DNA of 64,000 bases from Acidobacteriota bacterium (GTDB taxonomy: Bacteria; Acidobacteriota; Terriglobia; Acidiferrales; UBA7541), in contig QHZD01000034.1 in NCBI GenBank assembly GCA_003225315.1, positions 1 through 64,000 on the forward strand. The letters run 5' to 3'. Position 1 is the first letter of the stretch. The number at the start of each line of letters is the position of its first letter. The notes beneath the pieces were generated by a model. The model worked only from the letters and a program-made list of their open reading frames with translations, was not told the DNA's origin and made no database searches. Made by a program: the position numbers and the translations under genes. This document shows, piece by piece, positions 1-64,000 of the stretch.

Positions 1-123
1 CTCCTCGATCAGCCGTTTAAGCTGCGAGCGGACCATTTCCTCCAGCTCCTCCGTAAAGAACTCTTTGCACTCCGCCCGGTTCAGCTTAAGATGACCGTTG
101 CCGAGGACTTTCAGTTCTCGCAT
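1..123 (-). CDS. Partial CDS, possible transposase N-terminus
   Basis: Only the first 41 codons are in the window; the gene runs off the left edge. It starts with ATG after a strong AGGAGG ribosome site about 8 bases upstream. The visible peptide begins MRELKVLGNGHLKLNR and continues as a charged helix rich in Glu, Lys and Arg. About 65-85 bases upstream of the start there is a TTTTGTGTAAATTCGG stretch that resembles the ends of IS256/Mutator-type elements, so an insertion-sequence transposase is my best guess. This is inference only: no catalytic residue is visible. Confidence 0.5.
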   Translation of the reverse strand, partial: MRELKVLGNGHLKLNRAECKEFFTEELEEMVRSQLKRLIEE

Positions 124-303
124 TTAGGGTGTACCTCCTCTTGGGGTTGGCGCTCCAGAGAAAGTACGCCCTTTTTTCTGCTCCAAAAACCGAATTTACA
201 CAAAAGAAGTTACGCTACCTTGTAAGCCTTCTGTTTACTTTGAGATGGCGGGGAGATTCCCGAGCGCCATAGTCGGAAATGCGAGAGACATGGGTTGGGG
301 GTG

Positions 304-2226
304 TCAAGGGCACTTTGTTAAGTGGAGGGCGCACTTTGCGTCGGCGTTTGTCGGATCGATGATGAGGGCACGACGAAAAAACTGTGTGGCTCGATCTGGT
401 TCGCCAAGTTCCTGCCACAGTTTGCCAGATTGGATCAAGTTCTCGATGCTGAGATTCGTTGCGAGATTGTCCAGCCTTTGCAGGGCGCGTACCGCTGCTT
501 TCTTGTTGCCCGTTTCTGCAAGCGATTTTGCCCAGGCAATACCGAGTTGAGGATCTTGTGCTGCCCGACCGGCAATGGGAGCTATGGTCTGCGCGGCCTT
601 CGCGAAGTCTTTTGCCGCAACATAGGCTAGCCCAAGGACCGCTCGGGCGTGAGCGTCGCCAGGCGTTTCTGTGACAACTTTTCGGAGCAATCGAATCGCT
701 TCGCCAGGTTGACCGGTGAAAAACAAGGCAAGACCCAAATTGCGATGCAGGCCGGGAATTCGTGAGTCCCAAGTCGCGGCTTCGCGATAATGTTTCAGTG
801 CCAGATCATACTTTTCTTCGAGCGCCTCTGCTGTGGCGAGATCGTTGAACGAGGAACCTAGTATGGTGCGCAACGGCGCTTCGGCTCGTCCGGCAGGATC
901 CCGCGGTGATTTCGCAGCAGAGCGCCGTTCAGGATGCAGGTCCCGCTCATCGATCGGGGCCTGGCCGGGTCTAACGATGAATGCGTTCCGGTCATCAGTT
1001 TCGGAAATATCCGGAGCAAGAGCTTCGGCCACACGAGTTTCGTTGTTCGCTTTGGCAGTGACACGGTTTTCGTGTGCTTCCAGCAAGTGCGTCAGTTCTT
1101 GCGCCTTCTTGATTAAGTGCTCGCCCTCTTGCTTCCTTCCGGAGGCCAGCAGAATTCGTCCCAGAACAAAGTAGGCCTGCCGAACTGACAAATGCTCTTT
1201 GGGATTGCCACGTTCTCTGAGGTTGATGGCCTTTCGAAGATACGCTTCCGCCGACCCGCTCGCATTGCGGGCATTCGCATTAAGGCCGAGATACATCCAG
1301 ATTTCCGGCCAGGAAGGGTTTATCTCTGCTGCCAGATGCAAATACCGATTCGACTCATCATAGTTTCTCTCAATCGAGGAAAAAATGCCGAGGAGATAGT
1401 TGGCCAGGAAGTGGCGAGGATTGAGTTTCAGCTCCTCCTCCAGCTGTGAGCGAATTTCAGGTGTCGGACTCCAGGCGTTTGCCTGTAGCAGAGTCCGCGC
1501 CCAAAAGTAGTGCGCGTCCGGCGTGCGAGGATCGAGCCGAAGCGCATTCTGGAATTCCACAATCGCTTCCTGAGGCATCTTCTGCTGTTGATAGCCCCGG
1601 CCAACAAGAACTCGAGACCAGCCGTAATCGCCGACGAGGGCCAGCATTTGGGAGAAACTCTCGGCGGCTCTTTCTTTTTCGCCCGCACCAAGTTGAGCCA
1701 TGGCGAGTGCATAAAGGGGTTCCGCATCCTGCCTCAGCTCGACCGCCCTTGTGAGTGCTGTGGCAGCTCCGGTGTAGTCCTCGCTTCGTAGCAAGGCTTC
1801 TCCCTTGATGGTCCAGGCAAGGGGGTTCTGTGGATCCATTTCCGTGGCTGTCGTAGCCTGTTTTACGGCGTCCGAAGATTTCTTGGCGTACAGATTGACG
1901 ATTGCTATCTCAACGCGAGTTTCCGCGATATCTGCGAACTCCAGGGATTCTTGGCAGAGCTTTGCCGCATCCTCGTATTCCTTTTGGTCTAGTCGAAGCT
2001 TTGCCATCTGCGCGAGGCCGAGCGCGATCACTTGTTGGCTAGCTCGGTTAATCGCGGCGGGATCGCCTGATTTCCGTGCGTCGATGGCTGCTTCCAGTAG
2101 TCGGGAAAGATCATCTGTCACCGGCGTTGATGCGCCTTGACCTTTGCTCTCTGCGCGGAGAACTAAGCTGAGTAGATCGAAGAGAGTAAGAAGGCAGAAT
2201 GCGAGAATCAGCGGACGTTTCAACAT
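304..2226 (-). CDS. Secreted TPR-repeat protein
   Basis: Protein of 640 residues. An N-terminal hydrophobic stretch (about residues 5-25, ILAFCLLTLFDLLSLVL) suggests a signal peptide or membrane anchor. The rest is a series of tetratricopeptide-like helical repeats, for example near residues 130-175, 205-240 and 480-530, with typical W-x-x-x-G-x-A-L and DP-x-x-x-A spacing. A low-similarity linker (about 390-450) separates two TPR blocks. TPR arrays are scaffolds, so no reaction can be assigned. It lies 144 bp downstream of the TonB-dependent receptor on the same strand, an arrangement common in Acidobacteriota, and may be co-transcribed. The start is an ATG with a poor ribosome site. Confidence 0.8.
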   Translation of the reverse strand: MLKRPLILAFCLLTLFDLLSLVLRAESKGQGASTPVTDDLSRLLEAAIDARKSGDPAAINRASQQVIALGLAQMAKLRLDQKEYEDAAKLCQESLEFADIAETRVEIAIVNLYAKKSSDAVKQATTATEMDPQNPLAWTIKGEALLRSEDYTGAATALTRAVELRQDAEPLYALAMAQLGAGEKERAAESFSQMLALVGDYGWSRVLVGRGYQQQKMPQEAIVEFQNALRLDPRTPDAHYFWARTLLQANAWSPTPEIRSQLEEELKLNPRHFLANYLLGIFSSIERNYDESNRYLHLAAEINPSWPEIWMYLGLNANARNASGSAEAYLRKAINLRERGNPKEHLSVRQAYFVLGRILLASGRKQEGEHLIKKAQELTHLLEAHENRVTAKANNETRVAEALAPDISETDDRNAFIVRPGQAPIDERDLHPERRSAAKSPRDPAGRAEAPLRTILGSSFNDLATAEALEEKYDLALKHYREAATWDSRIPGLHRNLGLALFFTGQPGEAIRLLRKVVTETPGDAHARAVLGLAYVAAKDFAKAAQTIAPIAGRAAQDPQLGIAWAKSLAETGNKKAAVRALQRLDNLATNLSIENLIQSGKLWQELGEPDRATQFFRRALIIDPTNADAKCALHLTKCP

Positions 2227-2370
2227 GCCACACGAACAACCGGGACACTGTCAGGGATTTCCTGGTTCGGCCACAGCACGAACTCATCCTAGCATAAGGC
2301 CTCGGAGATAAAAGGGAGGGGCGCAACGGCTTCCTGCGCACCTCGTCCTGTATCTGCATCCGAGTGTTCG

Positions 2371-5300
2371 TTAGAAGGTCAGCCTCGTTTGAAATTCGAT
2401 TACGCGGCCAGCCAAAGCGCCGCTCGCTTGGCCAAAGTGCGGATCGTTTATGGAGACGTTGTTCGCATTACGAGCGAACGGTATTAGGTTCAGCTTGTTG
2501 AAGAGGTTGAAAAAATTGGCGCGAAGGTCCAGTTTGGCCGATTCACCCTTGAAAAAAGGCACCGGCGTAGACTTGGAAAAACTCATGTCAAACGTCTGGT
2601 AGCGGGGGCCGCGGAACGAATTGCGGTGGATGAACGGCGGCCCCGTGGTACAGACATCGAAGTATGGCGTTCCAGCGATTGGGCCATTCGCTGCGGTGCA
2701 ATTCCCACCCGGAACTATTCCGGGGAAGTTACCATTAACCTTCTTGAAAATATCGGTGCTGAAATCGCTTCCAGCGTTTCCGAGCAATTTGGCCGGGAGC
2801 GCCGGACAGAGCGTGCCTCCCGCAGGAATGGGAGGACAATTGTTGTTCTCGATCGGTGACCAGGGGAAACCACTATGGAATTGGAAAGTTCCATCCAAGT
2901 GCCAGCCGCCAAAGGCTTTCCCCACTAAATCACTCCGGTTTCTTAGAATCGGAAGATCGTAGAGCGCCGTGAACAGCATATTGTGGGTCACGTCGAAGTC
3001 GGATGGACCATAGTCCCAAGTCTGGTTGATCGGATAGAAGGGATCCCTGTTTCCTCCGGCCCCCTCCCAAGAGCCTCCATCCACGCTGCTGCTGTATTGA
3101 TACTTGCCAAAGAATTGGAACCCATGAGAGAAGCGCCGCGTCGCGCTAACGTTAAGGGCGTTGAAGTGGCCATTCACGTCCGTGGTCGGAAAATAGACAG
3201 GAGACAAAACCGCGTTCACTTGGGGATAAACGCGGTTAAGTCCAACGATTCTCAACATTTTACGACTTTGGCTGCCCTGGTAGCCGACAGTAAAAAGAAA
3301 GTTCCAAGGTAACTCGCGCTGCACTTCCGTTGAGTATAGATATACATAGGGAGTGTGAGTCGTCTGAGGAGCGCCCCAGATTTCCACGTTGCCAGCGAGC
3401 GGCAGGCCAGTTGCAGGATTGAAAGTGGCGGCGATGAGAGGATTGGCGGGCCAACTCAGGGGGCTGTTGCTTTTACCTTCCGTAACAACAATCAAACCAT
3501 TATCAAAAGGTGGAACACCCCATGGGTTCGCCGCGAAGTCGTTCGCACTCATGGCGCAGCAGAAACCTTCTCGGAATAGAAACGGAGGGTTCACGCGGCT
3601 GATGCCAGTCATCGTGTCCGTGATGCGGTTGTAGGCCACGCCGAAACCGCCACGTATGACCGTTTTATTCACGAACTTCGATGGCGTCCATGCAAAGCCC
3701 AGACGGGGAGCAAAGTTATTCTTGTCAGCGGGATAGAGAGGCCCGCCCACCCGCAACGTAGCAGTCAGCAGCGGATTGGGTCCGGAACCCAGGATGAGAT
3801 TGCTTTGGCGACCGAATTTCTCATTCAGAGGTGCGAAATACTCATAGCGCAACCCGACATTAAGAGTAAAATTTGGCCGCAGCTTGATATCGTCCTGGCC
3901 GAATCCGGCGTAATCGTGCTGACGGTAATACTTGTGGACATCCGTCGGGCCGCCTGTCCTTGGATCCACATTGATCCCTTCGTAGATGGGCGTGCCGTCC
4001 ACAAAGTTCCAAATACCATGGGCCACATATACGGGACGTGCGGCCCCAAATTCGTAATCGTTGTTATCCTGGTTTAGTGTGGCGATAAATCCGCCTTTGA
4101 GGCTGTGGCGTCCCAGCAGTTTGCTGAACGTGTCGCGAAATTCAAACTGGTTCTGCGCGAACACGCCCGGTGAGTTCGTCCCTTGGTTTGCTCCATACTT
4201 CACTCGGTCACCAGGGACCTGTTCAATTTCCCATCGCGGCAGATTCCACGCTACGTTAGAGTTGCTGGCCAATTGATTGGCGAAGAAGCGCGTCCAATTC
4301 AAACGCGCCTCATTCATCATTGTCGAGGAGAGGGTATGGTTCCAGATGAGGGCAACATACTTATTCCGCGGGTCAAAGGTAAGGTCTGCCATGGGACGTC
4401 CATTGGCACCGAGGTCGCCGCCAACACTATTTAGAGGTGTGATGTAGAAGCTGACAGCAAACAGGTCCCTTGCACGAGTGTAGTCCACGCGGGCGTTGTA
4501 CTGGTTGCCGCTCGACTGAGTTGGAGCAAAGGTGATAACTTTCTGAAGATCTGCCACACCGTCGAGGCCGCATCCAGTTGTGTTTCCGTTGAAGAAGTCC
4601 GCATACTGACCATAGCTCATCGTGCAGCCACCATTGGCGGCTGAACCTACGTCTACTCCTCCGTTCACTACTTGGCAGCCGGCAGCAGAGCCGTAGCCTA
4701 CTGCATTAAAATCTGAGCAACTTGGGGCCAAAACTTGTGCGATTCTGGGTTGCGATCCAGTCGCCGTGGCCAAATCTCCTACCACCGTGCCTTTTCGATT
4801 CGCGGCCATCCATTGCTGTAAGGCGGATGTCTCTAGGTACTGGCCTCCTGAAAACTGAACGTCGGTGGTACGGTCCCCTTCATAGGAGAAGAAAAAGAAC
4901 AACTTGTCCTTCATGATGGGACCGCCGAGACCTCCACCAAATTGGCGCAAATTTTGACGGACCTTTTGCGGCGACTGGCCGTCCGGACCGCCCCACTTGT
5001 TGAAGGCGTTCAGGCCGGGAGAGTCGTCCTTGAAAAAACCGCTCCCATGGAACTGGTTAGTTCCGTTCTTGGAAACGACTTTGACTTGCGCCCCGGTGTT
5101 CCGTCCGTCTTCCGCAGAATAGCTGTTCGCGACGACAGTTACTTCTTGGATGGACTCCTGATTGGGTGTGAGAATCGCCGCACCGCCCCAGGTCAGACTG
5201 TTGACGCTTGTACCGTCAATCGTAAAATTATTGCCACTGTTGCGTTGACCGTTCGCGGTAACCTGCACCTGATTTTCCACGGAGAATATGGAAGAGTTAG

Positions 5301-5865
5301 AGCCCCCCGGTCCACCAGCGTTGGGCAAGTTAGCGGCGGTGCCGTTTGCCGCCCGCGCCCCGTCTCCAAAAACGCCAGGAGCCAGCCGCAGCAATTCATA
5401 TGGATCGCGGCCGGTTTGCGGGAGTCGCTCGATCTGGTCCGCGCTGATAGTTGAGCTAACGTTGGCGCTCTCAGTCTGTAGACCGACGTCTGAGGCAGAA
5501 ACGGTTACCTGCTCCGTGACAGCACCGACGTCAAGCTTCACATCGATACCTCGAGGTTGTTCAGCTTCTACCATAACGCCGTTGGCCTGATACTTCTTGA
5601 AGCCACCCGCTTCAACAACAATGCTGTAAGTGCCCGGTGCAAGCTCGCCGATCCGATAAAAACCTTCCGCACTCGCGACCGCGTCTCTGCTGGCGTTGGT
5701 CGCCTGATTTGTGACGGTCACCTTTGCCCCAGGGACAGCATTCCCTTGGGGATCGATAACGGTGCCCTGGATGCTGGCCTTGAACTGGGCGTGGGCGGCG
5801 GTGGCGAGAAACACGGCGCAGGCCGCGAACATGGTAGTGCGGATAAACAGTCTAGATAGGCTCAT
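2371..5865 (-). CDS. TonB-dependent receptor, CarboxypepD_reg-like (Oar-type)
   Basis: Outer-membrane receptor of about 1164 residues. I chose the internal ATG at 5865 because AAGGAG lies six bases upstream and a clean signal peptide ending AHA follows directly; a 15-codon longer reading has no such support. After the signal peptide comes a carboxypeptidase-regulatory-like beta domain (about residues 30-110, GTVIDPQGNAVPGAKVTV), then a plug-like region, then a long beta-barrel rich in aromatic strands ending in Phe (FQTRLTF), as needed for barrel insertion. The family imports large or scarce substrates, often glycans, through TonB energy; the substrate cannot be told. It is transcribed before the TPR gene, from a promoter-like sequence at 5945-5973. 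Confidence 0.9.
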   Translation of the reverse strand: MSLSRLFIRTTMFAACAVFLATAAHAQFKASIQGTVIDPQGNAVPGAKVTVTNQATNASRDAVASAEGFYRIGELAPGTYSIVVEAGGFKKYQANGVMVEAEQPRGIDVKLDVGAVTEQVTVSASDVGLQTESANVSSTISADQIERLPQTGRDPYELLRLAPGVFGDGARAANGTAANLPNAGGPGGSNSSIFSVENQVQVTANGQRNSGNNFTIDGTSVNSLTWGGAAILTPNQESIQEVTVVANSYSAEDGRNTGAQVKVVSKNGTNQFHGSGFFKDDSPGLNAFNKWGGPDGQSPQKVRQNLRQFGGGLGGPIMKDKLFFFFSYEGDRTTDVQFSGGQYLETSALQQWMAANRKGTVVGDLATATGSQPRIAQVLAPSCSDFNAVGYGSAAGCQVVNGGVDVGSAANGGCTMSYGQYADFFNGNTTGCGLDGVADLQKVITFAPTQSSGNQYNARVDYTRARDLFAVSFYITPLNSVGGDLGANGRPMADLTFDPRNKYVALIWNHTLSSTMMNEARLNWTRFFANQLASNSNVAWNLPRWEIEQVPGDRVKYGANQGTNSPGVFAQNQFEFRDTFSKLLGRHSLKGGFIATLNQDNNDYEFGAARPVYVAHGIWNFVDGTPIYEGINVDPRTGGPTDVHKYYRQHDYAGFGQDDIKLRPNFTLNVGLRYEYFAPLNEKFGRQSNLILGSGPNPLLTATLRVGGPLYPADKNNFAPRLGFAWTPSKFVNKTVIRGGFGVAYNRITDTMTGISRVNPPFLFREGFCCAMSANDFAANPWGVPPFDNGLIVVTEGKSNSPLSWPANPLIAATFNPATGLPLAGNVEIWGAPQTTHTPYVYLYSTEVQRELPWNFLFTVGYQGSQSRKMLRIVGLNRVYPQVNAVLSPVYFPTTDVNGHFNALNVSATRRFSHGFQFFGKYQYSSSVDGGSWEGAGGNRDPFYPINQTWDYGPSDFDVTHNMLFTALYDLPILRNRSDLVGKAFGGWHLDGTFQFHSGFPWSPIENNNCPPIPAGGTLCPALPAKLLGNAGSDFSTDIFKKVNGNFPGIVPGGNCTAANGPIAGTPYFDVCTTGPPFIHRNSFRGPRYQTFDMSFSKSTPVPFFKGESAKLDLRANFFNLFNKLNLIPFARNANNVSINDPHFGQASGALAGRVIEFQTRLTF

Positions 5866-5944
5866 GAGTCGCTCCTTCACCCCAAAAAAACTTGCGAAAT
5901 GGCCTAGCACCCTCAGCTAAATCGGTTCACTACTATTGCCGGGG

Positions 5945-5973
5945 AGTCTAAACAGCGTGTTTTCAAATGTCAA
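5945..5973 (-). promoter_or_regulatory. Sigma70-type promoter for the TonB receptor
   Basis: On the minus strand TTGACA is followed after exactly 17 bases by TAGACT. The predicted start of transcription lies about 70 bases before the chosen ATG at 5865. The -35 hexamer is perfect and the -10 matches four of six positions. Confidence 0.55.
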
Positions 5974-5990
5974 GCAATATTGATTTCGGG

Positions 5991-6069
5991 CAGTGGGTCC
6001 GTTTGAATTTTGACCCCTATTGTCACGATTAAGAAAATTCAAACCGACCCACTACGTGATTTCGATTCT
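5991..6069. repeat. Palindromic repeat, copy 1
   Basis: First of two directly repeated copies, 79 bases long. It starts CAGTGGGTCCGTTTGAATTT and its right arm, AAATTCAAACCGACCCACT, is nearly the reverse complement of the left arm, so each copy could fold into a hairpin of about 19 paired bases. It resembles paired ends of an IS21-like element or a small non-autonomous element; identity is inferred. Confidence 0.7.
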
Positions 6070-6094
6070 GCCGGCAGCGACTCTTCGCTCTCGG

Positions 6095-6172
6095 CAGTGG
6101 GTCCGTTTGAATTTTACTTCTATTCTCACGATTAAGAGAATTCAAACTGACCCACTATGTGATTTCAATTCT
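6095..6172. repeat. Palindromic repeat, copy 2
   Basis: Second copy, 78 bases, differing from copy 1 by a one-base indel and a few substitutions. Left arm CAGTGGGTCCGTTTGAATTT and right arm AATTCAAACTGACCCACT again pair. A 25-bp spacer separates the copies. The tandem arrangement suggests duplication by an excised or decayed mobile element. Confidence 0.7.
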
Positions 6173-6496
6173 CCTGGGCACGGTGTTTGGAATAATTGAG
6201 TAGGAGTCATCTCATGACCAAAGATCCGGAAAAACCAGGATGCTTCAGGCCCTACTAGCCCAGTCCTTCTAAGGCGTTTGCGGCACGGCTCGCGACCCGG
6301 TCGGGACAAGTTCCGCTGCGCCCCTCCTAAGAGCCATTTTGAGACAGGTTCTAGTCGACGCTCGAAGCTGGGTGCCGCAGGCTGGGTAAGGGCGGACGAC
6401 CTGCTCAAAATGGATTCCATCGAGCACATGATTTCCCAGCCGGAGTTTGGCGCGATGCAGGTTTTTACCGGAGCGCAAGATAAAGGGTTCACTCAC

Positions 6497-6525
6497 TTGT
6501 GAGTAAACTGGGGTGCCCCTATGAT
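6497..6525 (+). promoter_or_regulatory. Sigma70-type promoter of the NRPS operon
   Basis: TTGTGA and TATGAT are separated by exactly 17 bases (four and five matches of six to consensus). Transcription would start near 6532, giving a leader of about 110 bases before the ATG at 6643. Confidence 0.5.
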
Positions 6526-6593
6526 GCGGTTGCCATAAGTTATCTTGTGGACGGTTTTGGGTGCCGAAGCTGTTGAAAAGGGGTTATTTAGAC

Positions 6594-6618
6594 GAAGCCA
6601 GACCAGGGGGGTGGCTTC
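6594..6618 (+). promoter_or_regulatory. Leader hairpin just upstream of the NRPS ribosome site
   Basis: GAAGCCA and TGGCTTC form a perfect 7-bp stem with an 11-base G-rich loop. The hairpin ends nine bases before the AAGGAG at 6628-6633. It could affect ribosome access or mRNA stability. There is no T-run, so it is not an intrinsic terminator. Confidence 0.3.
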
Positions 6619-6642
6619 TCGAAAGGCAAGGAGAGAGTGTCC

Positions 6643-8532
6643 ATGGAAAACCCAGTCCCGGGGCGGTCCGACAAAATGAATACTGCCGAACGCAAGCCTG
6701 AACTGATCCATGAGCTTGTGTCCGAGCAAGCATCGCGCAACCCCCAAGCCTTGGCAATTTCGGCGGGTTGCAAGTCACTCACATACTTGGAGCTGGAGGC
6801 GCGCGCCAACCGCATGGCGCATCATCTGCGATCTTTGGGAGTCGGCTCGGAAGTTGTCGTTGGCCTTTGCGTGGAGCGTTCCATAAGCCAAATCGTGTGC
6901 GCTCTGGCGATCCTGAAAGCAGGGGGAGCATATCTTCCCTTGGATCCCTCTTACCCCACGGAACGCTTAAAATTCACTTTAGAGGATTCTCAAGCGCCAT
7001 TTCTAGTCACAGAAGATCATCTTGCTGAGAGACTCTCCGGAAGTAATTGCCGGATAGTTTCTGTTGATGGTGCTGATCGAGTACAAATTGAGTATCAACG
7101 ATCCGAAAGGCCCGTCAACTCCAGTCGTCCAGAGAGTCTGGCATACGTCATATATACGTCAGGATCCACGGGTGTTCCCAAAGGTGTTGCGATTAGTCAC
7201 CAAAACTTACGGAATCTGATCCAATGGCATCAGGACACCTTCCAAGTAGCTTCCAAGGACCGAGCAACATATCTAGCAGGCTTGGGCTTTGATGCCTCAG
7301 TTTGGGAGCTATGGCCGTACATCACGGCTGGCGCCAGCCTTCATCTTCCGGAGGATTCGGTTCGCACGGATCCAGAGTCTCTCCAACGCTGGTTGCTGCG
7401 ACAAGAAATTACGATCAGTTTTGCTCCTACGCCACTCGCGGAGCGCTTGATCACGCTATCGTGGCCTGCGCGCACATCGCTGCGGATTCTGCTGACCGGG
7501 GGGGACGTGCTTCATAGATTCCCTTCGAGGGAACTGCCCTTCACGCTCGTGAACAATTACGGCCCGACAGAGTGCACCGTCGTAGCGACCTCCGGGCCAG
7601 TTGGAGCCAGAACGGAGCCTGTTAGCCGGCCCACAATCGGCCTGCCCATTGCTAATACGCAAATTTATATTTTGGACGAGAATTTTGAGCGCGTCGCGGA
7701 TGGTGCTTCAGGAGAGCTATTCATTGGCGGCAAGGGAGTTGGGCGGGGCTATCTGAACCATCCTGAACTCACCGCCGAGAAATTCCTTCCAAATCCTTTC
7801 GATTCCAACCCCGACGCACGAATGTACCGGACCGGAGACCTTGCCCGCTTACTGCCGGACGGCCAGGTCGAATTCCTGGGCAGAGGCGACGATCAAATTA
7901 AGATCCGTGGTCATCGGATCGAACCAAACGAAATTACGTCCGTCCTGGCTGAAAATCCGGCTATACAACAGAGTGTCGTTGTCGCTCGAGAGCTACAAGA
8001 TGGAGAGAAGAGCCTGGTCGGTTACTTTGTGCCGGCTCCTGGAGTGCGAGTACGAGCGTCGGATCTCAAATCTGCGCTGCTAAAACGCTTGCCCGACTAC
8101 ATGGTGCCAACCGCTTTTGTGCAATTAGAGTCCCTACCTCTTACACCGAGTGGAAAGGTCGATCGGACAGCACTGCCACGGGTGACGTCAACAAACACCC
8201 TAACCGACAATACATACGTTGCGCCGCGCACGCCCGTCGAGGAAAGAGTCGCGGGAATCCTTGCGCAGCTTCTAGGACTTGAAAGTGTCGGCGCTGAGGA
8301 CAATTTCTTCATGCTCGGCGGCCATTCACTTTTGGGAACGCAGGTGATTATTCGACTCAGGGATATCTTCGGGATCGAACTGAGCCTGCGAACTATCTTT
8401 GAGGCTCCCACGGTCGCTGAACTTGCCGCTCGTGTCGAGGCTTCCCTGATTGCGAGACTGGAAGCGATGAGTGAAGAGGAAGCCCAGCGAATTCTCGAGC
8501 CTCCATCGGGTGGATTGCTTCAGGCAATTTAA
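6643..8532 (+). CDS. NRPS A-PCP didomain protein, predicted leucine-activating
   Basis: Activates an amino acid as an adenylate and loads it on its own carrier domain. All adenylation core motifs are present: A3 YTSGSTGVPKG (near residue 170), A4 FDASVWEL (about 216), A5 NNYGPTE (about 304), A7 YRTGDLARLLPDG, A8 GRGDDQIKIRGHRIE and A10 TPSGKVDRTALP. The carrier motif is LGGHSLLG with phosphopantetheine Ser562. Reading the ten specificity positions by alignment to GrsA gives D-A-W-F-L-G-N-V-V-K, the published leucine code. No C or TE domain is attached, so it is a stand-alone loading unit. ATG 6643 is preferred over an upstream GTG at 6637 because AAGGAG then has nine-base spacing. First gene of the operon; 20 bp before the P450. 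Confidence 0.93.
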   Translation: MENPVPGRSDKMNTAERKPELIHELVSEQASRNPQALAISAGCKSLTYLELEARANRMAHHLRSLGVGSEVVVGLCVERSISQIVCALAILKAGGAYLPLDPSYPTERLKFTLEDSQAPFLVTEDHLAERLSGSNCRIVSVDGADRVQIEYQRSERPVNSSRPESLAYVIYTSGSTGVPKGVAISHQNLRNLIQWHQDTFQVASKDRATYLAGLGFDASVWELWPYITAGASLHLPEDSVRTDPESLQRWLLRQEITISFAPTPLAERLITLSWPARTSLRILLTGGDVLHRFPSRELPFTLVNNYGPTECTVVATSGPVGARTEPVSRPTIGLPIANTQIYILDENFERVADGASGELFIGGKGVGRGYLNHPELTAEKFLPNPFDSNPDARMYRTGDLARLLPDGQVEFLGRGDDQIKIRGHRIEPNEITSVLAENPAIQQSVVVARELQDGEKSLVGYFVPAPGVRVRASDLKSALLKRLPDYMVPTAFVQLESLPLTPSGKVDRTALPRVTSTNTLTDNTYVAPRTPVEERVAGILAQLLGLESVGAEDNFFMLGGHSLLGTQVIIRLRDIFGIELSLRTIFEAPTVAELAARVEASLIARLEAMSEEEAQRILEPPSGGLLQAI

Positions 8533-8552
8533 GATTGACAGGCGAGCAGCGC

Positions 8553-9827
8553 ATGTCATCGGGACCAAAAATGGTGGACTCAGCTCCGAGCCTAGTGCGT
8601 TTGCTCGAACCGGAAGTCCTTGCCAATCCGTACCCGCTCTTCGAGGAGCTGCGGACGAAAGCTCCTGTTTACTGGGATCCTTTTCTTCATGCCTGGGTGG
8701 TAACGCGCTACCAGGACGTAGTCAGAGTCTTGCATGACTTTTCCGCGGATAGAACGCCGACTCCCGAATATCTTGAGAAAATTGGCCTGGGCGATATAGC
8801 TCCGATCGCACAGGTGATGGTAAAGCAGATGCTCTTCCTGGATCCGCCTACCCACACGCGGATCCGAAGTTTGGCTTCTTACGCGTTTACCCCCCAACGT
8901 GTGGAGATCCTGCGGGGTCACATCCGCGATGTAGTGAAGAGGCTCATCGACGACGTCGCGCCCCGTGGGAAAATGGATGTAATCGCTGATCTTGCTGAGC
9001 CGCTCCCGTACGTCATCACGGCGGAAATGCTGGGAGTTCCGGTCGAGGATGCTCCTCAATTAAAGATATGGTCGCAGGATTTCGCCGAGATGCTCGGGAA
9101 CTTTCAGCACAACCCCGATCACTTTCCGCGGGTGCGCCGTTCTGTCGAGGAAATGACGAAGTATTTCGAATCGGCGATCCGAGAAATCAAGAAGCATCCG
9201 CGAGAAGGACTCATTCAGTCCTTCCTGACAGCGGAAATCGACGGAGATCGTTTTACCGAAGAAGAGACCATCGCAAACACTATCGTCACGATGGTTGGTG
9301 GCCAGGAGACGACCACGAATCTGATTGGAAACGGCGTACTTACGCTGTTGCGACATCCACAGGAACTCGAGCGATTGAAGGCCGATCTCGCCTTGATACC
9401 TTCCGCTGTAGAGGAAATGCTCCGTTATGAGCCGCCGAGCCAGCACACCGCGCGTCTCGCACCGTACGATTTGGAACTTGGAGGGAAGGAGATTCGCAAA
9501 CGGCAAGCCACAATCGCCGTGATGGCAGCGGGAAACCGCGACCCAGAACGCTTCCCGGAGCCCAATCGCTTCGACATCACGCGCAAGGACAACCGGCACC
9601 TCTCTTTCGGCTGGGCAGCGCATTTTTGCTTCGGTGCAGCGCTAGCGCGCATCGAAGGGCAGGTCAGCTTTGAAGAAATGGTGCGCAGACTCCCTGACTG
9701 GTCGCTCGACGAAGGTCCTCTCGTTTGGCGGACAAACCTCGGGCTTCGCGGTTTGCGGTCTTTGCACATTCAGTTCGGCACGACTGAGCGGTACAAGAGT
9801 TACATTTCAGGTTCAAAGAGCGCATAG
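8553..9827 (+). CDS. Cytochrome P450, probable tailoring of PCP-bound leucine
   Basis: Soluble bacterial class I-like P450 of 424 residues with no membrane anchor. Visible signatures are PPTHTRIRSLASYAFTP, the I-helix GGQETTT, the K-helix EEMLRYEPP (ExxR) and the heme loop FGWAAHFCFGAALAR with heme-ligand Cys359. The heme loop has Ala where the usual FGxG has Gly. Its position directly after a free-standing A-PCP protein matches NovH/NovI- and NikP1/NikQ-type pairs, in which the P450 beta-hydroxylates the carrier-bound amino acid. I infer 3-hydroxyleucine formation, but position and substrate are unproven. No ferredoxin or reductase gene is nearby. ATG 8553 was chosen over a TTG at 8535; the ribosome site is weak. 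Confidence 0.92.
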   Translation: MSSGPKMVDSAPSLVRLLEPEVLANPYPLFEELRTKAPVYWDPFLHAWVVTRYQDVVRVLHDFSADRTPTPEYLEKIGLGDIAPIAQVMVKQMLFLDPPTHTRIRSLASYAFTPQRVEILRGHIRDVVKRLIDDVAPRGKMDVIADLAEPLPYVITAEMLGVPVEDAPQLKIWSQDFAEMLGNFQHNPDHFPRVRRSVEEMTKYFESAIREIKKHPREGLIQSFLTAEIDGDRFTEEETIANTIVTMVGGQETTTNLIGNGVLTLLRHPQELERLKADLALIPSAVEEMLRYEPPSQHTARLAPYDLELGGKEIRKRQATIAVMAAGNRDPERFPEPNRFDITRKDNRHLSFGWAAHFCFGAALARIEGQVSFEEMVRRLPDWSLDEGPLVWRTNLGLRGLRSLHIQFGTTERYKSYISGSKSA

Positions 9828-9853
9828 ACGAAACACTCAAGGGGTACCGAGCC

Positions 9854-11302
9854 GTGGAACCAATTGCGTCGATAGGGCACCTTTCTGAGGCAAAGCGGCG
9901 CCTTCTTGATGCTCTTCTGAGTCACGAGAAGCCTGTTAGACGAGGAAGTTCACGAGCGATAACTCGTCGCAATACTTCCGCGTCCGTCCCGTTGTCGCTT
10001 GCCCAAGAAGAAATTTGGCATCGGGCCCAGGATGCCATCGACAAGCCTCCTTTTTACAACGAATCAATAACGATCCATCGGCAAGGGGCGCTCGACGTAG
10101 CTGCTTTGCAGCAAAGTCTCACCGAGATTGTGCGGCGACACGAAGCTTGGAGAACGACCTTTTACACTTTGGATGGTCAGCCGTTTCAGATAGTGCATCC
10201 AGCGCCGGAGCGCTTTCCAATTAGCACCTATGACCTTAGCACGCTACCCGAATCAAGAAGGGAAGAGGAAGCCCTCCGACTGGCGTCGGAACAGGCGAGA
10301 GAACAATTCAACCTCGAAACGGGCCCGCTGCTCCGTGTCAGGCTGATCCACCTAGGCGACACGCGTCATCAAGTGCATGTAACCATGCATCAAATCATTG
10401 TTGATGGGGTCTCAGTGTTCCGAATATTTCCCCTTGAACTAATCAAGTTATATGAGGCTTTTGCGGAAGGTCGCCCTTCGCCTCTCCCGGAACCAGGTAT
10501 TCAATATGGAGACTTTGCGAGGTGGCAGAAGGAGTTTCTCGGAGAGGAGATTCTTGAGCGGCAACTGAACTATTGGCAAGAACAACTGTCGGGAGAGCTT
10601 CCATCTTTGGAGTGGCCGTGCGACCGTCCACGCCTTTCCATAGTAACTTACCGGGGATCAATCGCTTCGGGCGAGTGGCCGAGCGTTGTAGCGGAACAGC
10701 TGCACGAAATTTGCCGAGAAGAATCAGTCTCCCTGTTCATGGTTCTTCTTGCCGGTTTTGTTCTCTGGTGGCACCAGTACACGAAGGAGAGCGACATTAT
10801 TGTGGGGACCTTGGCTCCCGCGGGACGTGAACAGCAAGAAGTTCAAGGACTACTCGGTTGTTTTCTAAACCCAGTTCCCCTTCGGTTCAGAATCACTCAA
10901 AGCATGACCTTTCACGATCTGCTTCGCCAAACCCGCGAGGTTGTTTCGGGAGCGGTAGCGAATGACGACGTGCCATTTTTTCGTATCTTGGAGCGGGTCG
11001 GGGGGAAGCCCGGTCTCAGCGAGAATCCCTTATTCGATGCTGTAATTTCGTTGGCACCCAGACTGCCTGATTTGGGATCTGGCTGGGATCAAACATTTAT
11101 GGATGTCGAAAGCGGCGGGTCTACATGGAACCTGTATCTTGAACTCAACGAGCGGTCCCAGGGCATAGTATTCCGCACACAATACAATCCTGACCTGTTT
11201 AACGCCGAAACAGTGTGCCGTATGACTGACGATTTGAAGTTGCTGCTTGAGGCGGCGGCTGCGGAACCGCGGAAGACTATTTCCGAACTTTGCAGGGAAT
11301 GA
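9854..11302 (+). CDS. Free-standing condensation-like domain with degenerate active site
   Basis: A 482-residue single C-domain protein. Conserved pieces include C1 SLAQEEIW, C2 RHEAWRTTF, C4 YGDFARWQ, C5 LLGCFLNPVPLRF and NDDVPFFRILERVGG. The catalytic motif HHxxxDG reads H179-Q180-I-I-V-D-G, so the second (catalytic) His is Gln while the Asp-Gly is kept. It may not catalyse ordinary peptide bond formation. Alternatives are a P450- or carrier-recruiting role like the glycopeptide X domain, or substrate-assisted condensation. It begins with GTG after AAGGGGT, 26 bp past the P450, and its stop overlaps the next start by four bases (ATGA). It is clearly paralogous to the C domain of the next gene. 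Confidence 0.88.
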   Translation: MEPIASIGHLSEAKRRLLDALLSHEKPVRRGSSRAITRRNTSASVPLSLAQEEIWHRAQDAIDKPPFYNESITIHRQGALDVAALQQSLTEIVRRHEAWRTTFYTLDGQPFQIVHPAPERFPISTYDLSTLPESRREEEALRLASEQAREQFNLETGPLLRVRLIHLGDTRHQVHVTMHQIIVDGVSVFRIFPLELIKLYEAFAEGRPSPLPEPGIQYGDFARWQKEFLGEEILERQLNYWQEQLSGELPSLEWPCDRPRLSIVTYRGSIASGEWPSVVAEQLHEICREESVSLFMVLLAGFVLWWHQYTKESDIIVGTLAPAGREQQEVQGLLGCFLNPVPLRFRITQSMTFHDLLRQTREVVSGAVANDDVPFFRILERVGGKPGLSENPLFDAVISLAPRLPDLGSGWDQTFMDVESGGSTWNLYLELNERSQGIVFRTQYNPDLFNAETVCRMTDDLKLLLEAAAAEPRKTISELCRE

Positions 11303-14300
11303 CCTTGGAAAAACAGCAGCCAAATCCCGAAAACATTGGCTTGTCTCAGTCCAAGCACGTGCTGCTTGAAAAATATCTCAATAAGCAGGCAGCACGTAAG
11401 CCCGAGGCAAAGTCGGCAATTCCCGCGCCACCGTCCGGTGAACCTATTCCACTGTCTTTTGCTCAACAACAAGTGTGGCTGCACTCGCAGATGGCCGGCG
11501 ACACTCCCATTTACAATGAGGCGGTCACCATCTACCGGCTAGGCCCACTTGATTTGAAAGTGTTTGAACGTTGCATGGTGGAAGTCCTTCGCCGTCACGA
11601 AATCTGGCGAACCACTTTTGACACGGTCGGCGGTTTTCCCATCCAGATTGTTCAATCAGCCCCCCATAGATTCCCGCTGGAGATGACCGACGTCCGACAC
11701 TTGGAGGAATCTGAGAGAGATAGGGAAGCAAGGCGACTGGCGACGCAGAGTGCGCAAAGGCCCTTTAACTTGAAGAAGGGGCCACTTCTGCGTGCCATCG
11801 TTGTTCGGCTAGGTGAGGAAGAGTATCGCGTCTACATGACGTTTCACCTGTTGGTGTTTGACGCGGTCAGCGCGTACCGTGTTTTTCTGCCGGAATTATC
11901 GGCGTTGTACGAGTCTTTCTCCGCCGGCAAACCGTCGCCCCTCCTGGAGCCGACCCTGCAATACGGAGACTTCGCATATTGGGAGCAGAAAACATTCGCG
12001 GACGAAAGTCTGTCAAGTCAACTTTTGTTCTGGCGCGATAAGCTATCCGGCGAGCTGCCCGTTCTCTCATGGCCTAACCACCGTCCAAGGCCACCCTATG
12101 AGACCCATCGTGGAAACGTTGAGCGATTTAGATTCGATCCAGCAATCGTCCCGGCCTTAAAAGCCTTCTGCCAGCAGGAGGGCGTATCGTCATACATGGT
12201 CTTGCTGACGTCTTATGTAGCGTTGCTAAACCGTTATACCGCCCAAGAGGATATCGTGATTGGCGCGCTTTCAGCGGGCAGGAGGTGGCCTGAGGTCGAA
12301 CGGCTGCTCGGGGATTTCGTCAATCCGCTCCCTCTCCGAGTGGATCTCTCCAGGAATCCGACTTTTCGGGAGCTCACGAAGCGGGTTATGCATGTCGTGC
12401 TGGATGCTCTCACGAACGAACAAGTTCCCTTCGAAATGATTGTTAAAAGTTTGCGACTGCGGCCCGATCCAAGCCGCAGCTCGATTTTCCAGATTATCTT
12501 GTCTAAACAACCGCAATTGATACCTGTCTGTCCGGGGTGGAATCTCGCGACAGAGGAAGTTTCGAATGGTGCTTCAAAGCTAGACCTGATGATCGTCATT
12601 GATGAGCGTCCCGATTCTTTATCGGGGCCTATCACCTACAACACCGACTTGTTCGACGTTTCGACGATAACCAGAATGGTCGAGCACTGGCAGAAGCTTC
12701 TCGAGGCAGGACTAGCACACCCCGATTGCTGCATTTCAGAGCTCCCACTGCTTACAGACACCGAGCGCAAGCAACTTCTAGTGGATTGGAACAATACGCT
12801 CGCGGACTATCCGAAGGACAAGTATCTGCATGATTTAGTGCAGGCTCAAGCCGAGAGGACGCCAGACGCTGCGGCGGCAGAGTTCGAGGAGGCGCGTCTT
12901 TCGTATCGCGAACTCAATGCACGTGCCAATCAGCTCGCCCATTATCTAGGGAAGCTAGGAGTTGGGCCAAATGTTTTGGTCGGCGTCTGCATGGAGCGCT
13001 CGCTGGAAATGTTGGTAGCCCTGCTGGGGATCATGAAGGCAGGAGGAGCTTATGTGCCCTTGGATCCTTCTTTCCCCCAAGACCGCCTCGCCTACATGGT
13101 GGAAGACAGCCAAATGTTTCTGCTCGTCACTCATCGCGAAGTTGACAAGAATCTGTCGGTCCGGCCGGAATTGGTCGTTCGCCTGGACTCTGATTGGCCG
13201 GAGATCTCAAAACGAAGAACTGATAGTCCGACATTGCTGAGTGCAAGCTCACAGAACCTCGCCTATGTGCTCTACACCTCTGGTTCGACCGGCAAGCCCA
13301 AGGGTGTCGAGATTCCGCACAGCGCACTCATGAATTTTGTACTTTCGATGCAGCACGAGCCGGGCTTCACGGCCGGGGATGTGATGTTGGCTGTCTCCTC
13401 CGTGTCCTTCGACATTGCAGGGCTCGAGTTCTATGTTCCGCTCGCCAGCGGCGGAAAAGTGGTGATCGCCAGCCGCGAAGAGGCCCGCGATCCCGTCCGG
13501 CTGATAACACGAATGCGCGACTCCCGGTGCAACGTGATGCAGGCTACACCTGCTACCTGGCAGGCTTTGATTGATGGCGGCTGGCAGGGTTCGCCAGATC
13601 TGAGAGTTCTCTGCGGCGGGGAGTCCCTTTCCCGCTCTTTGGCACAAGCGCTCCTTGCACGCTGCGCGGAATTGTGGAACATGTACGGCCCGACGGAAAC
13701 CACGATCTGGTCAGCGATTCACCGGGTCACTTCCGCCAACGGGCCAATTCCGTGCGGCCGGCCGATTGCCAACACTCAGCTCTTTGTTCTCGACCGCCAT
13801 CGCAATCTAGTTCCTGCGGGCGTTATCGGCGAGCTATACATCGGTGGTTCGGGTTTGGCGCGCGGGTACTTGCATCGCCCCGAGCTGACACTGGAACGCT
13901 TTGTCAAAAGCCCTTTTGGACCAAACGCGCGCTTGTATCGCACGGGCGATCTCTCGCGGTGGCTCTCCGACGGCACTCTGGAATGCCTTGGCCGCAACGA
14001 TAATCAAGTAAAGATCCGCGGATTCCGAATCGAGCTGGGGGAGATCGAAGCTGTGCTCGGCCGCCACGAAACGGTGAGTCAGTGTGTCGTCGTCGCGCGC
14101 GAACAAACGCCTAATGAGAAAGTCCTGGTGGCATACATCGAACCGAGGCCGGGATTGGTGCCGGACATCAATGATCTGCGGACTCATCTGAGAAGGGAAC
14201 TACCCGACTACATGCTCCCGTCAGCCATCGTCTTGATGGACAAGTTGCCGCTGACGCCCAACGGTAAGATTGATCGCAAGGCGCTGCCACCTCCGGCAGA

Positions 14301-15396
14301 GCAGTACGTCGAGATTCCAGGAGAGTTTGTCCCGCCTCAAGATCCGCTTGAACATGCGCTTGCCAGAATATGGGCAAAGATCTTAAGAGTGAAACGAGTG
14401 GGGCTGAAAGACAATTTTTTTGACCTGGGCGGACATTCTCTTGCCGCAGTCCGCATGTTATCCGACGTCGAAAAGCTGAGTGGCAGAACGCTGCCACTTG
14501 CGACCCTCTTTCAGGCTACAACGGTGGAAGCACTTGCCGAACTGATACGCAGAGAGGGCTGGACCCCGTCGTGGTCATCGCTTGTGCCCATGCAACCACG
14601 CGGATCAGCAACTCCATTATTTTTGATCCACGGTGCCGAGGGCAACGTTTTGCTGTACCGGAATCTGGCTGCCTATCTCGGACCGGATCAACCGGTTTAT
14701 GGCTTGCAATCACAAGGTTTGAATGGCAGCGGCCGCCTCAACACAACGATTGAAGACATGGCGTCCGAGTACCTAAAGGAAGTAATGACTGTTCAACCGC
14801 ACGGTCCGTACTTCCTGGGGGGCTACTGCCTTGGAGGAGTTATTGCCTTTGAGATGGCACAGCAACTGAGTGCGCTTGGCGAGAAGGTTGAACTCGTAGC
14901 CATGCTTGATACGTACAATCAATGTGCGGTTCCAAACTCGATATCATTTCCGAAGCTGGTCGTGCACTTCTTGCAGAATTTGTGGTTTCACGGCGCCAAC
15001 ATGTCTTCGCTTCGATGGAAAGACCGTAGAAAGTTTCTCAGGGAGAAAGTCGATGTTGGACTGTCCAGACTCCGGATCAGGCTGCATGCCGGACGTTATG
15101 CGTTGCTGCGTGCTTGCGGCCGGAAGGCACAGAACAGCTATCCGCATTTGGCCATAAAGAAGGTGAACGATCAAGCTGCGCTTCGCTACGTGCCTCAACC
15201 TTATGACGGTCGTGTGGCTGTCATCCGTCCAAAAGGACACTTCTTGGGCTTGACCGACGCAAGCTTAGGATGGCGCGAAGTCGTGCCCCATGGTCTGGAG
15301 GTTCATCAGCTCCCCGTTTATCCCAAGGGCATCCTAGTCGAGCCATTTTGTCGTTTGCTAGCCAAGACCATGAAATCGTGCTTGCAGGACGCATGA
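11299..15396 (+). CDS. NRPS module C-A-PCP-TE, terminal module
   Basis: A 1365-residue complete termination module. C domain (about 50-480): SFAQQQVW, RHEIWRTTF, but the active site reads H183-L-L-V-F-D-A instead of HHxxxDG. A domain (about 500-1010): YTSGSTGKPKG, SFDIAGLE, MYGPTETTIW, YRTGDLSRWLSDG and KIRGFRIE. The code read against GrsA is D-I-L-Q-C-G-M-I-W-K, closest to the glycine code I remember (DILQLGLIWK). PCP: LGGHSLAA with Ser1047. TE (about 1100-1365): GYCLGG puts Cys1177 where Ser is usual, and the position of the catalytic His seems to be Pro (VYPKGILVEP, about 1342). Start is ATG 11299 within the ATGA overlap; a TTG nine bases upstream is less likely. Confidence 0.93.
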   Translation: MTLEKQQPNPENIGLSQSKHVLLEKYLNKQAARKPEAKSAIPAPPSGEPIPLSFAQQQVWLHSQMAGDTPIYNEAVTIYRLGPLDLKVFERCMVEVLRRHEIWRTTFDTVGGFPIQIVQSAPHRFPLEMTDVRHLEESERDREARRLATQSAQRPFNLKKGPLLRAIVVRLGEEEYRVYMTFHLLVFDAVSAYRVFLPELSALYESFSAGKPSPLLEPTLQYGDFAYWEQKTFADESLSSQLLFWRDKLSGELPVLSWPNHRPRPPYETHRGNVERFRFDPAIVPALKAFCQQEGVSSYMVLLTSYVALLNRYTAQEDIVIGALSAGRRWPEVERLLGDFVNPLPLRVDLSRNPTFRELTKRVMHVVLDALTNEQVPFEMIVKSLRLRPDPSRSSIFQIILSKQPQLIPVCPGWNLATEEVSNGASKLDLMIVIDERPDSLSGPITYNTDLFDVSTITRMVEHWQKLLEAGLAHPDCCISELPLLTDTERKQLLVDWNNTLADYPKDKYLHDLVQAQAERTPDAAAAEFEEARLSYRELNARANQLAHYLGKLGVGPNVLVGVCMERSLEMLVALLGIMKAGGAYVPLDPSFPQDRLAYMVEDSQMFLLVTHREVDKNLSVRPELVVRLDSDWPEISKRRTDSPTLLSASSQNLAYVLYTSGSTGKPKGVEIPHSALMNFVLSMQHEPGFTAGDVMLAVSSVSFDIAGLEFYVPLASGGKVVIASREEARDPVRLITRMRDSRCNVMQATPATWQALIDGGWQGSPDLRVLCGGESLSRSLAQALLARCAELWNMYGPTETTIWSAIHRVTSANGPIPCGRPIANTQLFVLDRHRNLVPAGVIGELYIGGSGLARGYLHRPELTLERFVKSPFGPNARLYRTGDLSRWLSDGTLECLGRNDNQVKIRGFRIELGEIEAVLGRHETVSQCVVVAREQTPNEKVLVAYIEPRPGLVPDINDLRTHLRRELPDYMLPSAIVLMDKLPLTPNGKIDRKALPPPAEQYVEIPGEFVPPQDPLEHALARIWAKILRVKRVGLKDNFFDLGGHSLAAVRMLSDVEKLSGRTLPLATLFQATTVEALAELIRREGWTPSWSSLVPMQPRGSATPLFLIHGAEGNVLLYRNLAAYLGPDQPVYGLQSQGLNGSGRLNTTIEDMASEYLKEVMTVQPHGPYFLGGYCLGGVIAFEMAQQLSALGEKVELVAMLDTYNQCAVPNSISFPKLVVHFLQNLWFHGANMSSLRWKDRRKFLREKVDVGLSRLRIRLHAGRYALLRACGRKAQNSYPHLAIKKVNDQAALRYVPQPYDGRVAVIRPKGHFLGLTDASLGWREVVPHGLEVHQLPVYPKGILVEPFCRLLAKTMKSCLQDA

Positions 15397-15442
15397 AAGG
15401 CTCAAGCAAGTCCGGCCAGAGGTTCTTCGGCGGTGCTGTATT

Positions 15443-16204
15443 TTGCCGATAAAAGCAGACGAGATTCACGTGTGGAGTGGCCGCATCGCTGCGGGAGAGG
15501 ATTGCTTCCTCGCACTCTTCAAATCCTTGTCGCAAGATGAAACTGAGAGAGCCGCGCGACTCCATTTTGACAAGGACAGACGATCTTTCATCATTTGCCG
15601 CGGCTTGCTGCGCTCAATTTTGGCGGGCTACCTGGGACTTAAGCCAGCCGAGATACGGTTTGAGTATGGTCCACAAGGCAAGCCTTCGTTGCAGAATCGT
15701 GCCATGTGCTTCAGCGTTAGCCACTCGGAGGATCGGGTGCTTTACGCCTTCTGCAAGAATTGCGAACTCGGCGTCGACCTAGAATATGTACGCGACCTAC
15801 CCGATGCTGAGATCCTCGCCCAGCGGTTTTTTGCTCCTTCCGAGTACATCGAGTTTCGCGGCACAACGTCGGCCTTTCGCACAAGGGCTTTTTTTTGCTG
15901 CTGGACCCGCAAGGAGGCTTACATTAAAGCCACAGGGCGCGGCTTGTCACTGCCTCTGGACTCGTTTCAGGTGCCTATATTGCCTGAACAACCCGCGCAG
16001 CTCAGAATTACGACAAGGCCGAGCGAACACCTCTCCGGTTGGAGTCTGAGACACCTGGACCCTTCACCCGGATATGTGGGAGCCTTGGCCGCCCCATTGG
16101 TGTCCTTTCCCTTGGCCCACCGGACTTTCGAAATGGCTGAAGAGTGCATGGAACGTATTCGTCGGCCCGAATCCTCCGTTCTTGCGGGACTCACTAGGAG
16201 CTGA
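15443..16204 (+). CDS. Sfp-type 4'-phosphopantetheinyl transferase
   Basis: Converts apo carrier proteins to the holo form by moving phosphopantetheine from CoA to the PCP serine; the two PCP domains of this operon are the obvious targets. About 253 residues, the usual length of the Sfp/Gsp group. The three signatures are present: GPQGKPSL, FSVSHSEDRV...GVDLEYVR (Mg-binding D-x-E) and CCWTRKEAYIKATGRGL (WxxKEAxxK). The only start codon in frame after the upstream stop that fits the family N-terminus (IHVWSGRI) is TTG at 15443, with a weak ribosome site. It is the last gene of the NRPS operon. Confidence 0.92.
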   Translation: MPIKADEIHVWSGRIAAGEDCFLALFKSLSQDETERAARLHFDKDRRSFIICRGLLRSILAGYLGLKPAEIRFEYGPQGKPSLQNRAMCFSVSHSEDRVLYAFCKNCELGVDLEYVRDLPDAEILAQRFFAPSEYIEFRGTTSAFRTRAFFCCWTRKEAYIKATGRGLSLPLDSFQVPILPEQPAQLRITTRPSEHLSGWSLRHLDPSPGYVGALAAPLVSFPLAHRTFEMAEECMERIRRPESSVLAGLTRS

Positions 16205-16233
16205 CAGCCGAATCTTGTGGCTCGTAACCCCAC

Positions 16234-16267
16234 AAAAAGAAAAAGGCCGGACGTCTGTGTCCGGCCT
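16234..16267 (-). terminator. Intrinsic terminator of tRNA-fMet
   Basis: On the minus strand a perfect 9-bp stem (AGGCCGGAC / GTCCGGCCT, 6-base loop) is followed by TTTTTCTTTTTG. It lies 14 bases past the tRNA 3' end. The same hairpin faces the end of the NRPS operon on the plus strand, where it has no T-run. Confidence 0.8.
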
Positions 16268-16280
16268 ATGGATCTCAAAA

Positions 16281-16357
<77 letters not shown>

Positions 16358-16362
16358 CAACC

Positions 16363-16391
16363 ACTATATCGGACGTGCACGCTTCCGTCAA
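16363..16391 (-). promoter_or_regulatory. Promoter of tRNA-fMet
   Basis: Minus-strand TTGACG and TATAGT with a spacer of exactly 17 bases. The -10 box ends five bases before the mature tRNA 5' end, so transcription would start at or within one or two bases of position 1 of the tRNA. Confidence 0.7.
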
Positions 16392-16437
16392 ACCATTGCA
16401 ATGGATGAAGTATTCTTGTGAATCAGTCTAACGAGAG

Positions 16438-16878
16438 CTACCACTCGTTGTAGGGCGTGTTATCGAACGGCGAAACCCGGCTCGAATTGGAATGAACGTC
16501 GACCATGCCGGTACTCGATTGGTCCGGGCTGAATACCACGCTATCGTACTGTGGCACCCAATCCTTTGCCCGCGTCATCGGATCTGTTGGAACTGAGCGC
16601 AGGTAGCCAGACTGCACGAGGTCGTCGATGGATTGTGGTGCCGCCTGCTTGTCGAGGGTGTAGTTATCGATCGAGTATCGAATGGTCTGAAGGTTATTTT
16701 TCAGTACGGCCTCGTTGGCCTTCTGCACCGACCTGTCGTACCGTCCCACGGCCATCCCAATCAAAATGAGAATGATCGTAATGACGATCATCAACTCGAT
16801 GAGCGTAAACCCCGCTGCTGCCAGTCTGCGCCCACGTTTCAGTGACGCTGACTTGCGAGTCCGAATTTGCGACAACAT
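16438..16878 (-). CDS. Type II secretion pseudopilin (GspG-like)
   Basis: Protein of 146 residues with a type IV prepilin leader: a basic segment, the prepilin peptidase site G/FTLIE with Glu at +5, and a hydrophobic helix (LMIVITIILILIGMAV). The C-terminal part has VPTDPMTRAKDW and ends PYNEW. Such proteins assemble into the pseudopilus of type II secretion. ATG 16878 is used rather than the TTG six bases earlier. It lies downstream of another pseudopilin and the secretin gene on the same strand, so it is the last gene of that operon. Confidence 0.88.
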   Translation of the reverse strand: MLSQIRTRKSASLKRGRRLAAAGFTLIELMIVITIILILIGMAVGRYDRSVQKANEAVLKNNLQTIRYSIDNYTLDKQAAPQSIDDLVQSGYLRSVPTDPMTRAKDWVPQYDSVVFSPDQSSTGMVDVHSNSSRVSPFDNTPYNEW

Positions 16879-16902
16879 TCTCAATTCAAGTCCCCGCCTG
16901 AA

Positions 16903-17415
16903 CTACCAATCGGAATACCTCGTCCCGTCAAGAGCAGTGCCCGTCGATTTCGAGTACACGTCGAACACATTTTTGCCGCCCCAACTCGTCGAATCCGGAT
17001 CGTCCTGAACGGCACGCAAGCCCCATTCAGCACGGCCGGTCATGGGGTCTACAGGAATCTTTCTCAGAAAGCGAATCTTCCGATCGCTGCCCCCTGCGAG
17101 TTGCACTGGCTTCACCAGCGTTTCCAGATCCGGTGGGTAGCCTTCGCTCCCGATTTCCACGCGAATCTGGTTCCGGTCGGCCGCATCTTTGTAACGGTCG
17201 ATGGCATCTTTCATTTCCCGGAGGTCGCGTCGAAGCTCCGCTTCTTTCTGTCGAATGATGGTGTACTTCGCGATGGGCAATGCGGCCGAGGACAGAACCA
17301 TCAGAATAGCGCACGCGATAATCAACTCCAGCAGTGTCATCCCCGACTCGGAGCGAGATGGCTTCCGCCCGATTCCTCTGACAACTCGCCTGTGGTTTAA
17401 GGTGTCTCGCAACAT
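16903..17415 (-). CDS. Type II secretion pseudopilin (GspG-like), second copy
   Basis: Protein of 170 residues with the prepilin cleavage site SG/MTLLELII (Gly25, Glu at +5) and a single hydrophobic helix. After an amphipathic helix (RQKEAELRRDLREMKDAIDR) the C-terminal domain has RKIPVDPMTGRAEW and ends RYSDW, the same layout as the neighbouring pseudopilin, which points to a tandem duplication. It lies 19 bp after the secretin stop and 24 bp before the next start. It probably forms a pseudopilus subunit; whether major or minor cannot be told. Confidence 0.88.
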   Translation of the reverse strand: MLRDTLNHRRVVRGIGRKPSRSESGMTLLELIIACAILMVLSSAALPIAKYTIIRQKEAELRRDLREMKDAIDRYKDAADRNQIRVEIGSEGYPPDLETLVKPVQLAGGSDRKIRFLRKIPVDPMTGRAEWGLRAVQDDPDSTSWGGKNVFDVYSKSTGTALDGTRYSDW

Positions 17416-17433
17416 TATTCGTACAATCCGAAA

Positions 17434-19683
17434 CTATGGCTGGACTTGCACCGTCGCCTCGCTGGTAATCAGCGGGATCAGATTCTGCTGCGAATCTTTC
17501 GCGTTCACTTGCACAATCGACAGGTTCGATGAGCCGGGCGCCAGACCTTTGATCACGATCCCGAGCAGCGTCCCGCTTCCGCTCACTCCAGCGGTGTTCG
17601 GCCCGCGCGTCGCGGAAATAATCGACTGGCCCTTATCCTTGAAGGGCTGGTGCACGATGGCAATTTCCTGCGTCCCACCCGATAGGAATCCGCCGTGCCG
17701 CACCTCTTCCACGCTGATGACCGCAGGGTTGTACTGCAGAAGGAGCGGGATGGAGAAGAGGTCGTTCACGTTCTCAATAACGACTCCGATCGTGGCTGTT
17801 TGTCCCGCCTTCAACGACAAGCTTTGCGGTTCAAAGCGAAGCTTGGCCGCCACTCCCTGAGCCGCCGGCGCTGGGGCAGTCGGCGCGGGCGCAGGATTCG
17901 TCTGTGGTTGCTGCTGAGGCGTGACTGGTGGCGGCGCAGGTGCATGAATCTCAGCCTCCCGCTTCACTTGGACCAACGCGTCGGAGCCCGAATACATCGG
18001 CCGCAGATTCGCTTTTGTCCATTCGGGCATTCGCACGATTCGCGGCGTCAGCACGATCAGCACTTCATCCTCTTGGTGGTCTGTTTTATTGTGCGAAAAC
18101 AGGTAGCCAAGCAACGGAAGCTTCGCGAGGCCCGGCCAGCCTTCCAGTGTCTTGCTGTCGGTCCGCTGGATCAAGCCGCCGAGTATGCTGACTTCGCCTT
18201 CCTTCAAGCGAATGTCATCCTCGATGACGCGTTGGCTGATGATCGGCTGCGTAATACCACCAATCGACTGATCGCCCGTATGCGAAGAGACTTCCACTTT
18301 CAATTTCAAGCTGACTTCGCGATTGGGATGCACACGGGGCGTAAGGTCGATATTCACGCCGACATCCTGGTAAGTAAACTGCGTATTCACCAGGGGGTTG
18401 ATGCCGCCCGCCGTTCCTCCAGCGATTCCAATGCCGGACGAAAAACTGCCGGTCGCGATGGGGATGCGATCGCCAATTTTCAATTTAGCCGTCTGGCCGT
18501 CCACGGAGCGCACTTCCGGGTTTTGGATAATCTTCGTCGCCGTATCCGTCAGAACCGCATTCGCAGTAAGGCTCGGCAAGGTAACGTCGTATGCGCTCCC
18601 GTTCAAGTGCCTGAGCTGGGCCAATGTCGTAGCGGCGGTAGTCGTTGTTGTGCTCGAGCTGCTGCTCGTTGTGCTGTTCGGATTGATCGCGACACTGGCA
18701 GTTTGCCCGGGGAGAATGCCCAAGTCTCGCAAGCGATCGGTGCGCGCCTCCAGCACTTCCACCTGCACCACCACTTCCGGCTTGGCCTTGTCGATGTCGC
18801 GGATCATCTTTTCCGCAAGCATCAGCTTGTCGGGTGTGTCGCGCACAATAATGGCGTTCTGCGAGTTAAGCTGCTGGATGCGCTTCAGGTCGAGCAATTG
18901 ACGCAGCCCGGTCACAATCTCGGTTAAGTCCTGTGCCTGAATCGTGTTTGAAATATAGAACGTCCTCACCACTTGCTCTTCATAATCCCGGCGTTTTTGT
19001 GGCTGATCCGGAATTACGAATATGATGTTTTCTGTCACCGCTTTTACGAAGGCTTTGCTCTCCAGCGAAACGATTTCCAGCGCTTGCTCCAGCGTCACAT
19101 TGACCAAATCCACGGTTATGCGCCGCGCGGGGAAGTCCGGGTCGTAGACAACCGTCAAGCCTGCCAGTTTCCCGATCGTATCGAAAACAACTTTTGCGTC
19201 GCTGGAAGCTTTGTAATTGATAGGCGCTCGCGAGAGTGGCTTGATTTCCGGCGGCATCGATGCCAACGGCTGTTCGTTTGAATCGGTTGGTAGTTCCGCA
19301 GCCGCATCGGCCGCGCGGTTCTTTTCGGCGATCATTCCGACCGTTTTGCGAAGTTCCTGGTCTGCTATGGGACTCCCCGGATCGATAGCCAGCGCCCGCT
19401 GGAACTCACCCGCTGCGCCCGGCAAGTTGCCCTGATTCCGCAGCTCGACGCCGCGCTTGACGTGCAATTCGCTGGCTTCAAACCGTGCCCGGTTCAGCTT
19501 GATCTTGTAGCTGGCATTGTACGGGTCAGACTTGGCGGCTTTTTGGTAGAAGTTGAAAGCGGCGTCGTAGTCCTGAAGTGCCTCCGCCTTCTTACCTTGA
19601 GCGAAGTCGGGCCTGCCCTTCGGGCAACCCGCTGCCAGGAGTCCGAAACCAACACATAGTAATAGGCTTCCCCAGCGGCGCAT
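17434..19683 (-). CDS. Secretin (GspD/PilQ-like) lipoprotein with C-terminal cohesin-like domain
   Basis: Outer-membrane secretion channel of 749 residues. The lipobox is LAAGC (Cys20). Order of parts: TPR-like helices (about 25-110), an STN-like domain (about 155-240, INYKASSDAK), a secretin N/NolW-like domain (about 245-320), a Ser/Thr-rich loop near 335-350, the secretin barrel domain (about 380-560; VGVNIDLTPRVHPNREVSL, LIQRTDSKTLEGWPGLAKLP, VLIVLTPRIV), a Pro/Ala linker and a cohesin-like beta domain (about 610-749, KLRFEPQSLSLKAGQTATI). The fusion suggests that the channel can bind a partner outside the usual complex. A GGAG precedes the ATG. First gene of the pseudopilin operon. Confidence 0.9.
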   Translation of the reverse strand: MRRWGSLLLCVGFGLLAAGCPKGRPDFAQGKKAEALQDYDAAFNFYQKAAKSDPYNASYKIKLNRARFEASELHVKRGVELRNQGNLPGAAGEFQRALAIDPGSPIADQELRKTVGMIAEKNRAADAAAELPTDSNEQPLASMPPEIKPLSRAPINYKASSDAKVVFDTIGKLAGLTVVYDPDFPARRITVDLVNVTLEQALEIVSLESKAFVKAVTENIIFVIPDQPQKRRDYEEQVVRTFYISNTIQAQDLTEIVTGLRQLLDLKRIQQLNSQNAIIVRDTPDKLMLAEKMIRDIDKAKPEVVVQVEVLEARTDRLRDLGILPGQTASVAINPNSTTSSSSSTTTTTAATTLAQLRHLNGSAYDVTLPSLTANAVLTDTATKIIQNPEVRSVDGQTAKLKIGDRIPIATGSFSSGIGIAGGTAGGINPLVNTQFTYQDVGVNIDLTPRVHPNREVSLKLKVEVSSHTGDQSIGGITQPIISQRVIEDDIRLKEGEVSILGGLIQRTDSKTLEGWPGLAKLPLLGYLFSHNKTDHQEDEVLIVLTPRIVRMPEWTKANLRPMYSGSDALVQVKREAEIHAPAPPPVTPQQQPQTNPAPAPTAPAPAAQGVAAKLRFEPQSLSLKAGQTATIGVVIENVNDLFSIPLLLQYNPAVISVEEVRHGGFLSGGTQEIAIVHQPFKDKGQSIISATRGPNTAGVSGSGTLLGIVIKGLAPGSSNLSIVQVNAKDSQQNLIPLITSEATVQVQP

Positions 19684-19719
19684 GCTCTCTCCGAGGCCTC
19701 GACACGAAGCCCATGCAGC

Positions 19720-19749
19720 AGTCTAACATTCGATTTAGAGGCACGGCAA
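19720..19749 (-). promoter_or_regulatory. Possible promoter of the secretin operon
   Basis: Minus-strand TTGCCG and TAGACT with an 18-base spacer, about 30 bases upstream of the secretin ATG. Four of six positions match in each box. The same TAGACT -10 occurs before the TonB receptor. Confidence 0.35.
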
Positions 19750-19802
19750 GGATGCTTAGGTTGGCTGCCCTCATCAATAAACAAATGCCCGTTGTGTCGC
19801 AG

Positions 19803-19831
19803 GTGACAAGCTTTCACACTGCAGTTATGAT
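19803..19831 (+). promoter_or_regulatory. Promoter of smpB
   Basis: GTGACA and TATGAT with a spacer of exactly 17 bases (five of six matches in each). Transcription would start near 19838, almost on the GTG start codon of smpB at 19840. Confidence 0.5.
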
Positions 19832-19839
19832 GGCAGGTT

Positions 19840-20337
19840 GTGGCTAAACCCGCCAAAAAATCAGAGAAGTCCGCGAAGTCCGGCGAGCAGATCGTTGCTC
19901 AGAACCGCGCTGCCTCCTATAACTACCATATTCTTGAGAAACATGAGGCTGGTCTGGTTCTCCATGGTACCGAGGTCAAGGCTCTCCGCGAGGGGAAGGC
20001 CAACATCCGCGATGCGTACGTCGATTTCAAGCCCGGAGGCGCATGGCTTGTTAACGCACACATTGCGCAGTATTTACCTGGTGGCCCTTGGAACCACGAG
20101 CCATTGGGTTCCCGGAAGCTCCTCCTGCACAAGAGGGAAATCGACAAGCTTTCCGGTCGTACGGAATCGAAAGGTTTGACCGTCATTCCCACGAAGATTT
20201 ATTTTCGTAACGGCATCGCCAAGGTTGAAATCGCATTAGCACAAGGCAAGAAGTCGTGGGACCGCCGCCAGGATGAACGCACCAAGGAAGCCCGTAGGGA
20301 AGTCGAACAATCTATGTATCGCAATCGGAGGCGATAA
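19840..20337 (+). CDS. smpB: SsrA-binding protein SmpB
   Basis: Small basic protein of 165 residues that binds tmRNA and brings it to stalled ribosomes for trans-translation. Recognised by NRAASYNYHILEKHEAGLVL, GTEVKALREGKANIRDAYV, the PLGSRKLLLHKREI segment, and the basic tail WDRRQDERTKEARREVEQ. The family's usual length is about 150-165. The start is GTG; with the promoter at 19803-19831 the message may be leaderless. The gene for tmRNA is not in this window. pepA follows 7 bp after the stop. Confidence 0.96.
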   Translation: MAKPAKKSEKSAKSGEQIVAQNRAASYNYHILEKHEAGLVLHGTEVKALREGKANIRDAYVDFKPGGAWLVNAHIAQYLPGGPWNHEPLGSRKLLLHKREIDKLSGRTESKGLTVIPTKIYFRNGIAKVEIALAQGKKSWDRRQDERTKEARREVEQSMYRNRRR

Positions 20338-20344
20338 ACGCAAC

Positions 20345-21835
20345 ATGCAGATCACGCTCGCAACCCAGCTCTTCGCAGCGCTTGAAACCGAGGCCCTTGT
20401 TTCCTATGTGTTTGAAGAGACCGACCCCGTTCAGGGCCGTATTGCTGAGCTCGACCAGGCCACTGCAGGCTTGCTACGCAAACTTGCCAAGAGCGGCGAG
20501 CTGACCGGCAAGATGCTCGAGTTCACCCTGATTCACGCGCCTGCGAGTCTCAAGGCCGCACGGTTGCTCCTTGTTGGAGCAGGGAAACGCGAACAATGGA
20601 ATACTGCGGTGCTTCGCAAACTTGCTGGCGCCGCCCTCCGGTATCTGAAGGCTCGCTCTGTCAAGAACTTCGCTCTGCTCGTTCGAGAGGGCCATGCCAC
20701 GGGGGATTCCGCCCAGGCCATTGCCGAAGGCGCGCTCGCCGCCAATTTCGAAACTGACAAATACAAGACCGATAAGAAAAACGACAAGAAAGTTGACACC
20801 GTCCTGGTCGCCGGATTTTCCGATGCGGAACGCGCTGCCGGAGAAAAGAGTCTCTCTAGAGGCCGCATCATCGCCGATGCGCAAAACTTCGCTCGCGATC
20901 TTATAAACGAGCCTTCCAACAAACTCAGCCCTCGTATCCTGGCCGAAAAAGCCGAGGCCATGGCCAAAGAGGCCGGACTCGCTGTCCAAATCCTGGACGA
21001 GAAGAAAATCGCAGACCTGAAGATGGGCGCGCTCCTGAGCGTCGCCCAGGGAAGCGTCGAGCCGCCTCGCGTCATGGTCGTCACCTATACGCCGGCGAAT
21101 GCGAAACCCGGCGCGCCCACGATTGGACTGATCGGCAAAGCCGTTACCTTCGACACCGGCGGCATCTCCATCAAACCTGCCGACGGCATGGAAAAAATGA
21201 AGTACGACATGGCTGGTGGCGCCACCATGCTGGGCGTTATGCGCGCTATTGCCGCTCTGAAGCCCAGCGTGAAAGTGATCTGCGTCGTTCCTTCCACGGA
21301 AAACATGCCCGGCGGCAAGGCTCAGAAGCCCGGCGACATCCAGACCGCCATGTCTGGCAAAACTATTGAAGTTCTCAACACGGACGCGGAGGGCCGCCTC
21401 ATCCTTGCCGACGGCATCCACTACGCCAAGCAGCTCGGCGCTACGCATCTGATAGACGCGGCCACGCTCACCGGCGCCATCGTCGTAGCCCTTGCCAACG
21501 TCAACGTCGGCGTCTTCGGTTCCGACCAGGCTTTTACGGACAAGTTCCTCGCCAGCTCAAAAGCCGCCGGCGAAAAAATGTGGCAGATGCCCATTGACGA
21601 TGACTATCGCGATTTCATCAAGGGGACCGTCGCCGATATCCAGAACATCAGCAGCGGCAAAGGCGGCGGTGCCATCACTGGAGCTATGTTCATCAAGGAA
21701 TTTACCGGCGACATGCCCTGGATCCACCTGGACATCGCCGGCACCGCGTGGAATGACGACGCCAAGCCATGGCTCGCCAAAGGCCCCACTGGCGTGGCGC
21801 TACGCACTCTCGTTCACCTCGTCTTGTCCTATTGA
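20345..21835 (+). CDS. pepA: Leucyl aminopeptidase (M17 family)
   Basis: Cytosolic dinuclear-metal aminopeptidase of 496 residues that removes N-terminal residues from peptides. The N-terminal domain (1-165) is followed by the catalytic domain with metal and catalytic motifs GLIGKAVTFDTGGISIKP, KYDMAGGA and the signature NTDAEGRL. The start ATG 20345 uses the GGAGG at the end of smpB; an earlier in-frame start would overlap smpB. Co-transcription with smpB is likely. Confidence 0.96.
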   Translation: MQITLATQLFAALETEALVSYVFEETDPVQGRIAELDQATAGLLRKLAKSGELTGKMLEFTLIHAPASLKAARLLLVGAGKREQWNTAVLRKLAGAALRYLKARSVKNFALLVREGHATGDSAQAIAEGALAANFETDKYKTDKKNDKKVDTVLVAGFSDAERAAGEKSLSRGRIIADAQNFARDLINEPSNKLSPRILAEKAEAMAKEAGLAVQILDEKKIADLKMGALLSVAQGSVEPPRVMVVTYTPANAKPGAPTIGLIGKAVTFDTGGISIKPADGMEKMKYDMAGGATMLGVMRAIAALKPSVKVICVVPSTENMPGGKAQKPGDIQTAMSGKTIEVLNTDAEGRLILADGIHYAKQLGATHLIDAATLTGAIVVALANVNVGVFGSDQAFTDKFLASSKAAGEKMWQMPIDDDYRDFIKGTVADIQNISSGKGGGAITGAMFIKEFTGDMPWIHLDIAGTAWNDDAKPWLAKGPTGVALRTLVHLVLSY

Positions 21836-21870
21836 TTTGATGGATGCGCTTGCGGGCAAATCCGCGCAAC

Positions 21871-22938
21871 TCAGGATTGGAAAATCAGCGCGCGGCGGCG
21901 TTTCATACGAATCACATAAAAGGAAATCAGAAAAGCCATCGTGCTGTAAGGCGCTGCACCGAAACTCCATCCGGCGATGAGGTGTGCCGGAAGGTAACAA
22001 ATGAGCATGATCCATTGGAACGACGCTCGGTCAGAAATTATGCCAATGATGAATCCCGCCAGCGCGTAGCAAACAGCAATTGCAAGCCATGCGATCGGAA
22101 GCAAGGAAAGTCCCGTGCCTTGGAATCGCTCGGTGGCCAGGGGCGCAAGTTTCAGAATCCCGAAGAGTGGCAGAAAGCTGCCCACTAAAGCGGCGAGTAG
22201 CAACTCCTTCAGGGAAAGCCGCTTCGCAAATGGGTTGAAGTAATTCCAGATGCCCCGAGAGCGCGTTTTATCCGTGACTTCGTACGCCTCGCCGTCAGCA
22301 AGCAACCGCAAGGTTCCGCGCTCCAGTTGATATTCGCAGAAGCGATTGTGCTCACTCTGGTGCTCTTCCAGGATGGCTTCCCGTCCGGAGGGCGGAGAAA
22401 GCGCGGGACCAAGTTCCGCGGCGCGGGCTTCATGGCACCGCTTCAGTTCTGCCAAATTCGTCGTGTGGCGGCACTCTTGAACGATGCTTTCGGGAGGGCG
22501 GTCCATTAGTGATTTCCTGGACATGTTTCGCGTGGTAAGCCGCTTTCCATTTGTAAACCGTGTTCTGAATGCCACACTTGAACTCGTTGTTGTCGATTCG
22601 ACGTAGCCAACCTTTACTTTCAACTCCACGATCATCAGCGTGCACGAAGCCGAATCAGTCAGATTGGTATAATGCCGGATCAAGTTCTGTCCATAATTCC
22701 GGTGGTTCGTCACACAATACGTAAAATCTGGAAAGTAGTTCAGGTTGGCAAGTTGTTCGTCAAACGGTTGGATATAGTCTTTTTGCGATTTCGTCAGGGC
22801 GTCTTCACGAATCTCCTGCAGATCGTCGTGCACAGCTATGGCGCGCTTGGATTCACGCAACCGTTTTTTGCCGCCGAGTACGATTTTTGCCGTTGTCAAC
22901 GCAAAGATCAGAATGTCGGCGTCCCAGGGAATGGACAT
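21871..22938 (-). CDS. Unknown protein with C-terminal membrane segments
   Basis: I do not recognise this 355-residue protein. Residues 1-230 are soluble and hydrophilic, with a Ser/Thr-rich stretch (ESTTTSSSVAFRTRF), several Cys and His residues (about 155-210), and no catalytic motif I can name. The last 120 residues hold four hydrophobic helices (LLLAALVGSFLPLFGIL, LLPIAWLAIAVCYALAG, FQWIMLICYLPAHLIAGW, MAFLISFYVI) and end in a basic tail. It is convergent with pepA, 35 bp away, and has no obvious operon partner. Its AT-richer wording compared with neighbours suggests a later arrival, though I did not measure this. Confidence 0.7.
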   Translation of the reverse strand: MSIPWDADILIFALTTAKIVLGGKKRLRESKRAIAVHDDLQEIREDALTKSQKDYIQPFDEQLANLNYFPDFTYCVTNHRNYGQNLIRHYTNLTDSASCTLMIVELKVKVGYVESTTTSSSVAFRTRFTNGKRLTTRNMSRKSLMDRPPESIVQECRHTTNLAELKRCHEARAAELGPALSPPSGREAILEEHQSEHNRFCEYQLERGTLRLLADGEAYEVTDKTRSRGIWNYFNPFAKRLSLKELLLAALVGSFLPLFGILKLAPLATERFQGTGLSLLPIAWLAIAVCYALAGFIIGIISDRASFQWIMLICYLPAHLIAGWSFGAAPYSTMAFLISFYVIRMKRRRALIFQS

Positions 22939-23072
22939 GGGCAGCCTCTACCTTTAGCTTCGAGTCTACGCGCATGGGCACGGCTTCAGTGGCTTATTTC
23001 GCCGCGGCAGGACGCCATCTGTTCACTGTCTCTTCGTTCAGGTCAGGATGGACACATCAGGAGAGACGCAGC

Positions 23073-23879
23073 TCACTTGGCGCCACTTCGCGATACCAGC
23101 GCTAACCATTCGGACGCCGAAACGGGCGCGCGCTGAACTCGCGATCGCGCCAGTTTGTATGCCATTTTTGTGATTCCTTGAACGCGCCTTCCGTTAGCCA
23201 CAAACGGGAGCATACGCCGCGCGCGCCGCTCGATTCTTATCCGCAATTCTCGAAAATCCTTGCCATCCTCCGGCCGCAACTGCCCCCATGCGGTTGACTG
23301 CACCACGCCCGCCGCGCCGAACCGGTCGGACCTCAGGATTTCTTCCACAAATACCCGGATCGGCCCCTCGAAGGCGTTCAACGCATCGTGCAGCGCCACC
23401 ACGCCCTGTTTCGCCAAGTGGGGCGTAAACAAATCGAAGTCTTCTTTTGCTCCGCGAAATGTATGATCTCCGTCGATCCACAGCAAACGAATCGGCCGGT
23501 TCCATCCTTTGGCAATTTCCCGTGAATACGCCCGGTGAATTTCAACGTGCTCCGTTAGTCCCGCTGCTTTCACCGACGCAAGAAATTCCTCAAACGTCGA
23601 CGAGCCTGCGGCAATCCCGGGGTCGGTCGTGGATGGTGACGTGTGCGGATCGATCGCCACCACAGGTCCTAGCCCATAGTGCGCGGCGACGGACGCCAGC
23701 ATCACTGTGGATTTGCCCTTGAAGCTGCCGATTTCAACGATTGTTCCGCGCGCCGGCACGCACGCCGCCAGCATGCCCAGGAATCTCGCTTCGTTTTCGC
23801 CGAGAAAACCGTCCGTCCGCAGAGTAAGTTGCCAGGCTTTCTCGATAACTGCGTCAAGATCCGCTGAAAGCGGGGCCAT
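23073..23879 (-). CDS. Class I SAM-dependent methyltransferase (Methyltransf_24-like)
   Basis: About 268 residues with a Rossmann-like fold: motif I GTIVEIGSFKGKSTVMLA, then VVAIDPHTS, LLWIDGDHTFRGAKEDFDLF and GVVALHDALN. The D-x-H-x-x-x and HDA segments are typical of the cephalosporin-hydroxylase/Methyltransf_24 group acting on sugars or small molecules. The substrate is unknown. ATG 23879 is chosen because GGAGAAGG lies upstream; an earlier GTG at 23897 is weaker. It follows argS by 24 bp on the same strand. Confidence 0.8.
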   Translation of the reverse strand: MAPLSADLDAVIEKAWQLTLRTDGFLGENEARFLGMLAACVPARGTIVEIGSFKGKSTVMLASVAAHYGLGPVVAIDPHTSPSTTDPGIAAGSSTFEEFLASVKAAGLTEHVEIHRAYSREIAKGWNRPIRLLWIDGDHTFRGAKEDFDLFTPHLAKQGVVALHDALNAFEGPIRVFVEEILRSDRFGAAGVVQSTAWGQLRPEDGKDFRELRIRIERRARRMLPFVANGRRVQGITKMAYKLARSRVQRAPVSASEWLALVSRSGAK

Positions 23880-23903
23880 GGAATTTACCTTCTCCACCCT
23901 GCA

Positions 23904-25922
23904 TCACATTTTTTCTGGTGCTTCGATCCCCAGCAGCGAGAGCGCCTTAACCAACTGCGCCTCCACCAATTCCGTCAGCCGCAGCAGGAACACCCGTTTC
24001 TGCTCATCCGTTTCCGACAAGATGTGGTGCTTGTGATAAAAATTATTAAATGCCTGCGCCAGTTGGAATGCATACTTAGCCATGAACGCCGGCTCTTGCG
24101 TCGCAATCGCCGCGTCCATCGCGTAATCCAGTGAACCGGCCGTAACCAACAGCTCCCACAACGAATTTCCCTCCGCCCCAGCAAGCAGTTGGTTCGCCGA
24201 TTCCTTCGTTACTTCCATATTCGTCGCGCCTGCCTCTTTGCCCTTCCGACGAATCCCTCGTATCCGCACCACCGCATACTGGCAGTAAGGTCCCGTCTCC
24301 CCTTCAAAACTCAGCGCGTCCTTGAAGTCGAATGCGATAACCGCATTGCGCGTGAATTTCAGCAGAAAAAATCGCAGCGCCCCCACGGCAATCGCATGCG
24401 CCGTCGATTTTTGTTCCTCCGCTCCCATCTCCGCATGCCGCTGCTGCACTTCCGCCAGCGTCGCCGTCTCCAATTTATCCAGCAGGTCGTCCGCTTTCAC
24501 GCCAAACCCCTTGCGGCCGCTCACTTCCACGTACGGCTTCTTCGCCTCTTCTGGCGTAAGCTCATAACCCATTTCCGCCGCGCATCGCGGCGTCAGCGCC
24601 ACAATCTGATACGACAGGTGAATCGAGTGCTCCGCTTCCTTCTCATGCCCCAGCGCCCGCAGCCCCGCTGCCACCACCTTCTGCAAATATGCCTGCCGCG
24701 CGTCAATCACGTTGTAAACGCTTGACGCTGGCTCCCCAAAGTGCGGCGCCGCCGGATCATTCGCCGCGCTCGTCGTGGCCCAGACCGTTTGCCTTTCCGG
24801 CGCGTTTGGCCACTTCCGATAATGAAAGTCCTTCCCCAACAACCCGAATTTCCAGAGCTGGTAAGCAATATCCTTTCCGACGTACGTCACCGTCCCATTC
24901 GATCGCACAATAATCTTGTCCTGCGTATTCTTGTCCTCATCTTCGGAAGTCTTTTCCTTTCCCTCTTTTACTTCCTGAACATCTTTTACCTCCTCTTCCC
25001 AAGGCATGATCCAGCATCCTGCCATCTTCCCGCTCGTCGCCAGTTGAATCGCGCCCGACTTTTTCAACATTTCAAACGCCGCATCCCAAAAGCGCAGATG
25101 CAGAATTTCGCTCTCCCGCGCCAGGAGTTCGTAACCAATCCCCAGCCGCGCCATCGTGCGCAGGTGGCATCCGACGATCGCGTCCGCCACCACCTGTGCC
25201 ACTTCGGCATCCTCGCCTTTGCCTTCTTCAATCGCCCTCAGGGTTTCCCCGCGCAACTTCTCCGCGCGCGCCTTGTCCTCGGCAAAGAAGCTCGTCGCCT
25301 TCGCATACAAGTCCCAGCAGTAATAATCGAACTTCGGCTCCTGCGCCATCATCTTCACGCCGATGGGTCTCCGCTGTTCCATGTGCAGAAATCCGATTAC
25401 CACGTCCGCCACCTGCACGCCCGTATTGTCAATGTAATTCTGAATCTGCACCCGGTTCCCCGCGTGCCGCAGGATCCGCACCATCGTGTCGCCGAGCACT
25501 GCGTTCCGCACGTGCCCGATGTGCGCCGCTTTGTTGGGATTGATGCTCGTATGCTCCACAATGATTTTGTGGGACAGGCATTCCTGCCTGTCGTCCTTCC
25601 GATCTGCTGCGCCGCCGCTCGATTCTTTCTGAACCTCGACCAAAAAGTTTCCCCGGTCGAAATACGCATTCAAATATCCGCCGCCCGCCACCTCGACTTT
25701 CGCAATCCCATCAATCTTCCCCAATCCATTCGCAATCTCCTGCGCAATGTGCCGCGGCGCCTTTTTCAACCGCTTCGCTAACTCAAAACATACTGGCGAA
25801 GCCGCCTCCCCCATCTCAATCTTCGGCGGACGCTCCAGGGCAATCGCCGGCTCCACGCCAAACTTCTCACGGATGTACCCCGCCAGTGCCTCGCGCAACC
25901 GGTTCGTCAGTTTCTGATACAC
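23904..25922 (-). CDS. argS: Arginyl-tRNA synthetase
   Basis: Class I synthetase of 672 residues that charges tRNA-Arg. Seen: the N-terminal Arg_tRNA_synt_N domain (LREALAGYIREKFGVEP), the active-site VEHTSINPNKAAHIGHVRNA with the HIGH box, a catalytic-core EVSGRKGFGVKADDLLD segment in place of KMSKS, and the C-terminal anticodon-binding domain ending LLGIEAPEKM. It is longer than usual. One reason is a short insertion before the HIGH region encoded by a palindrome at 25573-25592, another is a very acidic/basic stretch (KEGKEKTSEDEDKNTQDK, about 310-335). The start is GTG preceded by GAGGA. Confidence 0.95.
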   Translation of the reverse strand: MYQKLTNRLREALAGYIREKFGVEPAIALERPPKIEMGEAASPVCFELAKRLKKAPRHIAQEIANGLGKIDGIAKVEVAGGGYLNAYFDRGNFLVEVQKESSGGAADRKDDRQECLSHKIIVEHTSINPNKAAHIGHVRNAVLGDTMVRILRHAGNRVQIQNYIDNTGVQVADVVIGFLHMEQRRPIGVKMMAQEPKFDYYCWDLYAKATSFFAEDKARAEKLRGETLRAIEEGKGEDAEVAQVVADAIVGCHLRTMARLGIGYELLARESEILHLRFWDAAFEMLKKSGAIQLATSGKMAGCWIMPWEEEVKDVQEVKEGKEKTSEDEDKNTQDKIIVRSNGTVTYVGKDIAYQLWKFGLLGKDFHYRKWPNAPERQTVWATTSAANDPAAPHFGEPASSVYNVIDARQAYLQKVVAAGLRALGHEKEAEHSIHLSYQIVALTPRCAAEMGYELTPEEAKKPYVEVSGRKGFGVKADDLLDKLETATLAEVQQRHAEMGAEEQKSTAHAIAVGALRFFLLKFTRNAVIAFDFKDALSFEGETGPYCQYAVVRIRGIRRKGKEAGATNMEVTKESANQLLAGAEGNSLWELLVTAGSLDYAMDAAIATQEPAFMAKYAFQLAQAFNNFYHKHHILSETDEQKRVFLLRLTELVEAQLVKALSLLGIEAPEKM
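25573..25592. repeat. Palindromic short repeat inside argS
   Basis: GACAGGCATTCCTGCCTGTC has 7-bp arms and lies in frame within argS, encoding part of the segment DRQECLSH that seems extra to the family. Short palindromes of this type are usually intergenic REP-like elements. No second copy was seen in this window. Confidence 0.55.
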
Positions 25923-26093
25923 GTGTCCTCAAGCGAGCTAGAGTGGAATCCTCGAATCCAGCCAGTATAGGGAAGCGTACGAACTCGGTCAAAGACGCCG
26001 CGCAAATCCCTGAGTGAAAACTCGCGCTCCCGCCGCTTTCTCATCCTGAGCCTTGCTTCCTTTTGTCCCCTTAAGCCTCTCGAAAGTTTTCCT

Positions 26094-26121
26094 TTGACTT
26101 TTCAGTAATCCGTGATATACT
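26094..26121 (+). promoter_or_regulatory. Strong sigma70-like promoter, orphan
   Basis: TTGACT and TATACT with a 16-base spacer, each five of six to consensus. Transcription would begin near 26128 and meet a GC-rich hairpin within about 25 bases. Either it drives a very short RNA or reads through into larC. Confidence 0.5.
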
Positions 26122-26149
26122 TATTTTCGTATAAAACTGCATTTGGAGT

Positions 26150-26176
26150 GCGGGAGCTTGCTCCCGCCTTTCTTTT
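26150..26176 (+). terminator. Terminator-like hairpin (or REP-like element)
   Basis: GCGGGAGC and GCTCCCGC form an 8-bp stem around TT, followed by CTTTCTTTT. It looks like an intrinsic terminator on the plus strand, though no gene ends just upstream. Similar GGGAGC-nn-GCTCCC hairpins occur as REP repeats in other bacteria. Confidence 0.45.
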
Positions 26177-26406
26177 CCGGCCGCATCTCGGCTCCTACTA
26201 CTCCAAAACAACCAAAATCGCGTCCTTTAGAATCAATCAGTTATGAAATGCTTTTCTTGTAAGTCCTTTCCTTTGATATTCATGCAAATTGATGGGGGGG
26301 TGGCGGGGCACCAAGCTTTCGATTCCTCACCCAGCACTGCATTTGCCGAAGTATTCCTGAACTTTGCTTCGAGGCTCCGCTCGTCGGGTTCTCTTGGCCC
26401 GCATGT

Positions 26407-26435
26407 TTGACACTCTCTCCCGCCGCCGATACTAT
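26407..26435 (+). promoter_or_regulatory. Promoter of the larC operon
   Basis: TTGACA (perfect) and TACTAT (four of six) with a spacer of exactly 17 bases. The predicted 5' leader of larC is about 49 bases. Confidence 0.55.
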
Positions 26436-26490
26436 CAAGTCTTCTACAACGGGACTTGAACGGGGCAGGCAGTTCCCGCGGCAGATTTCC

Positions 26491-27678
26491 ATGAAACTAG
26501 CCTATTTTGATTGTTTTTCGGGCATTAGCGGTGACATGACTCTAGGCGCGTTGGTTGACGCGGGCTGCGATGCCGAACAACTCCGCTCAGGTTTGCGCGG
26601 CCTCCAGGTCCCCGGATGGGAGCTTTCTGCCGAAAAAGTCTGGAAAAACGGGATGGCCGCCACGTACGTCAAGGTCAAGACCGAAGATCAATCAAAGCAC
26701 CGCTCGCTCAGCGCCATTCTCGAGATTTTGCAGAAGTCACAATTAGCGCCTGACGTTCGCCACCACGCTGCAGAAATCTTCGTCAAGCTCGGTGAAGCAG
26801 AAGCCCGCGTACACGATGTCCCCATCGAGAAAATTCATTTTCACGAAGTGGGTGCCGTCGACGCTATTGTGGACATTGTTGGGGCATGCATCGGTTTCCA
26901 CGCCCTCGGTATTGAGAAATTTGCCTGCTCCGCTTTGAACGTCGGCGGCGGGACCGCCAAAATGGCCCACGGCGTTTTGCCCGTTCCCGCGCCTGCCACG
27001 GCGAACCTCCTGCAAGGCAAGCCAACGTATTCCAACGGTGTGCAAAGGGAACTCGTTACACCTACTGGTGCTGCCATCGTCGCCACTCTTTGCGATTCGT
27101 TCGGTCCGCAGCCGCCCATGAGCGTTTCCGCTATCGGCTATGGCGCGGGCACCGCCGATCTTGAAGGCCAGCCCAATGTTGTCCGCATTATGATCGGCGA
27201 AGCGGCCGAAAAAACCGTTGCCGGTTTCGACGAAGAAATCGCCGTCATTGAAGCCAATCTCGACGACATGAATCCGCAAATCTACGGCTACTTCTTGGAA
27301 AAAGCCCTGGCCGCCGGCGCCCTCGACGTGTACACCACGCCGGTGCAGATGAAAAAAAATCGTCCCGGCACCTTACTCACGGTTTTGTGCAAGCCGCAGG
27401 ATACCAACGCATTGATGTCGCTGATCTTTGCCGAAACAACGACCTTTGGCGCGCGCACTTACGGCGCACAGCGCCGCACGCTCCCGCGCGAATTCGTAAG
27501 AGTTGCCACAAATTTCGGCGACGTGCGCATCAAGATTTCCCGCGTGAACGGCTGTATCCTGCACGTTGCGCCCGAATACGACGACTGCCGCAAGCTTGCC
27601 GTCGAAAAAAACGTCCCTCTCCAGCGCGTGATCAGCGAAGCCCTCCGCGCCTATGAAACGGGCGGGAAAACAAACTAG
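26491..27678 (+). CDS. larC: Nickel-pincer cofactor nickel insertase LarC
   Basis: Cyclometallase of 395 residues that inserts nickel into the pyridinium dithiocarboxylate pincer to complete the nickel-pincer nucleotide cofactor of lactate racemase-type enzymes (CTP-dependent). Recognised by the N-terminal LAYFDCFSGISGDMTLGALVDAG, the His-rich HFHEVGAVDAIVDIVG, and EANLDDMNPQIYGYFLEKAL with TTPVQMKKNRPGTLL. It is intact as one frame, unlike species with a programmed frameshift. The ATG 26491 gives the usual family N-terminus; the ribosome site is weak. metG starts 2 bp after the stop. larE is about 8 kb away; no larA or larB is present here. Confidence 0.93.
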   Translation: MKLAYFDCFSGISGDMTLGALVDAGCDAEQLRSGLRGLQVPGWELSAEKVWKNGMAATYVKVKTEDQSKHRSLSAILEILQKSQLAPDVRHHAAEIFVKLGEAEARVHDVPIEKIHFHEVGAVDAIVDIVGACIGFHALGIEKFACSALNVGGGTAKMAHGVLPVPAPATANLLQGKPTYSNGVQRELVTPTGAAIVATLCDSFGPQPPMSVSAIGYGAGTADLEGQPNVVRIMIGEAAEKTVAGFDEEIAVIEANLDDMNPQIYGYFLEKALAAGALDVYTTPVQMKKNRPGTLLTVLCKPQDTNALMSLIFAETTTFGARTYGAQRRTLPREFVRVATNFGDVRIKISRVNGCILHVAPEYDDCRKLAVEKNVPLQRVISEALRAYETGGKTN

Positions 27679-27680
27679 AC

Positions 27681-29705
27681 ATGCCAGCCAACAAACCCAA
27701 GTTCTATCTGACCACGCCGATCTACTACACCAACGGCTTGCCGCACATCGGCCACACCTACTCGACCATCGTGTGCGACACCATCCGGCGCTACAAACGC
27801 ATGCGCGGCTACGACGTGGCGATGACCACCGGCACCGACGAGCATGGCGTGAACGTCGAACGCGCCGCGAAAAAAGCCGGCGTACCCGAATCGGAATTCG
27901 TCGCGAAAATGGCCGCGGAGTGGAAAGTGCTTTGGGACGAACTCGGCATTCCGAGCGACGAATTCATCCGCACCACGGATCTGAAGCACGCGCACACCGT
28001 GCAATGGCTTTTCAAGCTGTGCCGCGAAAACGGCTTCGTCTATCCCGGCCACTATACCGGGCAATACTGCATCTATGACAATGCTTATGTCGACGTAAAG
28101 CCTGGCGAAAATTGTCCCGATTGCGGCAGGCCCACGGAAACCGTCACCGAAGCCAACTATTTCTTCAAACTCTCTGCGTTTCAGAAGCCGCTTCTCAATT
28201 GGTACGCCAAGCATCCGGAGTTTATCCAGCCGGAATCGCGTCGCAACGAAATTCTCAGCTTTGTCGAGGGCGGCCTGCGCGATTTGAGCATCACTCGCAC
28301 TTCGGTTCGTTGGGGCATTCCTGTTCCCGGTGAAGAGCCGCACGTTTTTTACGTTTGGTTCGACGCGCTCACCGCGTATCTCAGCGCCGTCGGCGGTCCC
28401 AATTACGAAAAGCAAGGCTACTGGCCCGCCGACGTGCACATCGTTGGAAAAGACATCATCCGGTTCCATACCGTCTATTGGCCGGCATTCCTGATGGCCG
28501 CCGGTCTCCCGATCCCCAAGCAAGTCTGGGCGCATGGCTGGTTTCTGATGGACGCGGCTAAGATGAGCAAGTCCAAAGGAAATGTGGTGACGCCGCGCCC
28601 GATTGTAGGTGTGCTGGGCATGGACGCGCTTCGCTACTATCTCCTGCGCGAAACGGTATTTGGCCAGGACGGAAATTTCAGTTACGACACGCTCGTGACG
28701 CGTTACAACAGCGACCTGGCTAACGGCCTCGGCAACCTCGCCAGCCGCACCACAGCTATGATTGAGAAATACTTTGGCGGCTCAGTTCCGAACCCCTCGG
28801 ACGCGACCAAATTTACGTCGGACGATGAGAACCTGGACCAACAGGTCCGCTTGAGGGCTGATGTCCTGGCACGAGACGAAACTCCAATGGGGGCACTCTA
28901 TAGGCTTGAAGAGCTTGATTTTTCGCGTGCCCTAGAAGCAATTTGGTCGTTCATCTCCTCCGTAGATATGTATCTGACCTCAACGCAGCCATGGGTTCTC
29001 GCAGAGGATCCAACTAAGAAGGAGCGACTCGGGCGCGTGCTCTATACGGCGGCGGAATCCCTTCGCTTTATTGCTGTCCTTGCATATCCAGTCCTTCCCC
29101 AGACGGCCGAGAAGCTTTGGAAGCAATTGGGGCAAAATACAGCGATTGGATCGCAGAATCCTTCGGGCCTAACGTGGGGATCACTAAAGCCGGGCACGAA
29201 GATTGAAAAACCGCAGCCGCTTTTCCCACGCATCGAAAAAGCAGAAGCAATCGAGAGGATGGAATCCATGGAAAACGAACCACAAAAACAGTCTGCGCCC
29301 GTCACTCCTGCAACGCCCGCGACCATGCTCACCGCTGGCGGTGCTGCAGCGGCCACAGCGCCGGCCGCAAATGAAAAAATCGGCATCGAGGACTTTGCCA
29401 AAGTCGAAATGCGTGTCGGTCAGATCAAAACCGCCGAACGCATCGTTGGCGCGGACAAACTCCTGAAGCTCACCGTCGACATCGGCACCGAAATTCGCCA
29501 AATCTGCGCTGGCATCGCTCAGTATTATGAACCCGAAAAATTGATCGGCCGCAAAGTCGCTGTGGTGGTCAATCTCGCGCCGCGCAAGCTTCGTGGCGTC
29601 GAATCCAACGGCATGATCGTAGCCGCCTCAGTCGGCCCCGAGGGCCGCCCCGTCCTAGCCGGCTTCCCCGACGAAGACGTCGAAATCGGCGCCAGATTGA
29701 AGTGA
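27681..29705 (+). CDS. metG: Methionyl-tRNA synthetase with C-terminal tRNA-binding domain
   Basis: Class I synthetase of 674 residues. HIGH box GLPHIGHTYS near residue 20, a zinc-finger-like insertion with CPDCGRPTE, KMSKS box AKMSKSKGN (near 295), an anticodon-binding helical domain, a Pro/Ala-rich linker, and a C-terminal Trbp111-like OB fold (about 570-674, IEDFAKVEMRVGQIKTAE) that improves tRNA binding and allows dimer formation. ATG start 2 bp after larC. The stretch around 28800-29180 uses noticeably fewer G/C third positions than the flanks, which might reflect recombination; this is an impression, not a measurement. Confidence 0.96.
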   Translation: MPANKPKFYLTTPIYYTNGLPHIGHTYSTIVCDTIRRYKRMRGYDVAMTTGTDEHGVNVERAAKKAGVPESEFVAKMAAEWKVLWDELGIPSDEFIRTTDLKHAHTVQWLFKLCRENGFVYPGHYTGQYCIYDNAYVDVKPGENCPDCGRPTETVTEANYFFKLSAFQKPLLNWYAKHPEFIQPESRRNEILSFVEGGLRDLSITRTSVRWGIPVPGEEPHVFYVWFDALTAYLSAVGGPNYEKQGYWPADVHIVGKDIIRFHTVYWPAFLMAAGLPIPKQVWAHGWFLMDAAKMSKSKGNVVTPRPIVGVLGMDALRYYLLRETVFGQDGNFSYDTLVTRYNSDLANGLGNLASRTTAMIEKYFGGSVPNPSDATKFTSDDENLDQQVRLRADVLARDETPMGALYRLEELDFSRALEAIWSFISSVDMYLTSTQPWVLAEDPTKKERLGRVLYTAAESLRFIAVLAYPVLPQTAEKLWKQLGQNTAIGSQNPSGLTWGSLKPGTKIEKPQPLFPRIEKAEAIERMESMENEPQKQSAPVTPATPATMLTAGGAAAATAPAANEKIGIEDFAKVEMRVGQIKTAERIVGADKLLKLTVDIGTEIRQICAGIAQYYEPEKLIGRKVAVVVNLAPRKLRGVESNGMIVAASVGPEGRPVLAGFPDEDVEIGARLK

Positions 29706-30076
29706 GCGTCACTTTTCCACTCTTTGCCTTCGAAAAGGACGATAAGTCTATGCGTCTGATCGAAAGTGAAAGTCGGATTCTGTCGCGTCTAGAAGGAATC
29801 GACATCGAAAACGGTGAGTATGTTTTCTGGGATGCAAATGGTGAGGGAGTTTCTGTCGCCGTGTCAGTGGGTACGTTCAAAAGCAAGCTTGAGAGTGTGG
29901 CTTCATGTCCGTTAGCCTTTCCCATTCAAGATGCTTTCAAAGCGTATGCAATGAGTCTTGGGCTTTCTGAGGTCTTTGCAGAAACGACGCCGATGAGTAT
30001 TTGGCTTCGCATCCAGGCAGAAGTCGGACAACGCCCTAAAAAACGGAGTTATTTGTCCAGACTGTTTTCTAGTTGA
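29702..30076 (+). CDS. Small unknown protein downstream of metG
   Basis: A 124-residue protein I do not recognise. The first half looks like mixed beta strands (PLFAFEKDD, EYVFWDANGEGVSVAVSV), the second half an alpha helix, ending in a basic KKRSYLSRLFSS tail. There are no membrane segments. GTG 29702 overlaps the metG stop by four bases. An in-frame ATG at 29750 has AAGGA upstream and is an alternative. It lies in an operon-like string and overlaps the next long frame, so the context supports a real gene but gives no function. Confidence 0.6.
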   Translation: MSVTFPLFAFEKDDKSMRLIESESRILSRLEGIDIENGEYVFWDANGEGVSVAVSVGTFKSKLESVASCPLAFPIQDAFKAYAMSLGLSEVFAETTPMSIWLRIQAEVGQRPKKRSYLSRLFSS

Positions 30077-30084
30077 AGTATTGG

Positions 30085-30912
30085 ATGCCAATGGAACTGA
30101 TCGACTCCCACGCGCACATTGACTTCCCGCAATTCGCGGAAGACCGAGAAGCTATGCTCAAGCGCGCGCGCGCTGCTGGTGTGACCACTCTGCTTGCGAT
30201 TGGCACTGGTCCGGGTCCCGAGAAGCTCGATGCCGCGTTGCCTTTCGCCGAACAACACGATTGGATTTACTCGACGGTTGGAATCCATCCCCACGAAGCG
30301 AAGGAAGTGACGCAGCAACATCTGGATGAATTGGCCCGTCTGGCGAAGCATCCCAAAGTTATTGCCTGGGGCGAAATCGGCCTCGACTACTTTTACGATC
30401 ACTCTCCGCGCGAAGTGCAGCATCGCGTCTTTCGCGACCAAATGGCCCTCGCGCGGCAGGCGAAGCTGCCCATTGTCATTCACTGTCGCGATGCTTGGTC
30501 CGATTGTCTGAACGTGATTGAAGAACACTGGCGGCCCACAGGCCTTGGCGGAATTCTGCACTGCTTCACCAGCACGGTCGAGGATGCAAAGCGGGGAATC
30601 GATATGGGATTCCTGGTTTCCTTTGCGGGAAATTCAACCTATCCGAAAAGCCAGAACCTTCGCGATGTTGCGAAGGCTTTGCCGCTCGAGAACATTTTGA
30701 TTGAGACGGACTCTCCGTACCTTGCGCCGCAGCCCTGGCGCGGCAAGCGCAATGAGCCTGCCTACGTTGCGGAAGTGGCGCGCACGCTTGCGAGTGTGAG
30801 AAACTTGTCGCCGGACGAAGTTGCCGCCGCCACCTCGGAGAATTTTCGGCGCTTCTTCGGCCTTGCCCGGCCGGCAACTCTCGCGGCCCCAGGTCTCAAA
30901 AACAGGGATTAG
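30085..30912 (+). CDS. TatD-family metal-dependent hydrolase
   Basis: About 275 residues forming a TIM-barrel metal hydrolase of the TatD/YcfH DNase family. Metal-binding motifs: IDSHAHID at the N-terminus, GEIGLDYFYD, IVIHCRDAW, GILHCFTS and ETDSPYLAPQPWRGKRNEP. The family shows DNase or D-aminoacyl-tRNA deacylase activity; the exact substrate is unknown. It commonly sits right after metG, as here. I favour ATG 30085; ATG 30091 is equally possible and a TTG at 30073 less so. Confidence 0.93.
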   Translation: MPMELIDSHAHIDFPQFAEDREAMLKRARAAGVTTLLAIGTGPGPEKLDAALPFAEQHDWIYSTVGIHPHEAKEVTQQHLDELARLAKHPKVIAWGEIGLDYFYDHSPREVQHRVFRDQMALARQAKLPIVIHCRDAWSDCLNVIEEHWRPTGLGGILHCFTSTVEDAKRGIDMGFLVSFAGNSTYPKSQNLRDVAKALPLENILIETDSPYLAPQPWRGKRNEPAYVAEVARTLASVRNLSPDEVAAATSENFRRFFGLARPATLAAPGLKNRD

Positions 30913-30927
30913 ATCAGGAGATTTGCC

Positions 30928-31911
30928 ATCGCGCTGCTCACGGCTAAAGAGATTTTTGATCTCGTCCGCGACGACCTGCTCTCGGTCGAAGAAGAGCTTG
31001 CGCGGCAAACCGAAGCCGCCTTTCCACCGGTCTCCGAAATCACGGCCTACTTGCTGGGTGGAGGTGGAAAGCGCATGCGCCCCGCGCTCCTGCTTCTCTC
31101 CGCCAGCTACGCGGGTCTCAAAGATCGCAGCGCTATCCGTCTCGCGGCAGTCGTTGAGCTTCTGCACAGCGCGACGCTGATCCACGACGATGTCATCGAC
31201 AGCGCGGACACTCGCCGCGGCCGCCCCTCTGCCAATTCAAAATGGGGCAATCATCGCAGCGTCCTTACCGGGGACTGGCTGTACATGCAGTCGTTTCAGA
31301 TGGCGCTGGAAGAACGCAATTTTCGCATCCTCGACATTCTGATCGATCTGACTCAGAAAATGGTCGAAGGCGAACTGATTCAACTCGCGAAAATCGGGCG
31401 CATTGATGTGACCGAAGAAGACGCTTTGCGGCTGGCCACTTACAAGACCGCATGTCTTTTCAGCGGCTGCGCGCGGCTTGGCGCGGTGCTGGGTGGCCTC
31501 GAGGGGGAAGAAGAGCAAGCGCTCGCCGATTACGGAAAATATGCCGGCCTGGCGTTTCAACTTGTCGACGATTTGCTGGATTTTACAGCCTCCGCGGAGC
31601 AGCTTGGCAAACCCGTTCTCAACGATTTGAAAGAAGGAAAGGTTACACTACCTCTTATTTACGCGATGGAAAATGGTCATCGCGATGCGCGTGACCTGGT
31701 CGCGCGCGTGCTAGCTGAAAAAGAATTTAGTTCTGTGCGCTCCGAAACGATCGTTTCGCTCGTCCACGAATCCGGCGCGCTCGATCGCGCCCGCGCGCTC
31801 GCACAGGAGTATGCCTGCCGTGCCAAGGCCTGCCTCAATGGCGGCCCCGATTCCGAATATTCTCGTGCCCTCGCGACGCTCCCGGATTTTATTCTCGAAC
31901 GCGAGAACTAG
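30928..31911 (+). CDS. Polyprenyl diphosphate synthase with apparent ATC start
   Basis: Trans-isoprenyl diphosphate synthase that lengthens allylic diphosphates with IPP, probably for quinone side chains. First Asp-rich motif HDDVIDSADTRRGRPS, second VDDLLDF, and GGGGKRMRPALLLL. Any ATG, GTG or TTG start would begin at TTG 31051 and drop a well-conserved N-terminal helix. The frame is open upstream to a stop at 30910 and encodes KEIFDLVRDDLLSVEEEL, which fits the family. An AGGAG lies seven bases before ATC 30928, giving (M)ALLTAKEIFDLVRDD. So initiation at ATC, or a sequence error of ATG, is likely. It follows the TatD gene by 15 bp. Confidence 0.85.
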   Translation: MALLTAKEIFDLVRDDLLSVEEELARQTEAAFPPVSEITAYLLGGGGKRMRPALLLLSASYAGLKDRSAIRLAAVVELLHSATLIHDDVIDSADTRRGRPSANSKWGNHRSVLTGDWLYMQSFQMALEERNFRILDILIDLTQKMVEGELIQLAKIGRIDVTEEDALRLATYKTACLFSGCARLGAVLGGLEGEEEQALADYGKYAGLAFQLVDDLLDFTASAEQLGKPVLNDLKEGKVTLPLIYAMENGHRDARDLVARVLAEKEFSSVRSETIVSLVHESGALDRARALAQEYACRAKACLNGGPDSEYSRALATLPDFILEREN

Positions 31912-31925
31912 TCGCGCCAAGCGTC

Positions 31926-32861
31926 ATGCTGCCGTTCAAACTGGTCTATCACGAGCGCTACGATCTGAATCTTGGTCCGCACGTTTTCCCATCCCAGAAA
32001 TTCCGCCTCATCTATGAAATGCTTCTCCGCGAGGGACTCGCCAAGCAGGAAGATTTTGTGCGCCCAGATCCTGCGGCCGACGAAGACATTCTGCGCGTGC
32101 ACACTTCGGACTGGGTGCGCAAACTGAAAACCGGCACACTCACTGCCAGCGACGTGATGAAACTGGAAGTGCCGTATTCTCCAGAACTCGTCGAAGCAGT
32201 GTGGCTGGCCGCGGCCGGAACCATTCTCGCCGCGCAATCGGCCCTGCGCGATGGATTCGGTTCGAACCTGAGCGGCGGATTTCATCACGCGTATCCTGGC
32301 CACGGCGAGGGTTTCTGCGCCATTCACGATGTAGCTGTGGCGATTCGAAAACTGCAAGCTGACGGCGCAGCAAAAAAGGTGATGGTTGTTGACACCGACG
32401 TGCATCACGGCAACGGCACGGCCGCGATTTTCCGCAATGACCCCACAGTCTTTACGATTTCGATTCATCAGGAGAATAACTATCCGGCGCACAAGCCACC
32501 ATCAAGCATCGATCTGAACATGGCCGACCGCGCCGATGACGATGAATATTTGGGAGCGTTGATTCCCGCTGTGCAAAAGGCGCTTGACGAATTTCAGCCG
32601 GAGATTCTTTTTTATGTTGGCGGCGCCGATCCCTACTGCGAAGATCAGCTCGGCGGGCTGTCACTGACGAAAGAAGGATTGAAGCAGCGCGACCGCCAGG
32701 TTTTTGTGGATGCACGCCGCCGCAAAATTCCGGTAGCGACGACACTAGCTGGCGGCTACGCGCGCAGAGTCGAGGACACGGTTCGAATCCACGTCAATAC
32801 GATCCTGTCCGCTCGGGAAGTGGCTGAGAAATATTCGCACGAATCTTCGAAGAGCGCTTAG
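31926..32861 (+). CDS. Histone deacetylase-family deacetylase
   Basis: Protein of 311 residues of the arginase/deacetylase superfamily. Zinc-site motifs: GGFHHAYPGHGEGFC, VDTDVHHGNGTAAIF and a YVGGADPYCEDQLGGL segment supplying the second Asp. Bacterial members act on acetylpolyamines or acetyl-lysine; the substrate is unknown. It begins 14 bp after the polyprenyl synthase and is the last gene of the larC-metG string. It converges with the TlpA-like gene, 12 bp apart. Confidence 0.92.
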   Translation: MLPFKLVYHERYDLNLGPHVFPSQKFRLIYEMLLREGLAKQEDFVRPDPAADEDILRVHTSDWVRKLKTGTLTASDVMKLEVPYSPELVEAVWLAAAGTILAAQSALRDGFGSNLSGGFHHAYPGHGEGFCAIHDVAVAIRKLQADGAAKKVMVVDTDVHHGNGTAAIFRNDPTVFTISIHQENNYPAHKPPSSIDLNMADRADDDEYLGALIPAVQKALDEFQPEILFYVGGADPYCEDQLGGLSLTKEGLKQRDRQVFVDARRRKIPVATTLAGGYARRVEDTVRIHVNTILSAREVAEKYSHESSKSA

Positions 32862-32873
32862 GGCTCCGCGCGA

Positions 32874-34229
32874 TTAGGGTTCGGAATTTCCGGCGGAAGG
32901 GCTCTGCGGAGCCAGGGCGCGGCGCACGGCTGCGGTCAGATTGGCCTCAAAGGTGTCAGGCTCGAAACCATCGGAACGATAGGCGATTTTCCCGGCGCGA
33001 TCGATCACCATCACGGTTGGGAAGGAGTTGACGCTGAAGAACCGATCGAGACCATCTGCGAACACGACCTGTGTGTGCGGCTTGTCCTCTTCCAAATAGC
33101 CCTTCACCAGTGTTTCATCTTCGTCACAGTTGGCGGCTAGAAAGAGAACATCGGCATTCGACTGGAAATCCGCTCCGACGCGAGCAAACAATGGCTCCAG
33201 CGCGTGGCAAGGGCGGCACCAAGTGGCCCAGAAATTGAGGACAAGGATTTTTCCTCTCGTATCTTTCAGCGGGAAGGCCGTACCTTCGGGAGCTTTCCGG
33301 AGTGTGAAATCGGCGGGTTCGCGGGCGTCGGCATTTTTCTTCGGCTTTCCCGAGATAGAAGCCTGCGATACCTCATCGTAAGTGAGGAGCAGATACTCGC
33401 CTAATCCGGTGTCAGAGCCGTGAGTTAGCCGCCATACGTTGCCGAGCTTCTGCCGGATTTCGCGGCGGCTCGTGGTTTCATTCGTTGCATCGGCCAGAGT
33501 GAAGGCGCGAGCATATTGCTCAATCGCGCCTTTCAAGTCTTTTTTCATCTCGGCAATTTCACCGAGCTTTTCGGCGGCGGCCGAACTCGGGAGAATCTCA
33601 TAACTAGCCTCGAAGTCTTTCTGAGCCGCAGCCGTGTCCTTCAATTTCAGTTCGAGCCTTCCGCGCATGGTAAGCACGGACGTGCGATCGCGTTTCTTTT
33701 CAATGGCCCATTCTTGCGGTGAAATCTTCGGTGATTTTTCTCCGGGAGAGCCACGCTCGATAAATTCCAAAACGCGCGTGGCGTAGTTTGTGGCCCGGCG
33801 GAGAGCGCCTTCGTCGCCGGTCCGTTCGAGCAACTGAATGGTCAGAATGGTCATGGAAATATCGTCAGGACTCAGTGCGACGATGCGCTCTGCGTAAGCG
33901 GCGGCGCGAGCGTTGTCGCGCAATTTCAGGCAGGCTTCCACGAGCGCCCGGTAAACTTGTGGCCGCTGCCGCGAATCCGGATTCTCGTTCAGAAATGCCT
34001 CCAGATTCCGGACCAGCGCCACGCGATCGTTTCCGGAGTTGTTGAAGGCTTGCTGCAATTGTTCTTCAGATGATGGCTGCTTAGAGGAAGTATCTTGCCT
34101 GGACGCGGCTGCCTTCGACGATGGCCTCTTTTCATTTTGCGCCAGGGCGTGACCGCAAATTGGTGCGCCCGGAGCGGAAAGGAAAAGTATCCAGATTACA
34201 CACGCAGCATAGACGGGCTGGGAGGCCAT
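32874..34229 (-). CDS. TlpA-like thioredoxin-fold protein with TPR domain
   Basis: Exported protein of 451 residues. A signal peptide (about 1-30) and a Ser/Lys-rich linker precede TPR-like helices (about 55-260), then a TlpA/AhpC-TSA thioredoxin domain (about 305-440) with the redox motif FWATWCRPCHALEP and the cis-Pro region SFPTVMVIDRAG. It probably reduces or exchanges disulfides in the periplasm, with the TPR part giving partner binding. Such proteins often serve cytochrome c maturation, but no ccm gene is nearby. Confidence 0.9.
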   Translation of the reverse strand: MASQPVYAACVIWILFLSAPGAPICGHALAQNEKRPSSKAAASRQDTSSKQPSSEEQLQQAFNNSGNDRVALVRNLEAFLNENPDSRQRPQVYRALVEACLKLRDNARAAAYAERIVALSPDDISMTILTIQLLERTGDEGALRRATNYATRVLEFIERGSPGEKSPKISPQEWAIEKKRDRTSVLTMRGRLELKLKDTAAAQKDFEASYEILPSSAAAEKLGEIAEMKKDLKGAIEQYARAFTLADATNETTSRREIRQKLGNVWRLTHGSDTGLGEYLLLTYDEVSQASISGKPKKNADAREPADFTLRKAPEGTAFPLKDTRGKILVLNFWATWCRPCHALEPLFARVGADFQSNADVLFLAANCDEDETLVKGYLEEDKPHTQVVFADGLDRFFSVNSFPTVMVIDRAGKIAYRSDGFEPDTFEANLTAAVRRALAPQSPSAGNSEP

Positions 34230-34317
34230 ACCAGCGGGATTCTAAGACTATTGGGAAGAATTGTCGCTAGGTCTTAACTATTTTCCTTCGAGAGCAGGGC
34301 TTGGCGCGGGCAGAGCG

Positions 34318-35301
34318 CTATTTTGTGCCAGTGATGCGAATTTCGCCCGAGACGGTATGGATGTCCACGCGGCCGCCACCGCTGCCCATGTGGGCACGGA
34401 GGGAATGCTTTCCCTGTTCCTCCACCACGATTGGAATGTCGGAACGAATCTCCCCGGAGACCGCTTCTGCTGAAATATGGAGATTCGCCGATGCCGGGAC
34501 GGCGAGTTGCACAACGCCAGACGCCGTTTTCAGTTCCCAATAATTGTCGGCGCCCGGATTGCCCTGGACGAAAACGCGACCGGAGGCCGCGTGCGCCTTC
34601 ACGTCGTGCGCTGCGCCCTGAATGTCGACATCGCCGCTTGCGGTGCCCGCTTCGACACGCCCTCCAGGACTGGAAATGCGAAGGACGCCCGAGATGGCGC
34701 TCACGTCGACATCGCCGTGGACTTTCGAGACCGTCACACTTCCGGACGCGGACGATACGCGGAGATCATTGCCAACATCCGTTGCGGAGATGGAACCGCT
34801 GGCCGTGGCGAGCTGGGTGTAGCGCTCGACTTTTTCGACGCGGATGGAGCCCGAAGCGGCCTGAACTTTTACCGGACCGCGCACGCCGCGAATAGTCTGC
34901 GCACCGGAGGCGAGGGTGGCGCTTACTTCCGTGTCGCGCGGGACCTGAATCGAATACGCGATGCTGACATTGCGCATACGGGACATTTCCTTGCCGATGC
35001 GAATGGTGTCTCCCGTTTGTTCGATGGGAGGATTCGCGACAGTCTCGTCCAAACGCTTCTGTGGGTTGTCAAAGCCGAATCCCGATGCGCGCACATCGCC
35101 GCGCACGTGTACTTTTCCGTCGGAGCTGCCGGTGATGTCCACGTCGCCGGAGGCATTCGTGATTTCAAGGCGAATCGGACCGGTCACGTTATAGTTGCGA
35201 TCGAAAGTGCCGCTAACCGACGGCCCGGCATTGCAGCTGACCAGGACAACGATGGCCGCAAGGAACACGAGCAATGATCGAAGACCGCGATGACGCCCCA
35301 T
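34318..35301 (-). CDS. DUF4097-family lipoprotein
   Basis: Protein of 327 residues with a lipobox-like LVSC near residue 24 after a hydrophobic leader. The rest is a repetitive parallel beta-helix-like region with recurring ASG-x-[IV] turns (ITNASGDVDITGS, QAASGSIRVEK, TASGSISATDVG, SASGSVTVSK, TASGDVDI), the hallmark of DUF4097. It probably sits at the cell envelope; its job is unknown. GGAGG directly precedes the ATG. Confidence 0.85.
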   Translation of the reverse strand: MGRHRGLRSLLVFLAAIVVLVSCNAGPSVSGTFDRNYNVTGPIRLEITNASGDVDITGSSDGKVHVRGDVRASGFGFDNPQKRLDETVANPPIEQTGDTIRIGKEMSRMRNVSIAYSIQVPRDTEVSATLASGAQTIRGVRGPVKVQAASGSIRVEKVERYTQLATASGSISATDVGNDLRVSSASGSVTVSKVHGDVDVSAISGVLRISSPGGRVEAGTASGDVDIQGAAHDVKAHAASGRVFVQGNPGADNYWELKTASGVVQLAVPASANLHISAEAVSGEIRSDIPIVVEEQGKHSLRAHMGSGGGRVDIHTVSGEIRITGTK

Positions 35302-35369
35302 TCATCCTCCGTAACGGCGCAGAGAAATGCTCTGAGCCGTGGTAATTATAGGTACGCAAGAGCAGAGAA

Positions 35370-36257
35370 TTATGTTCCCCGTGCGGCCCTGGCAGCACGC
35401 TGGCGAACGGGAGAAAGAGTCTCGTTGAGAGAGCCCTGGCGATAGCCTTCGAGGTCCAGGGCAACGTAAGTGAATCCCGCGGCTTTCAGGCGGCTGGCGA
35501 TGGCGGCTGCCATTTCCGGCGCGAGGGCGCGAGGCATTTCTTCGGGAGAGATTTCCACGCGTGCCAGCTTGTCGTGGAGGCGCACGCGGAATTGGCGGAA
35601 TCCAAGATCGCGCAGGGTTGCTTCGCCGCGCTCGACGAGGCTGAGACGCTCCGGGGTCACTTCCGTGCCGTACGGCAAACGCGAAGCGAGACAAGCCGAA
35701 GCGGGGCGGTCCCACGTTGGCAAACCGGCGCGGCGCGAGAGAAAGCGAATTTCGGATTTTCTCAGGCCGGCGTCGAGAAGCGGCGCCAGGACCTGGTGCT
35801 CCATGGCGGCGCGATGACCGGGGCGAAAATCGAGAGTATCATCGGCGTTCACACCGTAAGCGACAGCGGCAAAACCGCGCGCCTTCGCCAAATCATCCAG
35901 CGCCGAGAACAATTCGTCCTTGCAGAAATAGCAGCGGTCGGCAGCGTTGGCGCGGTAAGCGGGATTATCCATTTCGTGCGTTTCGATAAACTCGTGGGGC
36001 AAGCCCAGCTTGCTGACAAATTCTTCTACTATGGCGCGATCGTGAGCGGAGTAACTCGGCGAGAGAGCGGTGACAGAAAGAGCGCGACCCGCGAGCGCTT
36101 CCTGGGCAGCCCAGGCCAAATAAGCCGAATCCGCGCCACCCGAGAGCGCGACAATGATGGAAGGAATTTTAGCGAGGCGAGCGAGCAGAAGATTTTCTCT
36201 TTCTTCCGCGGGCATAGCGTCGCTCTCTGCTTTTCGAATATGAACGAGCTCTTTCAT
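35370..36257 (-). CDS. larE: LarE, ATP-dependent sacrificial sulfur transferase
   Basis: PP-loop enzyme of 295 residues that adenylates and thiolates the nicotinate-derived precursor of the nickel-pincer cofactor. Motifs: PP-loop IIVALSGGADSAYLAWAA, DRCYFCKDELF, VAYGVNADD and PASACLASRLPYGTEVT. The last holds the Cys used for sulfur transfer. Together with the CxxC of RCYFCK this gives the three cysteines of the [4Fe-4S]-type LarE enzymes known from Thermotoga and Methanococcus, rather than the single-Cys Lactobacillus type. ATG 36257 was chosen because the longer frame overlaps the upstream gene and is non-homologous. It lies 58 bp after the POTRA protein. Confidence 0.92.
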   Translation of the reverse strand: MKELVHIRKAESDAMPAEERENLLLARLAKIPSIIVALSGGADSAYLAWAAQEALAGRALSVTALSPSYSAHDRAIVEEFVSKLGLPHEFIETHEMDNPAYRANAADRCYFCKDELFSALDDLAKARGFAAVAYGVNADDTLDFRPGHRAAMEHQVLAPLLDAGLRKSEIRFLSRRAGLPTWDRPASACLASRLPYGTEVTPERLSLVERGEATLRDLGFRQFRVRLHDKLARVEISPEEMPRALAPEMAAAIASRLKAAGFTYVALDLEGYRQGSLNETLSPVRQRAARAARGT

Positions 36258-36315
36258 CTCAGCCAGAGTATATCGCAGAGTGCCGCTGGCATTGCAGATT
36301 GCGCCACGGCAGAAG

Positions 36316-37629
36316 TCACTTGAAATCCAGAAGCACGTCCACGGTGCCTTTGGCTGCATCCGTTTGCAGCCAATGGCCGACGTTATCATAGTGCACCGGC
36401 AATTCCCCGAAGACCAGTTCCTGGTGAGATTGCAGCTTGGTGAGTAGTTCTTCAAACTTCGCTTTGTCGAAGAGTTCACCGGCGGTGATCGGCCAGGCGG
36501 CGTGGAGCTTCCGCTCAGCGGCGGGAGAAATTCCGGTGAGAATCATTTTGCCGAAGCGGTATTGCGGCCCTTCTTGAATGCTCACGGAATAGGAAACGGT
36601 GTGCGTCTGATCGTTGTACGCCGGAACTTGATCAAGCTTGGCCTCGAGGTAGCCGCGATGGGCATATTCTTCGCGAGCGCGATCCCAGCCGCCTTCGATC
36701 CGCATACCATCCGCGATATCCCCTGGCTTGAGTCCGAGGAGACCGCTCAGCGTGAACTCCGACACAAGAGTGTTCCCAGACCAATGGACTTCCTTCCAGC
36801 GATAGACATCGCCGGGCGCCACGGGAACATAAATCGGAATCTGCGATGGCAGTTTCTGATTGGGATCGCCGGTTAGCTGCACTTCCGGAGGCCCGAGCTT
36901 CACGCGCAAGTACCCCTGCTGCAAGTAAATGGGCCTTATCGCTTCTGAAAGGAAAAGATCGATGGTCAATCGCGAATAAGGCTTTCCAATTACTTCGGAT
37001 AGATGCTGCTGGACGGCTTTGGAGTTCAGAAGGGCCGGATCGCTGAATTCCAGCTTTGCGATTTGGAGTGCGCCGCCTTCGACATGAAATTCCTGGACGT
37101 TGCCTTCACCGCTCGGGTTGGCGATAACGGTGTGTTCAAGCGACCCTTGCACTCCGCGCGAGGTGAGCAATTCCTTCACGGCCTCAACGGCCTGGTCCAC
37201 GGCGGCGCCGGCTTCCGGAAGCGTTCCATCGAAGAACGGAAGCTTGCCACGAATGGCATCGCCGAGGGCCGAATCCGCAAGCCACGGAATATTGTCGAAG
37301 TAGACGGGGATTCGAGGCGATTCCTCCACGTGATAAGTCACCAGAACACTGGCGAGCTTCGTCTGAAAGTTGTAACTCACTTTAGCGAAGAGCCCGCTTT
37401 GGACGAGTTTGTCGGCAGCGGTCTGCAAATCATCACGGCCGATCTGAGAACCAGGAACTAGGCCGGTTATGGCGATGATTTGAGTTTCGGTAAGGTGTTT
37501 TTCGCCGTCGACGTGGACTTCGCGCAACGGAGCACTGACAGGATCCGGAGACTGCGCCCATGCAGGGAATTCGACCGGCAGCAGAAGTAGAGAGAGAGCG
37601 CAGAGACATGCGCGAAAATAGCGAACCAT
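36316..37629 (-). CDS. POTRA-domain protein (BamA/TamA-related) without a barrel
   Basis: Exported protein of 437 residues: signal peptide ending PAWAQ, then successive POTRA-like units, for example LREVHVDGEKHLTETQIIAI, LQIAKLEFSDPALL, WKEVHWSGNTLVSEFTL and YRFGKMILTGISPAAERKL. The protein stops after the last unit (VDVLLDFK) with no C-terminal beta-barrel or terminal aromatic signature, unlike BamA (about 800 residues) or TamA. It may be a soluble or accessory chaperone for outer-membrane assembly. The stop is clean and the adjacent larE has its own frame, so there is no sign of a frameshifted barrel. Confidence 0.85.
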   Translation of the reverse strand: MVRYFRACLCALSLLLLPVEFPAWAQSPDPVSAPLREVHVDGEKHLTETQIIAITGLVPGSQIGRDDLQTAADKLVQSGLFAKVSYNFQTKLASVLVTYHVEESPRIPVYFDNIPWLADSALGDAIRGKLPFFDGTLPEAGAAVDQAVEAVKELLTSRGVQGSLEHTVIANPSGEGNVQEFHVEGGALQIAKLEFSDPALLNSKAVQQHLSEVIGKPYSRLTIDLFLSEAIRPIYLQQGYLRVKLGPPEVQLTGDPNQKLPSQIPIYVPVAPGDVYRWKEVHWSGNTLVSEFTLSGLLGLKPGDIADGMRIEGGWDRAREEYAHRGYLEAKLDQVPAYNDQTHTVSYSVSIQEGPQYRFGKMILTGISPAAERKLHAAWPITAGELFDKAKFEELLTKLQSHQELVFGELPVHYDNVGHWLQTDAAKGTVDVLLDFK

Positions 37630-37658
37630 AGTTTCTATATTAACGGAAACGGGGTGGG

Positions 37659-39524
37659 CTACTCCACGGTGACGGACTTAGCCAGATTGCGCGGCTGGTC
37701 GACATCGCAACCGCGGCGCACGGCGATGTGATAGGCCAGCAGTTGCAGAGGAATGATTTCCAGCAGCGGGACCAGCAACTCCGGCGCGGGCGGAAGCTCG
37801 ATAATGTGATCGGAGGCTTCGCGGGCAAGATGATCTCCCGTGGTGACGATGGAAATGACGATGCCGTCGCGGGCCTTGACTTCCTTGATGTTCGAAACAC
37901 TTTTTTCGTAGCGGGTCATGGCTTCGGGGTCGGAATCGTCGCGTGTCGCCAAAACAACGACCGGCAGGTTTTCGTCAATCAATGCGTTCGGACCGTGCTT
38001 CATTTCGCCCGCCGGATAACCTTCCGCATGAATGTAGGAAATTTCCTTGAGCTTCAGCGCCCCTTCAAGCGCGATAGGATAGTGGATGCCCCTGCCCAGA
38101 TAGAGAAAATCGGTGTAGCGAAAGAACTGCCGCGCCAGATTTTCGTAGAAACCCGATTCATCCGCTTGGAGAACGGTTTCGATCTTGTGAGGGATGCGGG
38201 TGAATTCCTGCATCAAGGTTCTGGCGGCTTCTTCGCTGAGCTTGCCGCGAACCTGGCCGAGATAGGAAGCGAGCAGAAGCAGAGCAGTTAATTGTGACGT
38301 GAAAGCCTTGGTGGAGGCCACGCCTATTTCCGGCCCAGCGTGCGTGGGAATTGTGCCGTTTGCTTCGCGCGTGATCATCGAGCCGATCACATTGCAGATG
38401 GCCAGCGAGGGCGAACCTTTCTGTTTTGCTTCGCGCTGCGCGGCAAGGGTGTCCGCCGTTTCGCCGGACTGGCTGATGCAGACGGTCAACGTTTTCGCGT
38501 CCACAATGGGATCGCGATAACGGAATTCGCTCCCGTAATCGACTTCGACTTGAAGACGCGCAAGGCGCTCAATCATGAATTTTGCGGCCAGCCCGGCGTG
38601 CCAGCTCGTGCCGCAGGCGACGATGCGCACGTGTTGAAATTCACGGAATTGCTTTTCCGTAATGGCCATCTCATCCAGAAAGACTTTTCCAGTGTCCTGT
38701 GAGATGCGGCCGAGCAGGGTATCGCGAACGGCGCGCGGCTGCTCAAAAATCTCCTTCTGCATGAAGTGCTTGTAGCCGCCCTTTTCCGCCATGATGGGGT
38801 CCCAGGCGACGTGCTGCGCGGGGCGCTCGACGGGACAGCCGTCGTGATCCATTACCCGCACACCTTTCGCGGTGAGAACGGCAATGTCGCCATCCGCCAG
38901 GAAAAACATTTCGCGCGTGTGCTGGAGCAGTGCGGGGATGTCGCTAGCGACAAAATATTCTCCTTCTCCGAGACCAATCACGGACGGCGGGCCAAGGCGC
39001 GCCGCAACAATCTTCTGAGGATCATTTGCAGAGAGAAAGACCAGCGCGTAGATGCCGCGCAATTCCTTTAGGGAGCGGCGAACCGCTTCTTCAAGCGGAA
39101 CGCCGCCTTGCGAATTCTTTTCCACCAGGTGCGCCACAATCTCGGTGTCGGTTTCCGTGGCGAACTTGTGGCCTTCTTTTTGCAGCTTTTTCTTCAGTTC
39201 GAGGTAATTCTCGATAATTCCATTGTGGACGACGACGATTTGGCCGGTGCAATCGCGATGCGGATGGGCGTTCTCTTCTGTGGGGCGGCCGTGCGTGGCC
39301 CAGCGTGTATGGCCGATTCCGTAGGTGCCTTCGAGCGGAGACTTGGTGATGGCCTCTTCGAGATTACGAAGTTTTCCCGGAGCGCGGCGGATTTCCAGCT
39401 TCCCGGACTGCGGCACAACGGCGATGCCGGCAGAATCATAGCCGCGGTACTCGAGCTTGCGCAGGCCTTCGATGATGACAGGCACGACTTTCTTGGGCCC
39501 GATATAGCCGACTATTCCGCACAT
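37659..39524 (-). CDS. glmS: Glutamine-fructose-6-phosphate aminotransferase (isomerizing)
   Basis: Makes glucosamine-6-phosphate from fructose-6-phosphate and glutamine, the first step to UDP-GlcNAc for peptidoglycan and LPS. About 621 residues. Chosen start ATG 39524 puts the catalytic Cys at position 2 ([11 protein letters not shown]), as the Ntn-type glutaminase needs; AAGGAGA precedes it. The glutaminase domain has [11 protein letters not shown]; two SIS sugar-isomerase domains follow, with [16 protein letters not shown] and [17 protein letters not shown]; the C-terminus ends LAKSVTVE as in the family. No ribozyme-type leader is recognisable upstream. Confidence 0.97.
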
Positions 39525-39607
39525 ACGCGGCGTCTCCTTAGAAAGCTTCCAGCAGCGTAGCAAAGCTCATTGGACTTGAGATTGCCGCCGGCAGGGCAGG
39601 CGGCAGC

Positions 39608-39850
39608 TCATTCCACGATCTCAAAACGGTATTCTTCGATGACCGTGTTGGTGAGCACTTCTTTCGAAATGTGCTCCAGCTGTTTCTGAGCCTCGTCGCG
39701 GCTCCAGCCATCGAGATTCAGAACGAAAAACTTTCCCTGGCGGACATCGCGCACGGCGGAGTAGCCGAGTCCCGCGAGGGCGTGCTGAATCGTTTGCCCC
39801 TGGGGATCGAGCACCGTGCGCTTTGGCATAACCCAGACGTGTGCTTTCAT
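39608..39850 (-). CDS. purS: Phosphoribosylformylglycinamidine synthase subunit PurS
   Basis: Small 80-residue subunit of the three-part FGAM synthase (PurL-PurQ-PurS) of purine synthesis. The whole protein fits the family: AHVWVMPKRTVLDPQGQTIQHALAG..., LGYSAVRDVRQGKFFVL and the C-terminal NTVIEEYRFEI. purQ and purL are not in this window, so purS is detached from them here. Confidence 0.92.
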   Translation of the reverse strand: MKAHVWVMPKRTVLDPQGQTIQHALAGLGYSAVRDVRQGKFFVLNLDGWSRDEAQKQLEHISKEVLTNTVIEEYRFEIVE

Positions 39851-39880
39851 GGCGTCAGTATAACATTGCCGCAGACCGCT

Positions 39881-40879
39881 TCATGCTCCGCGCCCTTCGC
39901 CGGCCGGTGAAAAGGCGTATTCGAAGCCCATCTCGGCGATGCGAGCCAGCTCTTCTTCCTGTAGCCCCATGCGCGCGGCGTTGGCGTACTCTTCGTTGAG
40001 CGTGGTGTGAAACATGGCTGGATCATCCGTGGAGAGCACCACCGGTATCCCGTCGCGCAGGAATTTGGGAAGTGGATGATCCTCGATTGTGGCTTTCTCG
40101 CGTTGGAGTTGACGGGCTAGCACACCGGTTTTCATATTGCTCGCGGGGCAAATCTCAAGCGGGATCTTTCGTTCCGCTAGCAAATCCATCAGTTCAGGAT
40201 CGTTGATTGCGGCAATCCCGTGGCCGATGCGCTCCGCACCGAGCAATTCGATGGCTTCGCGAATTTTTTCCGGGCCGCCGACTTCGCCTGCATGCATTAG
40301 CCGGTGCAGGCCCAGTTGCGCAGCGCGGTCGTAAACGCGACGAAATTCCTTGGTGGGAACGCTGAGCTCGTCGCCGCCGATCCCGAAAGCCACGATCGCT
40401 GCCGAATTGCAGCGCTTTGCGGATTCAACCACCTCCATGGCGGCGTCCGCACCGAATTGGCGCGCGGCATCAAACACCCATCGAAACCGGAGCCCACGTT
40501 TCTCGAACGGCTCGGTGGCGCGAAGGAGGGCTTCGAAATTTGCTTCCGGCTGCTGTTTTCTGAGGAGCATGACGCCGATGGAAACAGTGACTTCCGTATA
40601 GACCACGCGTTGCGTAAGCAAATGTTCAGCAAGATCGGTGGCGATGAGCGCGTAGTCCTGAGGCTCGCGCAAGAACGAAGTGACCCATTTGAAAGCTTCG
40701 ATGAATTCGGGAAAATCGCGATAGGCGTAACGTCGCCTTACTTCCTCCTCGATTGTGACGGTGGCGTGATGAGCCGTCAGCGCGCAGACCGTTGCGGGCT
40801 GGATGGAGCCTTCAAGATGGAGGTGCAGCTCGGCTTTTGGGAGGGAAGCAATCCGGTCGGAGAGCAAGGGAGGCGTCAT
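39881..40879 (-). CDS. add: Adenosine deaminase-family hydrolase
   Basis: TIM-barrel zinc deaminase of about 332 residues. Motifs: LPKAELHLHLEGS near the N-terminus (HxH zinc site), HAGEVGGPEKIREAIE, AERIGHGIAAINDPELM and VVLSTDDPAMFHTTL. It converts adenosine to inosine, or possibly an adenine-type or aminodeoxyfutalosine substrate, since these subgroups share the motifs. ATG 40879 was chosen because it places the family N-terminus 16 residues in and avoids overlap with the upstream gene. Confidence 0.9.
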   Translation of the reverse strand: MTPPLLSDRIASLPKAELHLHLEGSIQPATVCALTAHHATVTIEEEVRRRYAYRDFPEFIEAFKWVTSFLREPQDYALIATDLAEHLLTQRVVYTEVTVSIGVMLLRKQQPEANFEALLRATEPFEKRGLRFRWVFDAARQFGADAAMEVVESAKRCNSAAIVAFGIGGDELSVPTKEFRRVYDRAAQLGLHRLMHAGEVGGPEKIREAIELLGAERIGHGIAAINDPELMDLLAERKIPLEICPASNMKTGVLARQLQREKATIEDHPLPKFLRDGIPVVLSTDDPAMFHTTLNEEYANAARMGLQEEELARIAEMGFEYAFSPAGEGRGA

Positions 40880-40889
40880 CCGCGAAAGA

Positions 40890-41756
40890 TCAGTGCGGCA
40901 ATTGCGGGCTGCCGGCGTTTTTCCATGCCGTGTACCAGAAAGAGCCGACATCCGTGGCCGCATCGGAAAGCTGGCGAATCAAGATTGCCGCGGCCTGGTT
41001 GTAAAAGCGGTCGTAGTATTCGTCGTTGAAGGAGCTCTCGCCTCGACGTGCGTTGCGGTCGGCCAGAAGGATGGTCTCGAGCCAGCTATGCGAGCTGAGG
41101 CAAGCTTCGAACGCGCGATCGGTGGGATCGCTGACAAAGACGGCATCGTTCGGGCGCATGGGAAAAAAAGAAGAATAACGGTCAATCAGCGCGGTCCCGA
41201 AACGCTCGTTGATTCCCGGCTGGGCACTCAGACGTCCGTCGAAGTTATCGGTCGTGTTGAATGGATCGTGCGCTTCGGCCACGTAATTCGCGAGGATGGC
41301 GGCGTCCAGTCTCGCTTCGTCCCATTTTCCGGCCTTCATCGCTTCGGTCAATTTTTCGCTGTACACGCCAATCTGCCAGGGAAGAAGGCCATTGGCATCC
41401 AGTCTCGGTTTACCGAATTTGGTTACTGCGGCTCTATAGCTGCGCGGCAGGGCTTCGAATGGGAATCGCCCGTACTTGTCGAGAAGAATGAAATGATTGC
41501 GGCGCTCCGTGGGAGACTTGGCGATGGCATCGAGCGGATCGGTAACGTGTTGCGCCAGCACCGCGCGGCTGGATTCGAAGAACCCGCGAAACTCCGGCGG
41601 AAGAGCTTCGAGCGTGTCTATGGCTTTATTGACGACCAGCCTCTGACCGTTCCTTCCCCAGGCGAAGGAATGATCGGGGAACAGGAGGCAGAGCACAGTA
41701 GAGAAAACGATGGCTCCGGTCCGTCGCCCCGCCTGTGTTATGAACCTTCTCCCCAT
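40890..41756 (-). CDS. S1/P1 nuclease- or zinc phospholipase C-like protein, altered site
   Basis: Exported protein of about 288 residues with a signal peptide ending SFA just before AWGRNGQRLV. In S1/P1 nucleases and zinc phospholipases the mature N-terminal Trp and a nearby His (WGxxGH) bind zinc; here the His position is Gln. Later ligand-like segments are kept: NHFILLDKYG and NYVAEAHDPFNTTDNFDG. So one zinc site may be changed. ATG 41756 is used; a GTG one codon earlier exists. It ends 11 bp before the adenosine deaminase start. Confidence 0.75.
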   Translation of the reverse strand: MGRRFITQAGRRTGAIVFSTVLCLLFPDHSFAWGRNGQRLVVNKAIDTLEALPPEFRGFFESSRAVLAQHVTDPLDAIAKSPTERRNHFILLDKYGRFPFEALPRSYRAAVTKFGKPRLDANGLLPWQIGVYSEKLTEAMKAGKWDEARLDAAILANYVAEAHDPFNTTDNFDGRLSAQPGINERFGTALIDRYSSFFPMRPNDAVFVSDPTDRAFEACLSSHSWLETILLADRNARRGESSFNDEYYDRFYNQAAAILIRQLSDAATDVGSFWYTAWKNAGSPQLPH

Positions 41757-41768
41757 CACGAGATTCCT

Positions 41769-43304
41769 CTATGCCTGGTTGGCGGCGCGCAAAGTGCTGC
41801 GCTTGCGCCCGTAGTTGTAATAAATCACGAGACCAATGGCCATCCACACGAAAAAGCGGATCCAATTCATGATGGGGAGGCCGGCCATCAGAAGGAGGCA
41901 AGTAAGAATCGTCAGAACCGGAGCAATAGGCCCTCCGGGCGCGCGAAAGGCTCGATGGCGATCGGGTTCGCGGTAGCGGAGAATCAGCACGCCTCCGGCC
42001 ACCAGAGCGAAAGCAAACAACGTTCCAATGTTCGAGAGATCGGCGAAGGTTCCGATGTCAAGGAGACCCGCGGGAATGCCTACGACGAAGCCGGCCATCC
42101 AGGTGGAGAAATCCGGCGTTTGAAAGCGCGGATGGACGCGGCCAAAAATCCGGGGGAAAAGACCGTCGCGAGACATAGCGAACCAAACACGCGCCTGGCC
42201 GATCTGGAAGACCAGCAGGGAAGAGATCATCCCCATGAGCGCGCCAATCAGAACCACCAGCCGCACGCTGGAGATGTGCAGCCTCTTGAGTGTGTTGACG
42301 ACCGGTGCAGCATCATCGACAAGCGTGTCCCAGCGGACAAGTCCGGTGAGCACGACGACGACTGAGATATACAGCAGGGTACAGACAACAAGAGTCGCGA
42401 TGATGCCGATGGGCAAATCACGCTGCGGACGTTTGCATTCCTCGGCAGCGGTCGAAACAGAATCGAAACCGATGTAGGTGAAAAAGACGATTGAACCACC
42501 CGTGAGAATGCCCGGCCAGCCGTTGGGAGCGAAGGGGAGCCAATTGGAGGGGTGAATGAAGCGCGAGGCGAAGGAAATGAACACCAGGATGGCGATGATT
42601 TTCAACAGCACCATCACGTTATTGGTCTCCGCCGACTCGCGGATTCCACGAACCAGAATGACCGTCAGAAGCATCACGATGATGAACGCGGGCCAGTTGA
42701 AGCCGAAATGCCAACCGGGACCGTAAAGCATGTTGCCTTCAAGGTCGGAAAGTCCGCTGGGGAGATAGGCAGGAGAAATCCAGCGAGGATTCGGATGGAC
42801 GCCGAACCAGTCCAACAGGTTGACCAGGTGCTGCGAAAACCCGACACTTACGGCCATATTGCTGACGGCGTATTCCAGGATCAAGTCCCAACCGATGATC
42901 CAAGCGACGAGTTCTCCCATTGTGGCGTAGGTATAGGTGTACGCGCTGCCCGCAATCGGAATCATCGCGGCGAGTTCGGCATAGCACACCGACGCGAATC
43001 CACAAGCAATGGCGACGAGAATAAAGGAGAGGGCAATCGCGGGGCCGGCGCCGGGGCGTCCAAACGAAGCCGAATGATGAATCAGATATTCGAGGAGCGG
43101 TGCGTTCAGGATGGAAGAGGCTTGAAATTTTTGTCCGGCGATCGCCGTGCCGATGATGGTAAAGATGCCCGAACCGATGACCGCGCCGATGCCGAGCGAC
43201 GTCAGGCTCAGCCACCCAAGGGATTTTTTTAATCGGACTTCCGCATTTTCCGAATCCGAGATCAGTTGATCGATACCCTTGCAGCGGAAGAGATGTAACG
43301 CCAC
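41769..43304 (-). CDS. APC-family amino acid permease
   Basis: Inner-membrane transporter of 511 residues with about 12-14 hydrophobic helices. N-terminal RLKKSLGWLSLTSLGIGAVIGSGIF carries the glycine-rich first helix of the amino acid-polyamine-organocation family; also CYAELAAMIPIAGSAYTYTYATMGELVAW and FFTYIGFDSVSTAAEECKRPQRDLP. It probably brings in amino acids with protons; the substrate is unknown. GTG start. It ends 12 bp before the S1/P1-like gene. Confidence 0.92.
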   Translation of the reverse strand: MALHLFRCKGIDQLISDSENAEVRLKKSLGWLSLTSLGIGAVIGSGIFTIIGTAIAGQKFQASSILNAPLLEYLIHHSASFGRPGAGPAIALSFILVAIACGFASVCYAELAAMIPIAGSAYTYTYATMGELVAWIIGWDLILEYAVSNMAVSVGFSQHLVNLLDWFGVHPNPRWISPAYLPSGLSDLEGNMLYGPGWHFGFNWPAFIIVMLLTVILVRGIRESAETNNVMVLLKIIAILVFISFASRFIHPSNWLPFAPNGWPGILTGGSIVFFTYIGFDSVSTAAEECKRPQRDLPIGIIATLVVCTLLYISVVVVLTGLVRWDTLVDDAAPVVNTLKRLHISSVRLVVLIGALMGMISSLLVFQIGQARVWFAMSRDGLFPRIFGRVHPRFQTPDFSTWMAGFVVGIPAGLLDIGTFADLSNIGTLFAFALVAGGVLILRYREPDRHRAFRAPGGPIAPVLTILTCLLLMAGLPIMNWIRFFVWMAIGLVIYYNYGRKRSTLRAANQA

Positions 43305-43459
43305 TCATGCGCTCCGATCGCATCCGGGCAAACCGGAAGCCTGAAATGATCCAGCACGCTTTTGAGGAATGAACGCGCCTCAATGTACCCCGAGAAGCCC
43401 CCTCACGCAACCGCTCGGCGAAGCCGGCCGACGCGGTCGCGTTCTAAGCGGTATCCCCT

Positions 43460-45724
43460 TTACGCTTGTTCGAGCTGCGCGTAGCGCTCGATAAATTTTT
43501 TGGTGCCGCGTCCCGGGAAGCTCACGGAGAGGCGGCGGTCTTCATCGTCGCCCTCGACCCCCACGATGGTTCCCACGCCGAAGCTGGGATGACGAACTTT
43601 GCGACCGAGCATGGGATTGGCATCGCCGCCGCGTTTTGCAGCGGGGCGCGAGAAGGAACCTTGAGCTGCCTGGCGGCGCGGAGTTACCTGTGTTTGCCTT
43701 GGTCCGCCACGCACACGGCGCAGGAATTCTTCCGGTGAATACGAGTATTCGGGGTCGGGCTCGTAACGGCGCGTTTGGCCAATTTCCGCCATCGACCCGC
43801 GAACCGTTTCCACCAACTCGCTGGGAATTTCCGCAAGGAAGCGCGAGGGCAGGGAAGCACGGAGTTGTTGCTCATTCCCGAAGATGCGCCGGTAAACAGC
43901 GCGCGTCAGCATAAGGGACTGACGCGCGCGGGTCATTCCAACATAAACGAGACGCCGTTCCTCTTCAATTCCCTTATCTTCATCGATCGCCCGGCTGTGG
44001 GGGCAAATTCCTTCTTCCATGCCGGTGAGGAACACGTGATCGAATTCCAGGCCCTTGGTGCTGTGCAAGGTGATGAGCGTCACGCCGGGCTTGCCTTCAA
44101 ATTGATCGGCGTCGCTTACCAGAGCAGCGGCATCCAGGAAATCGGTAAAGGTCTCGCCGGCTTCTATGCTTTCCGCGACGGCCCGCGTAAGCTCTTCGAG
44201 ATTCTCCATTCGGGCGACATCCTCGGGGGTGTTGCGGTCCTTGAGCATGTCCATGTAACCGGATTCCTCAAGCACCACATGCAGGAAATCCGCGGGCTCT
44301 TTGGCGGCAAGAGCATCTTGCAATTTGCGGATGAGCTCCTGGAATGCCCGCAAAGGAGTTACCGCACGGCCGCCTGCCGATGTGCCGGAGACAAATTTCT
44401 CAATGGCCGTCCAGAGCGGCGTTCCGTCAACGCGCGCGGATTCGCGAATTGCGTCCACAGTGGTCTTGCCGATGCCGCGCGGAGGCAGGTTCAATACGCG
44501 CAGCAACGAAATGTCATCCTCCGGATGCATGGCGAGGCGCACATAGGCGAGCGCATCCTTCACTTCCGCCCGATTGTAAAAGCTGAATCCGCCGACGAGT
44601 TTGTAACGCAAGCCTCGCCTGCGAAAAACCTCTTCGAAGGCGCGCGACTGGAAATTGGTGCGGTACTCCACGGCGCAGGTCTGGTCCGAATCGTCGTTGA
44701 GGATGCGCTCGAGTTCGCCGGCGACGAATTCCGCTTCGGCTTGCGCATCCCGCCCTTCGAAATATTTCAGGTTTCCACCTGAGCCTTTTTCCGCGCTCAG
44801 TGACTTGCCTAGCCGCTCCGGATTGTTGGCGACGACCGCGCCGGCGGCGTCCAGAATGTTCTGGGTGGACCGGTAATTCCGCTCCAGCTTGACGATCCGC
44901 GCCGCGGGGAAATCCTTCGCGAAACTGAGCAGGATAGAAACGTCGGCGCCGCGCCAGCGATAGATAGATTGATCTTCGTCGCCCACGACGCAAACATTTT
45001 GTTTGGGTCCGGTCAGCGAGCGCATCAGTTCATACTGCACGCGGTTGGTATCCTGATATTCATCCACGTGAATATATTGAAAACGTGATTGCCATTTTTC
45101 TCGCGTAGCCGTCGATTCGCGCAGCAAGCGAGCGGAGCGAAGGAGGAGATCGTCAAAATCCAGGGCTTTGCTATCGTGAAGCAGCTTCTCGTACCCCGCG
45201 AAAATATCGGCAATGCGACGTCCATTTTGATCGAACGCTTCTGCGCGCAGTTGCCCAGCAGTCTGGCCATGATTTTTTGCGTAGCTGATCCGGCTCAAGA
45301 TATTTCTTGGTGTCAGGCTATCGTCCTCGATTTGCAGCCTGGCCATTGCCAATTTGACGGCCGCGAGCTGGTCGTCGTCATCGTAAATAGCAAAATCCCT
45401 CGGCAGACCGGCAGCCGCTGCTTCGCGCCGCAGAAGGCGCGCGCAGAGCGAATGAAACGTGGAAAGCCAGGGCTGCGCTGGTGGAACACCGGCGCGCAAT
45501 AGCAAGCTCGAAACACGGTTGCGCATCTCTTCCGCAGCCTTGTTTGTGAACGTCACAGCCAGTATGGATTCAGCCGGAACTCCCTTCGCGATCAGGTTCG
45601 CCATGCGAAAGGTGATTGCTCGCGTCTTGCCGGTTCCCGCGCCCGCCAGGATAAGGACCGGCCCCTCCGTGGTTTCCACGGCAAGCCGTTGTTGCGGGTT
45701 TAATTCGTCGAGTAGAGTGAGCAT
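43460..45724 (-). CDS. pcrA: UvrD/PcrA-type superfamily 1 DNA helicase
   Basis: ATP-driven 3'-5' helicase of about 754 residues used in repair and replication. Motifs: LNPQQRLAVETTEGPVLILAGAGTGKTRAI reads as Q-motif and Walker A, then VTFTNKAAEEMRNRV, IHVDEYQDTNRVQYEL, VVGDEDQSIYRWRGAD, LERNYRSTQNIL, TLHSTKGLEFDHVFLTG and RLVYVGMTRARQSL. A C-terminal Tudor-like tail (LGRKVRHPSFGVGTIVGVEG) supports PcrA. ATG 45724 is preferred to a longer frame from 45754. Confidence 0.94.
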   Translation of the reverse strand: MLTLLDELNPQQRLAVETTEGPVLILAGAGTGKTRAITFRMANLIAKGVPAESILAVTFTNKAAEEMRNRVSSLLLRAGVPPAQPWLSTFHSLCARLLRREAAAAGLPRDFAIYDDDDQLAAVKLAMARLQIEDDSLTPRNILSRISYAKNHGQTAGQLRAEAFDQNGRRIADIFAGYEKLLHDSKALDFDDLLLRSARLLRESTATREKWQSRFQYIHVDEYQDTNRVQYELMRSLTGPKQNVCVVGDEDQSIYRWRGADVSILLSFAKDFPAARIVKLERNYRSTQNILDAAGAVVANNPERLGKSLSAEKGSGGNLKYFEGRDAQAEAEFVAGELERILNDDSDQTCAVEYRTNFQSRAFEEVFRRRGLRYKLVGGFSFYNRAEVKDALAYVRLAMHPEDDISLLRVLNLPPRGIGKTTVDAIRESARVDGTPLWTAIEKFVSGTSAGGRAVTPLRAFQELIRKLQDALAAKEPADFLHVVLEESGYMDMLKDRNTPEDVARMENLEELTRAVAESIEAGETFTDFLDAAALVSDADQFEGKPGVTLITLHSTKGLEFDHVFLTGMEEGICPHSRAIDEDKGIEEERRLVYVGMTRARQSLMLTRAVYRRIFGNEQQLRASLPSRFLAEIPSELVETVRGSMAEIGQTRRYEPDPEYSYSPEEFLRRVRGGPRQTQVTPRRQAAQGSFSRPAAKRGGDANPMLGRKVRHPSFGVGTIVGVEGDDEDRRLSVSFPGRGTKKFIERYAQLEQA

Positions 45725-45818
45725 TTGTCCGGAATGTTGGGAAGAAGTGAGCACACGTCATGTTAGCTGACGGCGGCGATGTGCGCAAACAGACGGTTTC
45801 CAGGTCCACTTAAATGAT

Positions 45819-46484
45819 CTAATTTCCCGCAGACCTGCTCAAATCAATTTCAAAATACATCAGGCCATGATTTTTCTCGATAGCCACAATTTCCGGCACA
45901 TACAGATGCGCCGCATTCAAGAGATCGAATTGGCTTCGAAGATCAAAATACAGGAGCCCCTCCACGGTGCCATGGGGTGCCACAATGCTGGCTTGAATGC
46001 CGGCGTCACTCAGGCCTTTCTCTACTTCCACCCATTTCTTGTCGTGCCCGACCTTTGGTCCGCCGAGAGGAATAGGAAGCCTCTTCATGGTTACGTTTTT
46101 CGATCCCGGATGCGTGATGACATCGGCCGCCTCTTCGGATGACAGAGGATAGAGCGCTTGGTGATCTTCCTCCGAAAGCGTGATGTTCAGGCGAATGCGC
46201 TCCAGATTGACCTTCATGCTGTCATCCGAATCATTTCGGAAAATCACCTGGATGGCCACGATGCCCGCCGCGAAGGGGGACTTCTTCGGGAATTTGGTCT
46301 TGTAGAGCGCTGGATCCGTCCATGGCCGCGCGGTGATCGTCATGCCTTCGTGAGATTCGAGCGATGCGGTCTTGAGCGAACCGGGCTGTTGCGGGGTACC
46401 GTTTTGAGGGAGTAACAACGGCGCCGCGAGAAAGGCAAGGATGAGGGTTAGCATTTGCACCGGGTTATAATAGACTTTTCTCAT
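45819..46484 (-). CDS. Exported protein of unknown function
   Basis: A 221-residue protein with a signal peptide (MLTLILAFLAAPLLL) followed by a mostly beta domain with ESHEGMTITARPWTDPALYKTKF, VIFRNDSDDSMKVNLERIRLN and TVEGLLYFDLRS. The regular FRNDSD...NLERIRLNI pattern suggests an immunoglobulin-like fold. Such proteins recur in Acidobacteriota, but I know no function. ATG 46484 fits the signal peptide. It is divergent from the LPS operon. Confidence 0.65.
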   Translation of the reverse strand: MRKVYYNPVQMLTLILAFLAAPLLLPQNGTPQQPGSLKTASLESHEGMTITARPWTDPALYKTKFPKKSPFAAGIVAIQVIFRNDSDDSMKVNLERIRLNITLSEEDHQALYPLSSEEAADVITHPGSKNVTMKRLPIPLGGPKVGHDKKWVEVEKGLSDAGIQASIVAPHGTVEGLLYFDLRSQFDLLNAAHLYVPEIVAIEKNHGLMYFEIDLSRSAGN

Positions 46485-46511
46485 CTCGACGCCTTCGATT
46501 CCTGGGGGTTG

Positions 46512-46552
46512 CGCAGGGTTGCCCTGCGTCGCGCGCCGCCTGCACCCGGCGG
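46512..46552. repeat. Pair of short GC-rich hairpins
   Basis: Two neighbouring palindromes lie between divergent genes: CGCAGGG-TTG-CCCTGCG (46512-46528) and CCGCC-TGCACCC-GGCGG (46536-46552). Neither is followed by a T-run. They may be REP-like or act on the leader of the unknown gene at 45819. Confidence 0.35.
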
Positions 46553-46579
46553 TGTGACGACAGACCGGAGCCACGCTTA

Positions 46580-47947
46580 GTGTATTTCATTTATAGCTTT
46601 CTCATGGGCCTTGCGGCCCTTTTGCTGATGCCTTACTGGCTCGTGAAGGGGTTGCGCCACGGAAAGTATCTCTCGAACATCGGGGAGCGGCTGGGGTTTT
46701 CCTTTCCTGCGCTTGCCAAACTGCCTGCGAATTCGTCGGGCGCGATCTGGATTCATGCCGTGAGTGTCGGCGAAGCGCTTTCAGGCGTTACACTCGCCCG
46801 GCGTTTGAAGGAAGCTTATCCGGAGCGGCCCTTGATCGTCTCCACGACCACGATGACGGGCCAGGCCCTGGCGCGCGAACGCATTCCGTTTGCCGACGCC
46901 ATCGTCTATTTCCCATTGGATTGGGCCTTCTGCGTGCGGCGTGCGCTTACTGCTGTGCGACCTTCGCTCGTGCTGGTGCTTGAGACGGAAATCTGGCCCA
47001 ACTTTCTTCGGGAAGCGGGACGGCGCAAGATTCCCGTCGTTTTCGTCAGCGGGCGGATTTCGGATCGCTCCTTCGCGCGCTATCAGAGTTATCTCGGCGT
47101 CTTTGGTTTTTTCCTGCGCCCTTTCCTGAGAAACGCACTGTCGAATGCCAGCGCCTTCCTGATGCAGAGCGAGAAGGATGCGGAGCGTGTGCGCGCGTTA
47201 GGCGCACCTGCCGATCGCGTGCAGGTCAGCGGCAATTTGAAGTACGACTTGGAGCTACCCTCGCCCACGCCGCTGTCGAATTGGTTCGCCGCCGAAATCA
47301 AACGCAGCGGCCGCTCACCGGTTATCGTTGCGGGGAGCGTCGTTGCGACGGAAGAGCCTCACGCGCTCATCGCGTTTGGAACCCTGCAAGGCGAGTATCC
47401 GAAGTCGCTGCTCGTGCTTGCGCCGCGCAAGCCGGAGTGCTTTGATGCCGCCGCGGAATTCATCGATGAGTCGCACCGCAAGTTCATTCGGCGTTCGCGA
47501 TTGCCGATTCCAGGACCAGCCTCGAAGCAATCGGACGGCAACTCTAACGCTGCAACCATACCCGATGACATCACAGTTCTATTGCTCGATAGCATCGGTG
47601 AACTGGCGTCACTCTATGGACTAGCGGACGGCGCGTTCGTGGGAGGCTCGCTGGTTTCGTCTGGTGGTCATAATATTCTTGAGCCCGCGGCCTTCGGTAA
47701 GATTCCCGTGTTTGGTCCGTCCATGGAGAACTTTGCAGAAATCGCGTCGCGCTTCGTAACTGCAGGGGCCGCGATTCAAGTGGAAAGCCCGGAAGACGTC
47801 GGTGTCGCGTGGATCGAATTGTTTCGTGACCCGGAACGCATGAAAAGAATGAGTGAGACAGCGCGGCAGTTGGTGGCGAACTCCCGCGGGGCGGCGGACC
47901 GTGCGATGGTGGAGATTGCAAAGCGCCTGGACGGCGCTGCGCGATGA
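46580..47947 (+). CDS. waaA: 3-deoxy-D-manno-octulosonic acid transferase (Kdo transferase)
   Basis: Adds Kdo from CMP-Kdo to lipid A precursor at the inner membrane. A 455-residue GT30-type enzyme. N-terminal membrane helix (FIYSFLMGLAALLLMPYWLV), WIHAVSVGEALSG, LVLETEIWPNFLREA, VFVSGRISDRSFARYQ and the C-terminal VGGSLVSSGGHNILEPAAFGKIP. GTG start. First gene of an operon of eight overlapping genes; its stop overlaps lpxK by four bases (ATGA). Confidence 0.95.
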   Translation: MYFIYSFLMGLAALLLMPYWLVKGLRHGKYLSNIGERLGFSFPALAKLPANSSGAIWIHAVSVGEALSGVTLARRLKEAYPERPLIVSTTTMTGQALARERIPFADAIVYFPLDWAFCVRRALTAVRPSLVLVLETEIWPNFLREAGRRKIPVVFVSGRISDRSFARYQSYLGVFGFFLRPFLRNALSNASAFLMQSEKDAERVRALGAPADRVQVSGNLKYDLELPSPTPLSNWFAAEIKRSGRSPVIVAGSVVATEEPHALIAFGTLQGEYPKSLLVLAPRKPECFDAAAEFIDESHRKFIRRSRLPIPGPASKQSDGNSNAATIPDDITVLLLDSIGELASLYGLADGAFVGGSLVSSGGHNILEPAAFGKIPVFGPSMENFAEIASRFVTAGAAIQVESPEDVGVAWIELFRDPERMKRMSETARQLVANSRGAADRAMVEIAKRLDGAAR

Positions 47948-48951
47948 GCTTTTCACCGTTAATGCGGACGCTGCTCTGGCCGCTGTCAGTGGCGTACGCG
48001 GCTGTCGTGCGCGTGCGGGCTTGGCTCTACGCGCAAGGTTGGCTGAGACAAAGGCGGCTGAAAGGAACGGTCATCAGCGTGGGCAATCTTACCGTCGGCG
48101 GCACCGGCAAGACGCCAATGGTCATCTGGCTCGCTGAGAAATTTCTTGCGGAAGGGAAGCGTGTGGCGATTCTGAGCCGTGGCTACCGCGGTGCAAATGG
48201 GACCAGCGACGAAATTGAATTGATGAAGTTCCGCCTTCAGGGCCGTGTTTCTTTCGGCGTTGGCAAGGACCGCTTTGCCGAAGGCCATCGCCTAGAATCG
48301 CAGCAGCCCATCGACGTTTTTATTTTGGACGATGGTTTTCAGCATCTTCAGCTTGCACGCGATCTGGACATTCTCTTGATGGATGTTTCGCGGCCGCTCG
48401 CCCGTGAATCCTTGCTACCGGCTGGCCGGCTTCGGGAACCACTGGCGGCTATGAGCCGCGCAAACCTGATTGTTTTTACGCGCGCCGAATCGGCGTCCGG
48501 GACGCTTGAGGCGATCGGGAAGCTCAACCAGTATCCGGTTTTCGCTGCGTCGACTCGACTGCTTGGGTTCCGCCGCTTTGCACGAGAGATCACGCTTCTG
48601 TCCGCCAAAGAAATCGGAGCCGGCCCATTCTTTGCTTTTTGCGGGCTTGGCAATCCGGATGCATTCTTCCGCGACCTCGGACACTGGGGCGTTGCGATTT
48701 GCGGCCAAGCTACCTTTTCCGATCACCATCGCTACACACAGCGGGACATCTTGGCGATCAAGCAGGCTGGAAAACGCGCGGGCACCGTCGCATTTGTGAC
48801 GACGGAAAAAGATGCACAGAATCTGGGCAGTGCCATGTTCGAAGACGCTCAACTCTATGTCGCGGTAATCGATCTGGCAGTGGCGCCGGAGATTGATTTC
48901 CGAAATATCCTTGAACAAACGCTGGCAACCGGCGCGGGGGCTGCCGCGTGA
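47944..48951 (+). CDS. lpxK: Tetraacyldisaccharide 4'-kinase
   Basis: Phosphorylates the 4' position of the lipid A disaccharide at the inner membrane. 335 residues, with the Walker A VGNLTVGGTGKTP, SRGYRGANG, and VFILDDGFQHLQLARDLDILLMD. The hydrophobic N-terminal helix is present. The ATG overlaps the waaA stop and the stop overlaps the next start (GTGA), so translation is likely coupled. Confidence 0.95.
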   Translation: MSFSPLMRTLLWPLSVAYAAVVRVRAWLYAQGWLRQRRLKGTVISVGNLTVGGTGKTPMVIWLAEKFLAEGKRVAILSRGYRGANGTSDEIELMKFRLQGRVSFGVGKDRFAEGHRLESQQPIDVFILDDGFQHLQLARDLDILLMDVSRPLARESLLPAGRLREPLAAMSRANLIVFTRAESASGTLEAIGKLNQYPVFAASTRLLGFRRFAREITLLSAKEIGAGPFFAFCGLGNPDAFFRDLGHWGVAICGQATFSDHHRYTQRDILAIKQAGKRAGTVAFVTTEKDAQNLGSAMFEDAQLYVAVIDLAVAPEIDFRNILEQTLATGAGAAA

Positions 48952-49994
48952 GGATTCTTATTCGCGCTACGAACTGGGTGGGGGACGCCATTATGGCCCT
49001 GCCTGCGCTGCGCGCGGTGCGCAAACGTTTTGCTGACGCACAGGTCGCGATTGTGGCACGGCCCTACGTCGCGGATATTTACCGCGATCAAGAGGTTTGT
49101 AATCAGCTTATCCCGTACGATCCGGCGGGCTCGCACACGGGATTTTCTGGCCGTGAACGGTTGGCGACGGAGCTTCGCGCGCAGAAGTTTGACGTGGCCT
49201 TGCTGCTGCAAAACGCGTTCGATGCCGCTTGGCTGGCCTGGCGCGCAAGTATTCCCGAACGCATTGGTTACGGACGAGACGGCCGTAGCTTCCTTCTGAC
49301 CAAGGCTGTGCCTCTTCCCCGGCAGGGGGAAATTCCTGCGCATGAGAAGTTTTATTATCTAGAGCTTCTGCGCCGCGCGGGCTGGCTGGATTCCTTGCAG
49401 GACGAATCGTTCATTGGCCTTCACGTTCCAAAAGAAAAGCGGCGGAGCGCCGAGGAATTTCTGCGCAAATCCGGCGTACGCCAGGGCGCACTGCGGATTG
49501 CCATTGGCGCGGGCGCATCGTATGGATCGGCAAAATGCTGGCCGCCTTCGCGTTTTGCGGACGTGGCGAATCGCCTACAGTCAGAAATGGATGCTGACGT
49601 AATCCTATTTGGGACCGCTGCTGAGGCCGCCGTTACGACGGCGATCTCTGCCGAAATGAGCAGGCCTCCGATTGACCTCACGGGGAAAACCGCGATTGCC
49701 GATCTGCCTGGCCTTCTATCGCAATGTCATCTTTTTATCGGCAACGACTCCGGCGCGATGCATGTTGGTGCCGCTGTGGGCTTGCCTATCGTTGCAGTAT
49801 TTGGTCCCACGGATCCGTTCGGCACAGCTCCAGTCACGCCGCGCTGCATCATCGTCCAGCAAAAGCCTTACTGCAGCCCGTGCTTTCTCCGCCGCTGTCC
49901 GACCGATCACCGGTGTATGAGCGCAGTCACAGCCGATATGGTGGAGGCTGCTGCTAGACCCTGGCTATCCTCGGCCCAGGTGCAGCGTGCCTGA
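48948..49994 (+). CDS. waaF: ADP-heptose:LPS heptosyltransferase II
   Basis: GT9 glycosyltransferase of 348 residues that adds L,D-heptose to the inner core. Seen: ILIRATNWVGDAIMALPALRAVR, DVALLLQNAFDAAWLAWRA, ERIGYGRDGRSFLLT and the C-terminal FIGNDSGAMHVGAAVGLPIVAVFGPTDP. The Cys-rich YCSPCFLRRCPTDHRCM tail is typical of the subgroup. GTG start overlaps lpxK. Confidence 0.93.
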   Translation: MRILIRATNWVGDAIMALPALRAVRKRFADAQVAIVARPYVADIYRDQEVCNQLIPYDPAGSHTGFSGRERLATELRAQKFDVALLLQNAFDAAWLAWRASIPERIGYGRDGRSFLLTKAVPLPRQGEIPAHEKFYYLELLRRAGWLDSLQDESFIGLHVPKEKRRSAEEFLRKSGVRQGALRIAIGAGASYGSAKCWPPSRFADVANRLQSEMDADVILFGTAAEAAVTTAISAEMSRPPIDLTGKTAIADLPGLLSQCHLFIGNDSGAMHVGAAVGLPIVAVFGPTDPFGTAPVTPRCIIVQQKPYCSPCFLRRCPTDHRCMSAVTADMVEAAARPWLSSAQVQRA

Positions 49995-50556
49995 GCAATC
50001 GGCCTTACGCCCCGCCGTTTTCCTCGATCGTGACGGAACAATTGCCGAAGAAGTGGGTTACTTGAATCACGCCAGACGATTTCGTATGTTTCCTTTCGTC
50101 GCAGCTGCCATTCGCCGGCTCAACGAGGCGGGCTTGCCTGTTATCATCGTCACGAATCAGTCCGGTGTCGGCCGCGGTTACTTTCCGGAGTCGCTCGTAC
50201 ACACCGTGAACGAGCTAATGACCGAGCAACTCTCTATGGGACGCGCCAAAATCGACGCAATTTATTATTGCCCGCACACATCCGCTGAAGACTGTAACTG
50301 CCGCAAGCCCAAAACCGGCATGCTGGACCGTGCAGCTCAAGAGCACGCGCTCGATCTGCGACGCTCCTTTGTGGTCGGGGATCGTTATGGGGACGTGGAA
50401 CTCGCGCGAAACGCGAGTGCGCGCAGCATTCTCGTCCGCACCGGTTATGGTGAAGGTGAACTTGCCTGGCACGCGGCAAAGTGGCCTGTGCAGCCGGATT
50501 TTGTCGCTGAAGATCTCGCGCAAGCGGCGGATTGGATCCTGAGGCAGCACAAATGA
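49987..50556 (+). CDS. gmhB: D-glycero-beta-D-manno-heptose 1,7-bisphosphate 7-phosphatase
   Basis: HAD-family phosphatase of 189 residues in ADP-heptose synthesis. Nucleophile motif AVFLDRDGTI, IIVTNQSGVGRGYF, the zinc-binding YYCPHTSAEDCNCRKP and VVGDRYGDVELA. GTG start overlaps waaF by eight bases; the stop overlaps the next gene by four. Confidence 0.94.
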   Translation: MPEQSALRPAVFLDRDGTIAEEVGYLNHARRFRMFPFVAAAIRRLNEAGLPVIIVTNQSGVGRGYFPESLVHTVNELMTEQLSMGRAKIDAIYYCPHTSAEDCNCRKPKTGMLDRAAQEHALDLRRSFVVGDRYGDVELARNASARSILVRTGYGEGELAWHAAKWPVQPDFVAEDLAQAADWILRQHK

Positions 50557-51611
50557 AACGTCCACGCACGAAAGAGCCAGCGTCAACGTCGGTCGATCTT
50601 CTCGCCCTCCGCGATTGCGTTGAACAATTCACCACGAAAACGATTGTCCTTCTTGGCGATTTCGTTGCCGACGAATTCCAATATGGCGAAATCTCGCGCG
50701 TTTCGCGCGAAGCTCCGGTGCTGATCCTCAAGCATCGGGAATCCCACATTGTTCCTGGCGGTGGCGCCAACGCTGCCAACAACCTCGCGTCTCTCGGGGC
50801 GCGTATCCTGCCTGTTACGGCCGTCGGCGATGACGCGGCAGGGGACGCGTTGGTCGCTCATTTCCGCCGCATGCGCGTCAATGTTTCCGGCATTTTCCGT
50901 GCGAAGGGCTGGACGACGCCGACGAAAAGCCGCTTTCTTGCCGGGTGGGCGCACACCGTGGGACAGCAGGTTCTGCGCGTCGACTACGAACCGAAATCAC
51001 CTCTGCCGGATGCCGTTCGAAAAAAACTCCAACAACGCCTTACTGCGGATCTGCGCAAAGCACACGCTCTCGCTGTTTCGGACTACGGCTTTGGCATTGC
51101 GACTCCGGAATTAGTACAGCAGGCCTCCAGCAAGCGCAAGAATGAACTGCTTGTCACGCTCGACGCGCGATACCATCTGCCTTGCTATGCGAAGGCGGGC
51201 ATCACGGCCGCTACGCCCAACGAGGCCGAGCTTGAGGCAGCGCATCACGCCTCAATCGGTCAAGATACCGATGAGCTTGCGCGTGCAGGCCGCGCAACTC
51301 TTGCGGAGATGAAGTTGCAATCGCTGCTAGTTACCCGCGGACGCCACGGTGCAGCCTTGTTCGAGACAGGCGATCGCCTCACGCAAATCCCCGTTCACGG
51401 CAGCGATCAGGCTGTCGACGTAACCGGCGCCGGCGACACCGTTCTTGCCGCATATACTCTGGCCCTCGCCTGCGGGGCATCTGCGCTTGAAGCCGCGCAC
51501 ATTGCAAATATTGCCGGAGGCCTCGTCGTGATGAAACGCGGCACAGCCACGATTTCGCGCCCGGAACTTCTCGATGCCATCCGCGGCGAGGCATCCGGAG
51601 CCGCCTCTTAA
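50553..51611 (+). CDS. Heptose-7-phosphate kinase (HldE N-terminal activity)
   Basis: PfkB/ribokinase-type sugar kinase of 352 residues that makes heptose 1,7-bisphosphate. GDFVADEFQYGEISRVSREAP, VPGGGANAANNLASLG and the nucleotide site AVDVTGAGDTVLAAYTLAL. In E. coli this domain is fused to the nucleotidyltransferase as HldE; here the two activities are separate adjacent genes (rfaE1-type and rfaE2-type). ATG 50553 sits in an ATGA overlap with gmhB. Confidence 0.93.
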   Translation: MKRPRTKEPASTSVDLLALRDCVEQFTTKTIVLLGDFVADEFQYGEISRVSREAPVLILKHRESHIVPGGGANAANNLASLGARILPVTAVGDDAAGDALVAHFRRMRVNVSGIFRAKGWTTPTKSRFLAGWAHTVGQQVLRVDYEPKSPLPDAVRKKLQQRLTADLRKAHALAVSDYGFGIATPELVQQASSKRKNELLVTLDARYHLPCYAKAGITAATPNEAELEAAHHASIGQDTDELARAGRATLAEMKLQSLLVTRGRHGAALFETGDRLTQIPVHGSDQAVDVTGAGDTVLAAYTLALACGASALEAAHIANIAGGLVVMKRGTATISRPELLDAIRGEASGAAS

Positions 51612-51614
51612 TTT

Positions 51615-52106
51615 ATGCGCGAAGCTGTTTCCAAAATTGTTCCTCGAGCAGTACTGCGAGAGAAGGTCGCGGAACATAAGAGCCACGGTCGGCGCGTCGT
51701 TTTTGCCAACGGCTGCTTTGACACTCTGCACGTCGGACATATTCGCTATCTCGAAGGCGCACGGCGCGAAGGCGACATTCTCGTTGTCGGAGTGAATGCG
51801 GACTCGAGCGTCTGCAATCTCAAAGGGCCGGGCCGCCCCATCCTTGATGAAAACGCGCGTGCGCACCTCGTCGCCGCGTTGCGATGCGTGGATTATGTAG
51901 TTCTCTTTGGCGAACCGAACGTCGAAGCTCTTCTCGAAGAGCTGCGCCCGGACGTTCACGCCAAAGGAACCGATTACACTATCGAGACCGTGCCGGAACG
52001 TGCTGTCGCCAAGCGGCTTGGCATCCGCGTGGCCATCGTGGGCGACCCCAAGGATCACTCTACTAAAGGACTTCTGGATTCCATTCGCAAGGCGCCGCAT
52101 GCCTGA
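51615..52106 (+). CDS. rfaE2: Heptose-1-phosphate adenylyltransferase (HldE C-terminal activity)
   Basis: Cytidylyltransferase-fold enzyme of 163 residues forming ADP-D,D-heptose. VVFANGCFDTLHVGHIRYLE carries the HxGH catalytic motif; also VVGVNADSSV, KGTDYTIETVPE. Begins 3 bp after the kinase and overlaps the next gene by eight bases. The later epimerase step (hldD) and the first isomerase step (gmhA) are not in the window. Confidence 0.93.
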   Translation: MREAVSKIVPRAVLREKVAEHKSHGRRVVFANGCFDTLHVGHIRYLEGARREGDILVVGVNADSSVCNLKGPGRPILDENARAHLVAALRCVDYVVLFGEPNVEALLEELRPDVHAKGTDYTIETVPERAVAKRLGIRVAIVGDPKDHSTKGLLDSIRKAPHA

Positions 52107-53127
52107 GCCGCGTTTTCTGGTTGTGCGTCTCGGTTCCCTCGGTGACATCGTCCACACGTTTCCCGCCGTCGCCGGCCTTCGTGAATCGTTCCCGAAAGCT
52201 GAAATTGTTTGGCTGACGCATCCGCGCTGGAAAGCGCTGGTCGAGAGCAGTGAGCTGGCAACGGAAATCTGGGAGACGGAAACTCGCTCGTACAAATCCT
52301 TGGGCGAAATCATCAGACGAATCCGCAGGAAAAAGTTCACTGGTGCAATCGACTATCAAGGGTTGTGGAAGTCCGCCTCGCTTCCCTTCCTAGGCGGCGT
52401 TCCGCTCAGGATTGGGTTTTCCTCGCAAACGATTCGCGAGTTCGGCGTGCCGGTTCTTTACACCGATCGCGTTCACAGCACGCAAGCCCACATCGCCGAC
52501 CAGAATGGAGAATTGTCGCAGCGCGCGGGCGCTCGCAACGGCGTTGCGCCGGTTTTGCTCTCGGTGCCCTCGATTCAAGAAGTCTTCGTACTGCAACTCC
52601 TGCGAGGGTTTGGCATTGACCGGCACGTCGTATTGAGCCCTGCGGGCGGCTGGCGCTCGAAATGCTGGCCGCCGGATCGCTACGGCGCGCTCTGCCAGAG
52701 AATAGCTGACACGTTGGGCCTGCGCTGCGTGGTGAATTATGGCCCTGGCGAAGAGGATCTGTTCTCAACGATCAAGACGGCCAGTGGAGAAGCGGACCCT
52801 ATCGCTTACAATGGGTCGCTCACTCAGCTCATGGCCCTTCTTCGCACTGCGGTCTGCATCGTCGGTGGTGACACGGGGCCGCTGCATCTCGCCGTCGCTC
52901 TTGGAACACCTGCAGTGGCCATTTTTGGCCCGACGGATCCAGAGCGAAACGGTCCCCATCGCCCGGGCAACTCCTCCGACAAAGCTCTTCCGCTTGATAT
53001 CGTCTTGCGCAGTCCGCATGCGGTGACCACCTATAAGCGAGGCGATCAAGCTGATCCTTCGATTTTGGAAATTGACGTCGACGCCGTTTTTGAAGCTGTT
53101 CGCCGTCAAGTTGAGATTCGCCGATGA
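52099..53127 (+). CDS. GT9 heptosyltransferase (heptosyltransferase I-like)
   Basis: Protein of 342 residues: RFLVVRLGSLGDIVHTFPAVAGLR, YDYQGLWKSA-type segment (IDYQGLWKSASLPFLGG), VVLSPAGGWRSKCWPPDRY and VGGDTGPLHLAVALGTPAVAIFGPTDP. It most resembles WaaC, which transfers the first heptose onto Kdo. ATG 52099 avoids a long wrong-frame overlap with rfaE2 and gives the family N-terminus. Confidence 0.9.
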   Translation: MPEPRFLVVRLGSLGDIVHTFPAVAGLRESFPKAEIVWLTHPRWKALVESSELATEIWETETRSYKSLGEIIRRIRRKKFTGAIDYQGLWKSASLPFLGGVPLRIGFSSQTIREFGVPVLYTDRVHSTQAHIADQNGELSQRAGARNGVAPVLLSVPSIQEVFVLQLLRGFGIDRHVVLSPAGGWRSKCWPPDRYGALCQRIADTLGLRCVVNYGPGEEDLFSTIKTASGEADPIAYNGSLTQLMALLRTAVCIVGGDTGPLHLAVALGTPAVAIFGPTDPERNGPHRPGNSSDKALPLDIVLRSPHAVTTYKRGDQADPSILEIDVDAVFEAVRRQVEIRR

Positions 53128-53681
53128 GCGCAGCCGGCAATTTTTTTGTGCGTTGGCGCGTCCGCCTGGGTTATCCGCTCGCGATAGCGGTTCTTTATCT
53201 TTCGCGGCCCACGCCTCGCAGCATTTTCCTCGGCGCAATGGTTGGAGTCATTGGCCTGTGGTTGCGCGCGTACGCAGCGGGCTATCTTCATAAGCAGGAA
53301 GTCCTCACCGTCACCGGTCCTTACGCTTACACCAGAAATCCACTCTATCTCGGCAGCGCTATCCTCGCTCTGGGAGCCGGAATTGCCACGCGTTCGTGGC
53401 TCTCCGGTTTAATCCTGATTGTCTATTTCGCCGTATTCTATTCCATCGTAATGCGGCGAGAAGCGAGTGAGCTTCGCCTCCGCCACGGCACATCTTTCGA
53501 TGAGTATGCTCGCACTGTCCCGCTATTTATTCCGCGCCTGACCGCCGCGAAATTGCCGGGAGACTCCGCCGGTTCCTTCTCTTTTGCCCAGTACAAGAAA
53601 AATCATGAGTGGCAGGCCGCCGTTGGATTTCTGTTTCTTCTCCTAGTCCTGCTTGCGATCTGGCGCTTTCCCCTGCACTGA
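53124..53681 (+). CDS. Isoprenylcysteine methyltransferase-like membrane protein
   Basis: Membrane protein of 185 residues with about five hydrophobic helices, including YPLAIAVLYL, FLGAMVGVIGLWLRAYAAG and LILIVYFAVFYSIVM. The PYAYTRNPLYLGSAIL and EASELRLRHGTSFDEYARTVP segments mark the ICMT/PEMT-like group of SAM methyltransferases. Its substrate is unknown; its place at the end of the LPS operon suggests a lipid. The ATG overlaps the upstream stop. The 3' end overlaps comEC by 39 bp tail to tail. Confidence 0.85.
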   Translation: MSAAGNFFVRWRVRLGYPLAIAVLYLSRPTPRSIFLGAMVGVIGLWLRAYAAGYLHKQEVLTVTGPYAYTRNPLYLGSAILALGAGIATRSWLSGLILIVYFAVFYSIVMRREASELRLRHGTSFDEYARTVPLFIPRLTAAKLPGDSAGSFSFAQYKKNHEWQAAVGFLFLLLVLLAIWRFPLH

Positions 53682-56330
53682 GGCAGCCGCGTTTCCGCCG
53701 TTTGGACATGCGACAAAGCAGCTAATCTCCAGTTGTCGGCCATCTGTCATGACTTGCACCGCCCCGTTCTGATCCGTCCTCAAGATTCGTATGCCCGCAT
53801 TCTCCAACCGTTCCAGGAGCTCTGGGCTGGGGTGCCCGTACGGGTTGTCTTCACCAGCGGATATGATCCCAACGCGTGGCTGGACAGCCGCGAGGAATTC
53901 CGGCGTCGTCGAATTCTTGCTTCCGTGATGGCCGATCTTCAGAACGTCGGCACGCATTGCCTCCGGGTCATTCTCAGAAAGAATTTCGCGTTCCACCTGT
54001 TTTTCAGCGTCGCCAGGCAGCAATAGTGTTTCATTACCGTAGCGCAACCGAAGCACCAGGGAATCGTTGTTCTTTGCGGAAGGGGCCAACTCCTCCGGAA
54101 CAATCTCCGGCCACAAGAATTCACCGTCGACGCTATCCCAGCGGAAAGACTTGCCGCGCAGCTCATGTTCGATGGAGATTTTCCGCTCGCGTGCCAGTTC
54201 CTCCAGCCTCACAAGCGCCGGAACGGACACTTCGTGTCCGATCCAAAGTTGCGCGACACGAAAATTCTCCAGGATTGCAGTCAGGCCGCCTAGATGGTCT
54301 TGGTGCGCGTGTGTCAGCGCGACAACATCCAGCTTCTGAAAACCCCGCGACCACAAATACGGTGAAACGGCTTCTTCACCCGGATCGACGCCGTTGTGTT
54401 CTTCGTGTCCGGGAAACCCGCCGAACGCTCCGCCTCCATCGATTAACAGAGTTTTTCCACCAGGAGTAACGACGAGCAGCGAGTCACCCTGCCCCACATC
54501 AAGGACCGTCAATTCCAGTTTGCCTTTCGTCAACCTTTCTCCAAAGGGATAGATGGCGATCGTCAACGCGCAAGCGACGAACGCACTGCGCAATCCCCAG
54601 ACCATAGTTTTGTGCAAGGGATGCTTCAATCGCATTTCGGCGGCCAGCAGAATCCCCACAGCAAAAAACAACACAATCAGCCAGAACGGTGGCCCGGGAA
54701 TCCGGTAACTCCACCGCGGAAAATGCGCGAACCACTGGACAATGTGCAAAAGCAGTGCGGTTAGCCACGCAAGCGGAACAGCAAGGAGTTTTCCAGCAGC
54801 CGTGAAAACCAGTCCGCAAGCCAAAGTCAGGAAGCCTAGCGGAACGACGATGCCGGTTAGCGGGACGGCTGCAAGGTTCACCAGCGGCGCCGACAAGGGG
54901 ATACGATGAAAATCGCGCGCCATCAACGGCAACATTCCTGCTTGCAGAGCCAATGTGAGAACCAACAGCTCCCACACACGAAAAGTCAGGGACAATCCGC
55001 CGGCTATAAGATCGCCGGTCGGTTTGCTCAGCCGTTGCGGCAACCGTGAAGTAAGCCACAGCGCCAGCGAACGCAGATCGATTCGGAATTGAATTGCGCG
55101 CGGCTCGTGAGCGGCATCTCGCGTTACGTCACGCCAGCCGCGCAGCGCGCGTACATAAGGTTGTGCCGTTTTCTCCAGCCACGGAAGCGCCAGTCCCCCA
55201 ATGCAGCCTATGGCCACGAACGTCAATTGGAAGCGCGAGTCCCGCAGGGCGACCGGTTTTGCCAAAAGCAGAATTACAGCCGCAACTGCTGCTGAATTGA
55301 GCAGCTCCAGTCGGCGAAAGAAAAATCCGCCAAGCACAACGATCGCCGCCATCATTGCAGCGCGCAAAACGGGAGTGCGCTGCTCGACCATGCCCACGTA
55401 AGCTCCGAGCATCGTAAGCGTGAACAGCGTCGTCCACATCCGCGACAATCGCAGCTTCCTTCCTACCCAGTAGAGCGCGAAAGCGAGAGCCCCGACGTGC
55501 AAACCTGCCACGACCAGCACGTGAAAAACGCCCGTCTTCTGAAAATCCAACGCTTCCGCTCGGTTAACAAAATTCCGGTCGCCCAAAAGCATCGCCCGCA
55601 AAACTCCTGCGACTTGCGGAGCGGCTGCGAAGAGCACATCAATCTCGTCGCGCAATGTCCTCCGCGCCCGCGCGAGAACCGTTCCGATAGTTGGAGTCGA
55701 CGAGCTGATTCGTTCGATTAGCTGCGGCGCTCGCAAAGTGGCTACGAGGTCGATGTTCTGTTGCGCCAGATAAGCACGCCGATCGAACGCGCCTTCATCC
55801 TTGAAAATCTGCGGCCGCTTGGCCTCCGCCAAAACCGCCACTTCGTCTCCCGCATGAAGTTCCGGCGGCACCGGACCCTCCGGATGCGCTGTGAAGCTCA
55901 GGCGCAAGCCTCCTCGCGCCGGATGAAAGGCCCCTTCGAACTCAACACGAGTAAGCTCAATTTCGTATCCGTAGCCCCATGGCAGGCGGGTCGGTTCATC
56001 ACGCAGATGACCGCGCCATCGCAGGGGCGTTTTCAGCGAGATGCGGCTTTGTTCAACGAGCGAGATCACATGATTCGCATCCCGCGGTTGTTCTGCAATG
56101 CAAACGCCTAGAAATCCAAGCAGAATCCAGCCAAACAGGGAAGCGATGGTTGCAACAAGAAGATGAGCGATTCTTACAAAAAAGATTCCAGCGAGGACGA
56201 AGAAAGCAACTAACAGGAAAAGGGAAGAAAGGAGAATGTGAGAAGAAGCGTTTCTTGCAACCGTAGGATGCAAGCCGAGCACGATGCCGCTGGCAAATGC
56301 CGCGACAATCGCTACGGCGGGCAGCCTCAT
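53643..56330 (-). CDS. comEC: ComEC/Rec2 DNA-uptake channel
   Basis: Inner-membrane channel of 895 residues for single-stranded DNA in natural transformation. N-terminal helices and a DUF4131-type OB domain (about 1-220), the competence domain (about 230-560; VVAGLHVGALAFALYWV), then a metallo-beta-lactamase domain with LDVGQGDSLLVV, ALTHAHQDHLGGL (HxHxDH) and KIGHHGSKNSTTPEF. The ATG overlaps the rlmD-like stop by four bases. Pilus genes for uptake are not in view. Confidence 0.94.
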   Translation of the reverse strand: MRLPAVAIVAAFASGIVLGLHPTVARNASSHILLSSLFLLVAFFVLAGIFFVRIAHLLVATIASLFGWILLGFLGVCIAEQPRDANHVISLVEQSRISLKTPLRWRGHLRDEPTRLPWGYGYEIELTRVEFEGAFHPARGGLRLSFTAHPEGPVPPELHAGDEVAVLAEAKRPQIFKDEGAFDRRAYLAQQNIDLVATLRAPQLIERISSSTPTIGTVLARARRTLRDEIDVLFAAAPQVAGVLRAMLLGDRNFVNRAEALDFQKTGVFHVLVVAGLHVGALAFALYWVGRKLRLSRMWTTLFTLTMLGAYVGMVEQRTPVLRAAMMAAIVVLGGFFFRRLELLNSAAVAAVILLLAKPVALRDSRFQLTFVAIGCIGGLALPWLEKTAQPYVRALRGWRDVTRDAAHEPRAIQFRIDLRSLALWLTSRLPQRLSKPTGDLIAGGLSLTFRVWELLVLTLALQAGMLPLMARDFHRIPLSAPLVNLAAVPLTGIVVPLGFLTLACGLVFTAAGKLLAVPLAWLTALLLHIVQWFAHFPRWSYRIPGPPFWLIVLFFAVGILLAAEMRLKHPLHKTMVWGLRSAFVACALTIAIYPFGERLTKGKLELTVLDVGQGDSLLVVTPGGKTLLIDGGGAFGGFPGHEEHNGVDPGEEAVSPYLWSRGFQKLDVVALTHAHQDHLGGLTAILENFRVAQLWIGHEVSVPALVRLEELARERKISIEHELRGKSFRWDSVDGEFLWPEIVPEELAPSAKNNDSLVLRLRYGNETLLLPGDAEKQVEREILSENDPEAMRADVLKIGHHGSKNSTTPEFLAAVQPRVGIISAGEDNPYGHPSPELLERLENAGIRILRTDQNGAVQVMTDGRQLEISCFVACPNGGNAAASVQGKAPDRKQD

Positions 56331-57634
56331 GGCGCTCGTCGCAACCTGACCAGCGTTTCGATGTGAAATGTTTGTGGGAACAGGTCGAACAGGTGCATCT
56401 CCGCGATTTCATATCGGACGCTTGGCCCGATGAGTTCCTTTGGTTTCCGAGGTGAACTCGTCAAAACCGCCAAATCGCGGGCCAGCGTGGATGGATCGCA
56501 AGAAAGGTATACAATTTTTTTGGCGCCAAGTTCCGCGAGCTTGCCCGCAGCTTCTGCGCCCAATCCGGCTCTCGGCGGATCAAGGATCACAAAGTCTGGC
56601 CGTTCCTCCGTTTTTTTCAGAAACTCTTCTGCATGTTCGTTGTGCGACACGATCGTGACGCCCGCCATCTCCGCATTAGCGTAAAGGTCCCGCGTAGCAG
56701 CAAGATTGGCATCCACGCTCACCACTTTTCGGAATGTCTTCGCCAGCGGCAACGTGAAGAACCCCACGCCCGAATACAGATCCAGCGCCAGCTCGCCATG
56801 CGCATCGGCTGTCACGGTCTTCAGCAAATCCTCGATCAGGAAGCGGTTCACTTGAAAGAACGAAAGATGGCTGACCCGGTATTTGAATCCGCCGGCTTCA
56901 TGCGTCAAATAGCCCGGCCCCGTCAATTCAAAGCGATTTTTCTTTTGGTCTAGCAGCAGCAAACTTTCGATCTCCGGCAAAGCCTCGCGGAAAGTGGCCG
57001 CCAGTTCCGCGGCTGGCTTCGAGAATTTCTCAAACGCCACATTCAGCGCAATTTTTTCATCCGCCGAATCGGCAAACGCTTCAATCTCCTGGATTCCTGG
57101 TGGCAATGTGCTGGAGCGCGCCATGTCTTGAAGCTTGGCGAAGGTGCGCGCAAGGCGCGGAGAAAGCACGGGGCATTCATCGATCGGTACGATCACGGAG
57201 CTTTCCGGCAGAAAATATCCCAGCGCGCGAGGCATCCCGCTCCTCACGGCCCACTGGGCGCGGTTACGATAGCCGTAAGACACCGCGGAATGCTCGACGA
57301 TTGTCCTATCCCAAGTGATTCCGCCGAGACGCGAAAGCGTCTCCCGCAAAATCTCTTTCTTGAGTCTTAACTGTTCCTCCGCCGGAATGTGTTGGTAATG
57401 GCAGCCGCCGCATTTTTGAAAATGCGAGCACCTCGCTTTTCCGCGCTCCTTTGCGGGTGACGTTACCTCCAGAAGTTCCGCCCAGACCAATTTCTTCTTT
57501 CGTGACTTGGCGTTTGCGCGTACTTCTTCGCCTGGCAAAACATACGGCACAAAAACGGTATCTGCATCGGCGTGCGCCAAGCCGTCACCACCGTAAATGA
57601 GCTTCTCAATCGATAAGCGTAACTCATCAGGCAT
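56327..57634 (-). CDS. RlmD/RumA-type 23S rRNA uracil-5 methyltransferase
   Basis: SAM-dependent RNA methyltransferase of 435 residues. N-terminal TRAM domain (LRLSIEKLIYGGDGLAHADA), iron-sulfur cysteines in RCSHFQKCGGCHYQH, SAM motif LALDLYSGVGFFTLPLA, ILDPPRAGLG and the catalytic VYLSCDPSTLARDL. RlmD, RlmC and TrmA-type enzymes are hard to tell apart by motif; the exact uridine is therefore uncertain. Confidence 0.93.
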   Translation of the reverse strand: MPDELRLSIEKLIYGGDGLAHADADTVFVPYVLPGEEVRANAKSRKKKLVWAELLEVTSPAKERGKARCSHFQKCGGCHYQHIPAEEQLRLKKEILRETLSRLGGITWDRTIVEHSAVSYGYRNRAQWAVRSGMPRALGYFLPESSVIVPIDECPVLSPRLARTFAKLQDMARSSTLPPGIQEIEAFADSADEKIALNVAFEKFSKPAAELAATFREALPEIESLLLLDQKKNRFELTGPGYLTHEAGGFKYRVSHLSFFQVNRFLIEDLLKTVTADAHGELALDLYSGVGFFTLPLAKTFRKVVSVDANLAATRDLYANAEMAGVTIVSHNEHAEEFLKKTEERPDFVILDPPRAGLGAEAAGKLAELGAKKIVYLSCDPSTLARDLAVLTSSPRKPKELIGPSVRYEIAEMHLFDLFPQTFHIETLVRLRRAP

Positions 57635-57723
57635 ACTGTTGTCCTATTCTAAGATAACTGTGGCTCAGGTGTGAGATCAAATCGTTCTTGTTTGCGAATG
57701 ACCGGTCATCTTGCTGACTAACG

Positions 57724-58446
57724 CTACGTCAAGTAGAAAAGGCTCAGACGCGGGATCCCGAATTCTTCCAACAGCCGCTTCTGCGTGTACTGTTTTTCGA
57801 CCATTGCCAGTTGCTCAGCTTTCATCTTCCGCCGGTACATTGCCAGCTGCCCATCCACTTCGCGGCGGACCTTCAGCATCAGCTCTTCCGGCGCGTGGCT
57901 GGTCAACAGTGTCTGTATCTTCTCATCCAGAACCGTCAAACGCCGCTCCAAGTCTTCCAAGTCCAGTGTCGCCGGTGTATCAAGAATCTCGGCGCTGGAC
58001 TCCAGCGATTCCACAATCCCTGTCAAACGCTTAACCATCTCCGGGTGTCTTTGCAAACTCTTTTCCGCCGCCTGTTTCAATCGCTCCACATTCTTCGCAA
58101 AATATTTCCTCAATTCGTCTCGCGAAAACGCTTCGCTTTCAGTCGTTCGAGCGGCTCTTGGCGAGCTTCCCGCAGCCGCTTCCTGCTGTTCTTCTGCGGC
58201 TTCCAGCACCGCGTCGGTGCAATACGCCAGGTTCTTCAGCGGCTTGCCCGCTCCGCGCCGCGACCTCTGGTAGCTCTCAAACGCCTTGTCAATCCCTTTC
58301 AGAGCGGCTTCCAGCGGCACCCCCGCTTTCTGCCACGCCTCCATTATGGCCCAGTCCAACGGCGACACCAGCAGATGCGCCCCGCGTTTCTTCCAAAAAT
58401 ATTCTTCGATTTCCGTGAAGTAATTGAAGTAGTTCCAGCCGTCCAT
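57724..58446 (-). CDS. Unknown protein, helical with coiled-coil regions
   Basis: Protein of 240 residues that I cannot name. The N-terminus has aromatic WNYFNYFTEIEEYFWKKRG and LVSPLDWAIMEAWQKAGVPL; the middle and C-terminal parts are strongly helical and charged (RDELRKYFAKNVERLKQAAE, DLEDLERRLTVLDEKIQTLL). No signal peptide or membrane segment. It is 14 bp downstream of coaX on the same strand, and 89 bp before the rlmD-like start, so it belongs to the valS-coaX string. Confidence 0.75.
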   Translation of the reverse strand: MDGWNYFNYFTEIEEYFWKKRGAHLLVSPLDWAIMEAWQKAGVPLEAALKGIDKAFESYQRSRRGAGKPLKNLAYCTDAVLEAAEEQQEAAAGSSPRAARTTESEAFSRDELRKYFAKNVERLKQAAEKSLQRHPEMVKRLTGIVESLESSAEILDTPATLDLEDLERRLTVLDEKIQTLLTSHAPEELMLKVRREVDGQLAMYRRKMKAEQLAMVEKQYTQKRLLEEFGIPRLSLFYLT

Positions 58447-58460
58447 TTCGTTAGCGCTGC

Positions 58461-59279
58461 TTAGCCTTGCGCCTTCTTTGCTGGCACGGCCGCCGCGCTC
58501 TTGCCGCGTTCGACAGGCTGGTTTTTTTCCCAGATCAATCGCAGGCCGGTCAGAGTAAGGAATTCGTCGGTGTGTTGGATGTGCTTCGACCCTTTTGACA
58601 CCAGCCTGGCCTGTCCGCCGGTCGCAACAACCTTCGCATCCTCGCCCAACTCTTTCTTTATGCGCGCAAGCATGCCATCCACCATGTCCACCGCGCCGTA
58701 ATACAAACCCGCCTGCATGTGCGTGACAGTGTTGGTTCCGATCACTTTCCCAGGATCCTTGATCTCCACCCGTGGCAGCCGTGCGGCGCGCGCGAACAGA
58801 GCCTCCGCTGAAATCCCGAGCCCCGGCGCGATGACGCCGCCGAGGTATTCACCTTTTGCCGAAATTACGTCAAACGTAATCGCCGTCCCAAAATCCACGA
58901 CGATGCACGGCCCGCCGTATTGATGAAATGCCGCCACGCCGTTCACAATCCGGTCCGCGCCCACTTCCGACGGATTGTCCACTAGGACAGCCATCCCGGT
59001 CTTCACGCCCATTTCCACGAATAGCGCCTTCTTTCCAAAATAGACTCTCGACATTTCCGCGAGTGTCCGATTCACCGGCGGCACCACCGAGCTGATGATC
59101 ACTCCCGTGATAGCGTCTCGGTCTAGCTCCGCCAGCGTAAACAGATTCCTCGTCAGCACGCCATATTCGTCAACCGTCTGCTCCCGCGCCGTAGTCAAAC
59201 GCCAGTTCGCAACCAGCTCTTCGCCCCGAAAAACGCCCAGCACCGAGTTGGTATTTCCCACGTCAATGGTCAGCAGCAT
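58461..59279 (-). CDS. coaX: Type III pantothenate kinase
   Basis: First step of CoA synthesis: phosphorylates pantothenate. 272 residues with the ASKHA-type phosphate motif LLTIDVGNTNSVLGVF, GADRIVNGVAAFHQYG, CIVVDFGTAITFDVIS, GGVIAPGLGIS and VVATGGQARLV. The ATG follows the birA stop with no gap, so translation is likely coupled. Confidence 0.95.
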   Translation of the reverse strand: MLLTIDVGNTNSVLGVFRGEELVANWRLTTAREQTVDEYGVLTRNLFTLAELDRDAITGVIISSVVPPVNRTLAEMSRVYFGKKALFVEMGVKTGMAVLVDNPSEVGADRIVNGVAAFHQYGGPCIVVDFGTAITFDVISAKGEYLGGVIAPGLGISAEALFARAARLPRVEIKDPGKVIGTNTVTHMQAGLYYGAVDMVDGMLARIKKELGEDAKVVATGGQARLVSKGSKHIQHTDEFLTLTGLRLIWEKNQPVERGKSAAAVPAKKAQG

Positions 59280-60284
59280 CTAGCGTGCCTCCGTGACGTC
59301 TCCTGAAATCACCGCCGTAATTCGCCCATCTTCCCGCTCCACTTGCAGCAATCCTTCCGGCCCAAGCCCGGCCGTCGTACCGCAATAGCTCTCGGTTCCG
59401 TTTGTTACGCGCACGCGCTTGCCCTTCGCATAGCTCGACACCGACTCGAAGCGCGCAATCACGCTGCCCACCCCTTCCCGCACAAATCGATTGTAATCGC
59501 TCTCGAATTCGCGCAGCAACCGCACCAGCAGCTCCATGCGCGACTGCGGTTTGCCTGTTTCCGCGCGCAGGGAAGTCGCTACATTGGAAAGCTCCCCGGG
59601 GAACCTTTCTTGATTCACGTTCAAGCCGATTCCCACAATCACGAATCGCACTTGATTCGGTTCCGCGTGCATCTCCGTCAGGATGCCCCCGACTTTTTTC
59701 CCGCGAATAAGCAAGTCGTTCGGCCATTTCAGGTCCACCGTTAGTCCGGTCACAGCCTGGACCGCGGAATGCGCGGAGAGCCCCGCCATCATCGTTAGCA
59801 GCGGAGCTTGCACCGGCGCCAATTTTGGCCGAAGAAGCAACGTCACATAAATTCCAGCCGCACGTTCGGAATGCCACTTGCGTCCTGCTCGTCCACGTCC
59901 TGCGGTTTGTTCTTCCGCCAGCACGACCGCACCTTCCGGCTTCCCGGCATGACCCAATTCCAGTGCCACGCGATTCGTCGAATCCGTCTTGAAAAAATGA
60001 AAGATGCGTTTCCCGAAGAGGCCGCCTTTCAGCCGTTGCTTTAGCATGTCCGGGGTCAGAATGTCGGGCACTTGCTCCAGGAAGTATCCGGTTGCAGGCT
60101 GGCCTTTTGCTTTGACGCCCAGTCCGCGCAGGCGTTCTACCCATCGCCAGACTGTTGACCGCGAGACGCCAATCTCTTTCGCGATTCGGGCGCCGCTGAT
60201 TACGATGGTGGCGTTCTCCGACAGCAACGTAAGCAACCCCGCCAGCCGCCGGTCGGTCGTGCCCGGCATGGATTCTTGAGTCAT
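59280..60284 (-). CDS. birA: Biotin-protein ligase with HTH domain (BirA-type)
   Basis: Bifunctional protein of 334 residues. The N-terminal winged helix (about 15-70, SGARIAKEIGVSRSTVWRWV) suggests repression of biotin genes; the catalytic domain has the biotinyl-AMP loop AGRGRAGRKWHS, KWPNDLLIRGKKVGGILTE and VIVGIGLNVNQE; the C-terminal SH3-like domain follows. ATG 60284 was chosen as the longer frame is non-homologous. nadC ends 35 bp upstream. Confidence 0.95.
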   Translation of the reverse strand: MTQESMPGTTDRRLAGLLTLLSENATIVISGARIAKEIGVSRSTVWRWVERLRGLGVKAKGQPATGYFLEQVPDILTPDMLKQRLKGGLFGKRIFHFFKTDSTNRVALELGHAGKPEGAVVLAEEQTAGRGRAGRKWHSERAAGIYVTLLLRPKLAPVQAPLLTMMAGLSAHSAVQAVTGLTVDLKWPNDLLIRGKKVGGILTEMHAEPNQVRFVIVGIGLNVNQERFPGELSNVATSLRAETGKPQSRMELLVRLLREFESDYNRFVREGVGSVIARFESVSSYAKGKRVRVTNGTESYCGTTAGLGPEGLLQVEREDGRITAVISGDVTEAR

Positions 60285-60319
60285 CGGGATTTTGCCGCGC
60301 CCCTTCGCGCCGCCTAAGC

Positions 60320-61252
60320 TTACGTTCCCTCGATGCTGTCCACAAGGAGGCTGAGGTTCGCGGCAGGCGCCGAGTGCGTCAGCATCCCCGAAGAAAGAAA
60401 GTCGGCGCCTGTCTCCGCGTATGCTCGCGCGTTGTCGAGCGTGATTCCTCCGGAAATCTCTATCACGCATTCCGCGCGAATCCCCCGCGCGATCTTCACG
60501 CATTCCGCGGCGCGTTCCAGTGTCATATTGTCCAGCAGCACTGCCTCTGCTCCGGCCCCAAGCGCTTCAAGAAGTTCTTTTTGGTTGCGAACCTCAATTT
60601 GCACGGGCAATGGTCCTGGGCCGACGACTTCCGGGTCCAGCCCCGCCGCATCATAAGCGCTCGCGGCCCGGGGCGGCTGCGACTTTGGCGACACATAGGT
60701 ATGCGCTTTGTCTACCGCTTCCTTCATTCCTCCCGCCAGCGCGACGTGGTTCTCTTTCAATAGGATGGCGTCATAGAGACCGAAGCGGTGGTTGCTACCA
60801 CCGCCCGTCTTCACCGCGTACTTTTCAAGCGCGCGCAATCCCGGCGTGGTTTTCCTCGTATCCCGGATGCGCGTTCTCGTGCCCGCTAGTTGCTCCACAA
60901 AGCGCCGCGTCAGCGTGGCAACTCCGCAAAGATGCGCCAGAAAATTCAGCGCCGTTCGCTCGCCCGTAAGGATCGCGCGGGCATTTCCCTTGACCTGCAC
61001 AATCTCCGCGCCGGGCTCTACGAACGACCCGTCGTTGTGCGGAAAGGTGACTCGGACTTCAGGATCCAGAGCCCGGAACACCTTTTCAGCAATCGACAAG
61101 CCCGCACAAACGAGCGTCTGCCTGGCCAGAATTTTAGCCCGAGCCGTTGTTCGTGGCGGTACCACTGCCGCAGTCGTCGCGTCACCCGTACCGATATCCT
61201 CTTCTAGCGCGCGCCGCACAACGTCAGCAATGTAACGAGAGTTCCAATCCAT
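60320..61252 (-). CDS. nadC: Nicotinate-nucleotide pyrophosphorylase (carboxylating)
   Basis: Makes nicotinate mononucleotide from quinolinate and PRPP in de novo NAD synthesis. 310 residues: LEEDIGTGDATTAAVVP, GERTALNFLAHLCGVATLT, IRDTRKTTPGLRALEKYAVKTGGGSNHRFGLYD (motif, read in parts) and LLDNMTLE. ATG start 14 bp after the valS stop on the same strand. Confidence 0.95.
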   Translation of the reverse strand: MDWNSRYIADVVRRALEEDIGTGDATTAAVVPPRTTARAKILARQTLVCAGLSIAEKVFRALDPEVRVTFPHNDGSFVEPGAEIVQVKGNARAILTGERTALNFLAHLCGVATLTRRFVEQLAGTRTRIRDTRKTTPGLRALEKYAVKTGGGSNHRFGLYDAILLKENHVALAGGMKEAVDKAHTYVSPKSQPPRAASAYDAAGLDPEVVGPGPLPVQIEVRNQKELLEALGAGAEAVLLDNMTLERAAECVKIARGIRAECVIEISGGITLDNARAYAETGADFLSSGMLTHSAPAANLSLLVDSIEGT

Positions 61253-61266
61253 AAGACCCCGAAGAA

Positions 61267-63934
61267 CTATGAACCTTTTTCAAGCTGAGCCAGGCGATCC
61301 TTCAGTTTTTGCAGCTCAATGCGCTGCCCGGCAAGCGTAGCTTCCAGCCCCTTAATGATTTTCTCCGGTGCACGGCTGCGAAATGTCTCATCCCCGAGCT
61401 GTCGTTCCTTTGACGCGATAGCCTTCTCCAGACCCTCGATTTCTTTCTTCAGCCGCACCTTCTCCGCCGTTGCGTCCACCGTGTCGGAGTACGCGATGCG
61501 CACGTCAAACTGCGCCGTCGAGCGTACTGACCCGCCAACTTGCCCCAGCGCCGCCGGCGAAACCTTCAACTCGCTTAGAACCGCTAGTCGCGTAATTGCG
61601 TCAGACTCGATGTGTACTCTATTGCGTATGAACTCAGCAGTGCTCCAAAATTGGGCCGGCACTTTTTTCTTCGCGTCAAGTCTCATCTCCGCTCGAATAT
61701 TTCGCAGCGCGGTAATAACACCTTGTATTTGAGTGAAGATGTCCACCGCGCCCACAATCTTCTCTTGTGCCCACGCTTTCCGCGCCGTGGGGAATGTGTC
61801 CAGCGCAATCGACTTCCCTCCGCTCCTCTGCGGCAACTGGTGCCAAAGCTCCTCCGTCAGAAACGGCATGAAAGGATGCAGCAACCGCAGCGCGTCATCG
61901 AATGCGGCAAAAAGATTCTTCCACACGATAGTAGCCTGTTCACGGTCTGCGCTCTGGAGATCCGGCTTGACCCACTCGATATACCAGTCGCAGAAATCTC
62001 CCCAAAAAAATTGGTACACGCCCTGCGCGGCCTCGTGAAACCGATAGTTCGTCAGCGCATCGTTCACCAACTCGATCGTGCTGGCCAGCCGCGAATAAAG
62101 CCACTGATCCACCAACGGAACGCTTCCCTGATAAGCATACGGCGCCTTTGCTCGCACTTCCGGGGCCGCCAACTCCTCCAATTTCGCTCCGCCCTCTTCA
62201 AACTTGTCCAAGTTCAAAAACAAAAATCGTGCTGCGTTCCAGATTTTGTTCGCGAAATTCCGCGCGCTTGCCAGTTTGTCCTCGGACAACACGATGTCCG
62301 TCCCCGGCGCCGCCATCGACGCCAGGCAAAACCGCATCGCGTCGGTTCCGTACTGTTGATTCAGCGCCACCGGATCGAGTCCCGTCCCTTTGGACTTGGA
62401 CATTTTCTCGCCGCTCCCAGTGCGCACCAGCGAGTGCAGATATACCGCGCGGAAAGGAACTTTGCCCGTGAAGTGAATCCCCATCATGATCATCCGAGCC
62501 ACCCAGAAAAACAGGATGTCGTATCCAGTGATCAGCAGGCTCGTCGGATAATATTTCTTGAAATCGGCCGTTTCTTCCGGCCACCCGAGCGTTGAAAACG
62601 GCCAAAGCCCTGAACTGAACCAGGTGTCCAACACATCGGGATCCTGTTCAAGATTCACTGACCCGCACGTCGCGCACTTCGCCGGCTTCTCCCTCGCCAC
62701 GGTGACGTGCTTGTTCTCTTTGCAGTACCACGCTGGAATCCGGTGTCCCCACCACAGTTGGCGCGATAGCGTCCAGTCGCGGATGTTTCTCATCCAATTG
62801 AAATATTCCTCGCGCCGGTTATCCGGCACGATTTGGATTTCGCCGCGCTCCACCGCCGCAATGGCGGGCTCCGCCAGAGGCTTCATCTTGCAGAACCATT
62901 GCGTCGAAGCTCGCGGTTCGACAATCGTCTTGCTTCGTTCGCACAAACCGACGGCATTTGTGTGCTCGGTGATTTTTTCCAAAAGGCCCAGCGCTTTCAA
63001 ATCTTCAACGATCTTTTTCCGCGCCTCGAAGCGGTCCATCCCCGCGTACGCGCCTGCCGGCGCACCCATTTTGCCGTCGTCCGTCATAACGTCGATTTCC
63101 GGAAGTTTGTGGCGGCGGCCCACTTCGAAGTCATTTGGATCGTGCGCCGGGGTAATCTTCACCGCGCCCGTTCCAAACTCGCGGTCTACCATCGCATCCG
63201 CGATAATCGGAATTTCGCGATTCATCAATGGCAGCAACGCTTTCTTGCCAACAAGATGCCAGCATCGTTTCCGGCCGCGTCGTGGCCACCACGAGAAACT
63301 CTTTCGTCCCAACCACGGGATATTTGATGTACCACAAATGCCCCTGCCGCTCCTCGTGGACGACTTCCAGGTCGCTCAGCACCGTCAGACACACGGGGCA
63401 CCAATTCACTAGCCTCTTCTCGCGGTAAATCAATCCTTCTTCATACAGCCGCACGAACACTTCGCGTACCACGCGCGACATTTCCGGCGACAGCGTGAAC
63501 CTCTCCCGCGACCAGTCGCAGCTCTCCCCAATGCCCTTCATCTGGCGCGTAATCTCGCTGCCTGCTTCCGCTTTCCACTTCCATACCTGCTTTTCAAACT
63601 CTTCCCGCCCCAGCGTGTGGTAGTCAATGCCGCGATCCATCAGGTGCTTCACCACCACGCGTTGCGTCGAAATTCCCGCGTGGTCGGTGCCAGGCAAATA
63701 CAACGTGTTGTAACCAAGCATCCGGTGCCACCGCGTGAGGATGTCGATCTCCGTGTGCTCCAGCATGTGCCCGATGTGCAGTGAGCCCGTTATGTTGGGA
63801 GGGGGAATCACGATCGAAAACACCAGCCCGGGCGCATTCGGGTCCGCTTTGAACAATTCTTCCTTTACCCAGAAGTCTGCCCACCGCGGTTCGATCTGCT
63901 GCGGTTCATATGCTTTTGCTATTTCGCGACCCAT
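61267..63934 (-). pseudogene. valS: Valyl-tRNA synthetase, interrupted by deletion/frameshift
   Basis: Class I synthetase charging tRNA-Val, split across two frames. The N-terminal part has RWADFWVKEELFKADP, the HIGH box GSLHIGHM and VATTRPETML. At about 63259 the frame changes; the second part resumes with HLVGKKALLPLMNREIP, KMSKS as EKMSKSKGTG, the anticodon domain and a C-terminal coiled coil (VRLKKEIEGLEKAIASKERQ). Compared with the family, the segment normally reading GDTAVAVNP...RY between the parts is absent, implying loss of about 44 bases. As valS is usually essential, an assembly error is as likely as a true mutation. Start ATG 63934 with GGGAG upstream is preferred; ATG 63952 is possible. 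Confidence 0.85.
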
Positions 63935-64000
63935 TTGGTGCGTTTCTCCCATGCACTGGCGGGCCTTGGCCCGTCCGTTCTAGACGCGTCTAAATGGTTC

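Follow-up and report, generated by a model that had tools for sequence, protein, structure and literature searches.

Pairs of a stand-alone A-PCP didomain and a P450 are known, as is the hydroxylation of leucine held on a PCP. NikP1/NikQ and NovH/NovI are described as a stand-alone A-PCP with a partner P450 gene, and by that description they resemble the locus reported here; their substrates are histidine or tyrosine and their P450s belong to other families. P450BioI (CYP107H1) likewise works on a substrate held by a carrier protein, as we propose for the P450 of this locus, but that substrate is a fatty acyl chain, there is no NRPS partner, and its identity to our P450 lies below the usual 40% family threshold. 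P450sky and Tem23 act on PCPs within elongation modules and have no A-PCP partner. Published PCP-dependent leucine beta-hydroxylases include PlyR (proposed), Sky32 and Tem23 (PMC3943440, PMC9321520); P450sky (Sky32, CYP163) and Tem23 beta-hydroxylate PCP-bound leucine (PMC9321520), the same type of reaction as proposed here, but differ in lineage from our P450 as far as match lists tell. The polyoxypeptin pathway (PlyC, PlyD or PlyQ, PlyR and a TE) has, like the window (the whole stretch of 64,000 nucleotides of acidobacterial DNA that was analysed), a discrete A domain and PCP with a P450 for which beta-hydroxylation of PCP-bound leucine is proposed, as well as a discrete TE, and inactivation of plyR abolishes the polyoxypeptin product (PMC3943440). 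It differs in that its A domain and PCP are separate proteins rather than a didomain and in that its product is proposed to be released as a free amino acid and then re-activated; PlyR is NikQ-like (37%), the code of PlyC is reported as unreadable, and the system is actinobacterial (PMC3943440).

In the window, Pfam and NCBIfam annotation recovers five genes (6637-16204), all on the + strand, that form one operon:

6637-8532, + strand: stand-alone A-PCP didomain (Pfam AMP-binding, AMP-binding_C and PP-binding), with the leucine code DAWFLGNVVK by alignment
~6721-8157 and ~8242-8436, + strand: the A domain and the PCP, respectively, both within the A-PCP frame 6637-8532
8535-9827, + strand: soluble cytochrome P450, partner of the A-PCP (Pfam, family motifs, structure model)
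9854-11302, + strand: stand-alone C domain with the degenerate motif HQIIVDG, its second His lost (Pfam, motif)
11290-15396, + strand: C-A-PCP-TE module (Pfam), with C motif HLLVFDA, A code DILQLGMIWK (glycine) and TE motif GYCLG
15443-16204, + strand: Sfp/HetI-type phosphopantetheinyl transferase (PPTase; Pfam, NCBIfam)

A tRNA-Met gene (16281-16357, minus strand) adjoins the end of the cluster, with the 3' end of the tRNA facing it. A mobile island was considered on account of this junction and rejected, as a search upstream gave no repeat of the tRNA end; the sole remaining sign in that direction is a third-position GC lower in the cluster than in the downstream housekeeping genes.

The first-pass annotation had read the ten specificity residues of the first A domain as D-A-W-F-L-G-N-V-V-K, and alignment with LgrA and motif anchoring both returned this same code, which we take to be that of leucine in the published Stachelhaus table with PheA position numbers; the second-module code DILQLGMIWK is presumably that of glycine in published code tables. 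The A domain of 6637-8532 is thus predicted, with strong support, to activate leucine. Pfam detects no C domain in this frame, so that an A-PCP lacking a C domain stands beside a P450 gene, the defining arrangement of stand-alone A-PCP and P450 systems. The soluble P450 that the same annotation had placed next is indeed an intact frame of soluble type (8535-9827) directly after the A-PCP in the same operon, its start more likely being the ATG at 8553 than the TTG at 8535. It has the motifs of a catalytically complete P450 (ExxR, the acid-alcohol pair and the heme Cys), and the ExxR motif, the E-T pair of the I-helix and the heme Cys are invariant across 83 aligned sequences of its family, which also has signatures of its own (LGNFQxNP and GGQETTTN).

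Genome contigs were searched with the P450 alone as query, and the neighboring A domain was therefore not selected for. This search recovered 444 relatives, of which the best 80 loci were kept, comprising a near twin of the window with a 99% identical P450 (L024) and 79 relatives at 61-72% identity. Within these 80 best loci a PCP lies directly upstream in 72 of 82 P450 copies. Of the other ten, several are cut off by the end of the contig; L084 has the A-PCP adjoining the P450 on the opposite strand, and L038 has a C domain between the two. Where the paired A domain has a complete code, this is exactly DAWFLGNVVK in 61 of 66 cases and differs at one position in the other five. Each of the nine variable positions of the code is conserved to at least 95%, against a median A-domain identity of 53% (hypergeometric P ~1e-6, indicative only as the sequences are related). 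Given the upstream PCPs and the identical codes, the pairing of A-PCP and P450 is far beyond chance. The other A domains in these loci (n=97) have 35 different codes, so the link between leucine and P450 is the constant part of the assembly and its downstream partners the varying one. A separate search of 396 Acidobacteriota genomes showed a sharp boundary: P450s of at least 50% identity all occur with a leucine-code A-PCP, whereas none of the seven at or below 40% has an A-PCP. P450 distances are correlated with those of the A domain (r = 0.70, permutation maximum 0.14) and of the PCP (r = 0.67, permutation maximum 0.18), and the cassette P450s form one clade with support 100/100. Three loci (L084, L085 and L092) have two tandem P450 copies, which suggests a second oxidation step there.

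The usual follower of the pair is a C-A-PCP(-TE) module whose code is variable (Gly, Val-like, the basic-looking DIEDIGTVIK, DSALIAEVWK and others, the substrate names being tentative readings). The C domains that come after the P450 belong for the most part to a single clade of 69 rows, which includes the two from the window. The P450 and the downstream module are a single open frame in 18 loci. In seven loci (L039, L041, L044, L047, L071, L073 and L077) the P450 runs directly into an A domain and no C domain is recognized between them, and in two others (L028 and L031) a C domain is recognized at that point by its C-terminal part only. At two ktedonobacterial loci (L087 and L075) only a thioesterase follows the A-PCP and P450. 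In three loci from three phyla (L079:11218-12342, L096:2256-3542 and L103:11251-12351) the pair is directly followed by a protein of ~370-430 aa that has no Pfam match, and there is no C domain at that place. Its structure model (pLDDT 86) matches the N-myristoyltransferase and Eis-type double-GNAT folds (best Z ~21, rmsd ~4.3 Å over 316 residues, ~10% identity), and it is possible that this predicted double-GNAT protein is the transferase of the oxidized leucyl unit. Apparently, the hand-off of the pair varies between a C domain, a TE and a predicted double-GNAT acyltransferase while the pair itself is constant, as expected for building-block supply.

In L029, L042, L046, L051 and some 15 other loci from Acidobacteriota, the cassette lies inside an exopolysaccharide locus with an XrtA-type ATPase and kinase, a polyprenyl glycosylphosphotransferase and glycosyltransferases. 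Next to the cassette these same loci have a PigA/RedW-like prolyl-PCP dehydrogenase, together with an A domain whose code is DLFYLALVCK, which suggests a pyrrole-2-carboxyl unit. Searches of the open-access literature on P450-NRPS fusions and on NRPS genes in exopolysaccharide loci brought up nothing relevant.

Neither C domain of the window has the canonical HHxxxDG motif, both having lost its second His (HQIIVDG in 9854-11302 and HLLVFDA in 11290-15396), and the way in which the amide would be formed is therefore uncertain. The stand-alone C domain belongs to a group of eight members, all of which lack the second His. The lost His had suggested an interface or X domain for the P450, a role we rejected: such a stand-alone domain is absent from most cassette loci and thus cannot be a general requirement of the P450. 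The TE of the window (14600-15396 within 11290-15396) has a Cys nucleophile (GYCLG), and among relatives' TEs in which the motif was read the nucleophile is Cys in 18 and Ser in 22.

The first-pass annotation had implied kinship of the P450 with CYP163, and this part of it found no support. The best sequence match is P450BioI (270 bits, the lowest of the 60 best matches listed being 179 bits), which is also the best structural match of the P450 model (pLDDT 87), in its acyl-ACP-bound form (Z 48.7, rmsd 2.0 Å over 381 residues, 37% identity). P450sky does not appear by name in the top 60 matches by sequence or the top 50 by structure, nor was it reached with a Streptomyces plasmid P450 as stepping stone. 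Membership in CYP163 is hence unlikely, a judgement made from the match lists rather than from a direct CYP163 comparison or tree. At 37-38% identity the protein also falls short of P450BioI/CYP107H membership (at least ~40%), and the cassette P450 is apparently a separate lineage. Homologs from Nostoc (37-43% identity) are preceded by an AMP-ligase-carrier protein, most readily interpreted as FAAL-ACP; those on Nostoc plasmids had been candidates for the same A-PCP and P450 pair and were rejected on account of these FAAL-ACP-like upstream proteins. Together with the acyl-ACP-bound match, these neighbors make carrier-bound substrates seem usual around this branch of P450s, in which support for the deep branches is weak.

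We think it likely, on balance, that 6637-16204 encodes a dipeptide line headed by a portable supply unit. The A domain would activate leucine and load its own PCP, presumably primed by the co-encoded PPTase, and the P450 would bind leucyl-S-PCP and oxidize the side chain on the carrier, most likely at C3, to give 3-hydroxyleucyl-S-PCP. A C domain would then join this unit to glycine on the second module, and the TE with its cysteine nucleophile would release the product. Leucine loading and on-carrier oxidation by the paired P450, as had been proposed at the outset, are well supported by the comparison, through the invariant code, conserved adjacency, correlated divergence, downstream P450 fusions and the nearness of an acyl-ACP-dependent P450; and the presence of the pair in front of many different modules points to building-block supply as its role. 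Against this pathway we count that the P450 does not appear to resemble the CYP163 enzymes that set the precedent, and that the second His is lost from both C domains of the window. 3-Hydroxyleucine is most probably the product, an assignment drawn from PlyR, Sky32 and Tem23, as nothing in the sequence fixes the site, and other positions or dehydrogenation fit the sequence equally.

A less likely outcome, one we still take seriously, is that the P450 acts on leucyl-PCP by hydroxylation at C4 (a tertiary C-H) or C5, by dehydrogenation or by multi-step oxidation. P450BioI oxidizes acyl-ACP at in-chain carbons by multi-step chemistry, and with this enzyme as nearest solved relative and with signatures peculiar to the family, regiochemistry is not transferable from CYP163; yet the published oxidations of PCP-bound leucine that we found are all at the beta carbon. 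P450s that tailor at a late stage are a common feature of NRPS clusters. It is nevertheless improbable that the P450 lies beside the A-PCP by chance and tailors a finished, released peptide, as PlyM is proposed to do (PMC3943440), because the differing downstream modules must yield widely varying peptides while the P450 stays constant and tied to the leucine A-PCP, and because the pair is in some loci followed by neither a C domain nor a second module. Action on a fatty acyl-ACP independently of the leucine module, for which the P450BioI match and the Nostoc neighborhoods speak, is very improbable, since the window and its relatives carry a leucine A-PCP at that place with no FAAL-ACP seen, and the P450s of the cassettes group in a clade apart.

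Loci with the pair come from seven phyla (Acidobacteriota, Rokubacteria, Chloroflexota, Eremiobacterota, Verrucomicrobiota, Planctomycetota and Pseudomonadota), and as many of the loci are from metagenome bins, misbinning is possible for these; records without a bin label are among those from Thermogemmatispora, Dictyobacter, Ktedonobacteria brp13, Bryobacterales F-183 and Roseomonas KE2513. The P450 of the window groups with a sequence from Eremiobacterota (support 99 in one tree and 100/99 in another), and the tree passes from one phylum to another more than once, which suggests, without proving, transfer. There is, in our judgement, an evenly balanced case that a separate line of P450s, closer to those dependent on acyl-ACP than to CYP163, independently acquired the ability to oxidize PCP-bound leucine and developed into a portable A(Leu)-PCP-P450 cassette, which spread through at least seven phyla and hands the oxidized leucyl unit to NRPS C domains, a lone TE or a double-GNAT acyltransferase inside polysaccharide loci.

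Judged against the open-access literature, what appears to be new is a P450 clade with a strict leucine partner, its spread across phyla, its fused forms and the fact that it is also used where C domains are absent. It offers a family-wide rule, that where this P450 clade is present the product should carry an oxidized leucine, and hence a marker at the sequence level from which many peptides of uncultured soil bacteria could be predicted in part. Cultured or named carriers are at hand in Thermogemmatispora, Dictyobacter and Roseomonas, and the A-PCP and P450 would constitute a compact unit for making hydroxylated leucine.
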